A stretch of DNA of 64,000 bases from an uncultured Clostridia bacterium. GTDB lineage: Bacteria; Bacillota; Clostridia; Christensenellales; CAG-138. The first letter of the stretch is position 1; the number at the start of each line of letters is the position of its first letter. Made by a program: the position numbers and the translations under genes. Below are positions 1-64,000 of the stretch, piece after piece. The stretch covers positions 57,067 through 121,066 of the forward strand of contig CAMVMM010000006.1 of NCBI GenBank assembly GCA_947168565.1, written 5' to 3'. The notes beneath the pieces are model-generated. The model was not told where the DNA came from. It searched no databases and saw nothing but the letters and a program-made list of their open reading frames with translations.

Positions 1-972
1 CGCTATTTCCGCTTTTATTTTCTGGGCTCGATAGGAAACGTGCTTTATAACGCCTTCAACGGCATCTTTCAGGCGCGGGGCGACAGCCGCCATCCGCTGT
101 ATTACCTTATCATAGCCTCCTTGACAAACGTGCTGCTCGACCTGCTGTTCGTTGGCGTTTTCGGCATGGGCATAGCGGGCGCGGCGGTGGCCACGGCTAT
201 ATCGCAGTTTTTGAGCGCGGGCATTTCGCTGTATAAGCTCACCCACGTGAACGACGTTCACCGCATCAGCATAAAAAGTATCCGCTTCGACAGGCAGCTT
301 CTAAAGGAGGTGCTTGCAACCGGACTTCCCACGGGCGTTCAAAACTCCGTGATAGGCTTTGCAAACGTGATAGTGCAGTCCAATATAAACGTGTTCGGGT
401 CGGACGCGATGGCGGGCTGCGGCGCGTACTCAAAGCTTGAGGGCTTCGCGTTTCTGCCGGTCACAAGCTTCAGCGTTTCGCTCACCACCTTCACAAGCCA
501 GAACCTCGGCGCCAAAAAATACGACCGCGTTAAAAAGGGCGCGGCGTTCGGGCTTGCCTCGGGCGTTATCCTTGCGGAGATAATCGGCATTCTTTTCGTG
601 CTGCTTGCGCCGCAGCTCATAGGGCTTTTCGATAAATCGCCGGAGGTGGTGGCGTTCGGCGTGAAGCAGGCGCGCACGGAGGCGCTGTTTTACTGCCTGC
701 TCTCGTATTCGCACTGCATGGCGGGCATAATACGCGGCGCGGGCAAAACCACCGTGCCGATGCTGGTGATGCTTATCTGCTGGTGCGTTATCAGGGTTAC
801 GTATATCTCGATCACCACGCGCTTTATTCCGGATATTTCCGTTATCTTCTGGGCGTATCCGCTCACGTGGTTCTTAAGCTCCGTTGCCTTCACCGTGTAC
901 TTTTTCAAGGCGGACTGGATGCATAATTTTGAACGGCAGGAGCAAAAAATGCTTGAGAAAAACGGGCAGTAG
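1..972 (+). CDS. MATE family efflux transporter, 5' end outside window
   Basis: C-terminal part of a multidrug and toxin extrusion (MATE) transporter, an inner-membrane antiporter that exports small organic compounds using an ion gradient. The frame is open from base 1, so the protein starts outside the window and at least 323 residues are visible. A GTG at position 40 is only an internal codon. Visible features are about eight hydrophobic helices, the FQARGDSRHPL loop and the IIRGAGKTTVPM loop, which are the paired loops of the two MATE halves. It resembles the complete MATE gene at 3140-4597 and may be a paralogue. A highly A-rich spacer follows before the M28 peptidase gene. Confidence 0.93.
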   Translation, partial: RYFRFYFLGSIGNVLYNAFNGIFQARGDSRHPLYYLIIASLTNVLLDLLFVGVFGMGIAGAAVATAISQFLSAGISLYKLTHVNDVHRISIKSIRFDRQLLKEVLATGLPTGVQNSVIGFANVIVQSNINVFGSDAMAGCGAYSKLEGFAFLPVTSFSVSLTTFTSQNLGAKKYDRVKKGAAFGLASGVILAEIIGILFVLLAPQLIGLFDKSPEVVAFGVKQARTEALFYCLLSYSHCMAGIIRGAGKTTVPMLVMLICWCVIRVTYISITTRFIPDISVIFWAYPLTWFLSSVAFTVYFFKADWMHNFERQEQKMLEKNGQ

Positions 973-1017
973 CCGCTTGCGGGAGCCTTGAAGAGCAAAC
1001 CGCAGACCGTAAATAAA

Positions 1018-1080
1018 GCTATAAATTATAAATTGAAAATAAAAATAAGAATAAAAATTAAAATTAAAATAAAACGAAAG
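1018..1080. other. A-rich low-complexity spacer
   Basis: Intergenic stretch made almost only of A and T, with drifting AAAATTA and AAAATAA words. It is strikingly different from the GC-rich genes on either side. It ends in a GAAAGGA ribosome-binding site for the next gene. No unit repeats exactly enough to call a strict array. Confidence 0.6.
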
Positions 1081-1091
1081 GAATTTTCACC

Positions 1092-2366
1092 ATGAACGAA
1101 GTAGTATCCGCAAAAAGAGCCTTCGCCCTTATGGAAAGGCTCGGCTATGAGCGCGTGAGCTGCACTCCGCAGGAAAAGCGCGCCGCCGAGGAGCTGCAAA
1201 AGGAAGCGGCCTCATTCGGGCTTGACTGCACTATCGAGGAGTTTGAGGCGGCGGCGGGCGATGTCACGAAGGCGAGCTTTAAGGTGATCGCGCCGTATGA
1301 AAAGGAGTATACCGTTACGGGCTATATCCGCTCCGATTCCACACCGGACGAGGGGCTGGAGCTTGATTTTGTGTACGTTGAAAACGCGCTGGAGGCCAAT
1401 CTCGTGGGCGTGGCGGGCAAGGCGATACTTGTGAACGGCAGGTTCGGCATGGACGCCTATGAGCGCATCCAAAAGGCGAAGCCCGCCGCGATAATCACCT
1501 TCTCCGGCGCGGTGGACGACGATACCGAAAAAACCGATCTTGAGATCAGGAAGATACGCGAAACGTACAGCGAAAAGCACGGCTCGGCCGTGGCGCTGAC
1601 CATCCGCGCGGCGGACGCGCTTGAAATAGTCAAATCAGGCGCGAAAAGGGTGCATATAGTTGTTAAAAGCGAAGCAAGGCAGGGCATTTCAAGAAACGTC
1701 TGCGGCGAGATCAAGGGCACGGAGTTTCCGGACGAGATAGTTTCCTTCGGCGCGCATTTCGACAGCGTGTATTTCTCCACCGGCGTTTACGATAATATGT
1801 CCGGCTCGGTCATCATAATGGAGATAGCGCGCTATTTCATGGCAAATCCCCCGAAGCGCACGCTCAAATTCAACTGGTACGGCTCGGAGGAGCAGGGGCT
1901 TTTGGGCAGCAAGGCGTACACGAGCTCGCATAAGGAGGAGCTTGAAGCGCACCGCTTTATGATAAACGTGGACGTGGCCGCGCCGGTACTCGGCAAGGAG
2001 CTCATCTTCTGCATGGGCACCGAGGCGCTGAAAAGCTACGTGGACGCCATGATGAAGGAGCTCGGCAGAGCCGCCGTGGTGGAGGACGATATCTATTCGA
2101 GCGACAGCATCCCCTTTGCGGATAACGGCGTGCCTGCGATAAATTTCTGCCGCTTCGGCGCTCCCGGAACCGCCTTCATCCACGACAGGCGCGACAGGCT
2201 CGATATGGGCTATATGTCCGCAGAGGCGCTGGATATAACGCTTCAAAACGCGCTGGAGTTTTCAAAGCGCGTTATAAACGCCCCCGTGTTCCCGATAGAG
2301 CGGAAAATATCCGATTCCATCAGGGGCAAGGTGGATAAATACCTTTTCAGAAAGAAAAAGGACTGA
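1092..2366 (+). CDS. M28 family zinc aminopeptidase with PA insert
   Basis: Metallopeptidase of family M28 (424 aa), which removes N-terminal residues from peptides using two zinc ions. All five expected metal ligands or catalytic residues are visible: H222 in GAHFDS, D234 in DNMSG, E266/E267 in GSEEQG, D294 in NVDVA and H364 in FIHDRRD. Residues about 60-190 resemble a protease-associated (PA) domain inserted before the catalytic core. I see no signal peptide, so a cytoplasmic role in peptide turnover is likely. The start ATG follows GAAAGGA at suitable spacing. A hairpin just downstream probably ends transcription. Confidence 0.9.
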   Translation: MNEVVSAKRAFALMERLGYERVSCTPQEKRAAEELQKEAASFGLDCTIEEFEAAAGDVTKASFKVIAPYEKEYTVTGYIRSDSTPDEGLELDFVYVENALEANLVGVAGKAILVNGRFGMDAYERIQKAKPAAIITFSGAVDDDTEKTDLEIRKIRETYSEKHGSAVALTIRAADALEIVKSGAKRVHIVVKSEARQGISRNVCGEIKGTEFPDEIVSFGAHFDSVYFSTGVYDNMSGSVIIMEIARYFMANPPKRTLKFNWYGSEEQGLLGSKAYTSSHKEELEAHRFMINVDVAAPVLGKELIFCMGTEALKSYVDAMMKELGRAAVVEDDIYSSDSIPFADNGVPAINFCRFGAPGTAFIHDRRDRLDMGYMSAEALDITLQNALEFSKRVINAPVFPIERKISDSIRGKVDKYLFRKKKD

Positions 2367-2386
2367 TAAACGCAAGCTTTCACGTT

Positions 2387-2430
2387 ATCGCCGCGCAATA
2401 TTAAAAAGTGCGGCGATATATGTGTTTTTA
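2387..2430 (+). terminator. Hairpin terminator after the M28 gene
   Basis: ATCGCCGC at 2387-2394 pairs with GCGGCGAT at 2410-2417, followed by a short spacer and a T-run. It lies 20 bases after the M28 stop codon. The loop is 15 bases long. Confidence 0.55.
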
Positions 2431-2535
2431 AAAGGTAAACCAATGGTAGAGCCGGCTAAACTGCGGGTCGGTTGAGTAGATCGGGAGGTACGTGCTACTA
2501 TGAGTCCATCCAAACCACAAGGAGGCTCGATCAAA

Positions 2536-2958
2536 ATGAATGAACTGACGATGGGCGGCTTCATAGCCGCAAAGAGAGCGGAGAAGGGGCTGACCCAGCT
2601 TGAGCTCGGAGAAAAGCTCGGCGTTACCGATAAGGCCGTTTCCAAATGGGAGCGCGATCTTTCCTGCCCCGATATCGGCTCCATACCAAGGCTTGCCGAG
2701 GTGCTGGGCGTTTCGGTTGAGGAATTGCTGCGCGTGAGCAGCGGCGCCGCGAACGAGAAATCGGATAAGGCGCGCGGCGCAAAGCTCTCCGTGCCGTTCA
2801 GAACCATAGACCTGCCCTTTAAGGCGATCGCGCTTGCGATGGGGATCGCCGTTGCCGTGCTGAGTGCGCTTGATAAGGTGGACGCTAAATCGGCGCTCAT
2901 AATGCTCGGCATCGGGCTTGCGCTGCTCGGCATCACAAGCCTCGGAGAGGATAAGTAA
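2536..2958 (+). CDS. XRE-family helix-turn-helix regulator with C-terminal membrane segment
   Basis: Small transcription regulator (140 aa). Residues about 5-60 form a Cro/CI-type helix-turn-helix, with the family-typical stretch TQLELGEKLGVTDKAVSKWE. This is followed by a short linker and two hydrophobic helices at the C-terminus, so the protein is probably membrane-tethered. Proteins of this layout are common in Clostridia, and their ligands are mostly unknown. I chose ATG 2536 because GGAGG lies 10 bases upstream; the open frame extends back to 2500 without a better site. The MATE gene follows about 180 bases later, but it has its own -10 element, so co-transcription is not required. Confidence 0.85.
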   Translation: MNELTMGGFIAAKRAEKGLTQLELGEKLGVTDKAVSKWERDLSCPDIGSIPRLAEVLGVSVEELLRVSSGAANEKSDKARGAKLSVPFRTIDLPFKAIALAMGIAVAVLSALDKVDAKSALIMLGIGLALLGITSLGEDK

Positions 2959-3097
2959 AAAGGATTATGCCTTGATCGGGCGCCCTCGCGGCGTCCGAAT
3001 TTTTATATCCGCTTCCTTTGCGTAAAAATTCGGGATGAGAAAGGCCGGGGAGAAAAACAATATAATTCCCATACAAGCCGCTTTTGCGCGGTATTTG

Positions 3098-3106
3098 TGC
3101 TATAAT
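3098..3106 (+). promoter_or_regulatory. Extended -10 promoter element for the MATE gene
   Basis: TGCTATAAT is an extended -10 box (TGN-TATAAT). No good -35 box lies 17 bases upstream. It sits 34 bases before the GTG start of the MATE gene. Confidence 0.55.
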
Positions 3107-3139
3107 GGATAAAAATGAGCTTGAAATGAGGAAATATCT

Positions 3140-4597
3140 GTGGATTCCCGCGCTGTAAGAAAAGGCTTATTAAGCAAAAAGGACGTGGATATGACGGAGG
3201 GAAATATCCTTCGCCATCTTATCGCATTTGCGATCCCGCTTCTTCTCGGCAATATTTTTCAGCAGCTTTACAACACCGTGGACAGCTGGGTGGTCGGCAA
3301 TTTCGTGGGCGACGGCGCATTTTCCGCAGTCGGCACGGTCGGCCCCATCATGAACACGCTCATAGGCACCTTCATGGGGCTTTCCGCCGGCGCGGGCGTG
3401 GTGATCTCGCAGTATTACGGCGCAAAGCAGTATGACAGCGTGCAGGACACGGTGCATACCGCGCTCACGCTGACGCTCATCCTCGGCGGCGTGTTCACGG
3501 CGGTGGGCATAATTATGACGCCGTATATGCTCGGCTGGATGAACACTCCCGAAAGCGTCAGGCCGGAGGCAACGCTCTATCTGCGCATCTATTTTTCCGG
3601 AATAATCGGGCTGATGATCTATAATATCGGCTCCGGCATAATGCGCGCCGTGGGCGATTCGCAGCGCCCGTTCATCTTTCTTGTGGTTTCCGCCGTCACA
3701 AACACGATCCTCGATCTTGTGTTCGTGCTCGTGTTCAAAATGGGCGTGGAGGGCGTTGCCCTTGCCACCATAATCGCGCAGTTCGTTTCGGCGGCGCTTG
3801 TGATCCACACGCTTTTAAAGGCGGATAACTGCTGCAGGCTGGAGCTGAAAAAGCTGCGCATCCACGGCAAAATGCTCAAAAAAATACTTGCCGTGGGGCT
3901 TCCCGCCGCGCTTCAGATGGCGGTCACCTCCTTTTCAAATATCTTCGTGCAGGGCTATATAAATCAGTTCGGAAAGGACTGCATGGGCGGCTGGACGGCG
4001 TATTCCAAAATAGACCAGTTCCTGCTGCTGCCCATGCAGAGCATCTCCCTTGCCTGCACCACCTTCGTTGGGCAGAATCTGGGCGTTGGAAACACGAAGC
4101 GCGCCAAAAAGGGCATCAGCATAGCCATGACCATCTCCGTTGTGTCCACGGCCATATTGATGATACCCGTGCTGATCTTCGCCCCGCAGCTCGTGGAGTT
4201 TTTCAGTAAAAAGCCGGAGGTTATAAAATACGGCTCCATGCTTCTGAGGCTCATCTCGCCCTTCTACGTGCTCTGCTGCGTAAACCAGGTGCTCGCCGGC
4301 TCCCTGCGCGGCGCGGGGGACAGCCGCACGCCTATGTTCATAATGCTGGGCAGCTTCGTTGCGTTCAGGCAGATCTATCTTTTCGTTATGTCGCGCTTTG
4401 TGAGCAACACCATCACGGCGATAGCGCTCGGCTACCCGGCGGGCTGGCTCGTGTGCTCCACCATAACGCTTATCTACTTTTTCCGCGCGAATTGGGATAA
4501 ATACCGCCTTGTGGACGATGCGCCAAAGGGCAAGGTGAAGGGCGGCGAAAGCGTCGGGAGCGGCGAAAGCGGCGAACCTGCGGGCAGCGAGGGCTGA
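3140..4597 (+). CDS. MATE family efflux transporter
   Basis: Complete MATE transporter (485 aa) with about twelve membrane helices. Family signatures are FQQLYNTVDSWVVG near residue 45 and the two loops IMRAVGDSQRPF and SLRGAGDSRTPM, one in each half. It should export cationic drugs or metabolites by sodium or proton antiport. The start is a GTG preceded by TGAGGA at 7 bases; an in-frame ATG at 3191 would remove 17 residues and is the main alternative. The last 20 residues are rich in Gly, Ser and Glu and probably lie in the cytoplasm. Confidence 0.93.
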   Translation: MDSRAVRKGLLSKKDVDMTEGNILRHLIAFAIPLLLGNIFQQLYNTVDSWVVGNFVGDGAFSAVGTVGPIMNTLIGTFMGLSAGAGVVISQYYGAKQYDSVQDTVHTALTLTLILGGVFTAVGIIMTPYMLGWMNTPESVRPEATLYLRIYFSGIIGLMIYNIGSGIMRAVGDSQRPFIFLVVSAVTNTILDLVFVLVFKMGVEGVALATIIAQFVSAALVIHTLLKADNCCRLELKKLRIHGKMLKKILAVGLPAALQMAVTSFSNIFVQGYINQFGKDCMGGWTAYSKIDQFLLLPMQSISLACTTFVGQNLGVGNTKRAKKGISIAMTISVVSTAILMIPVLIFAPQLVEFFSKKPEVIKYGSMLLRLISPFYVLCCVNQVLAGSLRGAGDSRTPMFIMLGSFVAFRQIYLFVMSRFVSNTITAIALGYPAGWLVCSTITLIYFFRANWDKYRLVDDAPKGKVKGGESVGSGESGEPAGSEG

Positions 4598-4626
4598 CGC
4601 GAAAGGCTCCAACCGTGGCGTAAGGC

Positions 4627-4655
4627 TTGAATCGTGCCGCGCGATATGGTAAAAT
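4627..4655 (+). promoter_or_regulatory. Sigma-A promoter for the PIG-V-like gene
   Basis: TTGAAT, 17 bases, TAAAAT. It lies 64 bases upstream of the start at 4719. Confidence 0.65.
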
Positions 4656-4718
4656 ATACCGCATAGCTCGGCGAAAGGCCGCCGATGCCGAATCCGTCAG
4701 GGAAGGGGACTGCGTTTA

Positions 4719-6185
4719 ATGGAATCAAATAAACAGGAAATGACCGTGAAAAACGAAAAAAACGAAGGATCCGTAAATATAGCAAAAAAGGGCCGTGAGC
4801 CGATCAAGGGAAGGGCGCTTGCCGTGCTTATCATAAGGATCGCCGCCGTGGTGATCGCCGCCGCGGGCTTTGCGCTGTATTTTGCCACCACAAAATATAA
4901 AACGCTTGATTACGCCGCTCCGCTTGTAACGCTTGCGCTCTTCGTGTGGGTATTCATTATTGCATCGCCCAAGCTTGTGGACACCCTGATGGGCGACAGC
5001 AGCGTGGAGTTCACCGAGCGCGGCGCTTCAAAGCGCGCGTGGCGCAATTTCTGGCTGATCTGCGCGGGCGCGCTGGTGCTGCATATCATAACGGGCATAG
5101 TCGGCGCGCTGGTGTTTAAAAACGTCAGCAGCTACGGCGCGGGTCTGAGCAATTTCTTCAAGCTCTGGCGCGAAGCCTGGCTCAAGGGCAATACGGACGC
5201 CGGGCATTATATGAATATCGCGGAAAACTGGTACGTTAAAGAGGGGAATGACAACCTGCTTATCGTTTTCTTCCCCATGCTGCCGGTGCTGATCCGCGGC
5301 TTCAATCTCGTGATTCACGACAGCTTCATTTCCGCTCAGATAATAAACGCAATCGCCACGGCGCTTGCCTCCGGCATGGTGTATATGACGCTTCTGCCCG
5401 TTATCGGCAGCTCCCGTTCCAAGGTGGGCGCGTTCGTTTCCATCCTTCTGCCGGGCATGATCTTTATGAATTCGCCCATGAGCGAGCCGCTGTTCCTGCT
5501 CTTCTCGGTGTGCGCGTTCTTCTTTGCGCAGCGCAGGCAGTTTGTGCTCTCCGGCATATTCGTGGCGCTTGCGGGCTTCACGCGCTCGCTCGGCGTTATC
5601 GCCGCCGTGCCGCTTGCCATAATCGGCATAGGGCATATAGTGCGCCTTATAAGGGATAAGCAGAAATGGGGCAGGGAATTTGCGCTGCTTGCCGTGGGTC
5701 TTGCGATCTCAACGCTCGGCACGCTCGGCTATCTCTATATAAACTATTCCATTCACGGCGACGCGCTGAAGTTTTTTGAATACCAGTCCTCAAACTGGCA
5801 TCAGAAGGCAAGCCCCTTCTTCGATACGCCGCGCTACATGATAAACTATACCCAAACCTATCTTAAAAACGGCGAGATCAATAAATTCCTTTCGCTCTGG
5901 CTGCCGGGCTTTATTGCAATCTTCGGCTCGCTGTTTTTGGTCGGCTCCAAGGCAAGGCGCCTGCCGGCGGGGTACACCATGTATTTCCTTGCCTATTTCG
6001 CGGTTGCAATCGGCTGCACCTGGCTGCTTTCCGCAATGCGCTATATCTCCGCCGCGCTGCCCGTGACCGCCTCCATCGCGCACTGCGCCAATAAAAAATG
6101 GAAAACGGTGCTTATTTTCGTGATCCTTGCCGCCATGTATCTTGCCAATATCTATATGTATATGATGCGCTGGGACGTGTATTGA
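4719..6185 (+). CDS. PIG-V-like glycosyltransferase family membrane protein
   Basis: Polytopic membrane protein of 488 aa with about ten hydrophobic helices after a charged cytoplasmic N-terminus. It looks like the bacterial relatives of GPI mannosyltransferase PIG-V (GT-C fold). The segment around residues 160-195 has the expected acidic DAGHY motif after the first large loop and the following FFPMLPVLIRG stretch. GT-C enzymes transfer sugar from lipid-linked donors outside the membrane. The acceptor cannot be told from sequence, and no cell-wall sugar genes lie next to it. It is transcribed alone, with its own promoter and a downstream hairpin. Confidence 0.75.
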   Translation: MESNKQEMTVKNEKNEGSVNIAKKGREPIKGRALAVLIIRIAAVVIAAAGFALYFATTKYKTLDYAAPLVTLALFVWVFIIASPKLVDTLMGDSSVEFTERGASKRAWRNFWLICAGALVLHIITGIVGALVFKNVSSYGAGLSNFFKLWREAWLKGNTDAGHYMNIAENWYVKEGNDNLLIVFFPMLPVLIRGFNLVIHDSFISAQIINAIATALASGMVYMTLLPVIGSSRSKVGAFVSILLPGMIFMNSPMSEPLFLLFSVCAFFFAQRRQFVLSGIFVALAGFTRSLGVIAAVPLAIIGIGHIVRLIRDKQKWGREFALLAVGLAISTLGTLGYLYINYSIHGDALKFFEYQSSNWHQKASPFFDTPRYMINYTQTYLKNGEINKFLSLWLPGFIAIFGSLFLVGSKARRLPAGYTMYFLAYFAVAIGCTWLLSAMRYISAALPVTASIAHCANKKWKTVLIFVILAAMYLANIYMYMMRWDVY

Positions 6186-6262
6186 TAAGCGGCTCGGGAT
6201 CCGGCGCAAAGCAGGGTACAGGCAGGAAAAGCAAAGTATTAGCAAGTGAAAATGCAAATAAA

Positions 6263-6300
6263 AATGACCCGCTGTCATCCGCACGGCGGGTCATTCGATT
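6263..6300 (+). terminator. Hairpin terminator after the PIG-V-like gene
   Basis: AATGACCCGC pairs perfectly with GCGGGTCATT (6263-6295). The T-run is weak (CGATTTGTTG). Confidence 0.6.
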
Positions 6301-6324
6301 TGTTGTGTCTGCGGCTGCGGTATG

Positions 6325-6368
6325 GCCGTGGTACTGCCGTGGTACTGCTGTAGTAATGCCGTGGTAAT
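6325..6368. repeat. 11-bp tandem repeat, four copies
   Basis: Unit GCCGTGGTACT. Two copies are exact, the third reads GCTGTAGTAAT and the fourth GCCGTGGTAAT. It lies in the gap between two convergent genes. Confidence 0.85.
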
Positions 6369-6412
6369 ACGAAAGACTCGTTTCATTTGAAGAACGCGCT
6401 TTCGGTGAAGAA

Positions 6413-6820
6413 TCATTCGGCGGAGCCTTCAGCCCCTTCGCCCTCGCGGCGTTTGCGCAGCAGCTCCAGCATCGCCTCATGCTCCCTTGAAAGCTCCCTT
6501 GCAAGCGCGGCGGGGGACCAGTAAAGGTTGTGCTCCGTGACCACGGCTTTCAGGGCAACGGGCGCACCCTCGCGCCGCAGCGATTGAAGCAGCGCAGCGA
6601 AGGTGGGTTCGTCCAATTCGTGCATTATCAGCATTTCCTCCGAAAAGGGCTCCGCCTCCTCCGGCGCGGGAAAGGGCATATCAAGCCCTATCAGCTCGCC
6701 CAGCGGCCGCGCGTGATCCCGCTTTTCCGCCAAAGCGCAGTCTATCTCAAGCGCCTCGGCAATCGAGCGTATGCGCCGCAGCTTTTCGCCGCCGATATTG
6801 AAAAGAATTATGCAGGACAT
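6413..6820 (-). CDS. DUF3783-like small cytoplasmic protein
   Basis: Protein of 135 aa without membrane segments. It begins MSCIILFNIGG, and its C-terminal half contains LKAVVTEHNLYWSP, which looks like DUF3783, a family of unknown function in anaerobic Firmicutes. I chose the ATG at 6820 because GGAGG lies 5 bases upstream; the open frame extends 31 codons further back without a ribosome-binding site. The C-terminus is highly charged (Arg, Glu) and may form a helix. An array of 8-bp repeats lies upstream. No function can be inferred from the neighbours. Confidence 0.7.
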   Translation of the reverse strand: MSCIILFNIGGEKLRRIRSIAEALEIDCALAEKRDHARPLGELIGLDMPFPAPEEAEPFSEEMLIMHELDEPTFAALLQSLRREGAPVALKAVVTEHNLYWSPAALARELSREHEAMLELLRKRREGEGAEGSAE

Positions 6821-6884
6821 TCGCACCTCCAAGGCTTTCGCATCTGCTTTTATGGATGGAATTATACCCCATGGAGCGCGAAAA

Positions 6885-6968
6885 CGCAATAACGCAATTT
6901 CGCAATTTCGCAACTACGCAACTACGCAATTTCGCAACTACGCAGCTACGCAACTACGCAATTACGCA
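6885..6968. repeat. 8-bp tandem repeat, about ten copies
   Basis: Ten full units of the form CGCAAYTW from 6885 to 6964 plus a partial copy. The commonest forms are CGCAACTA and CGCAATTT. The period is not a multiple of three. It fills most of the gap between the start of the DUF3783-like gene and the stop of the lysin gene, both on the minus strand. Confidence 0.92.
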
Positions 6969-6979
6969 CTATACCTTTC

Positions 6980-7855
6980 CTATTCCGCGCTTTTCACGCT
7001 TATCAGCAGCTCGCTTGCGCCGTCCTCGCCGAGAATGCGAAAATCGGGCGGCGGGGGAGCGGGGCAGGGCGACGCCTGGTTATCCGCAAAGGCGGTCACC
7101 GCCTCCATGGTGCGCGTGCCGCATTTTCCGTCCTCGCTCAGCCTTCTGCCAAGTGAATCCGTGTAGCCAAGCCCGTTCAGCGCCTGCTGAAGCTGCTTTA
7201 TCATCCCGCCCTGTATCATGGGCGTGGTTTTTTCAAGTATAATAGGCATATTTTTATCCTCGCCATAACTGAATTTTTTGCTCATCAGCGCGCGGTGCGT
7301 GAAGCTGCGCTCGCCAAGCCGCGTTATCACCACTCCGAAACGGATGCTTCGCGCCTCCACTATCAGCGTTTCCGCGCCCTCAAAGCCGCACACAAAGCCG
7401 ATATGCACCATCCTGCCCTCATCGTTCGCTCGAAACACCGCCTCGCCTATGCGGTAGGGGCGGTCGGTTTCGCCTATCCGCGCCTTCTCCTCGCACCAAT
7501 AGCGGTAGTTCCACTCGCAGTTCACGTCCGTCGGCTCGTTTTTTTCGTAGGTAAGATAGGCGTCCAAAAGCCCCTGGCAGTCCGTGGCGTACCCCTCGCG
7601 GCTCCACGGGGCGGTGATCTCATCGTACCGCTCGCGGCTCATCTGCTTGTAGTAATGCGTATCGTAATAGCGGTCGAGCGTGGGCTGATCCGTTTTCACG
7701 CGCACGCTGCCGTAAAGGTATTCCCATGGCTCCATGCCGCATTCAGCGGCGGGCAGCGCAAGCTCCGCGCCGTATATCACGCTGCTTTTTTTCACCCGCA
7801 CGAGCGCCCAGCGGATAAATTCTTCGATTCTATACAATCCGTATCCTCTATACAA
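6980..7855 (-). CDS. NlpC/P60-like peptidoglycan hydrolase with C-terminal peptidoglycan-binding domain
   Basis: Cell-wall lytic enzyme of 291 aa. The N-terminal 200 residues look like an NlpC/P60 cysteine peptidase: C93 in TDCQGLLDAY is the likely nucleophile and H151 in MVHIGFVCG the likely base. Residues about 217-262 match a PG_binding_1 repeat (IKQLQQALNGLGY, then DGKCGTRTMEAVTAF). There is no signal peptide, which is typical of phage endolysins, but no holin or phage gene is nearby, so this may be a domesticated phage remnant. The start is TTG at 7855, or TTG at 7837 in the second repeat copy. GGAGGG lies 7 bases before the first. The catalytic cysteine is followed by Gln, where the family usually has Ser. 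Confidence 0.78.
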   Translation of the reverse strand: MYRGYGLYRIEEFIRWALVRVKKSSVIYGAELALPAAECGMEPWEYLYGSVRVKTDQPTLDRYYDTHYYKQMSRERYDEITAPWSREGYATDCQGLLDAYLTYEKNEPTDVNCEWNYRYWCEEKARIGETDRPYRIGEAVFRANDEGRMVHIGFVCGFEGAETLIVEARSIRFGVVITRLGERSFTHRALMSKKFSYGEDKNMPIILEKTTPMIQGGMIKQLQQALNGLGYTDSLGRRLSEDGKCGTRTMEAVTAFADNQASPCPAPPPPDFRILGEDGASELLISVKSAE

Positions 7856-7864
7856 TCCGTATCC
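7829..7864. repeat. 18-bp direct duplication over the lysin start site
   Basis: Two copies of TCTATACAATCCGTATCC at 7829-7846 and 7847-7864, identical throughout. Because 18 is a multiple of three, each copy gives an in-frame TTG start for the lysin gene. This leaves alternative start codons six residues apart. Confidence 0.85.
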
Positions 7865-8147
7865 CTCCGTTTTCCACCGTCGTTCCTCCCGTATCAGAAT
7901 ATGCGCGGATATATCTTTTTGGAACGGAAAAGTTTATTATTTCAAAAAACAAAATAAAATTGAGCACAATAAATGAAAATTGAGCGCTCAAAAGCCGAAC
8001 GGCAGCGCCCGCCTCGGAAAAAACGCGCATCGGCAAAGCCGCTCCCTGTTCATCCGAAAGCGCCGCTCGTTCGTGTTATATACGGTCGGTTTTCCCGCGA
8101 ACGATCGCGCAGGAGCCTGCGAAGTGCGGAATATCCGCTCCGCTTTG
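7865..8147. other. Divergent intergenic region with a 12-bp palindrome
   Basis: About 280 bases between the divergent lysin and cohesin genes. It contains an AT-rich patch (7925-7980), the perfect palindrome TTGAGCGCTCAA at 7980-7991 and a related ATTGAGCACAAT 20 bases before it. A regulator could bind these. I see no coding potential beyond short open frames. Confidence 0.45.
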
Positions 8148-8176
8148 TTGAAACGCGGCGGTCGATGTGGTATAAT
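8148..8176 (+). promoter_or_regulatory. Sigma-A promoter for the cohesin gene
   Basis: TTGAAA, 17 bases, TATAAT. It leaves a leader of about 80 bases before ATG 8263. Confidence 0.8.
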
Positions 8177-8262
8177 CAGACTGGAGTTGTGTGACCGTTC
8201 GGCTTATCGGGCGTTCACGATCAAAACTGCGAGAGATCGCATAAAAAGTTAGGAGAAACCAA

Positions 8263-9312
8263 ATGAAACGCATCCTTTCACTCATAGCGGCCTTTATGCT
8301 TGCGGCCGTTATCATCGTTCCCGCAGCCCATGCAGGCGGCGGCCCCGCTGTTTTTTCCATGAACAGCGTTGAAAACGTGTCCCCCGGGCAGAGCTTCACC
8401 GTTACGCTCAGCATCTCGGGCAGCTATCAGGTTCACGGCATGAACCTCTCCATAGAGTTCGACCCCAATTCCATGACGCTTGAAAGCTGCGATCAGGGTG
8501 ACTACCTCAATAACGCAAGGCTGAACAGCGGCCTTGTGGTGCTGGATGCTCAAACCCTAGTTTCGCAGGGCAAGATCAAGCTGGGCATCGCAATGCCCAT
8601 GGACGCCGCCACCGGCTCGGGCGAGCTGCTCAAAATGAAATTCCACGTCAACGAGGGCGTTACCGTGAATCAGCAGGTGATCATGGTCATCCACGAGTTC
8701 ATCTATATGCCCGTTGGCGAGAGGACCGGCACCCCCGTTCCCTTCAGCACCCATAACTCCATCATCACCCTCAACGGCGGCAGCACTCCCGCAGCGGGCT
8801 ATAACCCCGGCGACGACGGAATAGGCAACAATATCTCCTCCTCGCCCAGCCAGCCCCCGGCGCCCACTCCCGCCTCCGGCAATACCCCCGTGCCGAATAA
8901 TACCCCCGTTCCCGGCAGCACCCCCTCCGCGGGCGATACCACCGCTCCGAACCCCACGCCGAATTACGCATCGACCAGCGCTCAGCCTCAGGGCAGCGGC
9001 GATCCCGATCAGCAGGGCGAAGCGGCAACACCCGGAGCCGATGAGAGCGGCGCACCCGTGGACGCCTCCGCGAATCCCGACGACCCGAACGCGACCGCCG
9101 ATCCGAACGCGACCGCCGATCCGAACGCGACCGCCGACCCGAACGCGAGCGCCGATCCGAACGCGAGCGCAGACCCCGACAGGAGCTCCGAGAGCAAGGC
9201 CGCCGCAAAGAGCGGCTCCGCGCTGCCCTATATCATAGCGGCGGTGGCCGCAGCCGGCGCGGCTTGCGGCGCGGTCTTCTTCTTCAACTCAAAGAAAAAG
9301 AGCCGTAAATAA
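8263..9312 (+). CDS. Membrane-anchored cohesin-domain surface protein
   Basis: Secreted scaffold-like protein of 349 aa. It has a signal peptide (about 1-24, ending AHA), one cohesin-type beta-sandwich (about 27-172), a long Pro/Thr/Ser/Asn linker, five tandem ADPNAT or ADPNAS repeats (about 275-305), and a C-terminal hydrophobic helix with the basic tail KKKSRK that should anchor it in the membrane. The cohesin signature is the early SVENVSPGQSFTVTLSISG strand, then LSIEFDPNSMTLES and GELLKMKFHVNEG. Cohesins bind dockerins, and the next gene ends in a dockerin, so the pair probably assembles at the cell surface. AGGAGA precedes the ATG at 7 bases. There is one cohesin only, so this is not a classic multi-cohesin scaffoldin. 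Confidence 0.87.
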   Translation: MKRILSLIAAFMLAAVIIVPAAHAGGGPAVFSMNSVENVSPGQSFTVTLSISGSYQVHGMNLSIEFDPNSMTLESCDQGDYLNNARLNSGLVVLDAQTLVSQGKIKLGIAMPMDAATGSGELLKMKFHVNEGVTVNQQVIMVIHEFIYMPVGERTGTPVPFSTHNSIITLNGGSTPAAGYNPGDDGIGNNISSSPSQPPAPTPASGNTPVPNNTPVPGSTPSAGDTTAPNPTPNYASTSAQPQGSGDPDQQGEAATPGADESGAPVDASANPDDPNATADPNATADPNATADPNASADPNASADPDRSSESKAAAKSGSALPYIIAAVAAAGAACGAVFFFNSKKKSRK

Positions 9313-9391
9313 GGCAAAAAAGCCGATGGATAAATAAGCCGGATGGGGCGGATGCGCCCCATCCGCGCAAACGCATAAAGAGGTTGCAATA

Positions 9392-10372
9392 ATGTTCAGG
9401 CATATCAAATCAAACGGACATTCCGCGGCTGCGCCCAAGGCGCCTGCTGCCGCGCTGCTTGTTTTTGCGCTCATTTTCACCCTCTGCACCTCCGCCTTTG
9501 CGGGAAAAGAACCGAATAACGCACCAACTCCCGACGATCTTGAGGTCGTCGGGAGCAATATTTCCGCTATGTCCGCCGTGGATATCTACGGCGCGGCCGT
9601 CACCGGCGAGGTGTTTTCGCAAAAAAGCCTCACAGTGCTGCATTATTTTGCCACCTGGAGCGCGGAGTGCGTGCGCGAGCTGCCCATGCTCCAGCAGGCG
9701 CTCAACCATTACGGCGCGGGCGAGATTGCCGTTTACGGGCTGCTGCACGAGGACGCAACGAGCAATCCGGAAAGCTGCGCCATGCTATTTGAAGAGCTTT
9801 CGATAAGCTACGGCTGCCTGAGGCTGGACGGCGTGCTGACCGCGCTTGTGAACGTGTATCCCTACGTGCCGCAAACCTTCTTTATAAACTCGGAGGGCGT
9901 GGTGGTGCGGCACTTTCCCGGAAGCTTTGAGAGCTATGCGCAGCTCGACTCGCTTATTTCTCAGGAGCTGGGGCATCCCTCCGTTTTCCACGAGGTACGA
10001 TTTATCGACGGGCTCACCGGTGCGCTCATCCAAAGCGTTTTCGTTTCGCACGGCGAAAGCGCCGTTCCCCCGGAGCCGCCGCAGCATGAGGGCTATATGT
10101 TTTCCGCATGGGAGGGCAGCTATCAAAACGTAACGGAGGATCGCGTGGTGCGGGCGGTTTACGTTTCCTTGGGCACGGGAGGCATTCCCGGGGACGTGGA
10201 TGGGGACGGCAGCCTCACCACGGCGGACGCGCTGATGATACTGCGCCACGTGATCGGCACCGCATGGAGCGAGGGCGTTGCGCTGAATGGCGACGTGAAC
10301 GGCAGCGGTTCCGTTACTGTGGCGGACGCAATGCTTGTGCTCAGGCACGCGCTGGGCTTGATAACGCTGTGA
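9392..10372 (+). CDS. Secreted thioredoxin-fold protein with InlB-type repeat and C-terminal dockerin
   Basis: Exported protein of 326 aa. A signal peptide ends near residue 38. Residues about 50-190 form a TlpA-like thioredoxin fold, but the usual WCxxC site reads WSAEC, so the first cysteine is serine and only one remains. Residues about 215-268 match a Listeria-Bacteroides (InlB B-type) repeat ending WEGSYQNVTEDRVVRAVY. The last 50 residues are a type I dockerin with two calcium loops, GDVDGDGSLTTAD and GDVNGSGSVTVAD, each followed by a helix ending in RHVIG or RHALG. It lies 80 bases downstream of the cohesin gene, probably in the same operon. A disulfide-exchange role is doubtful. Confidence 0.87.
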   Translation: MFRHIKSNGHSAAAPKAPAAALLVFALIFTLCTSAFAGKEPNNAPTPDDLEVVGSNISAMSAVDIYGAAVTGEVFSQKSLTVLHYFATWSAECVRELPMLQQALNHYGAGEIAVYGLLHEDATSNPESCAMLFEELSISYGCLRLDGVLTALVNVYPYVPQTFFINSEGVVVRHFPGSFESYAQLDSLISQELGHPSVFHEVRFIDGLTGALIQSVFVSHGESAVPPEPPQHEGYMFSAWEGSYQNVTEDRVVRAVYVSLGTGGIPGDVDGDGSLTTADALMILRHVIGTAWSEGVALNGDVNGSGSVTVADAMLVLRHALGLITL

Positions 10373-10385
10373 ACCGGGTAATTCT

Positions 10386-12269
10386 ATGAAGATTGTGATA
10401 GGGCTCGGAAATCCGGGCAAGGAATACGAAAAAACAAGGCATAACGCGGGCTATATGGCGCTGGACGCGCTTGCCGGAATGCTGGGCATCCGTGTGGATC
10501 GCCGCGGCTTTCGCTCCGTTTACGGCGAGGGCAGGCTCGGCGGGGAGCGCATCGTGCTTGCCAAGCCCGAAACCTATATGAATAATTCCGGCTTCGCGGT
10601 GGTGGAGCTTTTGAACTGGTTCAAGCCCCGTATCGAGGAGCTTATAGTTGTTTACGACGATATAGACCTTCCCTGCGGTGCGCTGCGCATCCGCCAAAAC
10701 GGCTCCGCCGGCACCCATAACGGAATGCGCAGCATCATAGAGCAGCTCGGCAGCGAGGATTTTCCCCGCGTTCGCATAGGCATAGGCAAGCCCGCGCACG
10801 GGCTTATTGACCATGTGCTCGGCGTTCCCGGCGAGGAGGACGCAAAGGCGATAGCCGCCGCGCTCCCCCTTGCGGCGGAGGCGGTGAAGCTTATCGCCCA
10901 AGGCAGGCTCGATGAGGCGCAAACGAAATATAATTACAAGCCGCAGAAGCAAAAGCCCTCCGGAGAAAACGGAAAAGGCGGGGGCGGCAGGGATGCCGGC
11001 ATAGCGGCGGCCCTCGGAAGGGAGGGCTTCTATGTAAATCCCCGTCATGCTTCTTGCGAGCGCGTGCTTCCGCATATTCCTTACTCGATGGAGGACGTGC
11101 TTGAAGCGGAAAAAAGGCTGCAAAGGTTCGCCCCGCTGATCGCAAGGCTGTTTCCGGAAACGGCAAAAAGCGGCGGCGTAATCGAATCCGCGCTTTTGAG
11201 GGCGGACGGGCTGAGAGCGGCGGCTGCGCAAAGGGCGGGTACGGAGCCTGAAAGCATAGGCAGCGTGCTTATAAAGCTTGATTCCGAGCTGCCCGTGGCG
11301 GGCTCGGTGAAGGCGCGCGGCGGCATCTACGAGGTGCTTTGCCGCACCGAGAAGCTTGCGCTTGAGCACGGCCTTATCACCGAAAAAAGCGATTATTCCA
11401 CCCTTGCCGAGCACAGGGACTTCTTTTCGCGCTGCACGGTGCAGGTCGGCTCCACGGGCAATCTGGGGCTGAGCATAGGCATTTCCGCCTCCGCGATAGG
11501 CTATAAAACCATAGTTCACATGAGCGCGGACGCGAAGGAGTGGAAAAAGGCGCTGCTGCGAAGCCGCGGTGTGACCGTTATCGAGTATGAGGGCGATTAT
11601 ACCGACGCCGTGCGCAGGGGGCGCGCGCTTTCGCAGGCGGATCCAAACAGCTATTTTGTGGACGACGAAAACTCCGTCGAGCTCTTCATGGGCTACGCGG
11701 TGGCGGCGCTTAGGCTTGAAAAGCAGCTTCGTGAGCGCGGAATAAGCGTGGACGCGGAGCACCCGCTCTATGTTTACCTGCCCTGCGGCGTGGGCGGCGC
11801 TCCCGGCGGCATCACGTTCGGCTTGAAGCTCATCTTCGGAGATAACGCGCACTGCGTTTTAGTGGAGCCGGTGAATGCGCCGTGTATGCTTACGGCGCTT
11901 TTGAGCGGCAAATGCGCCCCGGTTTCAAAATACGGCCTCAGCGGAAAAACGGATGCGGACGGGCTTGCGGTTGGCACGGCGTCAAGGCTGGTGTATAATA
12001 CCGTGGGCAGGCTGATAGACGGCGAGGTCACGGTTTCGGATGAGCGGCTTGCGTCGCTCGTGCGCCTTGTGCATGAAACGGAGGGCATATTCATAGAGCC
12101 CTCGGCTGCCACCTCCGCATTCGGGCTTATTTCGCTCATCAATGCGGCGAAGGAAGGCGCATTAAAGGAAAACGCCCTTGAAAAGCTGCCCTTTGCCACG
12201 CATATCCTTTGGGCCACGGGCGGAGCGCTCGTGCCGCCCGAGGAAAGGGAAAAATACATCCGCTCCTGA
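10386..12269 (+). CDS. Peptidyl-tRNA hydrolase fused in frame to D-serine ammonia-lyase
   Basis: One open frame of 627 aa that joins two enzymes. Residues 1-188 are a full peptidyl-tRNA hydrolase (Pth): GLGNPG at the start, H19 in TRHNAG, the KPETYMNNSG loop, YDDIDLP and GTHNGMRS. Pth frees tRNA from dropped peptidyl-tRNAs. Residues about 212-627 match D-serine dehydratase (DsdA), a PLP enzyme turning D-serine into pyruvate and ammonia: K309 in GSVKARGG is the Schiff-base lysine, and HMSADAKEWKKALLRSRGV and YLPCGVGGAPGG are family signatures. A Gly-rich linker (about 190-205) joins them. The usual DsdA N-terminus is shortened by about 25 residues, and I find no separate start codon for it. 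It begins 13 bases after the dockerin gene. Confidence 0.88.
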   Translation: MKIVIGLGNPGKEYEKTRHNAGYMALDALAGMLGIRVDRRGFRSVYGEGRLGGERIVLAKPETYMNNSGFAVVELLNWFKPRIEELIVVYDDIDLPCGALRIRQNGSAGTHNGMRSIIEQLGSEDFPRVRIGIGKPAHGLIDHVLGVPGEEDAKAIAAALPLAAEAVKLIAQGRLDEAQTKYNYKPQKQKPSGENGKGGGGRDAGIAAALGREGFYVNPRHASCERVLPHIPYSMEDVLEAEKRLQRFAPLIARLFPETAKSGGVIESALLRADGLRAAAAQRAGTEPESIGSVLIKLDSELPVAGSVKARGGIYEVLCRTEKLALEHGLITEKSDYSTLAEHRDFFSRCTVQVGSTGNLGLSIGISASAIGYKTIVHMSADAKEWKKALLRSRGVTVIEYEGDYTDAVRRGRALSQADPNSYFVDDENSVELFMGYAVAALRLEKQLRERGISVDAEHPLYVYLPCGVGGAPGGITFGLKLIFGDNAHCVLVEPVNAPCMLTALLSGKCAPVSKYGLSGKTDADGLAVGTASRLVYNTVGRLIDGEVTVSDERLASLVRLVHETEGIFIEPSAATSAFGLISLINAAKEGALKENALEKLPFATHILWATGGALVPPEEREKYIRS

Positions 12270-12362
12270 GCGGACGAAGCGGGAAAACATGGTAAATTAC
12301 CCGAAAAATCAAACGGAAAACAGGAAATCAAAGAATATTAAGAACAGGAGGAAATACAAAAT

Positions 12363-13709
12363 ATGTCCAAGTATTTCGGCACGGACGGCTTTCGCGGGGA
12401 CGCGAACGTGAAACTCACCGTTGACCATGCGTTCAAGGTGGGGCGCTTCCTCGGCTATTATTACGGCAGGGAGCATAAAGCGAGCGTGGTAATAGGCAAG
12501 GATACCAGGCGCTCAAGCTATATGTTTGAATGTGCGCTCACGGCGGGCCTCACCGCAAGCGGCGCGGACGTGTACCTCATGCACGTTACCACCACACCAA
12601 GCGTTTCATACATCACCCGCACGGACGATTTCGACTGCGGCATAATGATAAGCGCCAGCCACAACGCCTACCACGACAACGGCATAAAGCTGCTCAATTC
12701 AAACGGCGAAAAGATGGAGCCCTACGTTATAAACGAGATAGAGCGCTATCTGGACGGCGACCCCGTCGAGCTGCCGCTTGCCACGAACGATTCCATCGGC
12801 AAGGTGGTGGACTATTCCGCCGGCCGCAACCGCTATATCGGCTATCTTATCAGCCTTGCCACCCATTCCTATAAGGATATGCGCGTGGGTCTGGACTGCG
12901 CGAACGGCAGCACCTGGATGATGGCGAAAAACATCTTTGAAACCCTCGGAGCGGACGTTACGGTCATCGGCGACGCGCCGAACGGCATGAATATAAACGA
13001 CGGCTGCGGCTCCACCCATATCGAGGCGCTTCGCAAGCTTGTGGTGGATAATAAGCTGGACGTGGGCTTTGCCTTCGACGGCGACGCGGACCGCTGCATC
13101 GCCGTGGACGAAACCGGCCGCATCATCGACGGCGACCTCATCCTCTATATCTACGGCAAGTATATGAAGGACCGCGAAAAACTGGCGCAGGATACTGTGG
13201 TAACCACCGTTATGTCCAACTTCGGGCTTTACAAGGCGTTCGACCGCATCGGCATAAAGTACGAAAAAACCGACGTGGGCGATAAATACGTGTATGAGTG
13301 CATGCGCCAAAATGGGTATCTTATCGGCGGCGAGCAGTCCGGCCATATAATCTTCACCAAGTATTCCGCCACCGGGGACGGGCTTTTGACCGCAATAAAG
13401 CTTATGCAGGCCATGCTTGCAAATAAGAAGCCGCTTTCCGAGCTTGCTTCACCCGTTACCATCTATCCGCAGCTTCTTAAAAACGTTCGCGTTGAGGATA
13501 AGGATGCCGCTATCGAAAATCCCGCCGTGCAGCAGGCGAAGCGCGAGGCGGAGGAGCAGCTTGAGGGCAACGGCCGCGTTCTGCTCAGAAAGAGCGGCAC
13601 GGAGCCCGTGGTGCGCGTGATGGCGGAGGCGCCCACAAACGAGGAATGCGCCCGCGCGGTGGATCATATAATCGACGCAATGCGCGCAGAGGGGCTTATC
13701 GCCGGCTGA
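12363..13709 (+). CDS. glmM: Phosphoglucosamine mutase
   Basis: GlmM (448 aa) interconverts glucosamine-6-phosphate and glucosamine-1-phosphate on the way to UDP-GlcNAc and peptidoglycan. It starts with the typical KYFGTDGFRGDAN. The phosphoserine lies at about residue 99 in ISASHN, the metal loop is DGDADR near residue 240, the sugar loop is GGEQSGHII near residue 321, and the phosphate loop near the C-terminus is RKSGTEPVVRVM. AGGAGG precedes the ATG. The following gene has a GlmU-like beta-helix, so the two probably serve the same pathway. Confidence 0.95.
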   Translation: MSKYFGTDGFRGDANVKLTVDHAFKVGRFLGYYYGREHKASVVIGKDTRRSSYMFECALTAGLTASGADVYLMHVTTTPSVSYITRTDDFDCGIMISASHNAYHDNGIKLLNSNGEKMEPYVINEIERYLDGDPVELPLATNDSIGKVVDYSAGRNRYIGYLISLATHSYKDMRVGLDCANGSTWMMAKNIFETLGADVTVIGDAPNGMNINDGCGSTHIEALRKLVVDNKLDVGFAFDGDADRCIAVDETGRIIDGDLILYIYGKYMKDREKLAQDTVVTTVMSNFGLYKAFDRIGIKYEKTDVGDKYVYECMRQNGYLIGGEQSGHIIFTKYSATGDGLLTAIKLMQAMLANKKPLSELASPVTIYPQLLKNVRVEDKDAAIENPAVQQAKREAEEQLEGNGRVLLRKSGTEPVVRVMAEAPTNEECARAVDHIIDAMRAEGLIAG

Positions 13710-13724
13710 GCGAAAGAGCGAAAA

Positions 13725-13793
13725 GCGCAAATGTGTCAGAGTGTAAAGCGCAAATGCGTCAGAGCGTAAAACGCAAATGTGTCAGAGCGAATA
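13725..13793. repeat. 23-bp tandem repeat, three copies
   Basis: Three imperfect copies at 13725-13747, 13748-13770 and 13771-13793, sharing the core CGCAAATGYGTCAGAG. The array lies between glmM and the beta-helix gene and does not overlap the ribosome-binding site. Confidence 0.88.
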
Positions 13794-13825
13794 AGCGAAA
13801 AGCGAATTGAAAGGAAAGAGCGGAT

Positions 13826-14515
13826 ATGGATATTGCAAGGATCTTTGAGCACGACGTGCAGATAAAAAACCTTTTCGACCTCACCAAAACCCGCGCCGCC
13901 TTCCTGTTTGAGGGCATAAAATACCCCTGGGAGGCGCTTGCGGGCATAAGCGAGGCTATAATGAAAATTGGCGCGTTTCTTCCGGAGGATGAGTTCGATC
14001 ACCCCAAGGAGGACGTGTGGATAGCGAAGGACGCAAGGGTGTATCCCACCGCGTGGATAAACGGCCCCTGCATCATAGATCACGGCACCGAGGTGCGGCA
14101 CTGCGCGTTCATTCGCGGCAGCGCCCTCGTGGGTCAAAACTGCGTTGTGGGCAATTCGGCGGAGCTTAAAAACGTGATCCTTTTCGATAACGTGCAGACC
14201 CCTCATTATAACTACGTGGGCGATTCCATCCTGGGCTATAAGGCGCACATGGGCGCGGGCTCGATAACCAGCAACGTTAAGAGCGACCGCAGCCCCGTGG
14301 TGGTGAAAACCGGCGACGTGCGTATAGATACCGAAAGGAAGAAGTTCGGCGCGATGATAGGCGATCAGGCCGAGATCGGCTGCAACACGGTGCTGAACCC
14401 CGGCGCGGTGGTGGGCAGGGCAAGCACGGTTTACCCCGTTTCCTGCGTGCGCGGCTTCGTGCCCGCCTACGCCATTTATAAAACAGGCGGCGAGATCACG
14501 TTTAAAACGAAATAA
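13826..14515 (+). CDS. Left-handed beta-helix transferase, GlmU C-terminal-domain-like
   Basis: Protein of 229 aa with hexapeptide-repeat character from about residue 60 to 215 (for example VWIAKDARVYPTAWINGPCIIDHGTEV and AMIGDQAEIGCNTVLNPGAVVG read in sixes), the signature of a left-handed parallel beta-helix. Such proteins are trimeric acyl- or nucleotidyl-sugar transferases. Similar short proteins in Clostridia are often annotated as UDP-GlcNAc pyrophosphorylase-like, but this one lacks the nucleotidyltransferase domain of full GlmU. The loop NYVGDSILGYKAHMGAGS resembles the acetyl-CoA/sugar-phosphate region of GlmU. Its position after glmM supports a role in aminosugar acetylation. Confidence 0.78.
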   Translation: MDIARIFEHDVQIKNLFDLTKTRAAFLFEGIKYPWEALAGISEAIMKIGAFLPEDEFDHPKEDVWIAKDARVYPTAWINGPCIIDHGTEVRHCAFIRGSALVGQNCVVGNSAELKNVILFDNVQTPHYNYVGDSILGYKAHMGAGSITSNVKSDRSPVVVKTGDVRIDTERKKFGAMIGDQAEIGCNTVLNPGAVVGRASTVYPVSCVRGFVPAYAIYKTGGEITFKTK

Positions 14516-14519
14516 AGCT

Positions 14520-14547
14520 TTGCTTTCGCCCGTTTTTCGTGTATAAT
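14520..14547 (+). promoter_or_regulatory. Sigma-A promoter for aspS
   Basis: TTGCTT, 16 bases, TATAAT. It leaves a leader of about 35 bases, too short for a T-box. Confidence 0.65.
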
Positions 14548-14588
14548 ACTTCGGTAACACAATAAATCAACCAAAAAGAGGTAGCTTC

Positions 14589-15923
14589 ATGCAAAGAACA
14601 ATGATAAAGGACATCCGCTCCGCAGTGGGCGGCACCGCGAAGGTATCCGGCTTTGTGGAAAATTTCAGGGACGGCAAATCCATGGCGTTCATCGTCATCA
14701 AGGATATCACCGGCAAGCTTCAGATCACGGTGGAAAAGGAAAAATGCCCCGAGCTGCTCGACGAGCTTGCCACGATCACGCCCGATTCCGTGATAACCTG
14801 CACGGGCGCCGTGATGGAAAACGAATACGTGAAAATGGGCGGCATAGAGCTGCTTCCCACCGAGCTCAAGGTGGAATCCGTGGCGGAGGCGCTGCCCATC
14901 GTGCGCAAGGAGATACCCGCCACCAAGAAAAAGCAGGCGGTGGAGCGCTCCTTCATAGATCAAAGGCTGAATTACCGCTGGGTGGATCTGCGCACCGATG
15001 AAAACCAGCTTCTTTTCAAGGTGCAGAGCTGCCTTGTGAACGCGATGCGGCAGTATCTGATGGACAACGGCTTTATAGAGATCCATTCGCCCAAGCTCAT
15101 AGGCGCGGCGAGCGAGAGCGGCGCGGACGTGTTTGAGGTCAAGTATTTCGACCGCAAGGCGTATCTTGCCCAGAGCCCGCAGTTTTATAAGCAGATGGCG
15201 ATGGCGGCGGGCTTCGAGCGCATCTTCGAGGTAGGCCCCGTGTTCCGTGCGGAAAAATCCTTCACCAGCAAGCATACCACCGAGTTCACCGGCTTCGATC
15301 TGGAGATGAGCTATATAGATTCCTACCGCGACGTGATGGATATGGAGGCGGGAATGCTTGCCTGCGCGCTGGGCATAGTTAAGGAAAAATACGGCGAGGC
15401 AATAAAGGAGGCGTTCGGCACCGAGGTGATAGTGCCCGCGCTCCCGTTCCCCGTGGTTTCCCTCAATGAGCTTTACGATGAGCTTGAAAAGGAATACGGC
15501 TATAAGCCCGAGGGAGGCGACCGCAGCGACCTGACCACCGATGCGGAGAGGCTCAGCGGCGAATGGGTCATGAAAAAATACGGGCACGAGTTCCTGTTCG
15601 TGGTGGATTACCCCGCCGCAAAGCGCGCTTTTTACCACATGCGCGGGGAGGACGGCAACCCTCTTGGCTACGACCTTATCTGGCGCGGCGTGGAGATCAC
15701 CACCGGCGCACAGCGCGAGCACCGCTACGAGATCCTTAAAAAGCAGGCGGAGGAAAAGGGGCTTGGGGAGGACGTTAAGTTCTACCTCGAATTCTTCAAA
15801 TACGGCTGCCCGCCCCACGGCGGCTTCGGTCTGGGCGTGGACCGCCTCACCATGCTGCTGCTTGGGCTCACCATTAAGGAAGCGATGTTCATCTTCCGCA
15901 GTCCGGACAGATTGAATCCGTAA
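14589..15923 (+). CDS. aspS: Archaeal-type aspartate--tRNA ligase (probably Asp/Asn-tRNA)
   Basis: Class II synthetase of 444 aa that charges tRNA with aspartate. It has an N-terminal OB-fold anticodon domain (about 15-105) and the class II catalytic core. Motif 2 is FEVGPVFRAEKSFTSKHTTE and motif 3 is GFGLGVDRLTMLLLG. It lacks the roughly 130-residue GAD insert of normal bacterial AspRS, so it is the archaeal-type form (AspS2). In some Clostridia such enzymes act on tRNA-Asn and need GatCAB amidotransferase to make Asn-tRNA. Whether this genome has a second AspRS cannot be seen here. A terminator hairpin follows. Confidence 0.92.
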   Translation: MQRTMIKDIRSAVGGTAKVSGFVENFRDGKSMAFIVIKDITGKLQITVEKEKCPELLDELATITPDSVITCTGAVMENEYVKMGGIELLPTELKVESVAEALPIVRKEIPATKKKQAVERSFIDQRLNYRWVDLRTDENQLLFKVQSCLVNAMRQYLMDNGFIEIHSPKLIGAASESGADVFEVKYFDRKAYLAQSPQFYKQMAMAAGFERIFEVGPVFRAEKSFTSKHTTEFTGFDLEMSYIDSYRDVMDMEAGMLACALGIVKEKYGEAIKEAFGTEVIVPALPFPVVSLNELYDELEKEYGYKPEGGDRSDLTTDAERLSGEWVMKKYGHEFLFVVDYPAAKRAFYHMRGEDGNPLGYDLIWRGVEITTGAQREHRYEILKKQAEEKGLGEDVKFYLEFFKYGCPPHGGFGLGVDRLTMLLLGLTIKEAMFIFRSPDRLNP

Positions 15924-15969
15924 AGGCTCACTTTATAGCAATACATTATATAAGATCTTTCGCTCACCC

Positions 15970-16006
15970 TGCCTGCCGCGTGCGATGCTGCGTGGCGGGC
16001 ATTTCT
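15970..16006 (+). terminator. Terminator after aspS
   Basis: TGCCTGCCGCG pairs with CGTGGCGGGCA through a 10-base loop, followed by TTTCTT. Two pairs are G-T. Confidence 0.65.
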
Positions 16007-16121
16007 TATATCGGCTGTAATTGTAATAAAACAACAATAAAACGAATTACCGCTCAATTACACAATGCAATTAAATAATACTTGAAAACATTCGGAAAGC
16101 GGCACCGCCACCCATATCGGC

Positions 16122-19100
16122 ATGGAGCTTGCAAACAATATCTTTGCAGCTCACAGAAACGACAGCTACGACGGCAATAAGCAGCGCAACAAGGTCATGG
16201 TCGTTTTTTCGGACGGCACCCCCGGCTACTACGGCTACAGCCCCCAGTGGGCGGCCAAGGCGGTCAATGCCGCCAACAGGGCCAAAAATGAGTTCAGCGC
16301 AAAGGTTCTCACCGTTGCCCTGGTGAACCACAGGCTCAATGCCGATACACATGCCTACTACGGCGGCAGGTATCCGAACAGCAACGAGGTCGAGGCCACC
16401 CGCGCCAACACCTCCGAGCTTATGAACGCGCTTTCAAGCAATTATCCGAACGCGGCCGGCAACGAAACCACGGGCGCGATCAGCCTCGGCGCGCGGGCTT
16501 CGGATCGCTATTTCCTCAACGTTACCGACTCCGTGGATATGAACTATGCCACCGGCAGCACCTTCGACAACGTGGCGAGGCTCACCGATGCGTTCCTCAA
16601 TATTCCGGAGATAGTGCTTTCCTCCCAAACCGGCTACACCTCGGGCGCAAACCTCGGCGCAAACAGCGTTATAAGGGACTATATGTCCGAATACTTCAAG
16701 CTGAACGAGGATGAGTGGAACAGGCTGCTCAATTCTGCCGACGTGGGCGGCGATGTTGAAGAGGCAAACAGCATCTTCGCCAGCCATCACGTGTTCGTCA
16801 GGATCCATTCCTGCACGGGCTATGATACCGCGACCGGCGAATACGTTTTCAACCCCATCCATGACGACGCCGAAGATTTCTATGAAGCGGCCGACGATCT
16901 TGAAGGACTGAACTGGTACGAGGTTTACTATAAGTACAACAACCGTCAGCCCGCAGGCATAAGCGTTGATTTCGATTTCTATCAGAAATCCGTTGCGGTA
17001 AGCGGCTTTGATTATTCCGCGAACTACTGCCGCACCACCGGCGGCTCCGCCGTGAACGGCGTTCGCCCCGCCACCGGCAAGAAGGTGGTAGTGTTGATAA
17101 CGGGCGTTCTTGCGGAGGAAAACACCGTGGGCAAGAATATCCCCACAAATAAGGATTATTCCGGCGTTTACCCCAATCCCTCCACCACCACCACCGAATT
17201 CGTTTTCCCCGTGCCAACGGTGAATATCCGCGAACACATCGTGGTCTACGATTTCGGCATCCGTCTGGAGGATGACGACGCGCTGAATTTCTTCGGCAAA
17301 TCCGAGCACGAGCACGACGTGAAGGATATTCTGAGTCTGGACGACTGCTACGGCGAGCAGGGCTACTTCCCCTGCTGGTTCTTCGACGAGCCCACTATAC
17401 CCGATATGCAGCAGTATGCAAGCTGCCGCTTCGAGTACAAGACCTCATACCCCTACGCCCAGCACGGCACCGATTTTTACTGGGGCAACGAGGGCTACCC
17501 CGCCAGCAAGGATTACGATACCCTCAAGGACCTTTTCAGGGCTGAGATAGTTGAGGACAGCAACGGCAGATACCATGCCGCCTTCGAGCCGTATACCATC
17601 AGCCATCAGGACTACACCCTTGCGGCGCTGCTCCGACTCAATGACGACACCTTCGAGTGGTGCCGCCTCACCTTCCTGCCCGCCACGAACGTGCTGTATG
17701 AGGAGCGCATCGTGAATATCGGCGGCGAGATCCGAGACAACGGCTTCATGGCGTTCACGGACGGCACGGGCGCGGCATGGGAGCATAACGAGGGCTGGCA
17801 CAAGAGCGACTATCAGGATGCGGACAACAATATCTACGGCTTCGATAAGGACTACACCCTGCACGACGATACGCACGACAGCCACGGCGGCGCGCATCAC
17901 GCCACCGTGACCGAGGCCATGTTCAATGCCGCGAAGAACGATCTGAACTATAAGTGGCCGAGCTGCGAGTTCACCTTCAGTGGCACCGGCTTCGACCTTA
18001 TCTCCCGCTCCGGCGCGGACACGGGCGTGCTTGCAGTGAGCATAGTTCCCGCCGATAAGACGGACTGGGCGTATTTCGGCACGCAGGCCACCGACCCCAT
18101 CACCGGCATGCCCATGGTGGATGCAAGCGGCAAGCCCGTTATGTCCCGCGATTACGCGCATATCGTGGTGGATACGGTTTATCTGGACGGCGCGGGCAGA
18201 AGCCTGTATCAGATCCCCGTGCTGCATTACGATAACCTTGAGTACGGCGAGTACAAGGCGATAATCTCCGCCATCTATCACCCCATGTTCGATCATCAGA
18301 GCGAGAGCTATGAGCAGAGGGGCAGCCGCGTTTCAAATATCCCGGGTCTTCCCGGCATCGAATACGAGATCCAAAGGGTGGATCCCGGCGCCAAGGCCGC
18401 TCCCGATACCAGGGGCAAGGGCGAGCTGACAACCTATATCGACGCGATCCGCGTATACCATCCCCGCGGAGAGAGCATCTTCGGCAAGGGCGTGGACGAG
18501 ATCTCCTACCTCAAGGCAAACGACAACGGGTCCGAGCTGAATCCCGAGTATATCCAGGTGAAGCAGCTCTTCCTCAGCCAGAATGCGGACGGCGCGGGCA
18601 TCGTGAACCTTTATATCGACGATGCGGGTGAAAACGTGGTCACGGTTGAGGATTACGCAAACAACGGCCCGAACAACGAGGCTTATATCAAGGCGGGCGA
18701 GAAGTATGCCGTTTCCTTCAGGCTGGACGGCGACTATGCCGGCATCCACCTCAGCGCCAAAACCGCGTTTCCCGCCGAGACGGGCGCAGCGGCAAACACC
18801 GTGAAGCTTAAGGTGAACGGCACCGTGGTAGGCACCGTGCAGCACGCCACAGAGCTTTACTACGATATCACAGAGGCGGTCCGCACGAGGGACGGCATGG
18901 TCACCGTAACCTGCGAAAGCGATTCCGCCGAAGCGGTGCTCTCGCTTGTGAATCTCAAGCTCATCCCCGCCGTTGGCGAGGCAAACACTCAGCCCGCTCC
19001 GAACGTGGTTTCCGATCAAAGCGTGCTCGATTTCACCGAGGCGGTGGTTGCCGGCGTTACCGGGGATGCGAATCACGATAGGCAGGTGGATATGATCGAT

Positions 19101-19238
19101 GCGCTCTTCGTGATGCGCTGCTCGCTCGACGCCTGCGAGCCGGACGCCTACGGCAAAGTCTGCGGCGACGTGGACAGCAACTATGCTCTTGATATGCTGG
19201 ACGCCGTGAGCATCATCAGGCTTACTCTTAAAGACTGA
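16122..19238 (+). CDS. VWA-domain dockerin protein, 5'-truncated
   Basis: Frame of 1038 codons without a credible beginning. The first visible residues fall inside a von Willebrand A fold: an in-frame stretch just before the ATG reads SGTATHIG, then comes MVVFSDGTPG. The MIDAS motif and any signal peptide, which should precede them, are missing, and an in-frame stop lies at 16083. No ribosome-binding site precedes ATG 16122. The rest is intact: about 900 residues of beta-rich extracellular sequence, then a C-terminal dockerin (about 985-1038) with loops GDANHDRQVDMID and GDVDSNYALDMLD. A recent 5' deletion, or loss at an assembly junction, explains this best. As it stands, the product would not be secreted. 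Confidence 0.75.
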   Translation: MELANNIFAAHRNDSYDGNKQRNKVMVVFSDGTPGYYGYSPQWAAKAVNAANRAKNEFSAKVLTVALVNHRLNADTHAYYGGRYPNSNEVEATRANTSELMNALSSNYPNAAGNETTGAISLGARASDRYFLNVTDSVDMNYATGSTFDNVARLTDAFLNIPEIVLSSQTGYTSGANLGANSVIRDYMSEYFKLNEDEWNRLLNSADVGGDVEEANSIFASHHVFVRIHSCTGYDTATGEYVFNPIHDDAEDFYEAADDLEGLNWYEVYYKYNNRQPAGISVDFDFYQKSVAVSGFDYSANYCRTTGGSAVNGVRPATGKKVVVLITGVLAEENTVGKNIPTNKDYSGVYPNPSTTTTEFVFPVPTVNIREHIVVYDFGIRLEDDDALNFFGKSEHEHDVKDILSLDDCYGEQGYFPCWFFDEPTIPDMQQYASCRFEYKTSYPYAQHGTDFYWGNEGYPASKDYDTLKDLFRAEIVEDSNGRYHAAFEPYTISHQDYTLAALLRLNDDTFEWCRLTFLPATNVLYEERIVNIGGEIRDNGFMAFTDGTGAAWEHNEGWHKSDYQDADNNIYGFDKDYTLHDDTHDSHGGAHHATVTEAMFNAAKNDLNYKWPSCEFTFSGTGFDLISRSGADTGVLAVSIVPADKTDWAYFGTQATDPITGMPMVDASGKPVMSRDYAHIVVDTVYLDGAGRSLYQIPVLHYDNLEYGEYKAIISAIYHPMFDHQSESYEQRGSRVSNIPGLPGIEYEIQRVDPGAKAAPDTRGKGELTTYIDAIRVYHPRGESIFGKGVDEISYLKANDNGSELNPEYIQVKQLFLSQNADGAGIVNLYIDDAGENVVTVEDYANNGPNNEAYIKAGEKYAVSFRLDGDYAGIHLSAKTAFPAETGAAANTVKLKVNGTVVGTVQHATELYYDITEAVRTRDGMVTVTCESDSAEAVLSLVNLKLIPAVGEANTQPAPNVVSDQSVLDFTEAVVAGVTGDANHDRQVDMIDALFVMRCSLDACEPDAYGKVCGDVDSNYALDMLDAVSIIRLTLKD

Positions 19239-19258
19239 TCTGCGGAGGTGAATAGATC

Positions 19259-19540
19259 ATGAAGAAATACGAAAAACCCTCTCTTATTGAGGAAAATCTG
19301 GCTTTGGCCTTCATCGCCACAAGCTGCAACTACGCTCCGGCATCGGGGGATCAGGATCCCTCCGCTCCGTACTATCCCGGCCAGGAGGAGGGCGATCCTC
19401 TCCCCGCGCCCGTGCCCGTTCACGGCGGACTGGTGCTGTTTGCGGCCGATCCGTGCAATTTCCCGCCCGAAAACATGGGCATTCAGCTCTGCTATCACGG
19501 CTTCGATCCCACCGATCAGGCAAACGTATTCGGCTCCTGA
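19259..19540 (+). CDS. Small peptide with a YxxP-type leader, unknown function
   Basis: Product of 93 aa beginning MKKYEKPSLIEE. This resembles the YxxPxL leader motif that RiPP recognition elements bind in several peptide families. The rest has three cysteines (SCNYAP, DPCNF, QLCYH), many prolines and no membrane helix. GGAGGTG precedes the ATG at 12 bases, and it follows the VWA-dockerin gene by 20 bases, so the two are probably co-transcribed. No modifying enzyme or transporter lies next to it. It could be a natural-product precursor or an accessory peptide of the surface protein. Confidence 0.6.
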   Translation: MKKYEKPSLIEENLALAFIATSCNYAPASGDQDPSAPYYPGQEEGDPLPAPVPVHGGLVLFAADPCNFPPENMGIQLCYHGFDPTDQANVFGS

Positions 19541-19563
19541 GCAGCCGTAAGCAAATCAAACCC

Positions 19564-19598
19564 GCCGCCCGCGAATTGCCGCGGGCGGCTTTCCTTTG
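19564..19598 (+). terminator. Terminator after the small peptide gene
   Basis: GCCGCCCGC at 19564-19572 pairs with GCGGGCGGC at 19581-19589, followed by TTTCCTTT. Confidence 0.75.
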
Positions 19599-19626
19599 CA
19601 GAAAACGCATAGCTTTATCAGGCGCA

Positions 19627-19660
19627 GCGAAAAGCGCCGCCCAAGCCGGGGCGGCGCTTT
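19627..19660 (-). terminator. Terminator of the leucine-rich-repeat gene
   Basis: On the minus strand, AAAGCGCCGCC pairs with GGCGGCGCTTT through a short loop (19631-19660), with a T-run TTTTCG next to it. It lies 35 bases past the stop of the minus-strand gene. Confidence 0.65.
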
Positions 19661-19694
19661 AATGGAAGGAGCGCAGATGCGCTATGGTATTGAA

Positions 19695-20513
19695 TCATGC
19701 TTTATCGCTCTTTTTGCGCTTGCGCATCAGGCCGAAAAGCACGGCGCCGGCGGCGCAAAGCGCGGCAAAGCCTATTAAAACCGGCACGGCGGGGAAGGCC
19801 TTGCCGGTGCGCTCGGGGCTGCCGCCGAAGCGTGCGGTAAGCTCGGCTTCGCCCGCGGGCCTGTATTCGGGCTCATCCGAAAGCTTGGTGCCGTTTGCAT
19901 CAAACCAGCCGAAAAACTCCCCGCCGTCAGCGGGCACGGCGCAAACGCTGCTTGAAAATTCGTTTATGCTGCATCCCACCGTGCCGTTTCCGCCGGAGCG
20001 GACAGCGGCAAGCCCGAGCGCCGGCGCGGCGCTCAGATTAAGGGCGGTCAGCGGGTTGCCCTCGCACCAAAGCCAGCTCAGCCTTGCGTTTTGCGAAAGC
20101 TCAAGAGCGGTCAGCGCGTTGCGCTCGCACCTCAGCTCGGTAAGCTCCGGATTGTGCGAAAGGTCAAGCGATGCTATGCCGTTGCCGCAGCAGCAGAGCG
20201 CTTTCAGCCTTGGATTTACGGAAACGTCTATCTGCGAAACGGCGTTTTCCTGAAAGGCAAGCACCTCAAGCTTGGGGCAGGGGGAGGTGTCGAGCGAGGT
20301 CAGCCTGTTTCGGTAGCAGATGAGCGTGATAAGCTCGCCGCAGCCGGAAAGCTCCAGCTCGGAGATAAGATTATCCCGAAAGCAAAGGTATTTCAGCTCG
20401 CCGCAGCCGGAAAGATCAAGCCTGCCGCACATATCGCGCATAAAGGGCAGCTCCAGGCGCGCAAGCCGCTTTTCGCCGTCCGCTTCGCTCCAAAGCACGC
20501 TCGGAAGCTTCAT
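19695..20513 (-). CDS. Leucine-rich-repeat surface protein, C-terminal part of a split gene
   Basis: Frame of 272 aa with about seven internalin-like leucine-rich repeats (for example LTELRCERNALTALELSQN), where a Cys often follows the first leucine run. Then comes a short InlB-type segment (EFFGWFDANGTKL) and a C-terminal membrane helix with the basic tail MRKRKKSDKA. It lacks its own signal peptide. ATG 20513 overlaps the stop of the upstream frame (20510-20764) as ATGA, with GGAGG 10 bases before it. Homologous proteins carry both parts in one chain, so either a frameshift split the gene or the halves are translated by coupling. Confidence 0.78.
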   Translation of the reverse strand: MKLPSVLWSEADGEKRLARLELPFMRDMCGRLDLSGCGELKYLCFRDNLISELELSGCGELITLICYRNRLTSLDTSPCPKLEVLAFQENAVSQIDVSVNPRLKALCCCGNGIASLDLSHNPELTELRCERNALTALELSQNARLSWLWCEGNPLTALNLSAAPALGLAAVRSGGNGTVGCSINEFSSSVCAVPADGGEFFGWFDANGTKLSDEPEYRPAGEAELTARFGGSPERTGKAFPAVPVLIGFAALCAAGAVLFGLMRKRKKSDKA

Positions 20514-20764
20514 GGCTCGTCCGCCTCCGAGGAAGCCGGCACGCACCAGGTTTCCGGATCGTGCGGCGAATAAGCCGGATTGAGCTTTTGCCCGTTCTTC
20601 GTTCCGTTTTGATCGCAGGCTTCAAAAAAGGAAACGAGCTTTAAATAATCGTTTTCGTTGTATCCGCCCGGCACGGCGAATTGGGCGGAGGCGGCGCCGG
20701 CGGAAGGCGTTAGCAGCAAAGCTGCCAGCAGTGCGGCAAAAAGCGCCGCAAAAAATCGTTTCAT
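20510..20764 (-). CDS. Secreted N-terminal part of the split leucine-rich-repeat gene
   Basis: Frame of 84 aa with a strong signal peptide (about 1-25, ending AGAASA). The next part, NENDYLKLVSFFEACDQNGTKNGQKLNPAYSPHDPETW, is read here as two shorter motifs: NENDYLKLVSFFE and KLNPAYSPHDPETW. It matches the usual N-terminal cap found before leucine-rich repeats in clostridial surface proteins. AAGGAGGA lies 6 bases before the ATG, a near-ideal site. The frame ends at TGA inside the ATGA that opens the repeat-bearing frame. Confidence 0.78.
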   Translation of the reverse strand: MKRFFAALFAALLAALLLTPSAGAASAQFAVPGGYNENDYLKLVSFFEACDQNGTKNGQKLNPAYSPHDPETWCVPASSEADEP

Positions 20765-20950
20765 AACACATCCTCCTTGATTTTTCCCGAAAAAGGGTAA
20801 AGGAAAGCAGCCTTATCGAATGCAAGGCTCCCGACCAAAGGTGGGGGACGGGGTCGCCGCCCCCCAAATTGCCGGGAAACAATAAAAGCCATGTACCTTC
20901 ATACACAGCTGACACATTCGGATAAGACTGCCAAAACCAAGGAGACGGTC
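20765..20950. other. Leader region of the leucine-rich-repeat gene
   Basis: About 185 bases upstream of the split minus-strand gene and before the small RNA promoter. On the minus strand it contains GGGGGGCGGCGACCCC and a further CCCCC run that can pair into a GC-rich hairpin. A minus-strand TATAAT overlaps the plus-strand one near 20975, without a good -35 box. I do not recognise a riboswitch. Confidence 0.35.
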
Positions 20951-20979
20951 TTGAAAAAACAAGTCTCTTCCATTATAAT
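20951..20979 (+). promoter_or_regulatory. Strong sigma-A promoter with no downstream gene
   Basis: TTGAAA, 17 bases, TATAAT. It points at a 90-base segment that ends in a terminator and has no plausible reading frame with a ribosome-binding site. Confidence 0.75.
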
Positions 20980-20985
20980 AAATAA

Positions 20986-21073
20986 TGCGTGCGCGGTTGA
21001 CCCGTTGTGTATGTGGCACCTTCACATATGCAGGCCGGAGATACTCCCAATATCTTCGGCCGCCGCTTTTTTG
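20986..21073 (+). ncRNA. Candidate small RNA of about 88 nt
   Basis: The inferred transcript runs from a consensus promoter to an intrinsic terminator. It can fold into a hairpin TATGTG/CACATA (21010-21028, loop GCACCTT), followed by the terminator stem GGCCGGAGATA/TATCTTCGGCC (21033-21061) and six T. It contains no convincing ribosome-binding site or open frame. It is not tRNA, 6S, SRP or tmRNA as far as I can tell. It lies in the gap upstream of the leucine-rich-repeat gene on the opposite strand. Confidence 0.55.
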
Positions 21074-21204
21074 TTTCCATGTTCTATTTTAATTCCTTTT
21101 TCCTGCTTTGTCAATATTTTTATTCATTTCGACAACTTTTCCGAAATTGAAACAAATCTGCACAAATGAAAACACGCGTACACTCTCAAGGCTTGAGGCC
21201 GCCC

Positions 21205-21690
21205 CTATTTAAGCTCCAGCCTCATCTCAGCGTGCGGAATGCCGTCCTCCAAAAATATATTTGAGCAAACCTCAAACCCCGCCTTTTCGTAAAAGCCAAT
21301 CGCGTACTGCTGCGCGTGAAGGCGTATCTCGTCCGCGCCAAGCCTTGCGCATTCGTCCACAGCCGCCCTCAAAAGCCGCATTCCGCAGCCCCTGCCGCGC
21401 TCCCGCGCTATAAGCCTGCCTATGCGCCAGCAGCACTTTTCCGGCTCCTGCTTCTGTTCGTTTTCCTTTTCGGCTTCGTCGCGGTAGATTCGGCAGCAGG
21501 AGGCGCAGCGGGCGAGAGCATCGAGCGTGAAAAGGTGAACGGCGTCATAGTCGACGCCGTCCGCGTCCTGATAGGCGCAGCTTTGCTCCACCACAAACAC
21601 CGCCTCGCGCAGGGCAAGCAGTTCGTACAGCTCGCCCACCGTCAGCTCGTTAAAGCGCTTTATGATGATTTTACCGTTTTCGCCGTTCAT
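21205..21690 (-). CDS. ElaA-like GNAT acetyltransferase
   Basis: N-acetyltransferase of 161 aa. The N-terminal FNELTVGELYELLALREAVFVVEQ is typical of the ElaA branch of the GNAT superfamily. The middle carries the acetyl-CoA loop in reduced form (IARERGRGCGMRLLRAAVDE), and the end IRLHAQQYAIGFYEKAGFEV is the usual GNAT strand-helix pair. The substrate is unknown. It may share a transcript with the MscS gene upstream, whose stop lies 26 bases before its ATG. Confidence 0.87.
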   Translation of the reverse strand: MNGENGKIIIKRFNELTVGELYELLALREAVFVVEQSCAYQDADGVDYDAVHLFTLDALARCASCCRIYRDEAEKENEQKQEPEKCCWRIGRLIARERGRGCGMRLLRAAVDECARLGADEIRLHAQQYAIGFYEKAGFEVCSNIFLEDGIPHAEMRLELK

Positions 21691-21716
21691 ATAAATCAGC
21701 CGAATCCAAATCCAAA

Positions 21717-22529
21717 TCAGCCTTCGCCTGCCTCGCCCCTGATATGCACGTCCACCTGCGGGAAGGGGATCTCTATTCCCGCCGCGTCGAGCGCAAGCTT
21801 GCCGCCCTCGGTCAGCGCGAATTTAAGCCGCCAATAATCCTTTTCATCGCACCAGAGGCGCAGCATTATGTTCACCGCGCTGTCCGCGCATTCGCTCACA
21901 AGCACGGCTGGTGCCGGCTCCTTGAACACGCCCTCCGTGCTTTGCGCAAGCGCAATAAGCGCCGCGCGCGCCGCCGCGATATCCGAGCCGTAGCCGATGC
22001 CGAATTGAACATCCAGCCTGCGCGAGCCCTCGCGGGTAAAATTGACTATCGCGGTGTTCGTGAGGCTGCTGTTCGGCAGGGAGATATTGCGGTTGTCCGC
22101 CGTCACAAGCTCGGTGTAAAAGCTGCCCACGGCGCGCACCGTGCCCTCATGCTCGCCTATTTTAACGTATTCGCCGGAGCGTATGGGCTTGAGTAGCAAA
22201 AGCATCAGCCCTCCAACGAAGTTTCCCAAAGCGCCCTGGAGAGCAAGGCTCACCGCAACGCCCGCCGAGGCGAGCAGCGTCACGAAAGACGTCAGCGGCA
22301 CGCCCATCACGCCCGCCGCCGTGATGATAACGAGCGCGTAGAGCAGCACCTTTATAAGCCCCTCGAAAAAGCCCCGCGCCGTGGGGTCCATTTGATTAAA
22401 GCCCTTGCCGCGCTTTATAAGCTTTAGAATGAATTTTGCGGTGATAAAGCCGATTATCAGCACCGCTATGCCGCCGAGCAGCTTTATGCCGCTTTCCTCA
22501 AGCATTTGCTTTACGTGGTTAAGATCCAT
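21717..22529 (-). CDS. Small-conductance mechanosensitive channel (MscS family)
   Basis: Membrane channel of 270 aa that opens under membrane tension to release solutes. It has three hydrophobic helices in the first 125 residues. The pore helix is ASAGVAVSLALQGALGNFVGG, Gly/Ala-rich as in MscS, and is followed by the beta domain (SGEYVKIGEHEGTVRAVGSFYTEL) and the alpha-beta C-terminal domain. The length matches the small MscS type. It lies between a PsiE-like gene and the elaA-like gene on the same strand. Confidence 0.93.
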   Translation of the reverse strand: MDLNHVKQMLEESGIKLLGGIAVLIIGFITAKFILKLIKRGKGFNQMDPTARGFFEGLIKVLLYALVIITAAGVMGVPLTSFVTLLASAGVAVSLALQGALGNFVGGLMLLLLKPIRSGEYVKIGEHEGTVRAVGSFYTELVTADNRNISLPNSSLTNTAIVNFTREGSRRLDVQFGIGYGSDIAAARAALIALAQSTEGVFKEPAPAVLVSECADSAVNIMLRLWCDEKDYWRLKFALTEGGKLALDAAGIEIPFPQVDVHIRGEAGEG

Positions 22530-22553
22530 AAGTGCACCTCATTTCACGCCCGC

Positions 22554-22961
22554 TCAGTCCATGTACTCCCTGCGCCGCTGCATCTGCTCATAGCTTTCCT
22601 TGTGCAGGAAAAGGTATTTGCGGATCGCAAAAAGCACCGCTATCGCCACAGCGCCGATAAGTATCTCCCAGGTTTCGAGCGGCTGTATCACAAGATGCCT
22701 TGTGACGGCAAACATCAGCACCTCTATCATGGAATACAGGTCGTTTCTGCAAAGCAGCTTTATAAACTCTATGCCTATCATCGCGTCGAAGAGCGATTTG
22801 AGAAATTCTATAAGACTGCCCGTTTTGAAAAACGCGAAGAACCATTCCAGGTTGAAAAGATGCGCGATTATTCCGGCAACGGCGAAAAGCGAGATCAAGA
22901 ATTCTATGCATCCGCCGATGTGGAACACGTATTTGCGCGCGGTGTGAAGCAGCTTTACCAT
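22554..22961 (-). CDS. PsiE-like small membrane protein
   Basis: Membrane protein of 135 aa with four hydrophobic segments and a charged C-terminus (YEQMQRRREYMD). The layout and the FDAMIGIEFIKLL and RHLVIQPLETWEI stretches suggest the PsiE/phosphate-starvation-inducible membrane family, but this is a weak call. ATG 22961 is chosen because AAGGGG lies upstream; the open frame extends 33 codons further without a site. It lies 25 bases before the MscS gene, so the two are probably co-transcribed. Confidence 0.6.
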   Translation of the reverse strand: MVKLLHTARKYVFHIGGCIEFLISLFAVAGIIAHLFNLEWFFAFFKTGSLIEFLKSLFDAMIGIEFIKLLCRNDLYSMIEVLMFAVTRHLVIQPLETWEILIGAVAIAVLFAIRKYLFLHKESYEQMQRRREYMD

Positions 22962-22992
22962 GGTTTTTCCCCTTCCGTAAGCAAGATTCGGT

Positions 22993-23021
22993 ATTATACC
23001 GGATAGCATTGAATCCAATAA
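22993..23021 (-). promoter_or_regulatory. Promoter for the PsiE-like/MscS unit
   Basis: Minus strand: TTATTG, 17 bases, TATAAT. It lies 32 bases upstream of ATG 22961. Confidence 0.55.
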
Positions 23022-23053
23022 AAAGGGAACGGCGTGTACGCGCTGCTCCCTTT
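23018..23053 (-). terminator. Terminator between the unknown 547-aa gene and the PsiE-like gene
   Basis: Minus strand: AAAGGGAGCAGCGCG pairs imperfectly with CGCCGTTCCCTTT, followed by TTTTATT. It can end transcription from the gene that stops at 23112. Confidence 0.65.
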
Positions 23054-23071
23054 GGATCAATACACTATTTT

Positions 23072-23100
23072 ATTATACACTATTTTGCCGCACGGGGCAA
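23072..23100 (-). promoter_or_regulatory. Promoter-like block placed before a terminator
   Basis: Minus strand: TTGCCC, 17 bases, TATAAT. A terminator starts about 20 bases after the -10 box. The block 23068-23100 is nearly the same as 48476-48508 in front of the MocR gene. Confidence 0.5.
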
Positions 23101-23111
23101 CCGATTAAGCG

Positions 23112-24755
23112 TCAGCCAACGGCGGGTATCTCCGGCGGGTTGCTGGAAAACACCGCGCCGTTTGTGAAGCTGCCGAAATAGCTGTATGCATCCGATTTCG
23201 CTTCATCGAATATGAGCATATCGCCGTGAACGCGGAACACGTAGGAATACGCGCCGTCGTCTATGCTGAGGGTTTTTCCGTCGTCCTCATAAGTATATTT
23301 GCTGCCGACACCGATATAGTTCGAATACGGCGCGAAGCACATCGTGCAGGCATTGTCCTTATCAAAAAGCGCGATATTGGCCATGCCTGCATAATACTGA
23401 AGCTTGTCGCCCGGATCGATGCAGTAGTAGACCTTGGAGGGCTCCGCGCCCTCGGGCTGCGAAACTATGCTTGCGCCGCGCTTGATAAGAAATTCCGAAG
23501 GAATGTGAAGCTTCATGGCGCTGCCGCCCTCCTCGGTCAGAAAAACGCGGTTCACGGCGGTGGAGATCTCGAATTCGTGCCTTTTGCCCTCGGCGTCCCT
23601 CGCGGTCACAAGGGCCTTGCCGTCCTTTTTTTCAAGGGCGTAGTCGGAATATTCGGAAATAAAGCTGTTGTAGTATTTCAATCTCCAGCCGTTCGTGGCG
23701 TAAAGGGTCAGAATATCGTCCTTCGCGGAGGCGCCGAAGCCGAGGCAGAAGCTCTCCGTTTCGCCGTCGCCGTCCGCATCGGCACTCACTTCGCCGAGCG
23801 CGGCCGCCTGCGTGTTTGCGTAGTTCACGGGGTAAAACACCGCGCCGTCCTCAAAAAACGCGGGGGCGGGGTTGCCCGTGCTCGCCCGATCGTCAAGCAC
23901 AAGTATATCCCCAAGGGAGTGGAAAACCAGCATATTGGTTCTTCCCTCCTGCTGATTATCGGCCGTCAGCACAAAATCGCCGCTCTTTTCATGAAAGCTC
24001 ATGCTGCCGGTGATATTGCCGCCCATGGAAAAATCGCTTGCAAGCATGAAGCGCCCCGCGTTCAGATCCATGGTAAACGCCGCGTCTATGCGCGTGCTCT
24101 CTATCGCGTAGCGCGAGGGCTCGGGGCGGTAATAGCTGTATCTTCTGCCGTTTTCGCCGCCGAAATCGGAAAGCGGATACACAAGCCCGGTTTTTTTGAA
24201 GTATTCAAGCGCAAGCGCCTCGCATTTGGTCTGCATATACTTGGTGTCGCACCTCTCGGCATCGGCCTGAAGCGCCTGCGGGAAAAGCTCCTTTATGTCG
24301 CCCTCCCGGTTCGCGTCCCCCGCGGGAAAGGTCAGCCGCTCCGCCCGCCAAAGGGTGGGGGAGGCCTCGTCCTTCACGGCGCTCATCACCGCGGGAGCGG
24401 ATACTGAAAAGGCGGGCTTTGATGAAGCGTCCTCAAAGCGCTCGTACTCCGCGTAATACACAAGCGCGTAAACCTTCGCCGCGTCATTCTCACTCTCTCC
24501 CTTTTCAACGCCGAGCAGCTTGAAGTCGGGGCAGATGAAGCGGAAATGGGAATCCACCGTGCGGCAATTCTCAACTATTGCCGATTGAAGCGTCAGCCGC
24601 AGACCGGCGTCAGCCTGCGCGAAAAGGGGCGCGTCGGAGCTTTTTTCCGTGTTGCTTCGGGGCGATATGAGCAACAGCCCTATCACGAAAATAACTATGG
24701 CAAAGCCTAATATGCCGAGGATTATGGGGGTTGAGTCGCTTGATTTTCTGCGCAT
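23112..24755 (-). CDS. Membrane-anchored extracellular protein, unknown
   Basis: Protein of 547 aa. A short basic N-terminus (MRRKSSDS) is followed by one strong membrane helix (about 10-33), and the remaining 510 residues should face outside. They look beta-rich with several Tyr/Asp patches. A segment near residue 330 reads SADADGDGETES, a possible calcium-binding loop. I recognise no family. I chose the ATG at 24755, which has AAAGG 8 bases upstream, rather than the GTG three codons earlier. It has its own promoter and a leader of about 120 bases. Confidence 0.7.
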   Translation of the reverse strand: MRRKSSDSTPIILGILGFAIVIFVIGLLLISPRSNTEKSSDAPLFAQADAGLRLTLQSAIVENCRTVDSHFRFICPDFKLLGVEKGESENDAAKVYALVYYAEYERFEDASSKPAFSVSAPAVMSAVKDEASPTLWRAERLTFPAGDANREGDIKELFPQALQADAERCDTKYMQTKCEALALEYFKKTGLVYPLSDFGGENGRRYSYYRPEPSRYAIESTRIDAAFTMDLNAGRFMLASDFSMGGNITGSMSFHEKSGDFVLTADNQQEGRTNMLVFHSLGDILVLDDRASTGNPAPAFFEDGAVFYPVNYANTQAAALGEVSADADGDGETESFCLGFGASAKDDILTLYATNGWRLKYYNSFISEYSDYALEKKDGKALVTARDAEGKRHEFEISTAVNRVFLTEEGGSAMKLHIPSEFLIKRGASIVSQPEGAEPSKVYYCIDPGDKLQYYAGMANIALFDKDNACTMCFAPYSNYIGVGSKYTYEDDGKTLSIDDGAYSYVFRVHGDMLIFDEAKSDAYSYFGSFTNGAVFSSNPPEIPAVG

Positions 24756-24882
24756 AGTGAACACCTTTCTTTTTTACGGGGGAGCCGCTGTAAATGTTGA
24801 TGCGGGAGGGAGCATACGCTTCTTTCCTGCGCAGGCGGGAAATGCGTGCGCCAAGCCGAAAAGCCCCCTCCGAATCATGTAT

Positions 24883-24911
24883 ATTTTACCTTAAATCAAG
24901 CCGAAGTTCAA
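24883..24911 (-). promoter_or_regulatory. Promoter for the 547-aa protein gene
   Basis: Minus strand: TTGAAC, 17 bases, TAAAAT. Confidence 0.65.
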
Positions 24912-25109
24912 TCGAGCTTTTTTGAGCGAAACGGAGGAAAAAACGCATAAAAGGGGGAATAAATGCCGATGGACGCTTGAATATTTAAATTATATTATGC
25001 TTTTGTTGAATTGTGAACAAATTATTAAATTTTCTTGTCAAGGTTGACAGGGGGAGCTAAAGCGTCTAAAATGAAAAAATCCTGTATCTTTACGTTGAAG
25101 GAGAAGGGC
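24912..25109. other. AT-rich divergent spacer
   Basis: About 200 bases between divergent genes. It is AT-rich from 24970 to 25045, with TTGTTGAATTGTGAACAA as a near-palindrome around 25003-25021. No firm -35/-10 pair for the plus-strand gene was found. Confidence 0.35.
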
Positions 25110-25892
25110 ATGAACTGGTTTTTTAAGCAGGATCGCACGGCGCCGATCATCACCGCAAGGGCGCATATCGCCTCGATGCATATTGAAAATCCGGATGAGC
25201 TCAACTATCCTGAAACCGCCATTCTGTTTTATATGCATAGCGGCGTGGAGTATCTGAAAGAGGAATACGGCGCAAGGCTGCTTTCAAAAAAGCTGCCGCG
25301 CTTTTTGCAGGGCTGCCCCGTGTATCTTATGGATGACGATATCTGCATTTTGGATGGCGGCAGGGGCGCACCGCAGGCGGCGGACACGGTGGAAACGCTT
25401 GCGGCGCTCGGCGTGGAGCGCGTGATCACGGTCGGCATGTTCGGCGCCTTCGGTGAAGGGGTTGAAACGGGGGATATTATCGTGCCGAGCCTTGCGTTTA
25501 TAGAGGAAGGCACCTCGCAGCATTATTTGGAAAAGCCGGAATATGCTTATCCCGATGAGGCGCTTGCGCACAGGCTTGCGGAATTGACCGGCGCGTCAAA
25601 GGCGCGGATAGTTTCCACGGATTCCGTTTACCGCCAAACCTATTTCAAGGAGCGGCTCTGGCGCGAGAAGGGCGCCGTGGGCGTGGATATGGAAACGAGC
25701 GCTGTGTTCACCGTTTCGCGCTGCCTCGGCATAAGCGCCGCCTCGCTTCTGATCGCCTCCGATAAGCACCCGAAGGAGCCCGGGGAAGCAAAGTGGGAAT
25801 GGAAAATGACGCGGGAAATGCGCTGCGGATTCTTTGACCGCGCCGTTTCCGCCGTTCGGGAGATCGTGCGCGGGGGGAGCGAAAAGCGGTGA
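25110..25892 (+). CDS. Nucleoside phosphorylase (PNP/UDP family)
   Basis: Enzyme of 260 aa of the purine/uridine phosphorylase family, which splits nucleosides with phosphate to give a free base and ribose-1-phosphate. The glycine-rich VGMFGAFGEGVETGDIIVP strand-loop and the GVDMETSAVF motif (base- and ribose-binding region) are clear. The final ASDKHPKEPGEAKWEW segment fits the uridine phosphorylase-like branch. I chose ATG 25110 because GAAGGAGAAGGGC precedes it; the frame opens 25 codons earlier. A 17-bp repeat array starts at its stop codon. Confidence 0.85.
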   Translation: MNWFFKQDRTAPIITARAHIASMHIENPDELNYPETAILFYMHSGVEYLKEEYGARLLSKKLPRFLQGCPVYLMDDDICILDGGRGAPQAADTVETLAALGVERVITVGMFGAFGEGVETGDIIVPSLAFIEEGTSQHYLEKPEYAYPDEALAHRLAELTGASKARIVSTDSVYRQTYFKERLWREKGAVGVDMETSAVFTVSRCLGISAASLLIASDKHPKEPGEAKWEWKMTREMRCGFFDRAVSAVREIVRGGSEKR

Positions 25893-25968
25893 TCCGCATA
25901 AGCGGGTGATCCGGTTAAACGGGCGATCCGGATAAACGGGCGATCCGCATAAGCGGGTGATCCGGATA
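25885..25968. repeat. 17-bp tandem repeat, five copies
   Basis: Units of the form ARCGGGYGATCCGNATA: the first is one base short (25885-25900), then four full copies run to 25968. The array begins inside the last codons of the nucleoside phosphorylase gene and ends 16 bases before the VanZ start codon. Confidence 0.92.
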
Positions 25969-25984
25969 AATAATGGAGTGAATA

Positions 25985-26512
25985 ATGATCCGAAGGGTGA
26001 ATGAAAACAAAATGAAATCGAATGATGCCGGCAAAATCGAATCGGGAGCGGGGAAGGCTCAGCCGGGCGGAGCGGCGCGCACGGTGGTGCTTGCCGTGCT
26101 TGCGGCGTATCTTACGGTGCTGCTCTATCTTCTGTTTTTCCGCACCCCTTTCGACGGGTTGGTTTCACGCGCCTCGCTCCTAAAGCCCGTGCCGTTTGAA
26201 ACCATTATTTCGCAGCTTCACGCATGGCGGTCGAATCGGGGCGTGCTGGTGCGCTACGGCGCAACCAATCTGATAGGGAACCTCGTGCTTTTCGCGCCGA
26301 TGGGCTTTCTGCTGCCGTGCGCGTTCAAAAGGCTGCGCAGGGCGTATCTCACCCTGCCCGCCGTTATGGCGGCGGTGGTGCTTGCGGAGCTTATTCAGCT
26401 TTTTGCAAAGCTCGGCTTTGCGGACGTGGACGATCTTATTTTGAATACAGCAGGAGCCGCAATGGGCTATTTCGCGTTTTGGCTGGCTAAAATAAGCTGC
26501 CGGGAGGGTTGA
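25985..26512 (+). CDS. VanZ family membrane protein
   Basis: Membrane protein of 175 aa. After a charged N-terminus of about 35 residues come four hydrophobic helices with the VanZ signature: NLIGNLVLFAPMGFLLP in the middle and GFADVDDLILNTAGAAMGY near the end. VanZ of vancomycin-resistance clusters gives low-level teicoplanin resistance, but most members have no assigned role in glycopeptide resistance, and no van genes are near. GGAGTG precedes the ATG. Confidence 0.9.
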   Translation: MIRRVNENKMKSNDAGKIESGAGKAQPGGAARTVVLAVLAAYLTVLLYLLFFRTPFDGLVSRASLLKPVPFETIISQLHAWRSNRGVLVRYGATNLIGNLVLFAPMGFLLPCAFKRLRRAYLTLPAVMAAVVLAELIQLFAKLGFADVDDLILNTAGAAMGYFAFWLAKISCREG

Positions 26513-26556
26513 AGCCCCGATGCGGCGCGCCCTTGCGCCCGGCAAAACCGAAGCCT

Positions 26557-26598
26557 TCGACCGTTTTTCAAGCGCCCTCGACCGTTTTTCAAGCGCCC
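26557..26598. repeat. 21-bp direct duplication
   Basis: Two identical copies at 26557-26577 and 26578-26598, containing CGACCGTTTTTCAAGCG. The second copy runs into the VanZ terminator. Confidence 0.85.
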
Positions 26599-26615
26599 TC
26601 GGGCGTTTTATTTTT
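26593..26615 (+). terminator. Terminator after VanZ
   Basis: CGCCC-TC-GGGCG followed by TTTTATTTTT. Confidence 0.6.
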
Positions 26616-26617
26616 GC

Positions 26618-26646
26618 TTGACAAACGGGCAATAAAATAATAAAAT
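26618..26646 (+). promoter_or_regulatory. Sigma-A promoter for the M16C peptidase gene
   Basis: TTGACA, 17 bases, TAAAAT. It leaves a leader of about 45 bases. Confidence 0.8.
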
Positions 26647-26699
26647 CATATGGTTGACTTTGACATATAACCCCAAGCGGGAAAGCAGGAGGAATCGTT

Positions 26700-29558
26700 A
26701 TGAAACTTGATATCGGCACCAAGATCGGCGGCTTTCGGGTGGAGCGCATCCGCGAATCGAAGGAGCTTGGCGGCAGGCTCGTTGAAATGAGGCACGAGGT
26801 CTGCGGCGCGCAGCTTCTTTGGATGGACAACGGCGAGAGCAACAAGCTTTTCTCGGTCTATTTCAAAACCCTGCCCGAGGATCACACCGGCGTTTTCCAT
26901 ATTTTGGAGCATTCCGTGCTCTGCGGCTCCGAAAAATACCCCGTAAAGGAGCCCTTTGTGGATCTGATGAAGAGCTCCATGAACACCTTCCTGAACGCGA
27001 TGACCTTTCAGGATAAAACCATGTATCCCATCTCCAGCCGCAACGAGCGCGATTTTCTGAACCTCACCTCCGTTTATCTGGACGCGGTGTTCGCCCCGCT
27101 CAGCGTTCGTGATGAAAACGCCTTCCGTCAGGAGGGCTGGCACCTTGAAAAGAACGAGGGCGAGGATGCGTACTTCAACGGCGTTGTGTACAACGAAATG
27201 AAGGGCGCCATGGCGAACGTGGACGATATTCTGGAATCGGGCATGAACGCGCTGCTGTTCCCCGATAACTGCTACGGCTATAATTCCGGCGGCGATCCGG
27301 AGCATATTCCGGAGCTTACCTACGGAATGTACTGCACGATGTATCATAAGTATTACAGCCCCGCGAATGCCAGGTTCTATCTGGACGGGGACGTGCCGCT
27401 TGAAAAAACAATAGAGCTTATAGATGAGTATATCGGGGGGGCCGCCCATGAGGAGGCGCCGCACGATATCCGCCTTCAAAAGGAGAGGGTCGGCGAAGGC
27501 ACGCTTTACTACGAGATCGCGCCGGATGCGGACGAAACAAATAAAACCGTGCTCAGCTTCGGCAGGATAGTGGGCGATTTTGCAAAGAAGCGCCGCAACT
27601 TTATGTGCGAGGTGCTTTGCAGCTACCTCGGCGGCTCGAACGACGCGCCCATCACCCGCGCAATACTCGACGCGGGGCTTGGAGAGGATGTTCAGCTTTA
27701 CGTAACGTACGATATTCAGCAGTCCAAGCTGGTGCTGACGGTTAAAAACACCGAGAAAAGCAAGCTTCAGGCGATAAGGGAAACCGTGTCCAAGGTGGTT
27801 TCGGAGCTTATCGAAAAGGGGCTTGACAGGGAGCTTTTGACGGCGCATCTGAACCGCTCCGCCTTCAACATTAAAAATATGTGGGAGCCTTCCGGCCTTG
27901 TGCGCTGCATAATGAGCTCCATGAGCGCGCTCTACGGCGGCGATCCCATGCTCTATATGGAAAACGACGCGGATATCGAGGCGGTGCGTGAAAGCATCGC
28001 AAAGGGCGAGTTTGAAGCGCTGCTCAAGGAGCTGTTTGACTTTGATAAAATGAGCACCCTCACGGTGCTGCCCTCCAAAACGCGCGGCGAGGAGCTTGCG
28101 CGGAAGGCGGCGGATTGGGCAAGGGATATGTATTCCGCCTTCGACGAGGACGATCTGAAGGAGCTTGCAAGGAAAAACGAGCGCCTGCACGCCTGGCAGC
28201 AGGAGCCGGACAGCGAGGATAAGGTCAAAATGCTGCCCGTGCTGCCGCTTTCCGAGGTCGGCCCCGAGCCCATGGTTATTCCCACCGAGCTTGGCGCCGT
28301 GGGCGGCGTTTCGGTGATGCGCCACGCCATCAAAACAAACGGCATAACCCATTTCAACCTGTATTTTGCGATTTCCGATCTTGGGTTCGACGAGCTGCCC
28401 GAGGCGGGGCTTTTGGTGAAGCTGCTTTCAAAGCTGCCCACGAAAAAGCATTCCGTGCAGGAGCTTGACAAGCTTATAAACACCTATATAGGCAGCCTTG
28501 GCTTCGAGGTGCGCGCGGCAAACGAGAGCGAGAGCTTCTGCAGGCCCTATATCAAGGCAAGCTTCTCCGCGCTGGATGAAAACATCTTCAAGGCGGCGGA
28601 GATAGTGGCGGAAATTCTGCTTGAAACGGAGTTTACCGATATTCAGCGCGTGCGTGAAAACGTGATGCAGCTTGATGAAGCCACGAAGCAGCGCGCCATC
28701 ATGGGCGGAAACGCGCTCGGCATCAGCGCCGTTAATTCGCAGTATCTTGCCTCCTCCGCGTGCGAGGATCAGGCAAACGGCGTTGGAATGCGCATGTTCA
28801 TCAAAAAGCTTGCGGCGGAATTTGAAAATGAAGCCGGGCTTCTTTCAGAAAGGCTTCGCGCAATAGCCTGCCGCGCCTTCTGCCGCGAAAGGCTGACCGT
28901 GGGCGAAGCTTCCATGTGCGCCGTGGACACCGCCTCCGTGATCGCTCTCTTCCCCAAGGGCGAGCCCGCTCCCGAAAGGGCGCATTATGAAACCAAGCTG
29001 CCCAAGAAGCTGGGCATCCGCATCCCCGCGCAGGTCGCCTTTGCCGAAAAGGGCATCCATATCGGCAATCTCACCGGCAAAATGAAGATCGCCTGCAATG
29101 TGATAAGCCTCAGCTGGCTTTGGAACAAGGTTCGCGTGCAGGGCGGCGCCTACGGCTGCGGCATCAGAACGAGCGAAGCCGGCACCCTCTGCCATTTCTC
29201 CTACCGCGATCCCTCCCCCGCAAGAACGCTGGGAATGTATGATATTGAGCCGGATTTCATAAAGGAATTCTGCGAGGGCAGCGAGGAAATTGAAAAGTTC
29301 ATCATCTCCGCCGTGGGCGACAGCGAGCCGCTGCTTTCCCCTGCCGAGCAGGCCGCGCTTGCCGAAAGGGAGTGCATGAACGGCATTACTGCGGAGAAAA
29401 AGCGTGAAATGCGCGCCGATATGCTTGCCGCCACCAAGGAGAGCCTGATGGAGCTTTCCGAAACCTTCGAGCGCTGCGCCGCGGAGGGCGCGGTGTGCGT
29501 TGTGGGCAGCGATGCCGCGCTTTCCGAAATAGAAGGGCTTACGGTTATCGATTTGTAA
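26700..29558 (+). CDS. M16C family metallopeptidase (presequence-protease-like)
   Basis: Zinc peptidase of 952 aa that degrades peptides inside a closed chamber. The inverted zinc motif is H67-I-L-E70-H71 (FHILEHSVLCGS), and the distal glutamate is about residue 167 in VVYNEMKGAM. The order of domains is the active M16 domain, an inactive M16-like domain, the M16C-associated hinge (about 450-700) and two further domains, as in PreP and insulinase-family proteins of Firmicutes. GYGCGIRTSEAG-like text near residue 820 (QGGAYGCG) is a typical M16C C-terminal motif. No signal peptide is present. Confidence 0.93.
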   Translation: MKLDIGTKIGGFRVERIRESKELGGRLVEMRHEVCGAQLLWMDNGESNKLFSVYFKTLPEDHTGVFHILEHSVLCGSEKYPVKEPFVDLMKSSMNTFLNAMTFQDKTMYPISSRNERDFLNLTSVYLDAVFAPLSVRDENAFRQEGWHLEKNEGEDAYFNGVVYNEMKGAMANVDDILESGMNALLFPDNCYGYNSGGDPEHIPELTYGMYCTMYHKYYSPANARFYLDGDVPLEKTIELIDEYIGGAAHEEAPHDIRLQKERVGEGTLYYEIAPDADETNKTVLSFGRIVGDFAKKRRNFMCEVLCSYLGGSNDAPITRAILDAGLGEDVQLYVTYDIQQSKLVLTVKNTEKSKLQAIRETVSKVVSELIEKGLDRELLTAHLNRSAFNIKNMWEPSGLVRCIMSSMSALYGGDPMLYMENDADIEAVRESIAKGEFEALLKELFDFDKMSTLTVLPSKTRGEELARKAADWARDMYSAFDEDDLKELARKNERLHAWQQEPDSEDKVKMLPVLPLSEVGPEPMVIPTELGAVGGVSVMRHAIKTNGITHFNLYFAISDLGFDELPEAGLLVKLLSKLPTKKHSVQELDKLINTYIGSLGFEVRAANESESFCRPYIKASFSALDENIFKAAEIVAEILLETEFTDIQRVRENVMQLDEATKQRAIMGGNALGISAVNSQYLASSACEDQANGVGMRMFIKKLAAEFENEAGLLSERLRAIACRAFCRERLTVGEASMCAVDTASVIALFPKGEPAPERAHYETKLPKKLGIRIPAQVAFAEKGIHIGNLTGKMKIACNVISLSWLWNKVRVQGGAYGCGIRTSEAGTLCHFSYRDPSPARTLGMYDIEPDFIKEFCEGSEEIEKFIISAVGDSEPLLSPAEQAALAERECMNGITAEKKREMRADMLAATKESLMELSETFERCAAEGAVCVVGSDAALSEIEGLTVIDL

Positions 29559-29573
29559 TATAATTCATCCTTT

Positions 29574-30125
29574 ATGAACGCAAAAAACGATATGCGGAGC
29601 GGCGCCGTCCATAAGATGGCGCTCTCCGCCCTTATGACCGCGGCGCTGTGCATTCTTGCGCCGCTTTCCGTTCCGATAGGGCCGGTGCCGATAACGCTTT
29701 CGGTGCTGGTGATCTGCCTTTTCCCGTATTTCATCGGTGCAAGGCTTTCCGCGCTTGCGGTGATGCTCTACCTTTTGATAGGCGCGATCGGCCTGCCCGT
29801 TTTCTCCGGCTTTGAGGGCGGCGTCTCCAAGCTCGTCGGCCCCACGGGCGGCTATCTTATAGGCTATATCCCGCTTGTGCTCATCGGCGGCGCAATTATT
29901 GAAAAAACGGATAAACGCTGTGTGCACCTTGCGGGGCTCGCCCTCGGGCTTATCGCCTGCTATGCGCTCGGCACGGTGTGGCTTTCGGTATATCTCAGGA
30001 TCGGCATAGCCTCCGCGCTCTCAAAGGCGGTGCTGCCCTTCATTCCCTTCGATGCGGCAAAGCTCGTGATCGCGGTCATCATCGGTCCCATCGCGGCAAA
30101 TAAGCTCCCGGGCGCAGGCGCGTGA
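29574..30125 (+). CDS. bioY: Biotin transporter BioY
   Basis: Membrane protein of 183 aa with six hydrophobic helices. BioY signatures are visible: LCILAPLSVPIGPVPITLS, then GLPVFSGFEGG and LVGPTGGYLIGY. BioY is the substrate-binding S component of an energy-coupling-factor transporter and can work with shared EcfAAT modules. It starts 15 bases after the M16C gene without a clear ribosome-binding site, so it may rely on coupled translation. No biotin genes are visible. Confidence 0.93.
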   Translation: MNAKNDMRSGAVHKMALSALMTAALCILAPLSVPIGPVPITLSVLVICLFPYFIGARLSALAVMLYLLIGAIGLPVFSGFEGGVSKLVGPTGGYLIGYIPLVLIGGAIIEKTDKRCVHLAGLALGLIACYALGTVWLSVYLRIGIASALSKAVLPFIPFDAAKLVIAVIIGPIAANKLPGAGA

Positions 30126-30200
30126 AGGCTGCACGGCGCACGGCCGAATGAATGAGCGCATCGGCGCGGCAGCGTTTGCGCCGACAGATCCGCGCTCCGT

Positions 30201-30229
30201 TTGCAAAAGCCTCCGCGATATGGTAAAAT
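30201..30229 (+). promoter_or_regulatory. Sigma-A promoter overlapping a repeat array
   Basis: TTGCAA, 17 bases, TAAAAT. The -10 box is inside the first operator-like repeat unit. Confidence 0.65.
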
Positions 30230-30282
30230 AAACCATAGTGGCGGTAAAATAAACCATCATGGCGGTAAAATAAACCATCGTG
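30220..30282. repeat. Three operator-like inverted repeats at 21-bp spacing
   Basis: GGTAAAATAAACCAT occurs at 30222, 30243 and 30264, each the core of an inverted repeat GGT-N9-ACC form (the first copy extends to ATGGT-N7-ACCAT). The spacing of 21 bp equals two helix turns. The array lies between the promoter and the start codon of a TetR gene, so it could be its operator. Confidence 0.75.
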
Positions 30283-30333
30283 GCGGCGGCGCTTTATTTT
30301 GCCCCGCGAAAACGCCGGAAAGGATGGGCTTTT

Positions 30334-30900
30334 ATGGCTGATTTCACCAAAAACGCAATAAAAACGGCCTTTTTGAAGCTTTTGAGCAATAAGCCCATCA
30401 GCAGGATCACCGTGAAGGATATAGTTGAGGAATGCGGCATAAACCGCAATTCGTTTTACTATCATTTCAGGGATATCCCCGCGCTTACCGAGGCGCTTGT
30501 GGATGAGCAGCTTGAAAGGCTCGTGTCCTCCTATTCGCCGGAGGATCCGATACTCGTGTTTATGAATGCCGTGGTGGATTACGCGGAGGCAAACAGAAGC
30601 CTTGCGCTGCACGTGTATCGCTATATGGACAGGGATCAGTTTGAAAGCGGTCTTTTAAAATACTGCGCCATAGTTGCAAACGCATTTGCGGACAGGGCGT
30701 TTTTCGATACCGCCGTGGATGTGGAGCAAAGAAGGCTCGTGTCCAAAATGCTTGCCTGCGAATGCTTCGGGCTGCTGGTGGAATGGGTTTCGGGCGGCAT
30801 GAATGAGCAGCTCAAGCCGCGGATCGCGGAGATCTGCGAAATGCACAATATTCTTGTGCGGGGGCTTATAAGCAGCAGCGAAGCAAAACCGTTTTTATAA
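30334..30900 (+). CDS. TetR/AcrR family regulator
   Basis: Regulator of 188 aa. The N-terminal 50 residues form the TetR helix-turn-helix: KPISRITVKDIVEECGINRNSFYYHFRDI is quoted in two parts as ISRITVKDIVEECG and INRNSFYYHFRDI. The C-terminal ligand domain resembles the DhaS-like branch. I chose ATG 30334 because AAGGA lies 9 bases upstream; the frame extends to 30280 within the repeats. The tandem inverted repeats upstream suggest autoregulation. No target gene is evident, because the next gene has its own -10 box. Confidence 0.88.
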   Translation: MADFTKNAIKTAFLKLLSNKPISRITVKDIVEECGINRNSFYYHFRDIPALTEALVDEQLERLVSSYSPEDPILVFMNAVVDYAEANRSLALHVYRYMDRDQFESGLLKYCAIVANAFADRAFFDTAVDVEQRRLVSKMLACECFGLLVEWVSGGMNEQLKPRIAEICEMHNILVRGLISSSEAKPFL

Positions 30901-30926
30901 GGGCGCGTTTTTCGCGCTTTTTTTGC
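30901..30926 (+). terminator. Terminator after the TetR gene
   Basis: GCGCG-TTTTT-CGCGC followed by a run of seven T. Confidence 0.75.
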
Positions 30927-31043
30927 ACCCTTTTTCATTTTTTATCAAAAAAACACCCGCATTTTTTTGTCATTTTGCGCTAAATGCCCAAAAATCGAAC
31001 ATAATTATCGTAAATGACCGTTTTTCGGCGGCAGCCTTCACTG

Positions 31044-31049
31044 TATAAT
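31044..31049 (+). promoter_or_regulatory. -10 box upstream of the HdeD-like gene
   Basis: TATAAT with only a weak TTTTTC at the -35 place. It lies 32 bases before the start codon. Confidence 0.45.
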
Positions 31050-31080
31050 TAAACTGCGAAAAAGTTTAAGGAGGCTTTGG

Positions 31081-31668
31081 ATGAAAATGCGTTCCGCTGT
31101 GCCGATAACCGTGGTAAAGGCGATCTATATCGCGGCTTCGGCGGCGCTTGCGATCCTGGGCACGCTGTTCGTGTTTCTGCCCGCGGAGGCGATAGACGCG
31201 CTTTCAAAGGCGCTTGGAATACTGATGCTCGTGTTCGCCGTGGCAAGGCTTTTCGGCTATTTCACAAAGGATCTTTACCGCCTCGCCTTTCAGTACGATC
31301 TTCAATTCGGCATTCTGCTGATGGTGCTCGGCATGGTGATGATAGTGAATCCGCGCCAAATTTTGAACCTGACCATAATCGCAATGGGCATAGTGACCCT
31401 TGCGGACGCGCTGTTCAAGCTCAAGATCGCGCTCGATTCCAAAAAATTCGGAATAAGCCAGTGGTGGCTCATACTCGCTGCCGCCGCGCTTGCCGCCGTG
31501 ATCGGCGTATTCGCCGTTTTCAGCCCGTGGGACAACGCAAAGGCGCTTGCCGTTATCTTCGGCTTTTCGCTTATCGCGGAGGGGCTTTTGAACCTTACCG
31601 TGGCGATCCTGACCATTAAAATAGTTAAAAACCAGTATCCGGACGGCGTGGATGAGGATGGATCCTGA
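31081..31668 (+). CDS. HdeD-like (DUF308) membrane protein
   Basis: Membrane protein of 195 aa with six hydrophobic helices in three similar pairs, the DUF308/HdeD layout. Repeating stretches such as LFVFLPAEAIDALSKALG and GMVMIVNPRQILNLTIIAMG show the internal symmetry. HdeD is linked to acid stress in enterobacteria, but the role in Firmicutes is unknown. AAGGAGG precedes the ATG. The C-terminus is short and acidic. Confidence 0.87.
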   Translation: MKMRSAVPITVVKAIYIAASAALAILGTLFVFLPAEAIDALSKALGILMLVFAVARLFGYFTKDLYRLAFQYDLQFGILLMVLGMVMIVNPRQILNLTIIAMGIVTLADALFKLKIALDSKKFGISQWWLILAAAALAAVIGVFAVFSPWDNAKALAVIFGFSLIAEGLLNLTVAILTIKIVKNQYPDGVDEDGS

Positions 31669-31730
31669 AAGCGCACAGGGCGCGGAGCCCGATCGGGAAA
31701 CGGCAACAGTACACAAGCTTTAAAATGCTT

Positions 31731-31799
31731 TAAGTAATGAATAAGCAGTAAATAAGTAATGAATAAGCAGTAAATAAGTAATAAATAAGCAGTAAATAA
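31731..31799. repeat. 22-bp tandem repeat, three copies
   Basis: Copies at 31731-31752, 31753-31774 and 31775-31796, made of the words TAAGTAAT, AATAAGCAGTAAA. The array is AT-rich and has stop codons in several frames. It ends just before the DegV ribosome-binding site. Confidence 0.92.
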
Positions 31800-31827
31800 G
31801 TATAAAAACTCGAAGGAGGGACACACA

Positions 31828-32697
31828 ATGCTCGTTCTTTTTACCGATACCGATACCGATATGACCCCCGAAATGGCGGAGAAATACGGCTATAAGCTCA
31901 TCAGTATGCCGTACAGCGTGGACGGCAGGAATATCTACCCCTATGTGGACTACACGGAGTTTGATTCCCATGAATTCTACGACTTTCTGCGCGGCGGCGC
32001 AGTGCCGAAAACAAGCGCGCTGAACGTGGATGAATACAAGGCGCATTTCGAGCCGCATTTTGAAAACGGGGACGATATTCTGTATCTTCATTTTTCAAGG
32101 AATATGAGCGGCACCTTCAGCGCAATGGAGATAGCCGTGAAGGAGCTGCTTGAAAAATATCCGGATAGAAAATTCGATGCGATAGACACGAACGGCATCT
32201 CCATCGGCAGCCTCATCATGCTTGAGCAGGCGGGCGAAATGTATAAGCGCGGCGCGGGAGCGGATGAGATAAGAGCCTTTGTGGAAAATGAAAACAGAAA
32301 GTACGCAATATATTTCTTTGCGGACGACCTCTCGTTTTTCAAAAGAAGCGGCAGGGTGTCCGGGCTTGCGGGCGCGGTGGGCACGCTGCTTTCCATCCGC
32401 CCCATCATGCACATAAACGACGAGGGCAAGCTTGTGAGCATAGGCAAGGAGAAGGGCCGCAAAAAGGCGCTTGAAAGGCTTATCTCAACCGTTGTGGAGC
32501 TTGGGGAAAACGTGGCGGATCACAGAATGATCATCACCCACAGCGACGCGCCGGAGATCATCGATGAGGCGGTGCGCATGCTCAAATCGCATTTCGGGGA
32601 AAAGCTCGATCTGGAGATTGTGGACGTGAACCCCACCGTGGGCTGCCACTGCGGGCCGAGCACCATCGGCATCTGCTTTCGGGCAAAGCACAGGTAA
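31828..32697 (+). CDS. DegV family fatty-acid-binding protein
   Basis: Cytoplasmic protein of 289 aa. DegV proteins bind a fatty acid between two alpha-beta domains and can act as FakB, the acyl carrier for fatty acid kinase. Seen here: the N-terminal TDTDTDMTPEMAEKYG, the loop LHFSRNMSGTFSAM that holds the carboxylate, and the C-terminal NPTVGCHCGPSTIG. GAAGGAGG precedes the ATG. No FakA gene is nearby. Confidence 0.93.
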   Translation: MLVLFTDTDTDMTPEMAEKYGYKLISMPYSVDGRNIYPYVDYTEFDSHEFYDFLRGGAVPKTSALNVDEYKAHFEPHFENGDDILYLHFSRNMSGTFSAMEIAVKELLEKYPDRKFDAIDTNGISIGSLIMLEQAGEMYKRGAGADEIRAFVENENRKYAIYFFADDLSFFKRSGRVSGLAGAVGTLLSIRPIMHINDEGKLVSIGKEKGRKKALERLISTVVELGENVADHRMIITHSDAPEIIDEAVRMLKSHFGEKLDLEIVDVNPTVGCHCGPSTIGICFRAKHR

Positions 32698-32759
32698 GCG
32701 CAAAAAGGTGAAAAGCCTTAAAATCTTATTTAGCTTTCGATCGTCGCGGGAGGCGCGCC

Positions 32760-33881
32760 ATGCTGAAAATTGTAGAGGTCAAAACGAAAAAGCAGCAGAA
32801 GGAATTTCTTGATTTTCCGCTGAAAATGTATAAGGATAATCCGTATTTCGTGCCGCCGCTGTACGGCGACGAAAAAAAGATCTTCCGCAAGGATTACGTT
32901 TACTACGATACCTGCGAGGCGGTTTACTACAACGCCTATCTGGACGGCAAAATGGTTGGACGCATCAGCGGCATACTTCAAAGGGCGAGCAACGAAAAGC
33001 ACAATGAAAAGCGCGTGCGCTTCACCCGCTTCGATTCCGTAAACGATCAGCGCGTGGCAAGCGCCCTGTTTGACGCGGTTGAAAAATGGGCGGTCGCTAA
33101 AGGGATGGACACGGTTTGCGGCCCGCTCGGCTTTTCCGATCTGGAGCGCGAGGGGCTGCTTGTGGAGGGCTTTGACGAGCTTGCCACCTTCGAGGAGCAG
33201 TACAATGCCGAATATTACGGAAAGCTTATCGAAAACTGCGGCTACGCAAAGGAGGTGGACTGGCTTGAAAGCAAGATCTACCTGCCCGATGAGCCGGATG
33301 AGCGGCTTGAAAAATTCGGTGAAAACCTGATGAAGCGCTATAAGCTGCATTTCGGAGAGGCGAAGAACCCCCGCGATTTCGTGAATAAATATGCGGACGA
33401 TCTTTTTGCCCTGCTGGATGTTGCCTATGAGGATATCTACGGCACCGTGCCGTTTACGGACGGCATGAAGAAGCTGATGATAGATAATTTTCTGCTCATT
33501 GTCGATCTTAAAAAGACGGCGGTGCTGATGGATGAGAACAATAAGATAGTCTGCCTCGGCATAAGCTTCCCCTCCATAGCAAGGGCGGTGCAGAAATCGG
33601 GCGGCAGGCTGACCCCCGCCGCGCTCGTGCGCCTTTTCCGCGCCATCAAAAAGCCGGAGATACTCGATCTGGGGCTTGTGGCGGTTGCCCCGGAATACGC
33701 CAATAAGGGCGTGGGCGGCATAATTTCCGCCTACCTTATGCGCCTTTTGAAGGAAAGCGGCGTGAAATACGCGGAAACGAATCTGAATCTTGAAACAAAT
33801 CACGCGATACTCAACCAGTGGAAGCGCTTTAAAGCGGTTCAGCATAAGCGCAGAAGGGCGTATGTGAAAAAACTGAAATAG
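32760..33881 (+). CDS. GNAT-family N-acetyltransferase-like protein, 373 aa
   Basis: Protein of 373 aa of a clostridial family with a C-terminal GNAT fold: VAVAPEYANKGVGGIISAYLMRLLKESG is given here as VAVAPEYANKGVGG, the acetyl-CoA loop, plus the following helix. The last residues LETNHAILNQWKRFKA form the usual final strand-helix. The N-terminal 250 residues are a large extra domain starting with the lineage-typical FPLKMYKDNPYFVPPL. The substrate is unknown. A strong terminator follows. Confidence 0.82.
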   Translation: MLKIVEVKTKKQQKEFLDFPLKMYKDNPYFVPPLYGDEKKIFRKDYVYYDTCEAVYYNAYLDGKMVGRISGILQRASNEKHNEKRVRFTRFDSVNDQRVASALFDAVEKWAVAKGMDTVCGPLGFSDLEREGLLVEGFDELATFEEQYNAEYYGKLIENCGYAKEVDWLESKIYLPDEPDERLEKFGENLMKRYKLHFGEAKNPRDFVNKYADDLFALLDVAYEDIYGTVPFTDGMKKLMIDNFLLIVDLKKTAVLMDENNKIVCLGISFPSIARAVQKSGGRLTPAALVRLFRAIKKPEILDLGLVAVAPEYANKGVGGIISAYLMRLLKESGVKYAETNLNLETNHAILNQWKRFKAVQHKRRRAYVKKLK

Positions 33882-33888
33882 ATCCCCG

Positions 33889-33935
33889 GCCCTCCTTGAA
33901 ACGCAAAAAACACGCGCTGTCAAGGAGGGCTTTTT
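33889..33935 (+). terminator. Terminator after the GNAT-like gene
   Basis: GCCCTCCTTGA pairs with TCAAGGAGGGC through a loop of about 20 bases, then TTTTT. Confidence 0.85.
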
Positions 33936-34028
33936 GAACCATCTCACCCGCGCTCGTGCGGCGCTCAACCGAAACACGGGCTTTTTCGTTCTATAAGTGT
34001 AACCGATTTTTACCGGAGGCTGTTTATA

Positions 34029-34649
34029 ATGACTGCTTTATATAGATTCAGACCCATCATCGGCTTTATTTCGGCTTTGCTTACGGCGGCGGTTTCGATA
34101 CTGCTGTTTTTCGTTATTTCCATAGCCTGCTCGCATGGCAGCGTTGCTCCCGATTTGCTCCCGCCCGCCGGCGTTTACTCCGTTTCGCTTGAAAACACGC
34201 TGTTTTGCGCGCTCTTCACCCTGATGATGCTGAACGCCCTGCTCTCCTGCCTTTGGACGCAGCATCCGATCTGGGCCGGCCTGTTTGCCGCCGCCGCGGC
34301 AGCCGGAGCCGTCGACTCCGTCGTGAAGCTTATCGGAAACGGCGAAGCCAACGCGATACCGCTCCTCATATACTGCATGATCGCGCTGATCGTTTCCGTG
34401 ATCGCGGTATTCACAAGAACAAGGGAGCTTTGGGAGGGGGCGGAGCGCATAAGGCCCGCCGCATGGATCGACGCGCTGCTCGGTCTTGCGCTGTTCATTC
34501 CCAATTTCCTTCCCATCCCGCTCGACTTTTTGGAGAATTTGAACGGCACGTTGGGAGCTGTTCTCGGCATTGCCTTTATTCTGGCGCTTGCCGCAAGGCA
34601 TATTTACATTGTTAAAACGCTGATTGACGACAGAAAAAACGCGGTGTAA
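34029..34649 (+). CDS. Four- to six-helix membrane protein, first of a duplicated pair
   Basis: Membrane protein of 206 aa of no family I recognise. It has about six hydrophobic segments and ends ARHIYIVKTLIDDRKNAV. It shares the motif LNALLSCLWTQHP and the C-terminal ARHIYIV stretch with the next gene, so the two arose by tandem duplication. CGGAGGC precedes the ATG. A central cytoplasmic stretch (FTRTRELWEGAERIRPAAW) also has a counterpart in the neighbour. Confidence 0.75.
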   Translation: MTALYRFRPIIGFISALLTAAVSILLFFVISIACSHGSVAPDLLPPAGVYSVSLENTLFCALFTLMMLNALLSCLWTQHPIWAGLFAAAAAAGAVDSVVKLIGNGEANAIPLLIYCMIALIVSVIAVFTRTRELWEGAERIRPAAWIDALLGLALFIPNFLPIPLDFLENLNGTLGAVLGIAFILALAARHIYIVKTLIDDRKNAV

Positions 34650-34689
34650 CGGCAAAGGCTGACCGTTATAAGCAAAGGGGGACAGAAGA

Positions 34690-35325
34690 ATGAAACGCAG
34701 ACCGCTCGATGGATACAACGTTTTCAACCTTGTTAAAAAGGCGTTCGCCGTTTTAGTCAATCTGTGCTTTGCCTTTACCGTGCTGATCCTTCTTGCCCTC
34801 GCAGGCAGCCCAGATCCGCCCTTGGCGCCGGGGATACAGCCCGTGATCCCGCTGAGGACGGATATAATCCTTCTCTTCCTCATCGGAAGCATCGTGACGC
34901 TAAACGGCCTGCTCTCCTGCCTGTGGACGATGCACCCCTGCTGGGGAGCAGTCTTCTTGACAGTGTATCTTGGCGTATTTGCCGAGATGCTCGTATGGAA
35001 TATGAACGGCTGGATGCTCTTTATTGTAAGCTTCTGGCCGCTCCTGTTTTTATTCGTGGGCATTGCCGCCTCGGTCATTACCCTTATAGCAAGGCGCGGG
35101 GAGTGGAAAACCGGAATAAGGCGCGAGCAGCCCGCCGCGTGGGTGGATGCGCTTATAGGGCTTGCCTTCGTTTTTCCTCTCATCTTTCTTTGGCCGCTCC
35201 TCGCTCTCATCGGTGCAGCAAGGCATATTTACATTGTGCGCGAGCTTATCATAGAGCGCAGGAAGGAGCTGAAATGGCTGAAGCTCAGGGCGGAGGAAGC
35301 GAAGGAGGAAGGGCAGGCGGTATAG
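34690..35325 (+). CDS. Paralogous membrane protein, second of the pair
   Basis: Membrane protein of 211 aa, 40 bases downstream of its paralogue. The shared motifs are LNGLLSCLWTMHP near residue 75, REQPAAWVDALIGLAF near residue 143 and ARHIYIVRELIIERRKE near the end. The C-terminus is longer and highly charged (RAEEAKEEGQAV). AAAGGGGG precedes the ATG. No function can be inferred. Confidence 0.75.
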   Translation: MKRRPLDGYNVFNLVKKAFAVLVNLCFAFTVLILLALAGSPDPPLAPGIQPVIPLRTDIILLFLIGSIVTLNGLLSCLWTMHPCWGAVFLTVYLGVFAEMLVWNMNGWMLFIVSFWPLLFLFVGIAASVITLIARRGEWKTGIRREQPAAWVDALIGLAFVFPLIFLWPLLALIGAARHIYIVRELIIERRKELKWLKLRAEEAKEEGQAV

Positions 35326-35404
35326 CGGGCCGAAGCGCATTCTGTGATTTTTGACCTAAAAAAGCTCAAGCTTTATCGCAAACTCATTCAAACTGCCTTT
35401 TTGC

Positions 35405-35431
35405 TTGATTTTTTCCCAATTTGAGTATAAT
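35405..35431 (+). promoter_or_regulatory. Promoter for the flavin reductase gene
   Basis: TTGATT, 15 bases, TATAAT. The spacing is short, so the -10 box is the more secure part. Confidence 0.45.
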
Positions 35432-35476
35432 TATGCTTAAGAACACTTTAGTGTGAAAAAAGAAAGAGGTAGAATC

Positions 35477-36043
35477 ATGAGAAAACAGCTCAAGCTCACC
35501 GAAGGAATTTTCCCGATGCCCGTTTTGATGGTTGCCACCTATAATGAGGATGGCAGCGTGAACGTGATGAACGCCGCATGGGGCACCATGCAGGAGCGCG
35601 GCTGCGTTGCGCTCAATCTGACCGAAACGCATAAAACCGTGCAGAATATCAAGAAAAGGGGCGCCTTCACCGTCAGCATTGCGGACGCGAAGCACGTTGT
35701 GGAGGCGGATTATTTCGGCGTGGTTTCCGGCAAAAAGGAGCCGAAAAAGTTCGAGAAAAGCGGTCTGACCGCAGCCGGGTCCGCGCTTGTGGACGCGCCC
35801 ATCGTGAATGAATTCCCGCTCTGCCTGGAGTGCGAATTCATAGAGTATCAGAACAACGAATACGGCGTTGGCGTTATCGGCAGGGTCGTGAACGTGACCG
35901 CCGATGAAAGCGTTATGCGCGGCGATAAGGTGGATATGAGCCTTGTGGACGCCATCGCGTTCGATCCCTATACGCACGGCTATTACCGCGTTTCGGAGCG
36001 GGTGGGCGAAGCGTTCAAGGACGGCCTGAAGCTGAATAAATAA
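35477..36043 (+). CDS. Flavin reductase family protein (flavin-binding split barrel)
   Basis: Protein of 188 aa of the FMN-binding split-barrel family related to flavin reductases (DIM6/NTAB). The first strand PMPVLMVATYNEDGSVNVMNAAWGT and the segment LNLTETHKTVQNIKKRGAFTVS are typical and form the FMN site. It may reduce flavin with NAD(P)H or bind flavin as a small redox protein. I chose ATG 35477 because AGAGG lies 7 bases upstream. It stands alone with its own promoter. Confidence 0.88.
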   Translation: MRKQLKLTEGIFPMPVLMVATYNEDGSVNVMNAAWGTMQERGCVALNLTETHKTVQNIKKRGAFTVSIADAKHVVEADYFGVVSGKKEPKKFEKSGLTAAGSALVDAPIVNEFPLCLECEFIEYQNNEYGVGVIGRVVNVTADESVMRGDKVDMSLVDAIAFDPYTHGYYRVSERVGEAFKDGLKLNK

Positions 36044-36100
36044 GCCCGCATTCATATAGCCGCTGCGCCGTTCGGCTTTTTAAACGGTTGTGAAATAAAG

Positions 36101-36151
36101 GCGATAAAGCTATAAAGGCGATAAAGCTATAAAGGCAGCAAAGCCATAAAG
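36101..36151. repeat. 17-bp tandem repeat, three copies
   Basis: Unit GCGATAAAGCTATAAAG at 36101-36117 and 36118-36134 (identical), third copy GCAGCAAAGCCATAAAG at 36135-36151. It lies between convergent genes. Confidence 0.92.
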
Positions 36152-36175
36152 GCTGTAAAAAAGAATCGGATTTAT

Positions 36176-36214
36176 CAAAACGAGCCTCACTTTTCGCGGT
36201 GAAGCTCGTTTTTT
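36176..36214. terminator. Bidirectional terminator between convergent genes
   Basis: ACGAGCCTCAC pairs with GTGAAGCTCGT (36180-36209), with TTTTTT on the plus-strand side and TTTTGATAA on the minus-strand side. Confidence 0.75.
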
Positions 36215-36250
36215 GTATTCATTTTTTGCACGTTCTTTTGAAAGCGCGGC

Positions 36251-37771
36251 TCATTTCCTCGTTCCGAAAAGCCCGCGGAATATGCTCTTGCCTATCTCGC
36301 GCCCAAAGGAGGTGGCGGCGGAGCTTGCCGCCTTGCCAAGGGCGGACTGCTTTTTCTTGCTCTGCTTCGCCTTCTGCTGCTTTTCCCTCTCCCGGCGCTC
36401 CTTTTCCTCCTGCTTTTCCCTTTCCTTGCGCTCCTTCTCGGCCTGCGCCGCAGCCTCGGCCTCCGCCTTTTCCTTCGCCGCCTGCTCGCGCTCCTCGCTT
36501 ATTACCTCGTAGGCGGATTCGCGGTCAACCGCGTCCTTATATTTGGCGTTCAGGGGGCTTCTTGCGATCACCTGCGCTATAATGCCCTCGTCCGCCGCAT
36601 TCATGCTGCTTCTTGGGGGCAGTATGTTTGCCCGCTCCACTATGGTGGGGGTGCCCTTCGCGTCCAGAACGGAAACGAGCGCCTCACCCACGGCAAGCTC
36701 CTGGAGCACGCGCTCGGTGTCGAAATTTTCATTGGCGCGGAAGGAACGCGCCGCGTAGCGGATCGCCTTCTGCTCGTTCGGCGTGTAGGCGCGCAGCGCG
36801 TGCTGCACGCGGTTGCCGAGCTGACCCAGCACGCTCTCCGGCACGTCCGCAGGGTTCTGGGTGATGAACCAGCAGCTCACGCCCTTGGAGCGGATGAGCC
36901 TTACCACCTGCTCCACCTTCTCAAGCAGCGCCTTGGGCGCGCCGTTGAAGAGCAGATGCGCCTCGTCGAAGAAGAACGCGATCTTGGGCTTATCCAGGTC
37001 GCCCGCCTCGGGCAGCAGCTCATAAAGCTCCGAAAGCATCCAAAGCAGGAAGGTGCTGTATAAAAGCGGATGCTGGAAAAGCTCGGCGCATTCCAGAATA
37101 TTCATATAGCCCCTGCCGTCCGCGTCCCAATCGAACCAGTCCTTAATATCGAGCGCGGGCTCGCCGAAGAATATGCCGCCGCCCTCGTCCTCAAGCGCAA
37201 GCAGCGCCCTTTGAATGGCGCCCACGGACTGCGCGGAAACGTTGCCGTAGGTCAGCTTGTATTCGCTTGCATTGTCGCCCACGTGCTGCACCATAAGGCG
37301 AAGATCCTTTAAGTCAATAAGCAGCAGCTCCCTGTCGTCCGCAATTCGGAAAACTATGCGCAGCACGCCCGCCTGCGTGTCGTTCAGCCCGAGCAGCCTT
37401 GCAAGCAGCTCCGGCCCCATATCCGAAATGGTGGTGCGCACGGGGTGCCCCAGCCTGCCGTAAACGTCGAAAAAGCGCACGGGGTAGGAGGTGTAGTTGA
37501 AATCCTGTATGCCCATGGTGTCGATGCTGCGGCGGATATGCTTGTTTTCGCTGCCGGGCTGACACATTCCGGACACGTCGCCCTTTATATCCGCAAGAAA
37601 CACCGGAACGCCCATATCGCTGAACGATTCCGCGATCACCTTCAGGGTAACGGTTTTGCCCGTGCCGGTCGCACCCGCAATAAGTCCGTGCCGGTTCATC
37701 ATGGCGGGCTCAAGATATACGCGCTCGCCGCCGGTGGCAAGCCAGATTTTTCCTTCGTCGCGCAAATACAT
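36251..37771 (-). CDS. HerA-like ATPase (DUF853/YjgR family)
   Basis: ATPase of 506 aa related to the HerA/FtsK group. Walker A is GATGTGKT at residues 33-40 and Walker B is KIAFFFDEAHLLF near 265-277. WFITQNPADVPESVLGQLGNRVQHALRAYTPNE carries the sensor and arginine-finger region (shorter quote: FITQNPADVPESVLGQLGN). Residues about 425-485 are a Glu/Lys/Arg coiled coil, then a Ser/Gly tail. HerA-like proteins pump or remodel DNA, but the DUF853 branch has no proven role. It has a consensus promoter. Confidence 0.9.
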   Translation of the reverse strand: MYLRDEGKIWLATGGERVYLEPAMMNRHGLIAGATGTGKTVTLKVIAESFSDMGVPVFLADIKGDVSGMCQPGSENKHIRRSIDTMGIQDFNYTSYPVRFFDVYGRLGHPVRTTISDMGPELLARLLGLNDTQAGVLRIVFRIADDRELLLIDLKDLRLMVQHVGDNASEYKLTYGNVSAQSVGAIQRALLALEDEGGGIFFGEPALDIKDWFDWDADGRGYMNILECAELFQHPLLYSTFLLWMLSELYELLPEAGDLDKPKIAFFFDEAHLLFNGAPKALLEKVEQVVRLIRSKGVSCWFITQNPADVPESVLGQLGNRVQHALRAYTPNEQKAIRYAARSFRANENFDTERVLQELAVGEALVSVLDAKGTPTIVERANILPPRSSMNAADEGIIAQVIARSPLNAKYKDAVDRESAYEVISEEREQAAKEKAEAEAAAQAEKERKEREKQEEKERREREKQQKAKQSKKKQSALGKAASSAATSFGREIGKSIFRGLFGTRK

Positions 37772-37822
37772 TGGTTTATCTCCTTTGCTGCCGCCTTGAA
37801 GGCGGCTTTTCTCAGCATATCT

Positions 37823-37851
37823 ATTATATAATCACCGCGCCGCACTGTCAA
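37823..37851 (-). promoter_or_regulatory. Sigma-A promoter for the HerA-like gene
   Basis: Minus strand: TTGACA, 17 bases, TATAAT. Confidence 0.85.
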
Positions 37852-37884
37852 GGATTATCGGTCTTGTCTCGGCGCAATAAAAGC

Positions 37885-37916
37885 GGGGCTCACCGCCCTT
37901 TCGGATGATGAGCCCC
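37885..37916 (-). terminator. Terminator of the PP2C gene
   Basis: GGGGCTCA pairs with TGAGCCCC, followed on the minus strand by GCTTTTATT. It lies 17 bases after the stop. Confidence 0.65.
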
Positions 37917-37932
37917 GGATAAGGCCGCGGCA

Positions 37933-40041
37933 CTATCCATTTTTCGGATGAAGCCGCTTTTCAACCGTCAGCCTGTTGAGCCCGTTCACGCGCTCGTAGC
38001 GCTGGCGGTCGGAGAATGAACGCACAAACTCCAGCCCGAAGCCGCCATCGGAGTTTTCAAGATCCTCGTCCGTTACCTCGGAAAGCGGGTCGAAGCCCTT
38101 GCCGTTATCCTCAAACGCAAGCCGCGCCGTATCGCCGATAAGATCAAGCTTCACCGCTAACACGGGCTCGGAAACGTCCTTGAAGGCGTAGCTTATCTGG
38201 TTGTTCATGATTTCGTCGATAAGTATGCCGATTTTTGAAACATCGTCCGTATCAAAGCCGCAGAGCCGCGCGAAAACCGCGTCCGTTACGGCGGTAATAT
38301 CGTCGTACACGGGCTTTTTAAGCTCCATCCGCAGCGGGGGAGAAGCCTTCAGCACCAGCATTGTAACGTCGTCAAACTGCTCCGCCCCGCCGCAGAAGCG
38401 CTTCAGCGCCGCGTAAACCTCGCCCGTCACGTCCTCCCGGGCGGAAAGCAGAGCTTCCGAAATGCGCTCGTAGCCGAACTCCTCCGCGCTTTCGTTTATG
38501 CCCTCGTTCACGCCGTCCGTATACATAAGCAGCGTATCGCCGCTCTCAAGGCGCATTTCGTCCGAAACGAACTCCACGTCGTCCAGCGCGCCAAGCACGT
38601 AGTTGGATTCCTCGCCGATCGTTAAAACGCTTTCTCCGCGCTTGAGCATGGGCTGCTCATGACCCGCGCGAAGGTATTTAAGAATGCCGCTCTCGGTATC
38701 AAGAATGCCGAAAAACGCCGTGATGAACACGCTTTCCGTGTTGCCCCTGCAAAGGCTTTGGTTCAGCTCCGCCGCGAAATCGGCAAGGGGCTTGCCCGAT
38801 CTTATGCCGGATTTTATGAGCTCCTTTGTGCGCATCATAAACAGCGCGGCGGGGATGCCCTTTCCGGAAACGTCCGAAAGGCAGAAGAACAGGCGCTTTT
38901 CGTCCAGCATGAAGAAATCAAAGAAATCGCCGCCCACCTCGCGCGCGGGCTTGAGAAAGCTTTCCACGGTGTATGCCCCAGCCGTCATGCCGCCTTGCGG
39001 CAGCGCTTCGGATTGTATGCGCGCGGCAAGCTCCAGCTCGGTTTTCATGCGCTCCTCGGCGGCGGTCTTTTCCTCCAGGCTGCCGATGTAGCCTATTATC
39101 GCGTCCTGCATGATGTCCATCTTTTCGGAAAGAGCGCCGATCTCGTCGCCGGAGCGGATGCCGGCGGAAACCTTCACGGGGCGGCTTCCCTTCAGATTGG
39201 AGGTAAACCTCTCCGCCGCATCGGAAAGCCTGCGAACGTTTTTAACTATCAGCCTGTCCGCAAAAAGCATGATAAACAGCGCTATCACCACCGTTGCCGC
39301 AAGCGTTATGCCAAGGCTGTAAAGCGTGAAAAGGCGCGTATTAAGCTTGCTTTCGCCGACGTATTCACGAAAACAGGCAAAGGCGATCGGCTCTCCCCGC
39401 TCGTCCGATTCGATGGGATGCACGGAGCAGCACTCATCGCCGGCGAAAAACGCCGCGGACTCGCCCTTTTCAAGCGCGGAGGCAAGCCTTTCATCCCATG
39501 GCGTTGCCAAGCTGCCCGGAAAATGGTAGCTCATCGTTTGATCGGACGCCATATCCAGCATATACACCATGTTTTTATGCTCGGCATCGTAAAAGAATAT
39601 ATTACCCGTTTCATGACCGCTCGAGCGGCCGATAAGGTCTATATTCTGAAGCAAGCCCCGGTAATCGCCATAGAAAACCGCCATTTCATAGGAAAGCCCA
39701 AAGCCGCTTTTCGGGGGGAAGATATTCTTCGTCAGCTCATTGAAAAACCTTTCCTTTTCGGCATGGTCGCTCATAAGCTCGGAGCTTTGAAACCGCTCTA
39801 TCTCCTCCCTGTGCTCGGCATAGATATTACCGAGCTTTTCACGGTAGTCCTGCAAAAAAGGCAGATAACTCTCACGGATCGTATTGCAGAGAGTCCTTGC
39901 CGAATTAAGGCTGTCCGCTTCAAACTGCCTGCGCATCCGCATGGTATACAGCGTGGAGGTTATAAGAACGGAAACGATTATGAGCGCAAGCGAAAGCAGC
40001 GCCATGAGCAGCAGCAGCTTTTTTCTTATTCCAAACCTCAT
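37933..40041 (-). CDS. Membrane sensor PP2C-type phosphatase fused to a serine-kinase ATPase domain
   Basis: Signalling protein of 702 aa. In order: N-terminal membrane helix (about 8-30), extracellular sensor (about 30-235), second helix (about 238-260), HAMP linker, SpoIIE/RsbU-type PP2C phosphatase (about 350-550, with GGDFFDFFMLDEKRLFFCLSDVSGKG read as GGDFFDFF and DVSGKG for metal binding, and LLMYTDGVNEG) and a C-terminal GHKL ATPase like RsbW (N-box LIDEIMNNQISYAF, FEDNGKGFDPLS, GGFGLEFVRSF). It should dephosphorylate and rephosphorylate the STAS protein encoded just upstream, with which it overlaps by 4 bases. Confidence 0.9.
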   Translation of the reverse strand: MRFGIRKKLLLLMALLSLALIIVSVLITSTLYTMRMRRQFEADSLNSARTLCNTIRESYLPFLQDYREKLGNIYAEHREEIERFQSSELMSDHAEKERFFNELTKNIFPPKSGFGLSYEMAVFYGDYRGLLQNIDLIGRSSGHETGNIFFYDAEHKNMVYMLDMASDQTMSYHFPGSLATPWDERLASALEKGESAAFFAGDECCSVHPIESDERGEPIAFACFREYVGESKLNTRLFTLYSLGITLAATVVIALFIMLFADRLIVKNVRRLSDAAERFTSNLKGSRPVKVSAGIRSGDEIGALSEKMDIMQDAIIGYIGSLEEKTAAEERMKTELELAARIQSEALPQGGMTAGAYTVESFLKPAREVGGDFFDFFMLDEKRLFFCLSDVSGKGIPAALFMMRTKELIKSGIRSGKPLADFAAELNQSLCRGNTESVFITAFFGILDTESGILKYLRAGHEQPMLKRGESVLTIGEESNYVLGALDDVEFVSDEMRLESGDTLLMYTDGVNEGINESAEEFGYERISEALLSAREDVTGEVYAALKRFCGGAEQFDDVTMLVLKASPPLRMELKKPVYDDITAVTDAVFARLCGFDTDDVSKIGILIDEIMNNQISYAFKDVSEPVLAVKLDLIGDTARLAFEDNGKGFDPLSEVTDEDLENSDGGFGLEFVRSFSDRQRYERVNGLNRLTVEKRLHPKNG

Positions 40042-40337
40042 AACACTGTGAACGCCTTATTGAAGCCGGAAACGCGGAACACCTCGTTCACAACGGCGTT
40101 CGTGTTGCGTATCACCATCGTGTGCTCGGATGCCTTCGCCTGCTTCTGAAGCGCCACAAGCAGCCGAAGACCCGCGGAGGAGATGTATTCCACCTGCGCA
40201 AAATCCAGCTCGATATCGGTTTTATCAAGCGCGTAGGGCTCAAGCTGCTCCTTGAGGGCAGCGCTCGCGGCGGTGTCCAGCCTGCCCACGGGGGCGATGA
40301 TGAGATTGGTTTCGGTTTGAGTGATGGTTGCTTCCAT
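40038..40337 (-). CDS. STAS-domain anti-anti-sigma-like protein
   Basis: Protein of 99 aa with a STAS fold. The phosphorylatable serine is in VEYISSAGLRLLVAL, matching the SpoIIAA/RsbV site. Such proteins bind a partner kinase when unphosphorylated and release its target. The stop overlaps the start of the phosphatase gene, so the two are made together. The sigma factor or other output is not in the window. Confidence 0.92.
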   Translation of the reverse strand: MEATITQTETNLIIAPVGRLDTAASAALKEQLEPYALDKTDIELDFAQVEYISSAGLRLLVALQKQAKASEHTMVIRNTNAVVNEVFRVSGFNKAFTVL

Positions 40338-40379
40338 TTTTGGTTGTTCCTTTCTATCGGTTAAAGTTTAGCTGTTGAT

Positions 40380-40430
40380 GTCGTATAGCAGTTGCTGTCG
40401 TATAGCAGTTGCTGCTGTTTAGCTGTTGCC
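40380..40430. repeat. 17-bp tandem repeat, three copies
   Basis: GTCGTATAGCAGTTGCT at 40380-40396 and 40397-40413 (identical), third copy GCTGTTTAGCTGTTGCC at 40414-40430. It lies within the long leader of the STAS gene. Confidence 0.92.
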
Positions 40431-40625
40431 GGTTCATGGCTCGCGCCCGAAACGGAAGCGCTCTTGGGGCGGGACGCCGCCCTGCGCTTTTCCATCCATA
40501 AAACGGTTATAAGCGGGAAACGGTTTTGCTTTTCGCCGGAAAATGCGGAATGATCCCTCGGGCGGGGGCAGCGCCTCGGCGCAGGCCCCAAACAAGCACC
40601 CCATATAAACACTCCACACAAGCAA
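40431..40625 (-). other. GC-rich leader of the STAS-phosphatase unit
   Basis: The minus-strand transcript should have a leader of about 280 bases between the promoter at 40626-40654 and ATG 40337. Its middle contains GGCCTGCGCCGAGGCGCTGCC, given here as GCGCCGAGGCGC, which can form a strong hairpin, and CGGGCGGG runs. I see no known riboswitch. Open frames on the minus strand here have no ribosome-binding site and look non-coding. Confidence 0.4.
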
Positions 40626-40654
40626 AGGATACCACTTTTGATCGGATTTGGCAA
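40626..40654 (-). promoter_or_regulatory. Promoter for the STAS-phosphatase unit
   Basis: Minus strand: TTGCCA, 17 bases, TATCCT. Confidence 0.55.
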
Positions 40655-40747
40655 TAGCGGGAGCGGGGAAAGGGCGGCGAATTAAGGCGGGTGCGAACGG
40701 CTTGCTGCGGGTAACGAAAGGCTCGGACGGCTGCCCGAGTGAACCGA

Positions 40748-40782
40748 ATAAAAAACCGCCCCCCCGAAGAATCGAGGGAGCG
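40748..40782 (-). terminator. Terminator after the flavodoxin gene
   Basis: Minus strand: CGCTCCCTCG pairs imperfectly with CGGGGGGGCG, followed by GTTTTTTATT. Confidence 0.6.
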
Positions 40783-40843
40783 TCTTATCCGGATAGTTGC
40801 GCCGCCGCTCCGCTGACGCCGGAATCCGCAGCGCACTGTCGCA

Positions 40844-41314
40844 TCAGAATTTACCGGCCCAGCTTCTAAGCTCGTCCGCTGAAGCGGAGGGGGAGAACCT
40901 GCGCCCGTCGAGCACCCTTGCGCCCTTGGCAAGCCGCTGCATATTGGCTGCGGAATCGCCAAGCCCGCTGCCGCCGGAGGTGCAGAAGGGAACCACGGTT
41001 TTGCCCGTGAAGTCCGCGCTCTCCATAAAGGTGTCGATTATGGAGGGCTCGCGGTACCACCACACGGGGAAGCCGACAAAGATGGTGCTGTAGGAGGAAA
41101 CGTCCTTGCTTTCGGCAATCTCCGGGCGGCAGGAGCTGTCCTTCATTTCAAGCGTACTGCGGCTCTTTTTATCCATCCAGTTCAGATCCGCCTTCGTGTA
41201 CGGCTGCTTGGGAACTATTTCAAAAACCTCCGCGCCGATGGCTTCCGCAAGATTATGTGCAAGCCTTGCGGTCACGCCGCTTGCGCTGAAATATGCCACA
41301 AGAGTTTTATTCAT
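40844..41314 (-). CDS. Flavodoxin
   Basis: Flavodoxin-like FMN protein of 156 aa. The phosphate loop is YFSASGVTARLA near the N-terminus, and the segments FVGFPVWWYREPSIIDTF and FCTSGGSGLGDS surround the isoalloxazine ring. This form is common next to stress- or aldehyde-responsive regulators in Clostridia. I chose the ATG at 41314 (GAGGTG 6 bases upstream) over the GTG three codons earlier. It is downstream of an alcohol dehydrogenase remnant and a TetR gene on the same strand. Confidence 0.9.
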   Translation of the reverse strand: MNKTLVAYFSASGVTARLAHNLAEAIGAEVFEIVPKQPYTKADLNWMDKKSRSTLEMKDSSCRPEIAESKDVSSYSTIFVGFPVWWYREPSIIDTFMESADFTGKTVVPFCTSGGSGLGDSAANMQRLAKGARVLDGRRFSPSASADELRSWAGKF

Positions 41315-41350
41315 AGCTTTCACCTCGAATGAAAATATTTATGCTGTTTA

Positions 41351-41400
41351 TATTATTATGTTGTTTGTATTATTATGTTGTTTGTATTATTTATGTTTTT
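41351..41400. repeat. 17-bp AT-rich tandem repeat, two exact copies plus a degenerate one
   Basis: TATTATTATGTTGTTTG at 41351-41367 and 41368-41384, then TATTATTTATGTTTTT. It lies between the alcohol dehydrogenase remnant and flavodoxin. Confidence 0.9.
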
Positions 41401-41403
41401 ATA

Positions 41404-41660
41404 TTACAAACTCTCTTTAAGTATGCGCACCACCTCGGCGCGGTCCGGCTTTTTATAGCCGCCGTCCTCCGCAACGACCTTGCCGCATTCCTTCAAAATG
41501 CTTATCACGCTGTCGTAAATGCCGTTTTCCTGATGGAGCCGCCGCCGTAGATGAGCACCACGCGCTCCCCGAAATTTTTAAGCTCGTCCTTTAAATAGTT
41601 CAGCGAATCCTCGCCGAAATAGAGCCTTGTGCCGTTCTTGCAGCTGAAATTGCCAAGCAT
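41404..41660 (-). pseudogene. Remnant of an iron-containing alcohol dehydrogenase
   Basis: The first 45 codons from ATG 41660 (MLGNFSCKNGTRLYFGED, then GERVVLIYGGGSIRK) match the N-terminus of butanol-dehydrogenase-like enzymes, including the NAD loop GGGSI. One A is then missing from an A-run near 41527. In the shifted frame the text goes on NGIYDSVISILKECGK and joins directly to a C-terminal-looking GGYKKPDRAEVVRILKESL. So about 300 central residues, with the metal ligands, are deleted and the frame is broken. It is not functional. It lies between the TetR and flavodoxin genes. Confidence 0.85.
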
Positions 41661-41747
41661 TGTTTTTTCATCCGATAGATAATCAGTCGATTTTAGAGTT
41701 TTTCCACGCGCTGCGGCGCATTCCTTCGCCTCACAGCGCATGGATCG

Positions 41748-42362
41748 TTACACGGCTCGCAGTATTCTTGAAAGCCCGTCCAGCGCAAGCTCGTAAAGTG
41801 TCCGGTCGTTGCACATAAGCTCCGCCTTTTTCATGGCCTCAAGCTGCTTTTCGGTGGCGTGCGCGTATGGGTAGATGCCGTGCATGAATTCAAAGGCGGA
41901 CAGCAGCATCAGCCGGCGCTCCCGCTCGGAAAGCTCGGGAAACGCGGCGGCTATGATTTCGGTAAAGAGCGAAACGCTTCTGCCGTAGGCGCGTTTGAAG
42001 CGCACAAGGCGCTCAAGGCGGCTGTTGCCCTCCATATCGTATAGGTTCATGGCAAGCAGCTTCAGCATCAGCTCCCGCTTTTCAAGCGTTTTGGCTATGC
42101 TTTGGGCAAGCCCCTTTGCGCTCGGCGCGGCGTTTAAAACCTTTTCAAGATCGCTGCACCACAAAAGGTATTCCCGCTCGAAAAGCCCCAGGAAGATCTC
42201 CTCCTTGGTTTGAAAATAGTTGTAGATCGAGGGGCGGGAAAACGAGGTTTCCGCGCCAATCTCCTTGATGGTGACCTCCTTGAAGCTCATGCGCGCGTAA
42301 AGCCGCTCGCAGGCGTTCAGTATTTCCTCGGTCCGCACCTCGGCGGATTCCCTTGAAGTCAT
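41748..42362 (-). CDS. TetR/AcrR family regulator
   Basis: Regulator of 204 aa. The TetR-type helix-turn-helix is at about residues 27-57 (VTIKEIGAETSFSRPSIYNYF). The C-terminal ligand domain has no recognisable partner. Its promoter is straddled by two TTGAC-N5-GTCAA palindromes, which points to autorepression. Downstream lie an alcohol dehydrogenase remnant and flavodoxin, so the original regulon probably handled an aldehyde, quinone or redox stress. Confidence 0.9.
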   Translation of the reverse strand: MTSRESAEVRTEEILNACERLYARMSFKEVTIKEIGAETSFSRPSIYNYFQTKEEIFLGLFEREYLLWCSDLEKVLNAAPSAKGLAQSIAKTLEKRELMLKLLAMNLYDMEGNSRLERLVRFKRAYGRSVSLFTEIIAAAFPELSERERRLMLLSAFEFMHGIYPYAHATEKQLEAMKKAELMCNDRTLYELALDGLSRILRAV

Positions 42363-42406
42363 ATTACCACCTCCAAAAACACAGGATTTACTGATATTCC
42401 GTTAAA

Positions 42407-42457
42407 TTGACTTCGTGTCAATACACGTATTATATCACGATACTGACATGGAGTCAA
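42407..42457 (-). promoter_or_regulatory. Autoregulated promoter with two TetR operators
   Basis: Minus-strand promoter TTGACT (42452-42457), 17 bases, TATAAT (42429-42434). Operator 1, TTGACTTCGTGTCAA (42407-42421), covers the start of transcription. Operator 2, CTGACATGGAGTCAA (42443-42457), covers the -35 box. The centres are 36 bp apart. Confidence 0.85.
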
Positions 42458-42502
42458 TAGGTTTTTGGCGCGCGTTCCATTATTTTTCCCGCGCCGCCGC
42501 TC

Positions 42503-42531
42503 TTGTATTCGCGGGCGCAGGGGGGTATAAT
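42503..42531 (+). promoter_or_regulatory. Promoter for the short pyruvate kinase
   Basis: TTGTAT, 17 bases, TATAAT. It leaves a leader of about 32 bases. Confidence 0.6.
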
Positions 42532-42569
42532 TATGATCGATGCAGAAAAACAGAAACGGATGAATCATT

Positions 42570-43592
42570 ATGGGCTTTACAAGCGAAAATGAGTTTAATA
42601 AGGTAAAAATCTACGGCACGCTCGGCCCCGCCTGTGCAGATGAAAGCACCCTGCGGGCGATGGTGGCGGAGGGCATGAGCGGCGCAAGGCTGAATCTTTC
42701 CCACAGCATGCTTCATGAAGCGGGCGGGCTTGTTTCGGCATATAAAAAAGCCTCGCGCGAATGCGGCGTTGAGCCTGAAATTCTGATAGATATGCAGGGG
42801 CCGGAAATGCGCATAGGCGAGCTGAAAGCCCCCATGCTTCTGCGGGAAGGGGAGCTTATTTCGGCGGAAAGCATACCTTTTTCAAGCGAGGTGGCTCAGG
42901 CGCTGAAAACCGCGCCCTGTGAAAGGCTGCTGCTGGACGACGGAAAGCTGCTGCTTGAGCGTGAAAAAGCGGGTATGCTGCGCGTGGTGCGGGGCGGGCT
43001 GCTCGAAAGCCGAAAGAGCGCCGCGCTGCCCGGGCTGAGCATATCCACCCCCGCGATGACTGAAGCGGACAGGCGGAATATCGCCCTTGCCCGCGAATAC
43101 GGCGTCACGGGCGTGATGCAGCCCTTCGTGCGCGGAAAGGCCGATCTTATCGCCGTTCGCGCCGCGCTCGATGAAGCCGGCGGAAAGGATATTCGCCTTT
43201 TTGCCAAAATAGAAAACGCGGAGGGGATCGCCGCGCTCGATGAAATAATTCCGTTCTGCGATGAAATAGTTATTGCGCGGGGCGATCTTGGCAATTCCAT
43301 GAACCTTTGGGAGCTGCCCGCCGCGCAAAAGCGCATTTCCATGGCCTGCCGCGCAGCCAAAAGGGCGTTTATGGTGGTCACCCAAATGCTGGATTCCATG
43401 CTCTCAAGAAGCGTGCCCACCCGCGCCGAGGTCAGCGATATCTTCAATGCCGTGCTGGACGGCGCCGCCTCCGTGATGGTCACGGGGGAAACCGCCGCCG
43501 GCAAATACCCCGTGCAGGCGATAAGCTTCCTTGCCAAAACCGCGCGGGAAGGGGAAAAATACCGCGCCGAACGCGAAACCCGCTCCATTTAG
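42570..43592 (+). CDS. Pyruvate kinase-like protein without the C-terminal regulatory domain
   Basis: Enzyme of 340 aa of the pyruvate kinase family (phosphoenolpyruvate plus ADP to pyruvate plus ATP). It has the N-terminal IYGTLGPACADESTLRAMV, the active-site signature in LFAKIENAEGIAALDEII, EIVIARGDLG for metal binding and FMVVTQMLDSM. The B domain is shortened, and the usual C-terminal allosteric domain is absent. Normal pyruvate kinases have about 470-580 residues, so it may be a specialised enzyme and not the main glycolytic one. A terminator follows. Confidence 0.85.
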   Translation: MGFTSENEFNKVKIYGTLGPACADESTLRAMVAEGMSGARLNLSHSMLHEAGGLVSAYKKASRECGVEPEILIDMQGPEMRIGELKAPMLLREGELISAESIPFSSEVAQALKTAPCERLLLDDGKLLLEREKAGMLRVVRGGLLESRKSAALPGLSISTPAMTEADRRNIALAREYGVTGVMQPFVRGKADLIAVRAALDEAGGKDIRLFAKIENAEGIAALDEIIPFCDEIVIARGDLGNSMNLWELPAAQKRISMACRAAKRAFMVVTQMLDSMLSRSVPTRAEVSDIFNAVLDGAASVMVTGETAAGKYPVQAISFLAKTAREGEKYRAERETRSI

Positions 43593-43640
43593 GCAGACCG
43601 GCGCAGGGCCGAAAAAACAGATAGTAATTTTTGAAAAATC

Positions 43641-43679
43641 ATGCCCGAAGCCGTGTTCAGGCTTCGGGCATATTTTTTA
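43641..43679 (+). terminator. Terminator after the pyruvate kinase-like gene
   Basis: ATGCCCGAAGCC pairs perfectly with GGCTTCGGGCAT through a 7-base loop, then ATTTTTTAT. Confidence 0.9.
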
Positions 43680-43779
43680 TGGGTTCGGCTTCATCGGCCT
43701 GCAGCAGGCGGATGCTGCTCCGGCAGCTTCACGCCTCTCCCTGCTCTTTTATCCTTTCACCTTCCCCCCTACGCCGCGC

Positions 43780-46635
43780 CTATTCCCCCTTCAGCACAAG
43801 GCTGCAGAGCTCGGGGGAGGTATTGTAGATGCCGATGGGGTTTGCGATAAACTCCACCACACCGGCGTTGCCGTTTTCATCATGGAAGGTGACCACGGCG
43901 CGCTCGGAGTTCATGATGAAATCATACCCGTCCCGCTCAAGGTTTATTCCGGCGTCGGCTGCCATGGGAGCCACCGCGTACCATGCGTTTTCAGCGAACC
44001 ACGGCTCGGTGTAGATGGGCTCGGAGGAGTAGCTTGCGCCGCCGTAAACGGCGGGATATATGTCGGTGCATTCAAAGCTGAAGGATGACGACGCCGGGGA
44101 GGGGGATACCATCACCGCGTCCGCCTCGCAAACGTAGCGCAGCCAGCCCCTGCATTCGGGATGCTCCGCTCCGTCGCAGATGCCGAAATTGCAGTCCGGA
44201 TTTATGCCCAGGGTATACGCCCTGCTGTCTACGGGCATGAAGGCGATGGTTATGCGGTACTTAACGAATTTATCCTCAAGCACGATCGGGCGAACCTCCA
44301 CCGCCTTTGCGGCGCTGCCCTTGAAGGGATGACCGCTTTCAAGCCCGTTTACGATGTAATCCGCTATCCTGTCGGCTATGGTTTCGCCGATGGAGGGGGA
44401 GAGGATCCACCCGAAGGAGCCCAGGTCGGGGTCTATCTGCGGGCTTATGGTGTCCTCCCCGAACTGCGCCAGCTCCTCGTCGTACATATATTGAACGCAG
44501 CTGTCGCTGTAATTTATATGCGGCTCGTTGTTTTCGTCAAAATAAACGTGTATCGAAGCATAATCCTTCCATTCCGCATCGTAGAAGGCCATGGAGCGGG
44601 AGTTGACGCCCGGAGTATAGCTGTTGTCCACCGCAAGGTTTTGCTTCACTATATCTATGCCGTGCATGGCGGCAATATCGCGGAACTGATCGTAGGCAAA
44701 GTCTATCGCCGCGTCGCCGCCGTATTCGATTTCGCGCGTGGCGGTGTTCGTCAGCAGCGGGCCCTCCATCATGCACAGGCTTTCCGCCATTGCGCGAACG
44801 GTTTCGGCGGGAACGGAAGCATCCAGCTCCATTGCGAAATACACGCGGGGAGAGGCAAGGTAGGAGAGTATGGCGGGGTTTTCAATATCCTCGGCCGCGT
44901 TCGGATAATAGGCGCTCAAGTAGCTGTGCGCGGAGTATTGCGCCACGGAGAGCGCGGTCACGTTTTCCCACGGGGAATCTATAAGCGTGTAGTGCTCCGC
45001 CAAATCTATGCGCGCGCCGGAGCCGTTGAAATCGGAATAAACCGCCCTGTGATAGTCCGCCGCCGGAACGTCCGTATATTCGGGATACACGCCGAAGCCG
45101 AACGCGCCAACGCAGCTTCCGTTTTCATCCTCCAGCCACCTGAGCCTGTTTACCCATGAAGCGTTGGGGTGGTAGCCCGCAAGGTAGACCTGCCTCTCGC
45201 GGGGCATGAAGGGGATTATTTTCCAGCCCTCCGGCAGCATGAAGCGCACGCTTGCGGTGTAAAAATCCTCGTCCACGGTTTGCAGGGCGCTGCGCAGATC
45301 GGTTACGGAGTAGGTGAACGCAACGCAGTCCGGATGCTCGCCCTCAAGGGGATCCACAGCGGGGGTAGGCTCGGCGGAAGGCGCCTCGGTGGGCGCTTCG
45401 GTGGGCGCCTCGGTGGGCGCCTCGGTCGGCATCGCCGTGGGCGCTTCGCTCGGCGCGGGGGTGCTCTTGTTTTCGGGCGTTTTGGTCGGCAGCTCATCCC
45501 TCGGCCTTGCGGCTCCTGTGAAGGTGCAGCCTATCGCCAACGCTGCGGCTATCAGCACGGCGGCAAGCGCGGCGCCCGTCATGCGCGGCTTTTTGGCGAT
45601 CAGCATTATGCGCTCGCGGATGCTCCCGCGCGATGCGGTCATGGTGGTGGCTGCGGTAAGCAGGCCGGTGGCCCTGCGGCAGGTCAGGCTTATAAGCGTT
45701 CTGCCGTATTCGGCGCGCTCGCTCTCGCCTATGCGCGCTATCGCCGCCTCGTCGCAGGCAAGCTCCTGATCGCGCCTTGAAAGCACGGCGGCAAGCCACA
45801 CAAGCGGATTATACCAGTGCAGCGCACAGCAAAGCCCGCGCAGCACGGAGAAAACGTGGTCAAAATGCCTTGCGTGGGTGCGCTCATGCGCCAAAACATG
45901 GCGGAGCGACGCCTCGTTTTTCGCCGCCTCGGCGGTAACGTAGATGGCGGGGGAGATCATGCCGAAAAGGCAGGGCGTGTCCAGCGCGTCCGAAACGTAC
46001 ACGGGCAGGTCACAGTCCGCGTTTTCAAGCCTTCTGCGGCTTCTTTTAAGCCTGACGGCAACGCGGATATTTGTGGCAATAAAGAACGCCAGCACGCCGA
46101 GTGCGCCGATGAGCCAAACCGAAGCAAGCACGGAAGCGAGGGAGGGCGAATTTGCCGCGCCGTCCGAACTTGTCACGGGCGCTGCCGCAGCGCCGCCTTG
46201 CCCGCCGCCGTTCACCGTGCCGAGAATAACGGGGGAATAGGGCTTTTCGGTTTGATTTGCGGTGCCTGCGCTGCCTGAGGTGCCTGCGGGGGTGGGAAGC
46301 GCCGCAAACGCGCTCGGCTTCGCCGCTTCGCTATCGCCCGCCTGCGGAAGCTGCGTGCTCTGCGCGAAGGGCGCGGGGGTGAAGGGCGCGGGGGTGAACG
46401 CGGAGTAAGCGCCGTTTTCGGCCTTGGGGGGCACTATCGAGGTCTGAACGCCGCCCGGAACGGTGTTTAAAACGCTGATCGGGCTTGTGCCGAAGCTGAA
46501 CGGCACGAGCAGGCGAACGAGCGCCAGCGCCCAAAGCGCGTATTGAAGGCGCAGGCTTATCCTGCCGCGCAGAATGTAGCGAAGCGCGATTATTATTGCT
46601 ATAAGCGCGCAGGAGGTGATGATCCATTCAAGCAT
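43780..46635 (-). CDS. BlaR1-type M56 metallopeptidase with a large unknown sensor domain
   Basis: Membrane sensor-protease of 951 aa. Helices near 1-20, 35-55 and 180-205 surround a cytoplasmic zinc peptidase domain (VLAHERTHARHFDH, zinc motif HERTH; CDEAAIAR further on). Another helix near 350-372 is followed by an APTEAPTEAPTE linker. About 550 residues outside form the sensor. They do not look like the penicillin-binding domain of classical BlaR1, so the signal is unknown. The sequence ends with residues rich in Tyr, Asp and Cys. ATG 46635 has GGAGGA upstream, and the gene overlaps the BlaI gene by 8 bases. Confidence 0.87.
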   Translation of the reverse strand: MLEWIITSCALIAIIIALRYILRGRISLRLQYALWALALVRLLVPFSFGTSPISVLNTVPGGVQTSIVPPKAENGAYSAFTPAPFTPAPFAQSTQLPQAGDSEAAKPSAFAALPTPAGTSGSAGTANQTEKPYSPVILGTVNGGGQGGAAAAPVTSSDGAANSPSLASVLASVWLIGALGVLAFFIATNIRVAVRLKRSRRRLENADCDLPVYVSDALDTPCLFGMISPAIYVTAEAAKNEASLRHVLAHERTHARHFDHVFSVLRGLCCALHWYNPLVWLAAVLSRRDQELACDEAAIARIGESERAEYGRTLISLTCRRATGLLTAATTMTASRGSIRERIMLIAKKPRMTGAALAAVLIAAALAIGCTFTGAARPRDELPTKTPENKSTPAPSEAPTAMPTEAPTEAPTEAPTEAPSAEPTPAVDPLEGEHPDCVAFTYSVTDLRSALQTVDEDFYTASVRFMLPEGWKIIPFMPRERQVYLAGYHPNASWVNRLRWLEDENGSCVGAFGFGVYPEYTDVPAADYHRAVYSDFNGSGARIDLAEHYTLIDSPWENVTALSVAQYSAHSYLSAYYPNAAEDIENPAILSYLASPRVYFAMELDASVPAETVRAMAESLCMMEGPLLTNTATREIEYGGDAAIDFAYDQFRDIAAMHGIDIVKQNLAVDNSYTPGVNSRSMAFYDAEWKDYASIHVYFDENNEPHINYSDSCVQYMYDEELAQFGEDTISPQIDPDLGSFGWILSPSIGETIADRIADYIVNGLESGHPFKGSAAKAVEVRPIVLEDKFVKYRITIAFMPVDSRAYTLGINPDCNFGICDGAEHPECRGWLRYVCEADAVMVSPSPASSSFSFECTDIYPAVYGGASYSSEPIYTEPWFAENAWYAVAPMAADAGINLERDGYDFIMNSERAVVTFHDENGNAGVVEFIANPIGIYNTSPELCSLVLKGE

Positions 46636-47041
46636 TTTCGGTTTCCTCCTCGTTTTTATTTTCAAGCTCCGCAAGCAGAGCATACATTTCGTCTATCTCC
46701 TCCCGGGATAAACGCTGCTTTTTGGTGAAGGCGCTCAAAAGCAGGCTCACGCTGCCGTGATAAGCGCGGCTTAATAGATCCTCGGTTTCGCGCAGCGCGG
46801 CGTCGTCGCGGCTGATAAGGGGCAGAAACGCCTTTTTGCCATCGCCCTCCGCCTCGCCTATCGCGCCCTTTTCCCCAAGGCGGCGCAGCATGGTGAGCGA
46901 GGTGCTGCGGCTCCAGCCTGTCCGCTTTTCCATTCGCTCCGTAACCTCGCGGCCGGTGAGCGGCGCGCTTTCCCAAAGGCATTCCATTATCTGCCATTCC
47001 GCCTCGGTAAGCGTCAGCTTTTTTACTTGATTTTTCTCCAT
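46628..47041 (-). CDS. BlaI/MecI-type repressor
   Basis: Winged-helix repressor of 137 aa. The stretch LTEAEWQIMECLWE is the family hallmark, followed by GWSRSTSLTMLRRLGEKGAI (recognition and wing). The C-terminal helices form the dimer with the cleavage region between them. BlaR1 cleaves such repressors when it senses its signal. I chose ATG 47041 because AAGGAG lies 8 bases upstream. Paired TACA-type palindromes cover its promoter. Confidence 0.93.
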   Translation of the reverse strand: MEKNQVKKLTLTEAEWQIMECLWESAPLTGREVTERMEKRTGWSRSTSLTMLRRLGEKGAIGEAEGDGKKAFLPLISRDDAALRETEDLLSRAYHGSVSLLLSAFTKKQRLSREEIDEMYALLAELENKNEEETENA

Positions 47042-47097
47042 GCCGGTCACTCCTTACAGGTGGATTGTTTGAAAACAGCCGCTTCCGACAAGCTTTT

Positions 47098-47143
47098 GTT
47101 TACAACTGTAACCATTATACACGGACTGTTTACATTTGTCAAC
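47098..47143 (-). promoter_or_regulatory. blaI promoter with two operator palindromes
   Basis: Minus strand: TTGACA (47137-47142), 17 bases, TATAAT (47114-47119). Operators on the plus strand are GTTTACAACTGTAACC (47098-47113) and GTTTACATTTGTCAAC (47128-47143). Both contain the BlaI/MecI core TACA-NN-TGT, with centres 30 bp apart. Confidence 0.87.
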
Positions 47144-47316
47144 AGCTTTTTGCGCCGCTTTGAAAAAATTTTGCTTTTTTGCGGCCGCTTTCGGGAGTAC
47201 AATAAAAGCATCCCCAAACAAGAAGCGGGAATGCCGGAACGCCGGACCGCCGGGAAGGCTTGCACAAGGCCGTTCAGCGGGCGATCTCGATGGCTTTATG
47301 CAAACCGCTTCGCGCT

Positions 47317-48429
47317 CTATTTCGCGCTCTCCCTGCGCTTTTTCCTGCGGACCCTGCTGATATGCCTTTCAAAATCGCCCCCCGCGATAAGCTCCGCAAG
47401 CACTATCTGGATATAGGTTGAAACCGTGCAGGAATAAAAGCCGATTTTATTGGAAAATTCGCTCACAAGATGCCGTGGGAGCACCGCGTAGCCAACGCGG
47501 AAGGCGGGGGAGAGCGTTTTTGAAAAGGTGTTCAGATAGATTACGTTGTCCCCGGCGGAAAGGGAAAAAAGCGTTTCCTCGCTCTTTTTGGAAACGGAGA
47601 ATTCGGACTCAAAATCATCCTCGATTATGTATCGCCCGCCCGCGCCCGCCCAGGAAAGGTATTCGTGCCGCTTGGAGGCGGAGGCGGTAACGCCGCTCGG
47701 GTAGCTTCTGTACGGTGAAATATGAAGTATCTCCGCCGTGCTGCGAAAAAGCGCGCCGCTCTCTATTCCGTCGCTCCCAAGCGGAAGGCGCTCTGTTTGC
47801 ACGCCGTTTGCAAGGTATACCTGCTCGATTTTTTTATAGGAAGGAAACTCTATGCCGTAGCTCCTTTCGCGCCCCAAAAGCTCCACTATCAGCCCGTAGA
47901 GGTATTCCGAACCCGCGCCTATCACTATCTGCTCCGCCTCGGCGCTAATGCCCCGGCTCCGCTTTAAATAATCCCGCACGGCGGCTCTCAGCTCAAGCGT
48001 TCCCTGATTCGGGGATCGGTTCAGCATCGCCTCGCCGTATTCGTTTATCACCCTGCGCATGGTTTTTTTCAGCACGGACATGGGAAAGGCGCAGCCGCCC
48101 TCCTCCGGCTCAAGCGCCTGCTTTTGCCCGCTCTGCGCAGGCGCGGGGTGCTTTTGCGGCTCCGCCTGCGATCGAAAAAAGCCGTCGCCCGCGCTGAATA
48201 TCACAAAATAGCCGCTCCGTTCGCGCGGCTCGATATAGCCCTCGTCCGAAAGGAGCGCGTAGGCATGCTCCACCGTAACGGTGCTTGAGCCGGTTTCATC
48301 GGCAAGCGTTCGCTTGGAGGGCAGCTTTTCGCCCGCGCGGTATACGCCGGAAACTATATCCTCCCTCAGCAGGTAGTATAGCTGCAAATAGGCGCTTCGG
48401 CCCGCTTCTTTTTTTATCTGATAGCGCAT
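47317..48429 (-). CDS. MocR-type regulator (GntR helix-turn-helix plus aminotransferase), C-terminally short
   Basis: Regulator of 370 aa. Residues 1-75 form a GntR winged helix (YLLREDIVSGVYRAGEKLPS, ALLSDEGYIEPRERSGYFV). The rest is a type I aminotransferase-like domain with the PLP lysine in NTFSKTLSPAFRVGY. MocR proteins often sense PLP, as PdxR does. This one ends about 80-90 residues earlier than usual, at RHISRVRRKKRRESAK, and lacks the small C-terminal subdomain. Reading frames past the stop do not clearly restore it. It is divergent from an ECF S-component gene. Confidence 0.83.
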   Translation of the reverse strand: MRYQIKKEAGRSAYLQLYYLLREDIVSGVYRAGEKLPSKRTLADETGSSTVTVEHAYALLSDEGYIEPRERSGYFVIFSAGDGFFRSQAEPQKHPAPAQSGQKQALEPEEGGCAFPMSVLKKTMRRVINEYGEAMLNRSPNQGTLELRAAVRDYLKRSRGISAEAEQIVIGAGSEYLYGLIVELLGRERSYGIEFPSYKKIEQVYLANGVQTERLPLGSDGIESGALFRSTAEILHISPYRSYPSGVTASASKRHEYLSWAGAGGRYIIEDDFESEFSVSKKSEETLFSLSAGDNVIYLNTFSKTLSPAFRVGYAVLPRHLVSEFSNKIGFYSCTVSTYIQIVLAELIAGGDFERHISRVRRKKRRESAK

Positions 48430-48453
48430 CTGGTGATATAAAACTTTCCGTTT

Positions 48454-48475
48454 CTGATTATTTTAATATTATCAG
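48454..48475. promoter_or_regulatory. Inverted repeat between the MocR promoter and start
   Basis: CTGAT at 48454-48458 and ATCAG at 48471-48475 bracket an AT-rich centre with further partial symmetry. It is placed to act as a MocR operator. Confidence 0.45.
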
Positions 48476-48479
48476 TTTT

Positions 48480-48508
48480 ATTATACACTATTGCACGCTG
48501 CGGGGCAA
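48480..48508 (-). promoter_or_regulatory. Sigma-A promoter for the MocR gene
   Basis: Minus strand: TTGCCC, 17 bases, TATAAT. It is almost the same as the block at 23068-23100. Confidence 0.7.
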
Positions 48509-48609
48509 GAGGGAAAATGCTCCGCTGCGGAAGAAAAAGGAAAACTAAAAGAAAACGAAAAAGAAAACGAAAAAAGAAAAGGTAAAAAAGGTAGAATCGG
48601 AGAAACGAT

Positions 48610-49125
48610 ATGAAGCTTAAAGCGGATCTGAACACAAAAAAGCTCGTTATGGCGGCGGCGTTCGCGGCGCTTATCTGCGCGGCCACCTTCGCTATCAAAA
48701 TTCCGTCGCCCATTGGCGGCTATATCAATATGGGTGATTGCTTCGTGCTGCTGGGCGCGTGGGTGCTCTCAAGAAAGCTGGGCGTTGCAGCGGCGGCGAT
48801 AGGCTCCGGCGTTGCCGATCTTATTTCGGGCGCCCTGGTTTTCGCCCCCGCCACCTTCGTTATCAAGGGGCTTATGGCGCTCACCGCCAATCTCGTTTTC
48901 CACGCGCTGAATAAAAGGATGAAAAAAAGCCTCAGCGTCCTCATCTCCGGCGCGCTTGCGGAGGGCGTGATGGTGCTGGGCTATTTCGTGTTTGAGATCT
49001 TCATCTACGGCCTTAAGGCATCGCTCCCCGTGATACCCTTCAATTCCGTTCAGGGCGTGGTGTGCCTTGCCGCGGCGGCGGCGCTCTACGGCACGCTCGG
49101 CGTTAAGCTGACGGCGGGAAAATAA
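48610..49125 (+). CDS. ECF transporter S component
   Basis: Membrane protein of 171 aa with five or six helices. It is an energy-coupling-factor substrate-binding component: KLVMAAAFAALICAATFAI is the usual first helix with small residues, followed by GYINMGDCFVLLGAW and GSGVADLISG. The specificity is not clear from sequence. The divergent MocR regulator suggests vitamin B6 uptake (PdxU-like), but HmpT-like pyrimidine-precursor uptake is also possible. A purine-rich tract of about 80 bases lies upstream. Confidence 0.85.
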   Translation: MKLKADLNTKKLVMAAAFAALICAATFAIKIPSPIGGYINMGDCFVLLGAWVLSRKLGVAAAAIGSGVADLISGALVFAPATFVIKGLMALTANLVFHALNKRMKKSLSVLISGALAEGVMVLGYFVFEIFIYGLKASLPVIPFNSVQGVVCLAAAAALYGTLGVKLTAGK

Positions 49126-49190
49126 CGCCGCAGGCTGCAAAGCGGAATGATTATTGAATGATTGTTTTTTGAAAATATGAGTAATAGCAC

Positions 49191-49862
49191 TCATTCGGGC
49201 AGCTGCCAGTCTATCGGCGCCTGCCCGCTTTTTTCAAGTATTTCGTTGCATTTTGAAAAATGGCGGCAGCCGAAAAAGCCGTTGTATGCCGAAAGCGGGC
49301 TCGGGTGAACCGTTTCAAGCTTCACGTGGATGGGGCTTGTGATCACCCGCGCCTTCTGCCGCGCGTTCGCGCCCCAAAGCAGGAATACCACCGGCGTTTT
49401 TTTATTGTTCAGCTCGCTTATCACGCGGTCGGTGAATATTTCCCAGCCAAAGCCCTTGTGGCTGTTTGCCTGATGTGCGCGCACCGTTAAAACCGCGTTC
49501 AGCATCAATACCCCCTGCTTCGCCCAATGCGTCAGCTCGCCGTGGCGCGGCGGAATAAAGCCCACGTCCGCTTCAAGCTCCTTGTAGATATTCCTGAGCG
49601 AGGGCGGCGGCTCTATGCCGCGAAGCACGGAAAAGCAAAGCCCGTGCGCCTGGTTCTCGCCGTGATAGGGGTCCTGCCCCAGGATCACCGCCCTCGTGTT
49701 TTCAAACGAGGTGTAGCGAAGGGCGTTGAAAATATCGTGCATATCGGGGTAGATTGTGCGCGTTTTGTATTCGCTCACAAGGAAGGCGCGAAGCTTTTTG
49801 TAATATTCCTTTTCAAATTCGTCCGCTAAGATATTATCCCAGTCGTTTCCGAGGTTTACCAT
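49191..49862 (-). CDS. ung: Uracil-DNA glycosylase
   Basis: DNA repair enzyme of 223 aa that removes uracil from DNA. The catalytic water-activating motif is GQDPYHG with D64, and the DNA-intercalation loop is HPSPLSAYNG starting at H186. PPPSLRNIYKEL is the Pro-rich minor-groove loop. The length is normal for family 1 Ung. GGAGGAGAGC precedes the ATG. Confidence 0.96.
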   Translation of the reverse strand: MVNLGNDWDNILADEFEKEYYKKLRAFLVSEYKTRTIYPDMHDIFNALRYTSFENTRAVILGQDPYHGENQAHGLCFSVLRGIEPPPSLRNIYKELEADVGFIPPRHGELTHWAKQGVLMLNAVLTVRAHQANSHKGFGWEIFTDRVISELNNKKTPVVFLLWGANARQKARVITSPIHVKLETVHPSPLSAYNGFFGCRHFSKCNEILEKSGQAPIDWQLPE

Positions 49863-49917
49863 GCTCTCCTCCCGCCGAATCCGGCTTTTGCCTTTCGGAA
49901 TGCTTTAAGATACTTTA

Positions 49918-49946
49918 AAGATACACAAGGAGCGCGGATTTGTCAA
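49918..49946 (-). promoter_or_regulatory. Sigma-A promoter for ung
   Basis: Minus strand: TTGACA, 17 bases, TATCTT. Confidence 0.7.
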
Positions 49947-49960
49947 GAAAAAAGCAATGA

Positions 49961-50190
49961 CTCTGCTCCCGAAATCGTAATTCATTTTGCGATTTTATGC
50001 CGAGAAGGACTCTTGACATAGGTTTGCCGTGCGGCAGGCTTTTTGCCGGGCAAAACAAAAAAACGCTCGCGGTAAGACTCTTTTGCCCTTTTTGCCGGAA
50101 ACCGCACGGAGAAAGGAACCTGTGTCAAGAGTTCCATGGAATGAAAAAGCATCCGGCATTCGCCGATCCATTACGATTTTGGGAGCAGAG
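49961..50190. repeat. 230-bp imperfect palindrome with 21-bp terminal inverted repeats (MITE-like)
   Basis: The ends CTCTGCTCCC..AATCGTAAT (49961-49981) and their complement (50170-50190) match at 20 of 21 bases. Further in, ACTCTTGACATAGGTT (50009-50024) has its complement at 50117-50132, with 15 of 16 matching. CCGTGCGG and GGGCAAAA also recur in both arms. The whole can fold into one long hairpin. I see no clear target-site duplication and no open frame. Confidence 0.65.
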
Positions 50191-50208
50191 CTGAAAGCAA
50201 AGCTACTC

Positions 50209-50237
50209 TTGACAAACGCAGTGTAAAACAGTACAAT
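50209..50237 (+). promoter_or_regulatory. Sigma-A promoter for the small secreted gene
   Basis: TTGACA, 17 bases, TACAAT. It lies just past the palindrome. Confidence 0.75.
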
Positions 50238-50267
50238 ACAATTCAAGCAATTTGAAAGGAAATTGAC

Positions 50268-50572
50268 ATGAAATAACGATTTCGATAATTATTGTTGCTG
50301 TATCCCTGTTTTTTAGCATTCTTCCGAGCATAGCGGTTGAAGCAAAGCAAATGGATGAAATGGATACATTGGATGTTGTTATCGCCGCATATATGTTTGC
50401 CGGCAGCACAGAGTCTGCCGCAAAGTATACTAATGATGCAGTTTTTGCAGCAGAAATTGTACCTCGGTTCATTCGCATAAATAATGGCCGGGATAATAAC
50501 GTGAATGTGTACTGCAAGCCGGAAACAGGTTCAACCGTTGTTTCGTGTACTGAATTTTGGGTAAATAATTGA
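50268..50572 (+). pseudogene. Small secreted protein gene with a frameshift at codon 3
   Basis: AAAGGA sits 7 bases before ATG 50268, but the frame reads ATG AAA TAA. With one extra A in that run the text would be MKITISIIIVAVSLFFSILP, a clear signal peptide, and would go on for about 100 residues to the stop at 50572 (SIAVEAKQMDEMDT, later NVYCKPETGSTVVSC). So a single-base deletion has broken the gene, or the sequence has an error here. The base composition is more AT-rich than neighbouring genes. A promoter and a ribosome-binding site are intact. Function unknown. Confidence 0.7.
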
Positions 50573-50593
50573 TTTGAACAAGGAGTGGACATT

Positions 50594-51040
50594 ATGCCGA
50601 CCGTATTAAAGCGAATCCTTTATTCCCTGCTCTGCCTTCTTCCGTTTGCGGTGCTTTTTGTGCTGTCGGAAACGGTTTTTAAGGATGCATATCTTTTCAA
50701 ACGGCTGCGTGACCCGCTGATAGTGCTGCTTATTGCCGCCGTATGGCTGACAGCATTGATAAAACTCAAGGCAGGGGCGGCTTTCTCGCTTTCATGCATG
50801 GCTTCGGCTGTGGCGGCTCAGCTCATTGGAAACGCAGTGCAAAGGCATAAGGCCGCAGGTATCACTGCCGAAATGAGCGAGGGGGAGGTATCGCGCCTTA
50901 TGAGCAATAATCCCACCGTCACGATATGGCTTGTGATTCTTGCCGCAATGCTGCTCGCCTGCGCTGCTTTCGCGGCTTTCAGGCTGCGCAAAGGGGCGCG
51001 GCAGCGGGATTTGCGCGGCAAGTTCGATGAGAATTCTTAA
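50594..51040 (+). CDS. Small membrane protein, unknown
   Basis: Protein of 148 aa with four hydrophobic helices (about 8-28, 40-58, 65-85, 110-130) and a basic C-terminus. A loop near residue 95 (EMSEGEVSRLMSNN) is acidic. No family was recognised. I chose ATG 50594 because AAGGAG lies 8 bases upstream; the GTG at 50585 overlaps that site. It follows the broken small secreted gene by 21 bases and probably shares its promoter. Confidence 0.65.
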   Translation: MPTVLKRILYSLLCLLPFAVLFVLSETVFKDAYLFKRLRDPLIVLLIAAVWLTALIKLKAGAAFSLSCMASAVAAQLIGNAVQRHKAAGITAEMSEGEVSRLMSNNPTVTIWLVILAAMLLACAAFAAFRLRKGARQRDLRGKFDENS

Positions 51041-51162
51041 GTGTTTAGGGCGTTGCTTTGCTGTAAAGAAAGCGGCGGTAAAGGCGGCAGCGACAACGAA
51101 AATGGCGAAAATCGAGTGCGCGGGCTGCATTTTGCCGCGTTTTGGCTTCTGCCTGTTCGGAT

Positions 51163-51191
51163 TTGACTTAATCCGTTTCATGTGTTATAAT
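51163..51191 (+). promoter_or_regulatory. Sigma-A promoter for the SCIFF gene
   Basis: TTGACT, 17 bases, TATAAT. Confidence 0.85.
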
Positions 51192-51225
51192 GAGTCAGTT
51201 AAAATCTTTTTCGGAGGATAATAAA

Positions 51226-51378
51226 ATGAAACGCATCGTTACTCTTAACGAAAAAACCCTTTGCGAAAGCGCGAAAAACGGCGGCTGCGGCGAATGCCAG
51301 ACCTCCTGCCAGAGCGCCTGCAAGACCAGCTGCGGCATTGCTAACCAGCAGTGCGAAAATGCCGAAAAGGCGGAATGA
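51226..51378 (+). CDS. scfA: SCIFF ribosomal peptide precursor
   Basis: Peptide of 50 aa of the SCIFF type (six cysteines in forty-five residues), a conserved clostridial RiPP of unknown role. The leader MKRIVTLNEKTLCESAK is followed by the Cys-rich core with cysteines at 21, 24, 28, 32, 36 and 43 (one more at 13). The maturase encoded next forms a thioether from a core cysteine. GGAGG lies 8 bases before the ATG. A hairpin and T-run separate it from the maturase gene, so the peptide is probably made in excess. Confidence 0.95.
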   Translation: MKRIVTLNEKTLCESAKNGGCGECQTSCQSACKTSCGIANQQCENAEKAE

Positions 51379-51392
51379 TCGCATCTGAAACT

Positions 51393-51419
51393 ATGCCGTC
51401 CCCGTGGCGGCATTTTTTT
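51393..51419 (+). terminator. Hairpin between SCIFF and its maturase
   Basis: ATGCCG pairs with CGGCAT, followed by seven T. Partial read-through would supply the maturase. Confidence 0.75.
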
Positions 51420-51465
51420 ATGAGCCCCTTGACCTGAGTGTGCCGTTGGAGCGGTTTTATTGAAA

Positions 51466-52839
51466 ATGATCCATAGATATAAACTTGGCGGAATGAATAT
51501 GGTTATCGACACGTGCTCCGGCAGCGTACACGCGGTGGACGAGATCGCGTATGAGCTGATCGGCATGTTCGAGGAAAAAACGCGGGAGCAGGCGGCTGAG
51601 GAGCTTTCCGCGCGCTTTGACGTGCCAAAAAGCGAGATAGAGGAATGCTGGGACGACGTTCGGGAGCTGAAAGCTTCGGGCAGGCTCTTTGCGCCGGATA
51701 CCTTCGAGCCGATGGCGGGGGAGCTGAAATCGCGCACGGCGGGCGTTGTGAAGGCGCTTTGCCTGCACGTTGCCCATACCTGCAATCTGAACTGCTCCTA
51801 CTGCTTCGCAAGCCAGGGCAAATACCACGGCGAGCGGGCGCTGATGAGCTTTGAGGTGGGCAAAAGGGCGCTGGATTTTCTTATTGAAAACTCCGGCTCA
51901 AGGCGCAATCTGGAGGTGGATTTCTTCGGCGGCGAGCCGCTGATGAATTTTGAAGTTGTAAAAAGGCTCACCGAGTACGCCCGAAGCATCGAGAAGCGGC
52001 ATAATAAAAATTTCCGCTTCACGCTCACCACGAACGGCGTTTTGATAGACGACGAGGTGATCGACTTTGCAAACCGCGAGATGAGCAACGTGGTGCTGAG
52101 CCTGGACGGGCGCAAGGAGATCCACGACCGCTTCCGCGTGGACTATGCGGGCAGGGGCAGCTTCGATAGAATCGTGCCGAAATTTCAAAGGCTGGTTGAG
52201 GCGCGCGGCGGCAAAAACTACTATATGCGCGGCACCTTTACCCACGCCAATCCGGATTTTTTGGAGGACGTGAAAACCATGCTCGACCTCGGCTTCACGG
52301 AGCTTTCCATGGAGCCGGTGGTGTGCGCCGACAGCGACCCCTCCGCGCTGACAAAGCAGGACGTGGAGATAGTGCTTTCGCAGTATGAGCAGCTTGCGGA
52401 GCTTATGAAGCAGCGCAGGCGCGAGGGCAGGCCCTTTACGTTTTATCATTACATGATAGATCTTGCGGGCGGCCCCTGCATCTATAAGCGCATATCCGGC
52501 TGCGGCAGCGGCACGGAGTATATGGCGGTGACCCCGTGGGGCGATCTGTACCCCTGCCATCAGTTCGTTGGGGAGGAAAAATACCGCCTCGGCAGCGTGT
52601 TTGAGGGCGTAACCAATACGGCGGTGCGCGATGAATTTGCCTCGTGCAACGTGTATGCCCGCGAGGAGTGCCGCGATTGCTGGGCAAAGCTCTATTGCTC
52701 CGGCGGGTGCGCCGCAAACGCCTACCACGCCACGGGCAGCATACGGGGAGTTTATGAGCCGGGCTGCGTGCTTTTCAAAAAGCGGATGGAATGCGCCATA
52801 ATGCTTGAGGCCTCAAGGCTTATGGAGAATATGGAATGA
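51466..52839 (+). CDS. scfB: SCIFF maturase, radical SAM thioether-forming enzyme
   Basis: Radical SAM/SPASM protein of 457 aa. The N-terminal 100 residues form a RiPP recognition domain (MIHRYKLGGMNMVIDT). The [4Fe-4S] SAM motif is C106-NLN-C110-SY-C113. The C-terminal SPASM region has CGSGTEYMAVTPWGDLYPCH and CRDCWAKLYCSGGC for two auxiliary clusters. It cross-links a Cys of SCIFF to a neighbouring residue. The family usually starts M-x-H-x-Y-K, which favours ATG 51466; a TTG at 51460 is better placed relative to GGAG. Its stop overlaps the next start as ATGA. Confidence 0.95.
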   Translation: MIHRYKLGGMNMVIDTCSGSVHAVDEIAYELIGMFEEKTREQAAEELSARFDVPKSEIEECWDDVRELKASGRLFAPDTFEPMAGELKSRTAGVVKALCLHVAHTCNLNCSYCFASQGKYHGERALMSFEVGKRALDFLIENSGSRRNLEVDFFGGEPLMNFEVVKRLTEYARSIEKRHNKNFRFTLTTNGVLIDDEVIDFANREMSNVVLSLDGRKEIHDRFRVDYAGRGSFDRIVPKFQRLVEARGGKNYYMRGTFTHANPDFLEDVKTMLDLGFTELSMEPVVCADSDPSALTKQDVEIVLSQYEQLAELMKQRRREGRPFTFYHYMIDLAGGPCIYKRISGCGSGTEYMAVTPWGDLYPCHQFVGEEKYRLGSVFEGVTNTAVRDEFASCNVYAREECRDCWAKLYCSGGCAANAYHATGSIRGVYEPGCVLFKKRMECAIMLEASRLMENME

Positions 52840-54200
52840 GCAGAACGCCGATCTGCGATTTTGTGAATAATTACGCAAAAAGCGGCGCGGTGCGGGCGCA
52901 CATGCCCGGGCATAAGGGCAGGGGCGCTCTTGGCTGCGAGGGGTTGGATATAACCGAGATAGAGGGAGCGGACGAGCTTTACGGCGCAGAAGGCATAATC
53001 AAAAAAAGCGAGCGCATCGCGTCGGAAATATTCGGCGCGGGCGAAACCTTCTTTTCCGCCGAGGGCTCGTCGCTCTGCATCCGCGCCATGCTCTATCTTG
53101 CGCTGATGAACGCAAGGGAGCGGGAAAACGGCTCCAAAACGGTGCTTGCGGGCAGAAACGCGCATAAAACGCTTATCTCCGCCGCCGCGCTGCTCGATCT
53201 GGATATAGACTGGCTCTATCCTTCGGAAAACGGCGGTATCGAGGGGCTTTTGAACTGCACTGCGGATGAAGGATCGCTGGCTGCCGCGCTTGAAAAGTAT
53301 CCTAAAGCAAACGAAAAGCCGATCGCGGTGTATATCACATCGCCCGATTACCTGGGAAACATAGCGGATATAAGGGAGCTTGCCGAGGTATGCCGCAGGC
53401 ACGGCGTGCCGCTTCTGGTGGATAACGCCCACGGCGCGTATCTGCGCTTTTTAAAGCCCGAGCTGCACCCCATAACGCTCGGCGCGGATATATGCTGCGA
53501 CAGCGCGCATAAAACCCTGCCCGCTCTCACGGGCGCGGCGTATCTTCATGTGAGCAAGGCCGCGCCGAAGGTCTTTTCCGCTTTGGCGGAGAAGGCGCTT
53601 GCGCTCTTTGCCTCCACAAGCCCATCGTATCTTATTTTGCAGTCCCTCGATGCGGCAAACGGTATTTTGGGCGCGGAATACGCAGCCCTGCTTGAAAAAA
53701 CCGCCTGCCGCACGGATGAATTAAAGCTCAGGCTGAAGGGGCTTGGCTATCCGGTGATCGGCGGCGAAAGGCTCAAGCTGACCCTTGCGCCGAAGGAGCT
53801 TGGCTTCACGGGCGCGGAGCTTGCCGGTTATCTGCGGGAAAACGGCGTGGAATGCGAATTTGCCGATCCCGATTACACGGTTTTGATGCTTGCGCCGCAA
53901 ATCGGTGAAGCGGGGTATGAAAGAATAGAGAGTGCGCTTGCCGGAGTGGAAAAGCGCAGACCGATAGCGGAAAGGCCCCCCGCCGTGCCGAGGCTTGAGC
54001 GCGCGCTTTCAATAAGGGCGGCCGTGCTTGCGCCGCAGGAAACGGTGAGCGTGGATCGCGCCGCAGGCAGAATAATCGCGCTCGATCACTGCGCCTGCCC
54101 GCCCGCCGTGCCGATAGCCACAGCGGGGGAAAGAACGGATGAGGCGGCGATCGCCTGCATGAAGTATTACGGCATTGACAGAATAAGCGTGGTGAAGTGA
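52836..54200 (+). CDS. PLP-dependent Orn/Lys/Arg decarboxylase-family protein
   Basis: Fold-type I PLP enzyme of 454 aa of the basic amino-acid decarboxylase family. Visible are MPGHKGRGALG near residue 25, GADELYGAEGIIKKSE, VDNAHGAYLRF and the Schiff-base lysine K226 in CDSAHKTLPALTG. It lacks the long N-terminal wing domain of inducible E. coli enzymes and resembles the short Firmicute type, often annotated as an aminotransferase or arginine decarboxylase. Product prediction is not safe. Translation is coupled to the SCIFF maturase by ATGA. Confidence 0.9.
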   Translation: MSRTPICDFVNNYAKSGAVRAHMPGHKGRGALGCEGLDITEIEGADELYGAEGIIKKSERIASEIFGAGETFFSAEGSSLCIRAMLYLALMNARERENGSKTVLAGRNAHKTLISAAALLDLDIDWLYPSENGGIEGLLNCTADEGSLAAALEKYPKANEKPIAVYITSPDYLGNIADIRELAEVCRRHGVPLLVDNAHGAYLRFLKPELHPITLGADICCDSAHKTLPALTGAAYLHVSKAAPKVFSALAEKALALFASTSPSYLILQSLDAANGILGAEYAALLEKTACRTDELKLRLKGLGYPVIGGERLKLTLAPKELGFTGAELAGYLRENGVECEFADPDYTVLMLAPQIGEAGYERIESALAGVEKRRPIAERPPAVPRLERALSIRAAVLAPQETVSVDRAAGRIIALDHCACPPAVPIATAGERTDEAAIACMKYYGIDRISVVK

Positions 54201-54278
54201 AGCTTCGCCCGCTGAAAAAAGCTTATGAAAAAACGGAGCGGAGGGCGCAGAGCCGCCCGCACGGGAAAGGGGCATACT

Positions 54279-54473
54279 ATGGAAGAATACGGAAATAATC
54301 ACGCCGGAGAGCCTTCGGAAAGCTATAAAAAGGCGCAGCAGTGCATGAATACCCTGCGCGAGTGCTGGGACGAGCTTACCAGGGACGAGCGGCAGCGGCT
54401 TCTCAAGGAGGCCGCCGAGATGCTGAAAATAAGCCCGCATACGGCGGCGCTTATAATGAGGCTGATAAAATAA
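54279..54473 (+). CDS. Small helical protein, unknown
   Basis: Protein of 64 aa beginning MEEYGNNHAGEPSESY, with two predicted amphipathic helices (KAQQCMNTLRECWDELTR and LLKEAAEMLKISPHTAALIM). I chose ATG 54279 because GAAAGGGG lies upstream; the longer frame begins at 54225. It follows the decarboxylase gene and may be in its operon. No family was recognised. Confidence 0.6.
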   Translation: MEEYGNNHAGEPSESYKKAQQCMNTLRECWDELTRDERQRLLKEAAEMLKISPHTAALIMRLIK

Positions 54474-54509
54474 CGGCGATGCCTGCGGCGGAAAAGGGCA
54501 AACGCCGGC

Positions 54510-54538
54510 TTGATTATTCCGCCGCTCTCTGCTATACT
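54510..54538 (+). promoter_or_regulatory. Sigma-A promoter for the lipoprotein gene
   Basis: TTGATT, 17 bases, TATACT. Confidence 0.7.
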
Positions 54539-54629
54539 TTATTTTGGCACGGGCGCTTATTCCGTGCGCCGAACGGACGGAGCGCCGCCCGAAATACCGG
54601 TATTATACCAAAAAAAGAAAGGGATTTTT

Positions 54630-55235
54630 ATGAAAAAGATGCTTCGCGCCATCGCGCTGTTTACCGCGCTTTTGACCGCCGCTCTCGCGCTTGCCTGCGG
54701 CGCTGCCGACAGCGGCACCGCCTCCACTCCCGCGCCCACCGGCGGGAACGGCGGGCAAGCCACCGAGGTACCCGATAAAATGGCGTTTATGCCCCCCATT
54801 ACATGGAACACGCTCGAAGCCGAGGAGATGATAAAGCTCACCGTGCTCGGCAAGGAAAAAACCTTCACCGCGTCCGAGCTCTTCGCGCTTGACCGCGGGC
54901 AGCTCGTTGCCTACGATACCGAGGAATCTGCCACGCGCGGCGGCGATCCCATCTATTTCGTGGGCGTGTATATGAAGGGGCTGATCTATGCGGCGAATAA
55001 TGAGGTCGATCTGAACAACATCAAGTCCGTCAAGCTTATCGGCGTGGACGGCAGCGAAACCGTGCTTGACGGCGAGCTTGCCTCGTCCATCCTGCTTGAA
55101 AGCGTTCTGGCGCTGCAGCGCGGGGCGATCGTGACCACCGCCGAAAAGGGCTGCATGATGGTGCTTAAGAGCGGCACGCTTCAGGATCGGAACAATAAAA
55201 TTTACAGGGGCATAGCCGAGATAATCGTGGGCTGA
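54630..55235 (+). CDS. Lipoprotein with a molybdopterin-oxidoreductase-like small domain
   Basis: Exported lipoprotein of 201 aa. The signal peptide ends in the lipobox LALAC (Cys about residue 20), followed by a Thr/Pro/Gly-rich linker. The rest, KLTVLGKEKTFTASELFAL to FVGVYMKGLIYAAN and the final GIAEIIVG, resembles the small beta domain related to sulfite-oxidase-like molybdopterin folds found in some secreted Firmicute proteins, without cofactor residues. This match is tentative. AAAGGG precedes the ATG. Confidence 0.7.
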   Translation: MKKMLRAIALFTALLTAALALACGAADSGTASTPAPTGGNGGQATEVPDKMAFMPPITWNTLEAEEMIKLTVLGKEKTFTASELFALDRGQLVAYDTEESATRGGDPIYFVGVYMKGLIYAANNEVDLNNIKSVKLIGVDGSETVLDGELASSILLESVLALQRGAIVTTAEKGCMMVLKSGTLQDRNNKIYRGIAEIIVG

Positions 55236-55268
55236 TGCCGAAGCTCACCTTTATATTCAGTAAAAAAC

Positions 55269-55300
55269 GGGAAGCAGCCTCGCGCCGCCTCCCTTTTTTT
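55269..55300. terminator. Bidirectional terminator between two lipoprotein genes
   Basis: GGGAAGCAGC pairs with GCCGCCTCCC with a few mismatches, followed by seven T on the plus strand. Confidence 0.6.
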
Positions 55301-55349
55301 GCCCGAAGGCTCTGCCCGCCTTTTGACGCTATGGCACAAGCATAGTCAG

Positions 55350-55895
55350 TCAATCCGCTCCTGCGGGCAAAAGTATGCTTCCGTTCGGGTACACGTAGAG
55401 CACCCGCGAAAGCTCGCCGTCGCCCTGGAGCACTATGCGGTAGACCTGCTGACCCTCGAAATATTCATGGGTCGCGGACTGTATGCTGTGCTCCGGAAAC
55501 TCCCTGCCCAGGCGGGAAGCTATCTCCGGTATCTCCGAGGGGTCTATCACCCTGCCCTCCATAAAGCCGTCGATCTCCTCCGCGCCAGGGGCGGCGTTCG
55601 GCTTTGCGGACGCGCCGGGGCTCGTTTCGGGCGAGGCCGAAGCCTCCGGCCCCGCGCTCATATCCGGCGAAGCCGAAACAGAGGGGGAAGCGGAAGCCGC
55701 GGGCGATGCGCTCGCCGCGGGGGATGCGCTCGGGGATGCCGAGGGCTTGAGCATGCCGCTCTGCGTGGAGAGCGCGGTGGGGCTGCTGCTTGGCGCGGGC
55801 GTGGTGCTCGGCCTATCGCTCATCGAGCAGGCAAAGGAGCCGAGAACCGCGGCAGCCAAGGCCGCCGCCGCCAAAAAACCTATGATCCTTTTCAT
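55350..55895 (-). CDS. Lipoprotein with a Ser/Ala/Pro-rich repeat linker
   Basis: Lipoprotein of 181 aa. The lipobox is LGSFAC (Cys about residue 23). Residues about 25-105 are an almost pure Ser, Ala and Pro linker with repeated SASPAA units, so the folded part (about 107-181) is held away from the membrane. That part, IDPSEIPEIASRLGREFPEH to LYVYPNGSILLPAG, is not recognised. GGAGG precedes the ATG. Confidence 0.75.
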   Translation of the reverse strand: MKRIIGFLAAAALAAAVLGSFACSMSDRPSTTPAPSSSPTALSTQSGMLKPSASPSASPAASASPAASASPSVSASPDMSAGPEASASPETSPGASAKPNAAPGAEEIDGFMEGRVIDPSEIPEIASRLGREFPEHSIQSATHEYFEGQQVYRIVLQGDGELSRVLYVYPNGSILLPAGAD

Positions 55896-56042
55896 ATTGC
55901 CTCCGAAAACAGCCGCTTTATGGATCGATAAAACGGCGAAATAAACGGCCCTGTTGAACCGCCGTGCTTATTTTGCACAGTTTTCGCGGAATGATACGGA
56001 TAGTATAAATATGGCTTTTTTATTAATTTCAGATATAATTGC

Positions 56043-56071
56043 TTGACGGTTTATGAAAGATATGTTACGAT
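56043..56071 (+). promoter_or_regulatory. Promoter for the 95-aa secreted protein gene
   Basis: TTGACG, 17 bases, TACGAT. Confidence 0.6.
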
Positions 56072-56102
56072 AAAACATATTAAACAAGGAGGAGCAGGAA
56101 AA

Positions 56103-56390
56103 GTGCTTAAGAAGTTTATCGTTTTTGGACTGGTGTTATCAACGCTTTTTATGTCGACAATTTCAAGCGCCAAGCCCGCAGACCTTGCCCAAATACGCAA
56201 GGAAGCTGCAACGGAGCTGCTCAAAGTCTCCGCCACGCCATCATCCTTACTCAGGTTTCAGGGACAAACCGCAATCAGGTTTATTTTTCGGCATATAATA
56301 AATGAAGCCGGCTTCCGGAGGATCGCAGTTTCCTCGCCGGGAATCGCGTCCAACACATATACGATACGAGTTGCGAATGATAACGGATAA
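56103..56390 (+). CDS. Small secreted protein, unknown
   Basis: Product of 95 aa with a signal peptide (VLKKFIVFGLVLSTLFMSTI, cleavage near SSA) and a short basic mature part (ATPSSLLRFQGQTAIRFIFR). The start is GTG 56103 with AAGGAGG about 12 bases upstream. The sequence is more AT-rich than neighbours, as is the broken small secreted gene at 50268. It leads directly into the lipoprotein gene 34 bases downstream. Function unknown. Confidence 0.6.
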   Translation: MLKKFIVFGLVLSTLFMSTISSAKPADLAQIRKEAATELLKVSATPSSLLRFQGQTAIRFIFRHIINEAGFRRIAVSSPGIASNTYTIRVANDNG

Positions 56391-56424
56391 TCAGTTGAAA
56401 TTAAAGACGGAAAGGGAATGAACT

Positions 56425-57354
56425 GTGAAAAGAACAAAACGCATTTTCATCCTTACGCTTTTGCTTGCCGCTTTGCTTTTAGCGGCGGCATGCTCAAGCA
56501 GGCAGGAGGATTCGGGGCTTGTGAAGCAGACCCCCGAGCCGGCGACCGATGCGCCGGCGAATAAAAAGGAGCCGACAGCGGAACCCACGTTCGAACCCAC
56601 GCCCGAGCCCACGCCGGAGCCGACGCTTGATCCCACGCAGGAAGCGAAAAAGGAGAGGCCGAGCGATGAATGGTTTATAGAGCAGACTTGGCCCGTGGCG
56701 CAGCGAGTCGGCGAGATCCACGGCTTTAAGCCCGATAGGGGAACCGCCTATGTTGTGGGCGATGGTTATGATGTGTATGTAATGCTTCGTGAAAGCGATT
56801 CGGACGGTGCAAAGGGAGTGGGCATAGGATTTAAGGATCATTCCCATAACAATGAATTTGCTGTTGAAATGCGCGACTCCATGCTTCTGTTCCCTCAAGC
56901 TTATGGCGAAGATACGGCGCAAGCGATAGACGAGTGGTGGGAACGCTGGGAAAAACAGCGCATTGTGGTAACTCCCGAGGACATAATAAACGCGGGCTGC
57001 ACCGAAACCGAGGGCGATGAGTATATGCAGACGGTCGCGAAATTATGCGCCGAAAGAATGGCGGAGCTGCTGACGGGCGCGCCGGAGGGCTTCCCCGCAC
57101 GCTGCATAAAGGCGGCTCCGGCAAGGTGCGGATATGTTGAAATGGAGTATAAAAGCGGGTATGGCGCTTCAATAGCGTTCATACCGGAGGATCCGCTTGG
57201 CTTTGATCTGTTTTTCGACAAAGATATGACGCTGTTTGAGGATGAGGCATACCCCGAGCTTTGGGGCAGGTGCTCGTATGGCGGTATTTTGGAGCTTGAG
57301 CGCGAGGGCGACAACTGGATAGCCGGTGCTTCATTTTATCGTGAAGGTCGATAA
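56425..57354 (+). CDS. Lipoprotein with a Thr/Pro/Glu repeat linker
   Basis: Lipoprotein of 309 aa starting at GTG. The lipobox is LLAAAC (Cys about residue 23). Residues about 35-75 are a linker of EPTPEPT repeats. The folded part has four cysteines or fewer and stretches such as GVGIGFKDHSHNNEFAVEMRD and ARCGYVEMEYKSGYGASIAF. No family was recognised. GGAAAGGG precedes the start. A terminator follows 90 bases later. Confidence 0.72.
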   Translation: MKRTKRIFILTLLLAALLLAAACSSRQEDSGLVKQTPEPATDAPANKKEPTAEPTFEPTPEPTPEPTLDPTQEAKKERPSDEWFIEQTWPVAQRVGEIHGFKPDRGTAYVVGDGYDVYVMLRESDSDGAKGVGIGFKDHSHNNEFAVEMRDSMLLFPQAYGEDTAQAIDEWWERWEKQRIVVTPEDIINAGCTETEGDEYMQTVAKLCAERMAELLTGAPEGFPARCIKAAPARCGYVEMEYKSGYGASIAFIPEDPLGFDLFFDKDMTLFEDEAYPELWGRCSYGGILELEREGDNWIAGASFYREGR

Positions 57355-57448
57355 TATTGCGAAAAAACAAAAACGTTTTCCTCTGCGGCCCGCCGCGCAG
57401 TTTTTGACCTCGGCGGCTGATGCTTTTGAAAACCGAATATGGATTTTA

Positions 57449-57473
57449 GCGGCGTCCGCACGCCGCTTTTTTA
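57449..57473 (+). terminator. Terminator after the lipoprotein gene
   Basis: GCGGCG-TCCGCA-CGCCGC followed by six T. Confidence 0.85.
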
Positions 57474-57483
57474 TTTCCCGATA

Positions 57484-57512
57484 TTGTGTTTAGCTTTTTT
57501 TGATGCTATAAT
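57484..57512 (+). promoter_or_regulatory. Sigma-A promoter for the M20 dipeptidase gene
   Basis: TTGTGT, 17 bases, TATAAT. Confidence 0.7.
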
Positions 57513-57626
57513 GGATATATGATAAAATCAGGTGTGTTGCGGGCGTTTTGGGGCGGATGGTATAAAGTGCGCAAAAAGCATTCCGCCGCTGCAAAACCGC
57601 CGCTTTGCGCCGCAAAGGAGAATAAA

Positions 57627-59000
57627 ATGAATAAAACCGTTGATTCCATCATTGAAAAAAGCAGGGAGCAGCTCATTGCCTCCGTGCAGGAGAGCATCCG
57701 TTTCCCCAGCGTTGAGGGCGAGCCGGCGGGGGAGGGCGCTCCCTTCGGCGCGGCCGTTAGGGGCGCGCTTGAGCATGCATTGAACCTCGGCAAAGAGATG
57801 GGCTTTTCCGTTACAAATCTCGACGGCTACGCGGGCTGCATCGACTACGGCGAGGGCGAGGAAATGCTCGGTATCGTTTGCCATCTTGACGTTGTGCCGG
57901 AGGGCGAGGGCTGGCTGTATCCACCCTATGCCGCCGAGATCCACGACGGCAAGATCTACGGCAGGGGCGCGATGGACGATAAGGGCCCCGCGTTCTGCGC
58001 CATGTACGCGCTCAAGGCGGTGAAGGAGGCGGGTCTTCCCATGCGCCGCAGGGTCCGCATCATTCTGGGCACGAACGAGGAAACCGGCTGGGGCTGCATG
58101 AACCATTATAAAAAGGTGGCGGAGATTCCCACCCTCACCTTCTCGCCGGATGCGAACTACCCCCTCGTCAATTCCGAAAAGGGCATCTATCACCCCACCT
58201 TCAAATGCGCCGTGAAAACGAATATCCGCGTGAATGGCGGCACCCGTGCAAACGTGGTTTGCGGCAAGGCGGAGGTGTTTGCGCCCGTTTCGATGGACGA
58301 GGTGAAAAAGCATATTGATATAGTTACCGAAAGGGGCATGACGATAGACTGCGAGGCGGCCGAGGGCGGCACGAAAATGCTTATCACGGGCCTTGACGCG
58401 CACGGCTCGATGCCGGAGCAGGGCAAAAACGCGATGCAGGCGGCGTTTGCGCTGCTTAACGCGCTTCCGCTTGAGGGCGAGGACAGGCGCACCGCCGAGA
58501 TCCTTTACAACGCCTTCAAATTCGATATGCACGGCGAGAGCATGGGGCTTGACCGCACCGATTCAAGCGGCAGGCTGACGCTGAACCCCGGCGTTATCGC
58601 GTGGGACGAAAACGGCTTCGAGCTTGCGATAGACGTGCGCCACCCCACCTCCATGGCGTTTGCCGAGGTGCGCGAGGGCATAGAGAGGGCGCTTGCGCCG
58701 TTTGCGCCCGTGCTGACCCATGAAAAGCAGCAGGACGGGCATTTCATACCCGAGGACAGCGAGCTTGTGAGCAAGCTTCTCAAGGTATATGCCGAGCGCT
58801 CCGGCAAATACGAGGCGCCCCTTGCCATCGGCGGCGGCACCTATGCGCGCGCCTTCCCGAACGCGGTCGCCTTCGGCTGCGAGAAGGAGGGCATCTCCGG
58901 CCCCATCCACATGCCCAATGAATACGTGGGCATAGACGAATTGATGTTCGACACCCACATGATTGCGGATGCGATAATCGCGCTTGCGTGCGAGGAGTGA
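57627..59000 (+). CDS. PepV-type M20 dipeptidase
   Basis: Zinc dipeptidase of 457 aa of family M20A. Metal and catalytic residues are visible: H86 and D88 in VCHLDVVP, D117 in GRGAMDDKGP, and E151/E152 in GTNEETGWG. The lid domain lies about 180-380, and the last histidine is in GPIHMPNEYVGIDEL. PepV cleaves dipeptides in the cytoplasm. I chose ATG 57627 because AAGGAG lies upstream; the open frame runs back to 57519. Confidence 0.92.
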   Translation: MNKTVDSIIEKSREQLIASVQESIRFPSVEGEPAGEGAPFGAAVRGALEHALNLGKEMGFSVTNLDGYAGCIDYGEGEEMLGIVCHLDVVPEGEGWLYPPYAAEIHDGKIYGRGAMDDKGPAFCAMYALKAVKEAGLPMRRRVRIILGTNEETGWGCMNHYKKVAEIPTLTFSPDANYPLVNSEKGIYHPTFKCAVKTNIRVNGGTRANVVCGKAEVFAPVSMDEVKKHIDIVTERGMTIDCEAAEGGTKMLITGLDAHGSMPEQGKNAMQAAFALLNALPLEGEDRRTAEILYNAFKFDMHGESMGLDRTDSSGRLTLNPGVIAWDENGFELAIDVRHPTSMAFAEVREGIERALAPFAPVLTHEKQQDGHFIPEDSELVSKLLKVYAERSGKYEAPLAIGGGTYARAFPNAVAFGCEKEGISGPIHMPNEYVGIDELMFDTHMIADAIIALACEE

Positions 59001-59122
59001 CTTTCCGCCGCCCGGCCCGCGCCGTGCGGCTTAAACGCGCCGTAAAACGCACAGTAAACGCGCCGCAAACGCGCAAAGAATATGCTAAAAACGGGAAAAC
59101 CCCGATTGTAAGGAGATAATTT

Positions 59123-60889
59123 ATGAATTCCGAATGGTCTTTGGACGTACTTTACAAGGGCTTCGACGATCCCAAATTCGAGGCCGACATGAAAAAGGTG
59201 GATGAAAAGATCGCCGAAATGAACGACTTTGCCGCGAATCTGGGCAGCCTGAGCGATAAGGACACGCTGCTTGCCTATATCCGCATTTCCGAGGAAACCA
59301 TGCAGCTCGTTTCCGATCTTTACGGCTTTGCGGGGCTGCGCTCAAGCACGAACGCGAGGGACAACGAGGCAAATTCCGCCGCGGGCAGGCTCATGGGCAA
59401 GCTGAGCGCCACTGCAAAGGCGGAGACCGCCGTTAAAAAGTATATCGCGGGCATGAGCGATTTGGACGCGCTGATCGAAAGCGAGCCCGTGCTCAAGGAG
59501 TATGAGTATATGCTCAGGAATATCCGCGAGGAGGATAAGCACATGCTCAGCGAGGACTGCGAGCAGATAATGGCGCTTTATAATATCAGCGGCGCAAGGG
59601 CATGGGGCGATCTGCAGGGCTTTCTGACCTCCTCCGTGACCGCCGATTACCGGGGCGAAAGGCTCAATCTTTCCTCCGTGCGCAACCTTGCCTACGACCC
59701 AGATCCCGCCGTGCGCAAGGACGCCTATATAGCGGAGCTTGCCTGCTACGATAAAATAAAGGACTCCGTGGCGTTTGCGCTGAACAGCATAAAACTTCAG
59801 GTAATAAACGGCGCACGCCTGCGCGGCTTCGGCTCGCCCCTTGAGCAGAATCTTTTCGGCGCCCACATGAAAAAGGAAACGCTGGACGCGCTTTTCGGCG
59901 CGATGAACGAGCATTTCGACCTGTTCCGCCGCTATCTCAGGATAAAGGCGAAGGCGCTGGGGCATGAAAACGGTATGCCGTGGTACGATATGTTCGCTCC
60001 GATGGGCGGCGTGGATAAAAAATACACGGCGGAGGAGGCAAGGGATTACCTGCTCAATATCTTCAAAACCTTCGATAAGGAGCTGCACGACATGGTCAAG
60101 CGCGCCTTCGACGAGGCGTGGATAGATTTCTACCCCCGCGAGGGCAAGCGCGGCGGCGCGTTCTGCTCGGGGCTTTCGGGTCACAGGCAGAGCCGCATTC
60201 TGACGAATTTCGACGGCTCGTTCTCCGATATAGTCACCCTTGCGCATGAGCTTGGCCATGCCTACCATAATTTCAATCTTGAGAGCCATCGCCCGCTGAA
60301 CACGGATTACTCCATGCCCGTGGCGGAAACGGCCTCCACCTTCAACGAAAACGTTATCATGAACGCCGCAATAGCGGGCGCATCGAGCGATGCGGAAAAG
60401 CTTGCGCTCATAGAGAGCCAGCTTATGGACGTGACGCAGATAATCTGCGATATCTATTCAAGGTATCTGTTTGAATCCGCCGTGTTTGAAAACCGCGAAA
60501 ACGAGTTCATGGACGCGCAGCGCCTGTGCGAGCTGATGCTGGACGCGCAGAAAAAGGCGTATGGGGACGGGCTGGACCATAATGCGCTGCACCCCTATAT
60601 GTGGCTGTGCAAGGGGCATTATTACAGCACCCTTTCCTTCTATAACTATCCCTATGCCTTCGGCGGCCTTTTCGCAAGGGGGCTCTACGCCATGTACGAG
60701 GAGCGGGGCGAGAGCTTCGTGCCCATGTATAAAAAGCTGCTTCACACCACCCCCATCGCCTCGGTGGAGGATGCGGCGAAGGTCGCGGGAATCGACCTCA
60801 CCGGAAAGGAGTTCTGGGCGAAGAGCCTCGAATCCTACAAAAAGAACGTGGACGAGTTTGAAAGGCTCGTGAACAGGCTTTATAAATAA
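59123..60889 (+). CDS. pepF: Oligoendopeptidase F
   Basis: Zinc endopeptidase of 588 aa of family M3B that cuts oligopeptides. The zinc motif is H375-ELG-H379 (LAHELGHAYHNF), followed by the third-ligand region in VAETASTFNENVIMN. FSGLSGHRQSRILTNFDGSF (here GLSGHRQSRILTNFDG) is the substrate groove. The length is normal for PepF. It lies 120 bases downstream of PepV, so the two peptidases probably act in series on imported peptides. Confidence 0.95.
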   Translation: MNSEWSLDVLYKGFDDPKFEADMKKVDEKIAEMNDFAANLGSLSDKDTLLAYIRISEETMQLVSDLYGFAGLRSSTNARDNEANSAAGRLMGKLSATAKAETAVKKYIAGMSDLDALIESEPVLKEYEYMLRNIREEDKHMLSEDCEQIMALYNISGARAWGDLQGFLTSSVTADYRGERLNLSSVRNLAYDPDPAVRKDAYIAELACYDKIKDSVAFALNSIKLQVINGARLRGFGSPLEQNLFGAHMKKETLDALFGAMNEHFDLFRRYLRIKAKALGHENGMPWYDMFAPMGGVDKKYTAEEARDYLLNIFKTFDKELHDMVKRAFDEAWIDFYPREGKRGGAFCSGLSGHRQSRILTNFDGSFSDIVTLAHELGHAYHNFNLESHRPLNTDYSMPVAETASTFNENVIMNAAIAGASSDAEKLALIESQLMDVTQIICDIYSRYLFESAVFENRENEFMDAQRLCELMLDAQKKAYGDGLDHNALHPYMWLCKGHYYSTLSFYNYPYAFGGLFARGLYAMYEERGESFVPMYKKLLHTTPIASVEDAAKVAGIDLTGKEFWAKSLESYKKNVDEFERLVNRLYK

Positions 60890-60920
60890 CGATAACGGCA
60901 GGGCGCAATATGCCCGCTCG

Positions 60921-60966
60921 ATGCTCCGCGGGGAGGATTTTTCCCGCGGGGCATTCGCTTTTTCGC
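60921..60966 (+). terminator. Terminator after pepF
   Basis: ATGCTCCGCGGG pairs with CCCGCGGGGCAT, followed by TTTTT. Confidence 0.8.
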
Positions 60967-61042
60967 TTTATTCGGACGGCGGCTTTGAAAGGACGGAGCT
61001 GCGGAAATCGCGTCAACTTTACGGATTGCTGACAAATAGGTC

Positions 61043-61071
61043 TTGAACAATTCGGAAATAGCTGATATAAT
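61043..61071 (+). promoter_or_regulatory. Sigma-A promoter for the adhesin-dockerin gene
   Basis: TTGAAC, 17 bases, TATAAT. Confidence 0.8.
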
Positions 61072-61127
61072 ATAGGCAAGCACCCGAACGGGCGCTGATG
61101 AACAAATCATATATGGAGGAAAAAAAC

Positions 61128-63884
61128 ATGACAAAGAAGCTCATCAGTCTCCTTGTTGCCGCGCTCATGGTTCTCAGCCTTGTGCCCGCGGCGGCATTTG
61201 CGAGCAATGACTCCAGAGCTGCGGATCCCGCTCCCGTTAAGGGCGAGCAGGTCGCGTTCTGGAATTTCGACGACGTCGCTCCTCTTGACGAGGGCTGGCT
61301 GTTCGTTGATGCGGACGGCGACGGCCTGACCTGGGAGCGCTCAAGCCTTGTGAGCGCCAACAGCGGCACCTACATGATCGCCTCCGCCTCCTATGACGGC
61401 GGTGCGCGCACTCCCGACAACTGGGCGATCACCCCCGCGGTGGCTCTGCCCGCAGGAGATCAGGTTTCGCTCCGCTATTATGTGAGGACGTACTCCGCAA
61501 GCTATCGTGAGAACTACCGCATCTACGTGGGCACCGATACCAATATCGAGTCCATGGAGCCCGTAACCGAGGATATGCTGAGCGAGAACAACACCGATTG
61601 GAACGAGAAGGTGATCGATCTTTCCGCCTATGCGGGCGAAACGATCTACATCGCTTTCCGTCACTACAACTGCACCGATCAGTGGAGATTCTTCATTGAC
61701 GACGTTGAGGTGTTCACCGGCGAGGCCCCCGCTCCCGAGCCCACTCCGACTCCTCCGGCAACCGAGCCTCCGGTAACCCCCGAGCCCTCCGGAAACATCA
61801 TCGCCGGCTACTATTTCGAGACCGACGAGGACGTGAACGCCTGGACCTTCATCGGCGGCACGGGCACCAACTGGGTATCCTCCTCAAACAACCCCGGCGG
61901 CTATGACTACACCACCTACGCGCACGAGGGCAGCAGGTTCATCCTTTCCTATTCCTTCGTGGACTACGTTGGCGCTTATCAGGCCGACAACTGGGCGATC
62001 TCTCCCGCAGTCACCCTGCCCGAGGGCAACCCCAGCGTCAGCTTCTATGCGAGCAACGCGAACTCAAGCTATCCCGAGCCCTTCTCGGTATATATCGGCA
62101 GCACCGCCGACACGGCCGAAATGACGCTGCTTCAGGGCGACATCACCCCTCCCAGCGGCTATACCGATCCCTGGACCCGCTACGAGATCGACCTTTCCAA
62201 TTACGCCGGTCAGACCATCTATCTTGCGTTCTACGATAATGCGTATGACTGCTACGAGATCTGGATCGACCAGGTTGAGTTCCTCGGCGAGGGCGGCGTT
62301 GAGCCCACTGCCGAGCCCGATCCCACTGCCGAGCCCGAGCCCACCCCCGAGCCCCCCGCGAACCTTATCAAGGGCAGCTACTTCGAGGAGCAGGCCGAGG
62401 TGGACGAGTGGACCCTCCTTGATGAGGACGGCGACGGCAACAACTGGTACTGGCTTGCATACGGCATCAACCAGAACACTGCAAACATGGCGTACGAGGG
62501 CGTGGGCAATCTCACCTCCGCTTCCTATTTTGGCGGTGCGCTGACCCCCGACAACTGGGCCATCTCCCCCGAGGTAGCAATCCCCGCTGCGGGCGGCTCC
62601 GTGTCCATGTATCTTGGGCCGCAGGATGTCAGCTGGGCCGAGGAGCACGTTGCCATCTACGTCGGCACCGGCTCCGATGTGTCACAGTACCAGCTCCTGG
62701 ACGAGTTTACCCTTGTTCCCGCCGATTATACGGAAGAACTCAATTATAAGCTGTTTGAATACAGCCTTGACGAGTTTGCCGGCCAGACCGTAAGCGTTGC
62801 GATCCGTCACTTCAACTGCACCGATATGTTCCGTCTCAACCTCGACCAGGTTGAGTTCTTCGCCAATGAGGACGAACCCGTTGAGCCGCAGGTGATCGAC
62901 CATATCGACATCATCAACTTCACCGAGCCCGTTTGGGGCGAGGCTCCCGCATACGACGTTTCCGTGGTTCTCGGCGCACCCTACTCCATCACCTATACCG
63001 ACTGGAACTGGGAGATGGGTCTGGACGGCGACATGATGACGGACGGCGAGATCTTCGATAACCCCGATTACGGCTACTTCATGTTCTTCGTTGTAAATCC
63101 CGCCGAGGGCTACACCTTCGCGGAAAACACCGTTATCATGGTGAACGGCGATCCCACCCTCGTTGGCCCCAACTCCATCGAGGCGGACGAGATCGTGTTT
63201 GCAACCATTGACTTCTTCGTTGAAGAGCCCGCTCCCGCAGGCGATCTGGACGAGGCGCTGAACGTTGAGGGCGGCGAGCTCCATTTCGTAAGCGAGGGCG
63301 ATTATCCCTGGATCGTGGTTGAGGATGGCGATAGGCTGTACGCAATGAGCTCGAACGCGGGCGTCAGCAGCTCTCAGTCCGTGCTCACCACCACCTTCAC
63401 CGCCAATGAGGGCGACGTGGTCACCTTCGAGTTCCAGGCATGGGGCGAGGGCACAAGCACCTTCTGGGATTACTGCGAGTTTGCGATCGACGGCCAGCGC
63501 ATGGGCTACTGGGGCGCATACCAGCATGATTGGGAGACCTTCACCTCCGAGCCTCTGACCGCCGGCGAGCATACCCTCACCTGGAGATATTCCAAGGACA
63601 GCAGCGTGAATAAGCCCGGCGACTGCTTCATGGTGGATAACGTTGAGATCACCGCCGGCGAGCTTCCCCCGAGCGGCGTACTCGGCGACGTGGATATGGA
63701 CGGCGATGTGGACACTGCGGACGCGCTCATGGCGCTGCGCTACGTGATGGGTCTTATCGATCTCACCGACGAGCAGCTTGCGCAGGCCGAGGTAAACGGC
63801 GATGAGGAAGTCACCATTGCGGACTCCCTGCTTATCCTCCGCAAGGCAACCGGCATCATCATGTGGTTCCCCATCGAGAACTGA
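61128..63884 (+). CDS. Secreted cleaved-adhesin (choice-of-anchor J) protein with C-terminal dockerin
   Basis: Exported protein of 918 aa. A signal peptide (about 1-26, ending FAS) is followed by three similar jelly-roll domains at about 40-205, 230-385 and 410-590. Each has the DNWAI(S/T)P motif and ends with an aromatic DQVEF or DDVEV strand; they resemble cleaved-adhesin/choice-of-anchor J domains. Glu/Pro/Thr linkers separate them. Then come two further beta domains and a C-terminal dockerin with loops GDVDMDGDVDTAD and EVNGDEEVTIAD. GGAGGA is 7 bases before the ATG. It should dock onto a surface cohesin, such as the one at 8263. Confidence 0.9.
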   Translation: MTKKLISLLVAALMVLSLVPAAAFASNDSRAADPAPVKGEQVAFWNFDDVAPLDEGWLFVDADGDGLTWERSSLVSANSGTYMIASASYDGGARTPDNWAITPAVALPAGDQVSLRYYVRTYSASYRENYRIYVGTDTNIESMEPVTEDMLSENNTDWNEKVIDLSAYAGETIYIAFRHYNCTDQWRFFIDDVEVFTGEAPAPEPTPTPPATEPPVTPEPSGNIIAGYYFETDEDVNAWTFIGGTGTNWVSSSNNPGGYDYTTYAHEGSRFILSYSFVDYVGAYQADNWAISPAVTLPEGNPSVSFYASNANSSYPEPFSVYIGSTADTAEMTLLQGDITPPSGYTDPWTRYEIDLSNYAGQTIYLAFYDNAYDCYEIWIDQVEFLGEGGVEPTAEPDPTAEPEPTPEPPANLIKGSYFEEQAEVDEWTLLDEDGDGNNWYWLAYGINQNTANMAYEGVGNLTSASYFGGALTPDNWAISPEVAIPAAGGSVSMYLGPQDVSWAEEHVAIYVGTGSDVSQYQLLDEFTLVPADYTEELNYKLFEYSLDEFAGQTVSVAIRHFNCTDMFRLNLDQVEFFANEDEPVEPQVIDHIDIINFTEPVWGEAPAYDVSVVLGAPYSITYTDWNWEMGLDGDMMTDGEIFDNPDYGYFMFFVVNPAEGYTFAENTVIMVNGDPTLVGPNSIEADEIVFATIDFFVEEPAPAGDLDEALNVEGGELHFVSEGDYPWIVVEDGDRLYAMSSNAGVSSSQSVLTTTFTANEGDVVTFEFQAWGEGTSTFWDYCEFAIDGQRMGYWGAYQHDWETFTSEPLTAGEHTLTWRYSKDSSVNKPGDCFMVDNVEITAGELPPSGVLGDVDMDGDVDTADALMALRYVMGLIDLTDEQLAQAEVNGDEEVTIADSLLILRKATGIIMWFPIEN

Positions 63885-63948
63885 TGAAAAAAGCTGAAGC
63901 AAGCTTATAACGGGGCAGCCCTTCTGCCCGCACCGCCCCCGCCCGAAA

Positions 63949-64000
63949 TGATCTGAACCCCAAAAGTTAGACAAAAGAATTAAATCAGGCAGCATCGAGG
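63949..64000 (+). mobile_element. Left end of a probable IS3-family (IS150-group) insertion sequence
   Basis: GAACCCCAAAAGTTAGACA at 63955-63973, preceded by TG at 63949, closely resembles the terminal inverted repeat of IS150-group IS3 elements, whose ends read CCCCAAAAGTTAGAC. The element continues beyond the window, so no transposase is visible. A hairpin GGGCAG/CTGCCC just before it may be the terminator of the adhesin gene. Confidence 0.65.

Follow-up and report, generated by a model that had tools for sequence, protein, structure and literature searches.

A conserved single-cohesin membrane protein is the probable anchor of a cohesin-dockerin assembly without recognised dockerin-borne glycoside hydrolases in a genus of uncultured Clostridia

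OlpA and OlpC of Clostridium thermocellum and ScaE of Ruminococcus flavefaciens are anchored by SLH or other wall-binding parts or by sortase. For a dockerin system that lacks glycoside hydrolases (GHs) and carries peptidases, adhesins or thioredoxins as cargo, we found nothing closer in the literature searched, at partial depth, than Lachnoclostridium sp. MSJ-17, and a precedent may exist. The accessible part of the survey describing this strain lists 39 dockerin proteins, of which one is a fibre-degrading dockerin-GH, besides three single-cohesin proteins, two of them ending in a transmembrane (TM) helix, and a single scaffoldin with two cohesins; it classes the strain as 'scaffoldin-containing' and non-cellulolytic (PMC11557425). 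As far as that part of the source goes, dockerin number and the number of fibre-degrading dockerin-GHs are related near-linearly (R2 0.81), and genomes were admitted only with at least one dockerin-GH, so that a genome like the present one would not have entered (PMC11557425). In the mucinolysome of Limousia, the sections of the report at hand place the LPxTG anchor cSca5 among the most expressed genes and name tandem cohesins for cSca1 and cSca2 (PMC12997984). According to the available excerpt of a further study, which also deals with cellulosomal protease inhibitors, S8, cysteine-peptidase and CotH proteins are known cellulosome accessories, and a cell-bound scaffoldin is the preferred partner of an S8 double dockerin (PMC12484212).

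Here we followed up a cohesin gene in a 64,000-nucleotide stretch of an uncultured Clostridia genome (the window), about which a reading of the letters alone (the sequence-only reading) had made several claims. In our preferred interpretation, the product encoded from position 8263 is probably the membrane anchor of a GH-free, proteolytic or adhesive assembly. The gene and the site ahead of it comprise:

8148..8176, + strand: promoter-like site upstream of the anchor gene (TTGAAA-17-TATAAT, the second hexamer preceded by TG)
8263..9312, + strand: 349 aa protein with one cohesin and a membrane anchor (in order: signal-like N end, cohesin, linker, TM helix, basic tail)
8356..8697, + strand: cohesin domain of the 8263 product (Pfam boundaries at residues 32-145; the fold spans about 29-175)
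8788..9222, + strand: Ala/Pro/Ser/Asp-rich linker with DPNA repeats (low confidence; probably disordered, from pLDDT and composition)
9223..9309, + strand: C-terminal transmembrane helix and KKKSRK tail

As the sequence-only reading had proposed, the protein carries one cohesin and a C-terminal membrane anchor: a domain search found the cohesin above the cut-off (PF00963, E 1.4e-10, Pfam scan), its fold was supported by an AF2 model and a PDB structure match, and a TM tail follows. In the AF2 model, residues 203-321 had pLDDT below 50. No sortase-type motif was found at the C end, and the tails of the nine relatives with a complete anchor gene looked alike by eye. With its cohesin and C-terminal TM helix, the product fits a non-SLH anchoring scaffoldin as defined in the accessible part of the survey (PMC11557425). 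Fold comparison gave the best Z score with a type I cohesin (15.8, against 13.5 and 12.8 for type III and 12.3 for type II), at 23% identity or less among the fold matches listed and 9-16% identity to OlpA, OlpC and ScaE; on this model, we describe the domain as type-I-like. PDB cohesins were matched by fold comparison only, as a sequence search of the PDB returned no cohesin and one weak match, to the linker, and a plasmid search with the cohesin domain gave no match. Because the region holds two promoter-like sites against 1.1 expected from shuffles, the promoter at 8148..8176, with 11 of 12 consensus matches, is only suggestive.

Right after the cohesin gene, a gene ending in a dockerin had been noted:

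9392..10372, + strand: secreted ResA/TlpA-like protein with a C-terminal dockerin (326 aa; InlB-like stretch, by eye; W-S-A-E-C)
10187..10345, + strand: dockerin domain of the 9392 product (Pfam and genome-wide dockerin profile search)

A Dockerin_1 match with two repeats of the Ca-binding type (7.1e-9, 36.2 bits against a cut-off of 22.9) bore this out. The AhpC-TSA match of the same protein stayed below the cut-off (2.6e-4, Pfam), and its thioredoxin fold was recovered by Foldseek (4.9e-10 to ResA, 1su9). Its CXXC active site is not kept, the first Cys being lost in W-S-A-E-C; the first-Cys position is Ser (W-S-x-x-C) in nine of ten sequences, comprising the window and nine relatives, and Tyr (W-Y-D-V-C) in one (G023), while the Trp and second Cys are invariant in all ten. 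Ordinary dithiol exchange by this protein is therefore unlikely, judging from its sequence. WCGPC is retained in five other redoxin-dockerins of the same genome. The next ORF (10386-12269) fuses a putative peptidyl-tRNA hydrolase (Pth) with a PLP enzyme, presumably one like D-serine ammonia-lyase; it is undivided in seven of eight readable relatives and split into two slightly overlapping ORFs in G024.

Two further dockerin genes had been proposed in the window, at 16122-19238 and 61128-63884:

16122..19238, + strand: probable remnant related to VWA-dockerin proteins (5'-truncated; without a signal-like stretch)
19062..19220, + strand: weak dockerin of the 16122 product (19.1 bits against a cut-off of 22.9, Pfam scan)
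61098..63884, + strand: secreted 928 aa protein with Cleaved_Adhesin three times and a dockerin at its C end (61128 is an alternative start)
63681..63836, + strand: dockerin domain of the 61098 product (Pfam and genome-wide dockerin search)

Dockerins were found in both, that of the 16122 product reaching 22.2 bits in the genome-wide search and 24.4 with its neighbours. Its paralogs C8_32462 and C21_14579 align to the window DNA only from about 16092-16101, beginning at residues 205 and 235, respectively; no earlier part of the gene was found at E<=1e-3 in any frame of 14500-19238, and the upstream frame contains a stop and no signal peptide. The gene is probably a remnant, and its product, 5'-truncated and without a signal peptide, is for these reasons doubtful as cargo. 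The 61098 product matched PF07675 at 7.4e-56 and PF00404 at 1.7e-6 (Pfam). The VWA protein, one of the three cargoes named by the sequence-only reading, shows no export signal.

The anchor gene has an ortholog in all ten other genomes of the genus (g1), each matching at 1.6e-50 or better; in G025, a contig end falls inside the gene. A tree built from 34 cohesins (24 from the window's genome and 10 from relatives; bootstrap not fully settled, C31 on a long branch) placed the window cohesin and its ten orthologs in a single clade (99/99) that excludes the remaining 23 cohesins of its genome. The order of the two genes is kept as well, with the 9392 ortholog downstream in all nine relatives whose contig continues and the Pth/PLP-enzyme gene next in the same nine; on these comparisons, the cohesin-dockerin gene pair is old. 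Such strict synteny in nine of nine readable relatives would suit a private pair, in which the 8263 cohesin binds only the 9392 dockerin and a ResA-like protein is tethered at the membrane, apart from scaffoldins. The neighbour's W-S-x-x-C, unlike the WCGPC of the five other redoxin-dockerins, and its invariant Cys (10 of 10) point the same way. The 9392 dockerin, however, falls into the commonest recognition-residue class of its genome, shared by 42 of 62 dockerins, and under exclusive pairing the 27 dockerin ORFs of G024 would have no partner in their own cell. We regard a private pair as rather unlikely.

In G024, three probes found one cohesin, which is the ortholog of the window gene. Its dockerins amount to 29 matches, 27 of them over the cut-off, in 27 ORFs (three interrupted by contig ends and one of 67 aa). 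The genome is 95% complete and, MAGs being incomplete, could have lost a scaffoldin. With the sole cohesin found standing beside 27 dockerin ORFs, the anchor therefore probably serves many dockerins; if the G024 dockerins work in their own cell, its cohesin must be promiscuous. We also compared residues at two positions, which we take from cellulosome work to be those of dockerin recognition: 18 of 26 G024 dockerins and 42 of 62 from the window's genome fell into the commonest class (Fisher p = 1.0), no difference that would bear on promiscuity either way, after 3 of 91 rows in which two repeats were not recognised, the 61098 dockerin among them, had been dropped. The 16122 dockerin lies outside that class.

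The sequence-only reading had pictured a small system, with an anchor and no multi-cohesin scaffoldins. A genome-wide search for cohesins and dockerins, proposed there as a check, overturned both points. The window's own genome (G000; 2.36 Mb, 91.7% complete) holds 23 PF00963 matches (E<=0.1) in six ORFs, or 24 cohesins with a profile built from 15 of these 23 matches, and its dockerin matches at E<=0.1 number 65, lying in 63 ORFs; the cut-off is passed by 61 of the matches and 60 of the ORFs. On this census, a small private system was rejected. Besides the window gene, five other ORFs encode cohesins: a TM-ended scaffoldin with 11 (Pfam) or 12 (own profile); a 5-cohesin scaffoldin (C10) interrupted by a contig end; a TM-ended protein combining 3 cohesins with DUF2436 and Cleaved_Adhesin domains, both of which we take to be gingipain-type; an adaptor uniting 2 cohesins with 2 dockerins and with C-type lectin domains, counted among the 63 dockerin ORFs; and C31, the second of two single-cohesin TM proteins in the genome, whose cohesin scored 20.8 bits by Pfam against a cut-off of 24.1 (24.2 with neighbours) and 1.9e-21 with the own profile. 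The adaptor's two cohesins form a long separate branch in the tree. The adaptor itself (L061:5473-9252) shows two C-type lectin stretches and InlB repeats, and one of its dockerins has unusual NNLDKL repeats. The C10 scaffoldin (G000:C10:89622) runs off its contig in InlB-type repeats, and the end of C8 (G000:C8:95660) carries the same repeat, then a dockerin; both ends probably belong to one scaffoldin with a C-terminal dockerin, and they were left unjoined, with the C8-end dockerin counted among the 63 ORFs. By a simple hydropathy rule, 64 of the 66 cohesin or dockerin ORFs with a complete N end have a signal-like N end. No CBM family, and so none of the cellulose-binding kind expected on a cellulosome scaffoldin, was found on the six cohesin ORFs, all of which were scanned, the C10 scaffoldin being incomplete at its contig end. 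The genome does encode multi-cohesin scaffoldins together with many dockerin subunits, which is one of the traits of a cellulosome.

All 63 dockerin ORFs were scanned with Pfam, the three window ORFs at E<=1 and the other 60 at E<=0.01. None carried a GH family (E<=0.01) or a catalytic family of polysaccharide lyases or carbohydrate esterases, and no dockerin-borne cellulases, hemicellulases or mucin-glycan GHs were found among them. PF00150 (GH5), the family covered by the genome-wide GH search, is absent from the genome. An ordinary cellulosome with hidden GHs was rejected on the count of 0 of 63 and the absence of PF00150. The sequence-only reading's remark that the window cargo includes no carbohydrate enzyme therefore extends, as far as recognised enzymes go, to all 63 dockerin ORFs, which supports its term 'non-cellulosomal'. 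Recognised domains were LRR_4 (11 ORFs, 6 over the cut-off), Cleaved_Adhesin (10, all over the cut-off, two of them also S8), Peptidase_S8 (6), AhpC/Redoxin (6, the window one below the cut-off), VWA (2, one over the cut-off), Cthe_2159 (one strong, one weak) and CotH, CHAP and CAP (one each). Four ORFs contain HEYQH, with a weak metallopeptidase match in one and none in the other three; they are likely metallopeptidases. Three redoxin-dockerin genes with WCGPC stand in tandem at L066:2671-5037 (G000:C4). Among carbohydrate-linked domains, C-type lectin domains are also present, and CBM_35_2 and the hyaluronate-lyase N domain gave one weak match each, below the cut-off. For at least 11 of the 63 ORFs, Pfam gave nothing informative besides the dockerin, which leaves room for an unrecognised carbohydrate enzyme; C37_1744, with a below-cut-off dockerin, had no Pfam match at E<=0.01.

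Two relatives, scanned in the same way, showed a similar cargo. In G022, 61 of 62 dockerin ORFs (one of 49 aa was left out; Dockerin_1 at E<=0.001 in 58 of the 61) yielded LRR_4 (11), Cleaved_Adhesin (6), AhpC (5), S8 (4), Cthe_2159 (3) and CotH (2). In G024, all 27 were scanned and yielded LRR_4 (5), S8 (4) and CotH, AhpC, Cleaved_Adhesin and Cthe_2159 (one each), among the best 25 of 30 families. GHs were absent from the best 25 of 49 families in G022 and from the best 25 of 30 in G024, so a singleton GH is possible in either. An Endonuclease I domain (E 1.9e-32) was found in one of the G022 dockerin ORFs. GH5 matches occurred in 2 of the 11 genus genomes, four in G018 and one in G022; by coordinates, none of the five lies within a dockerin-match ORF, two of the G018 matches being interrupted by contig ends.

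These results bear on the alternative that the 8263 product is the anchor of a cellulosome, amylosome or mucinolysome of the ordinary kind, with carbohydrate enzymes that were overlooked because the MAG is incomplete or because they are divergent. Its architecture resembles that of cellulosome and Limousia mucinolysome anchors, as far as the accessible text of both sources shows (PMC12997984, PMC11557425), and the 91.7% completeness, the Cthe_2159 and C-type lectin domains and the dockerin ORFs (at least 11) without an informative domain leave such enzymes some room. We nevertheless hold this alternative to be improbable, given the absence of GHs from all 63 dockerin ORFs, of PF00150 from the genome and of GHs among the families listed for G024 (best 25 of 30) and G022 (best 25 of 49), and given that the five GH5 matches, found in 2 of 11 genomes with two at contig ends, all lie outside dockerin ORFs.

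Across the family, cohesins were found in 85 of 103 genomes and dockerins in 93 of 103 (E<=0.001). One cohesin and 0-2 dockerins per genome were seen in 11 of 12 g19 and 7 of 8 g24 genomes, and the four proteins examined by eye (three from g19, one from g24) were one-cohesin TM proteins, a pattern that may favour the single cohesin being a structural or adhesive domain that has lost dockerin binding. In these groups, however, similarity to the window protein is low or absent (best 9.8e-4 in g19 and 3.5e-7 in g24, against 1.6e-50 or better in g1), and every one of the 11 g1 genomes has at least 11 dockerin matches; for the window protein, we consider such a loss very improbable. The g19 proteins L254, L255 and L256 combine a single cohesin with a TM helix and a long, charged tail, and come from genomes with only two dockerin matches. 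In G045 (g19), the two dockerin matches lie about 12 kb apart, on a different contig from the cohesin gene. At L259:3521-6006 in G054, a 260 aa ORF with a cohesin and a dockerin is immediately preceded by an ORF that has a partial dockerin and looks, by eye, transglutaminase-like.

In the preferred reading of the 8263 product as a membrane anchor, the type-I-like cohesin would be projected outward on its flexible linker and dockerin proteins held at the cell surface. The anchor would form a conserved core part of the genus's genome-wide cohesin-dockerin assembly, acting beside other cohesin proteins in most members; in G024, where it is apparently alone, up to 27 dockerin proteins could be held, one at a time. 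The cargo, including subtilases and HEYQH proteins, suggests binding and breakdown of protein; WCGPC thioredoxins might open disulfide bonds of the substrate, and attachment to substrate or to partner cells could fall to the LRR, gingipain-type adhesin and C-type lectin domains. Cohesin-dockerin binding, anchor promiscuity and protein as the target are what we infer. From the earlier proposal of a surface assembly for a job other than plant fibre, the GH-free cargo and the single-cohesin anchor remain, and its small, scaffoldin-free character does not. Speculatively, and with rather less confidence than in the anchor role itself, the genus may have turned the cellulosome architecture wholly to non-carbohydrate work, as a surface 'proteolysome' with docked thioredoxins, subtilases, metallopeptidases and adhesins, its founding part being an anchor able to display dozens of dockerin proteins without a scaffoldin, as in G024.

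Like MSJ-17, as portrayed in the accessible part of the survey, the genome combines single-cohesin TM-ended proteins with many dockerin proteins; unlike MSJ-17, whose largest scaffoldin has 2 cohesins and which has one fibre-degrading dockerin-GH, it has a scaffoldin with 11-12 cohesins and no dockerin-GH was found in its 63 dockerin ORFs (PMC11557425). The Limousia mucinolysome, going by the available sections, likewise comes from gut Clostridia and has several scaffoldins, dockerin peptidases and an anchor whose cohesin is N-terminal; it is, in contrast, defined by dockerin-borne mucin GHs, and cSca5 carries an LPxTG signal, where the anchor here has a TM helix and no such signal (PMC12997984). 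OlpA, OlpC and ScaE, in contrast, serve fibre-degrading cellulosomes. Cellulosomal peptidases, as presented in the excerpt available, accompany GHs, whereas peptidases and redoxins predominate among the enzymes recognised here (PMC12484212). The present system has parts in common with MSJ-17, Limousia and the cellulosome accessories, and stands apart from them in that its large scaffoldins occur together with numerous dockerin ORFs, none of them with a recognised GH. Having 63 dockerin ORFs of this kind, the genome lies outside both the near-linear relation and the selection of the survey, in the part of it accessible (PMC11557425). If the interpretation is true, the cohesin-dockerin toolkit is used on a large scale for jobs beyond sugar breakdown, and G024, in which 27 dockerin ORFs accompany the one cohesin found, is a simple natural case in which to ask how much a single anchor can hold.
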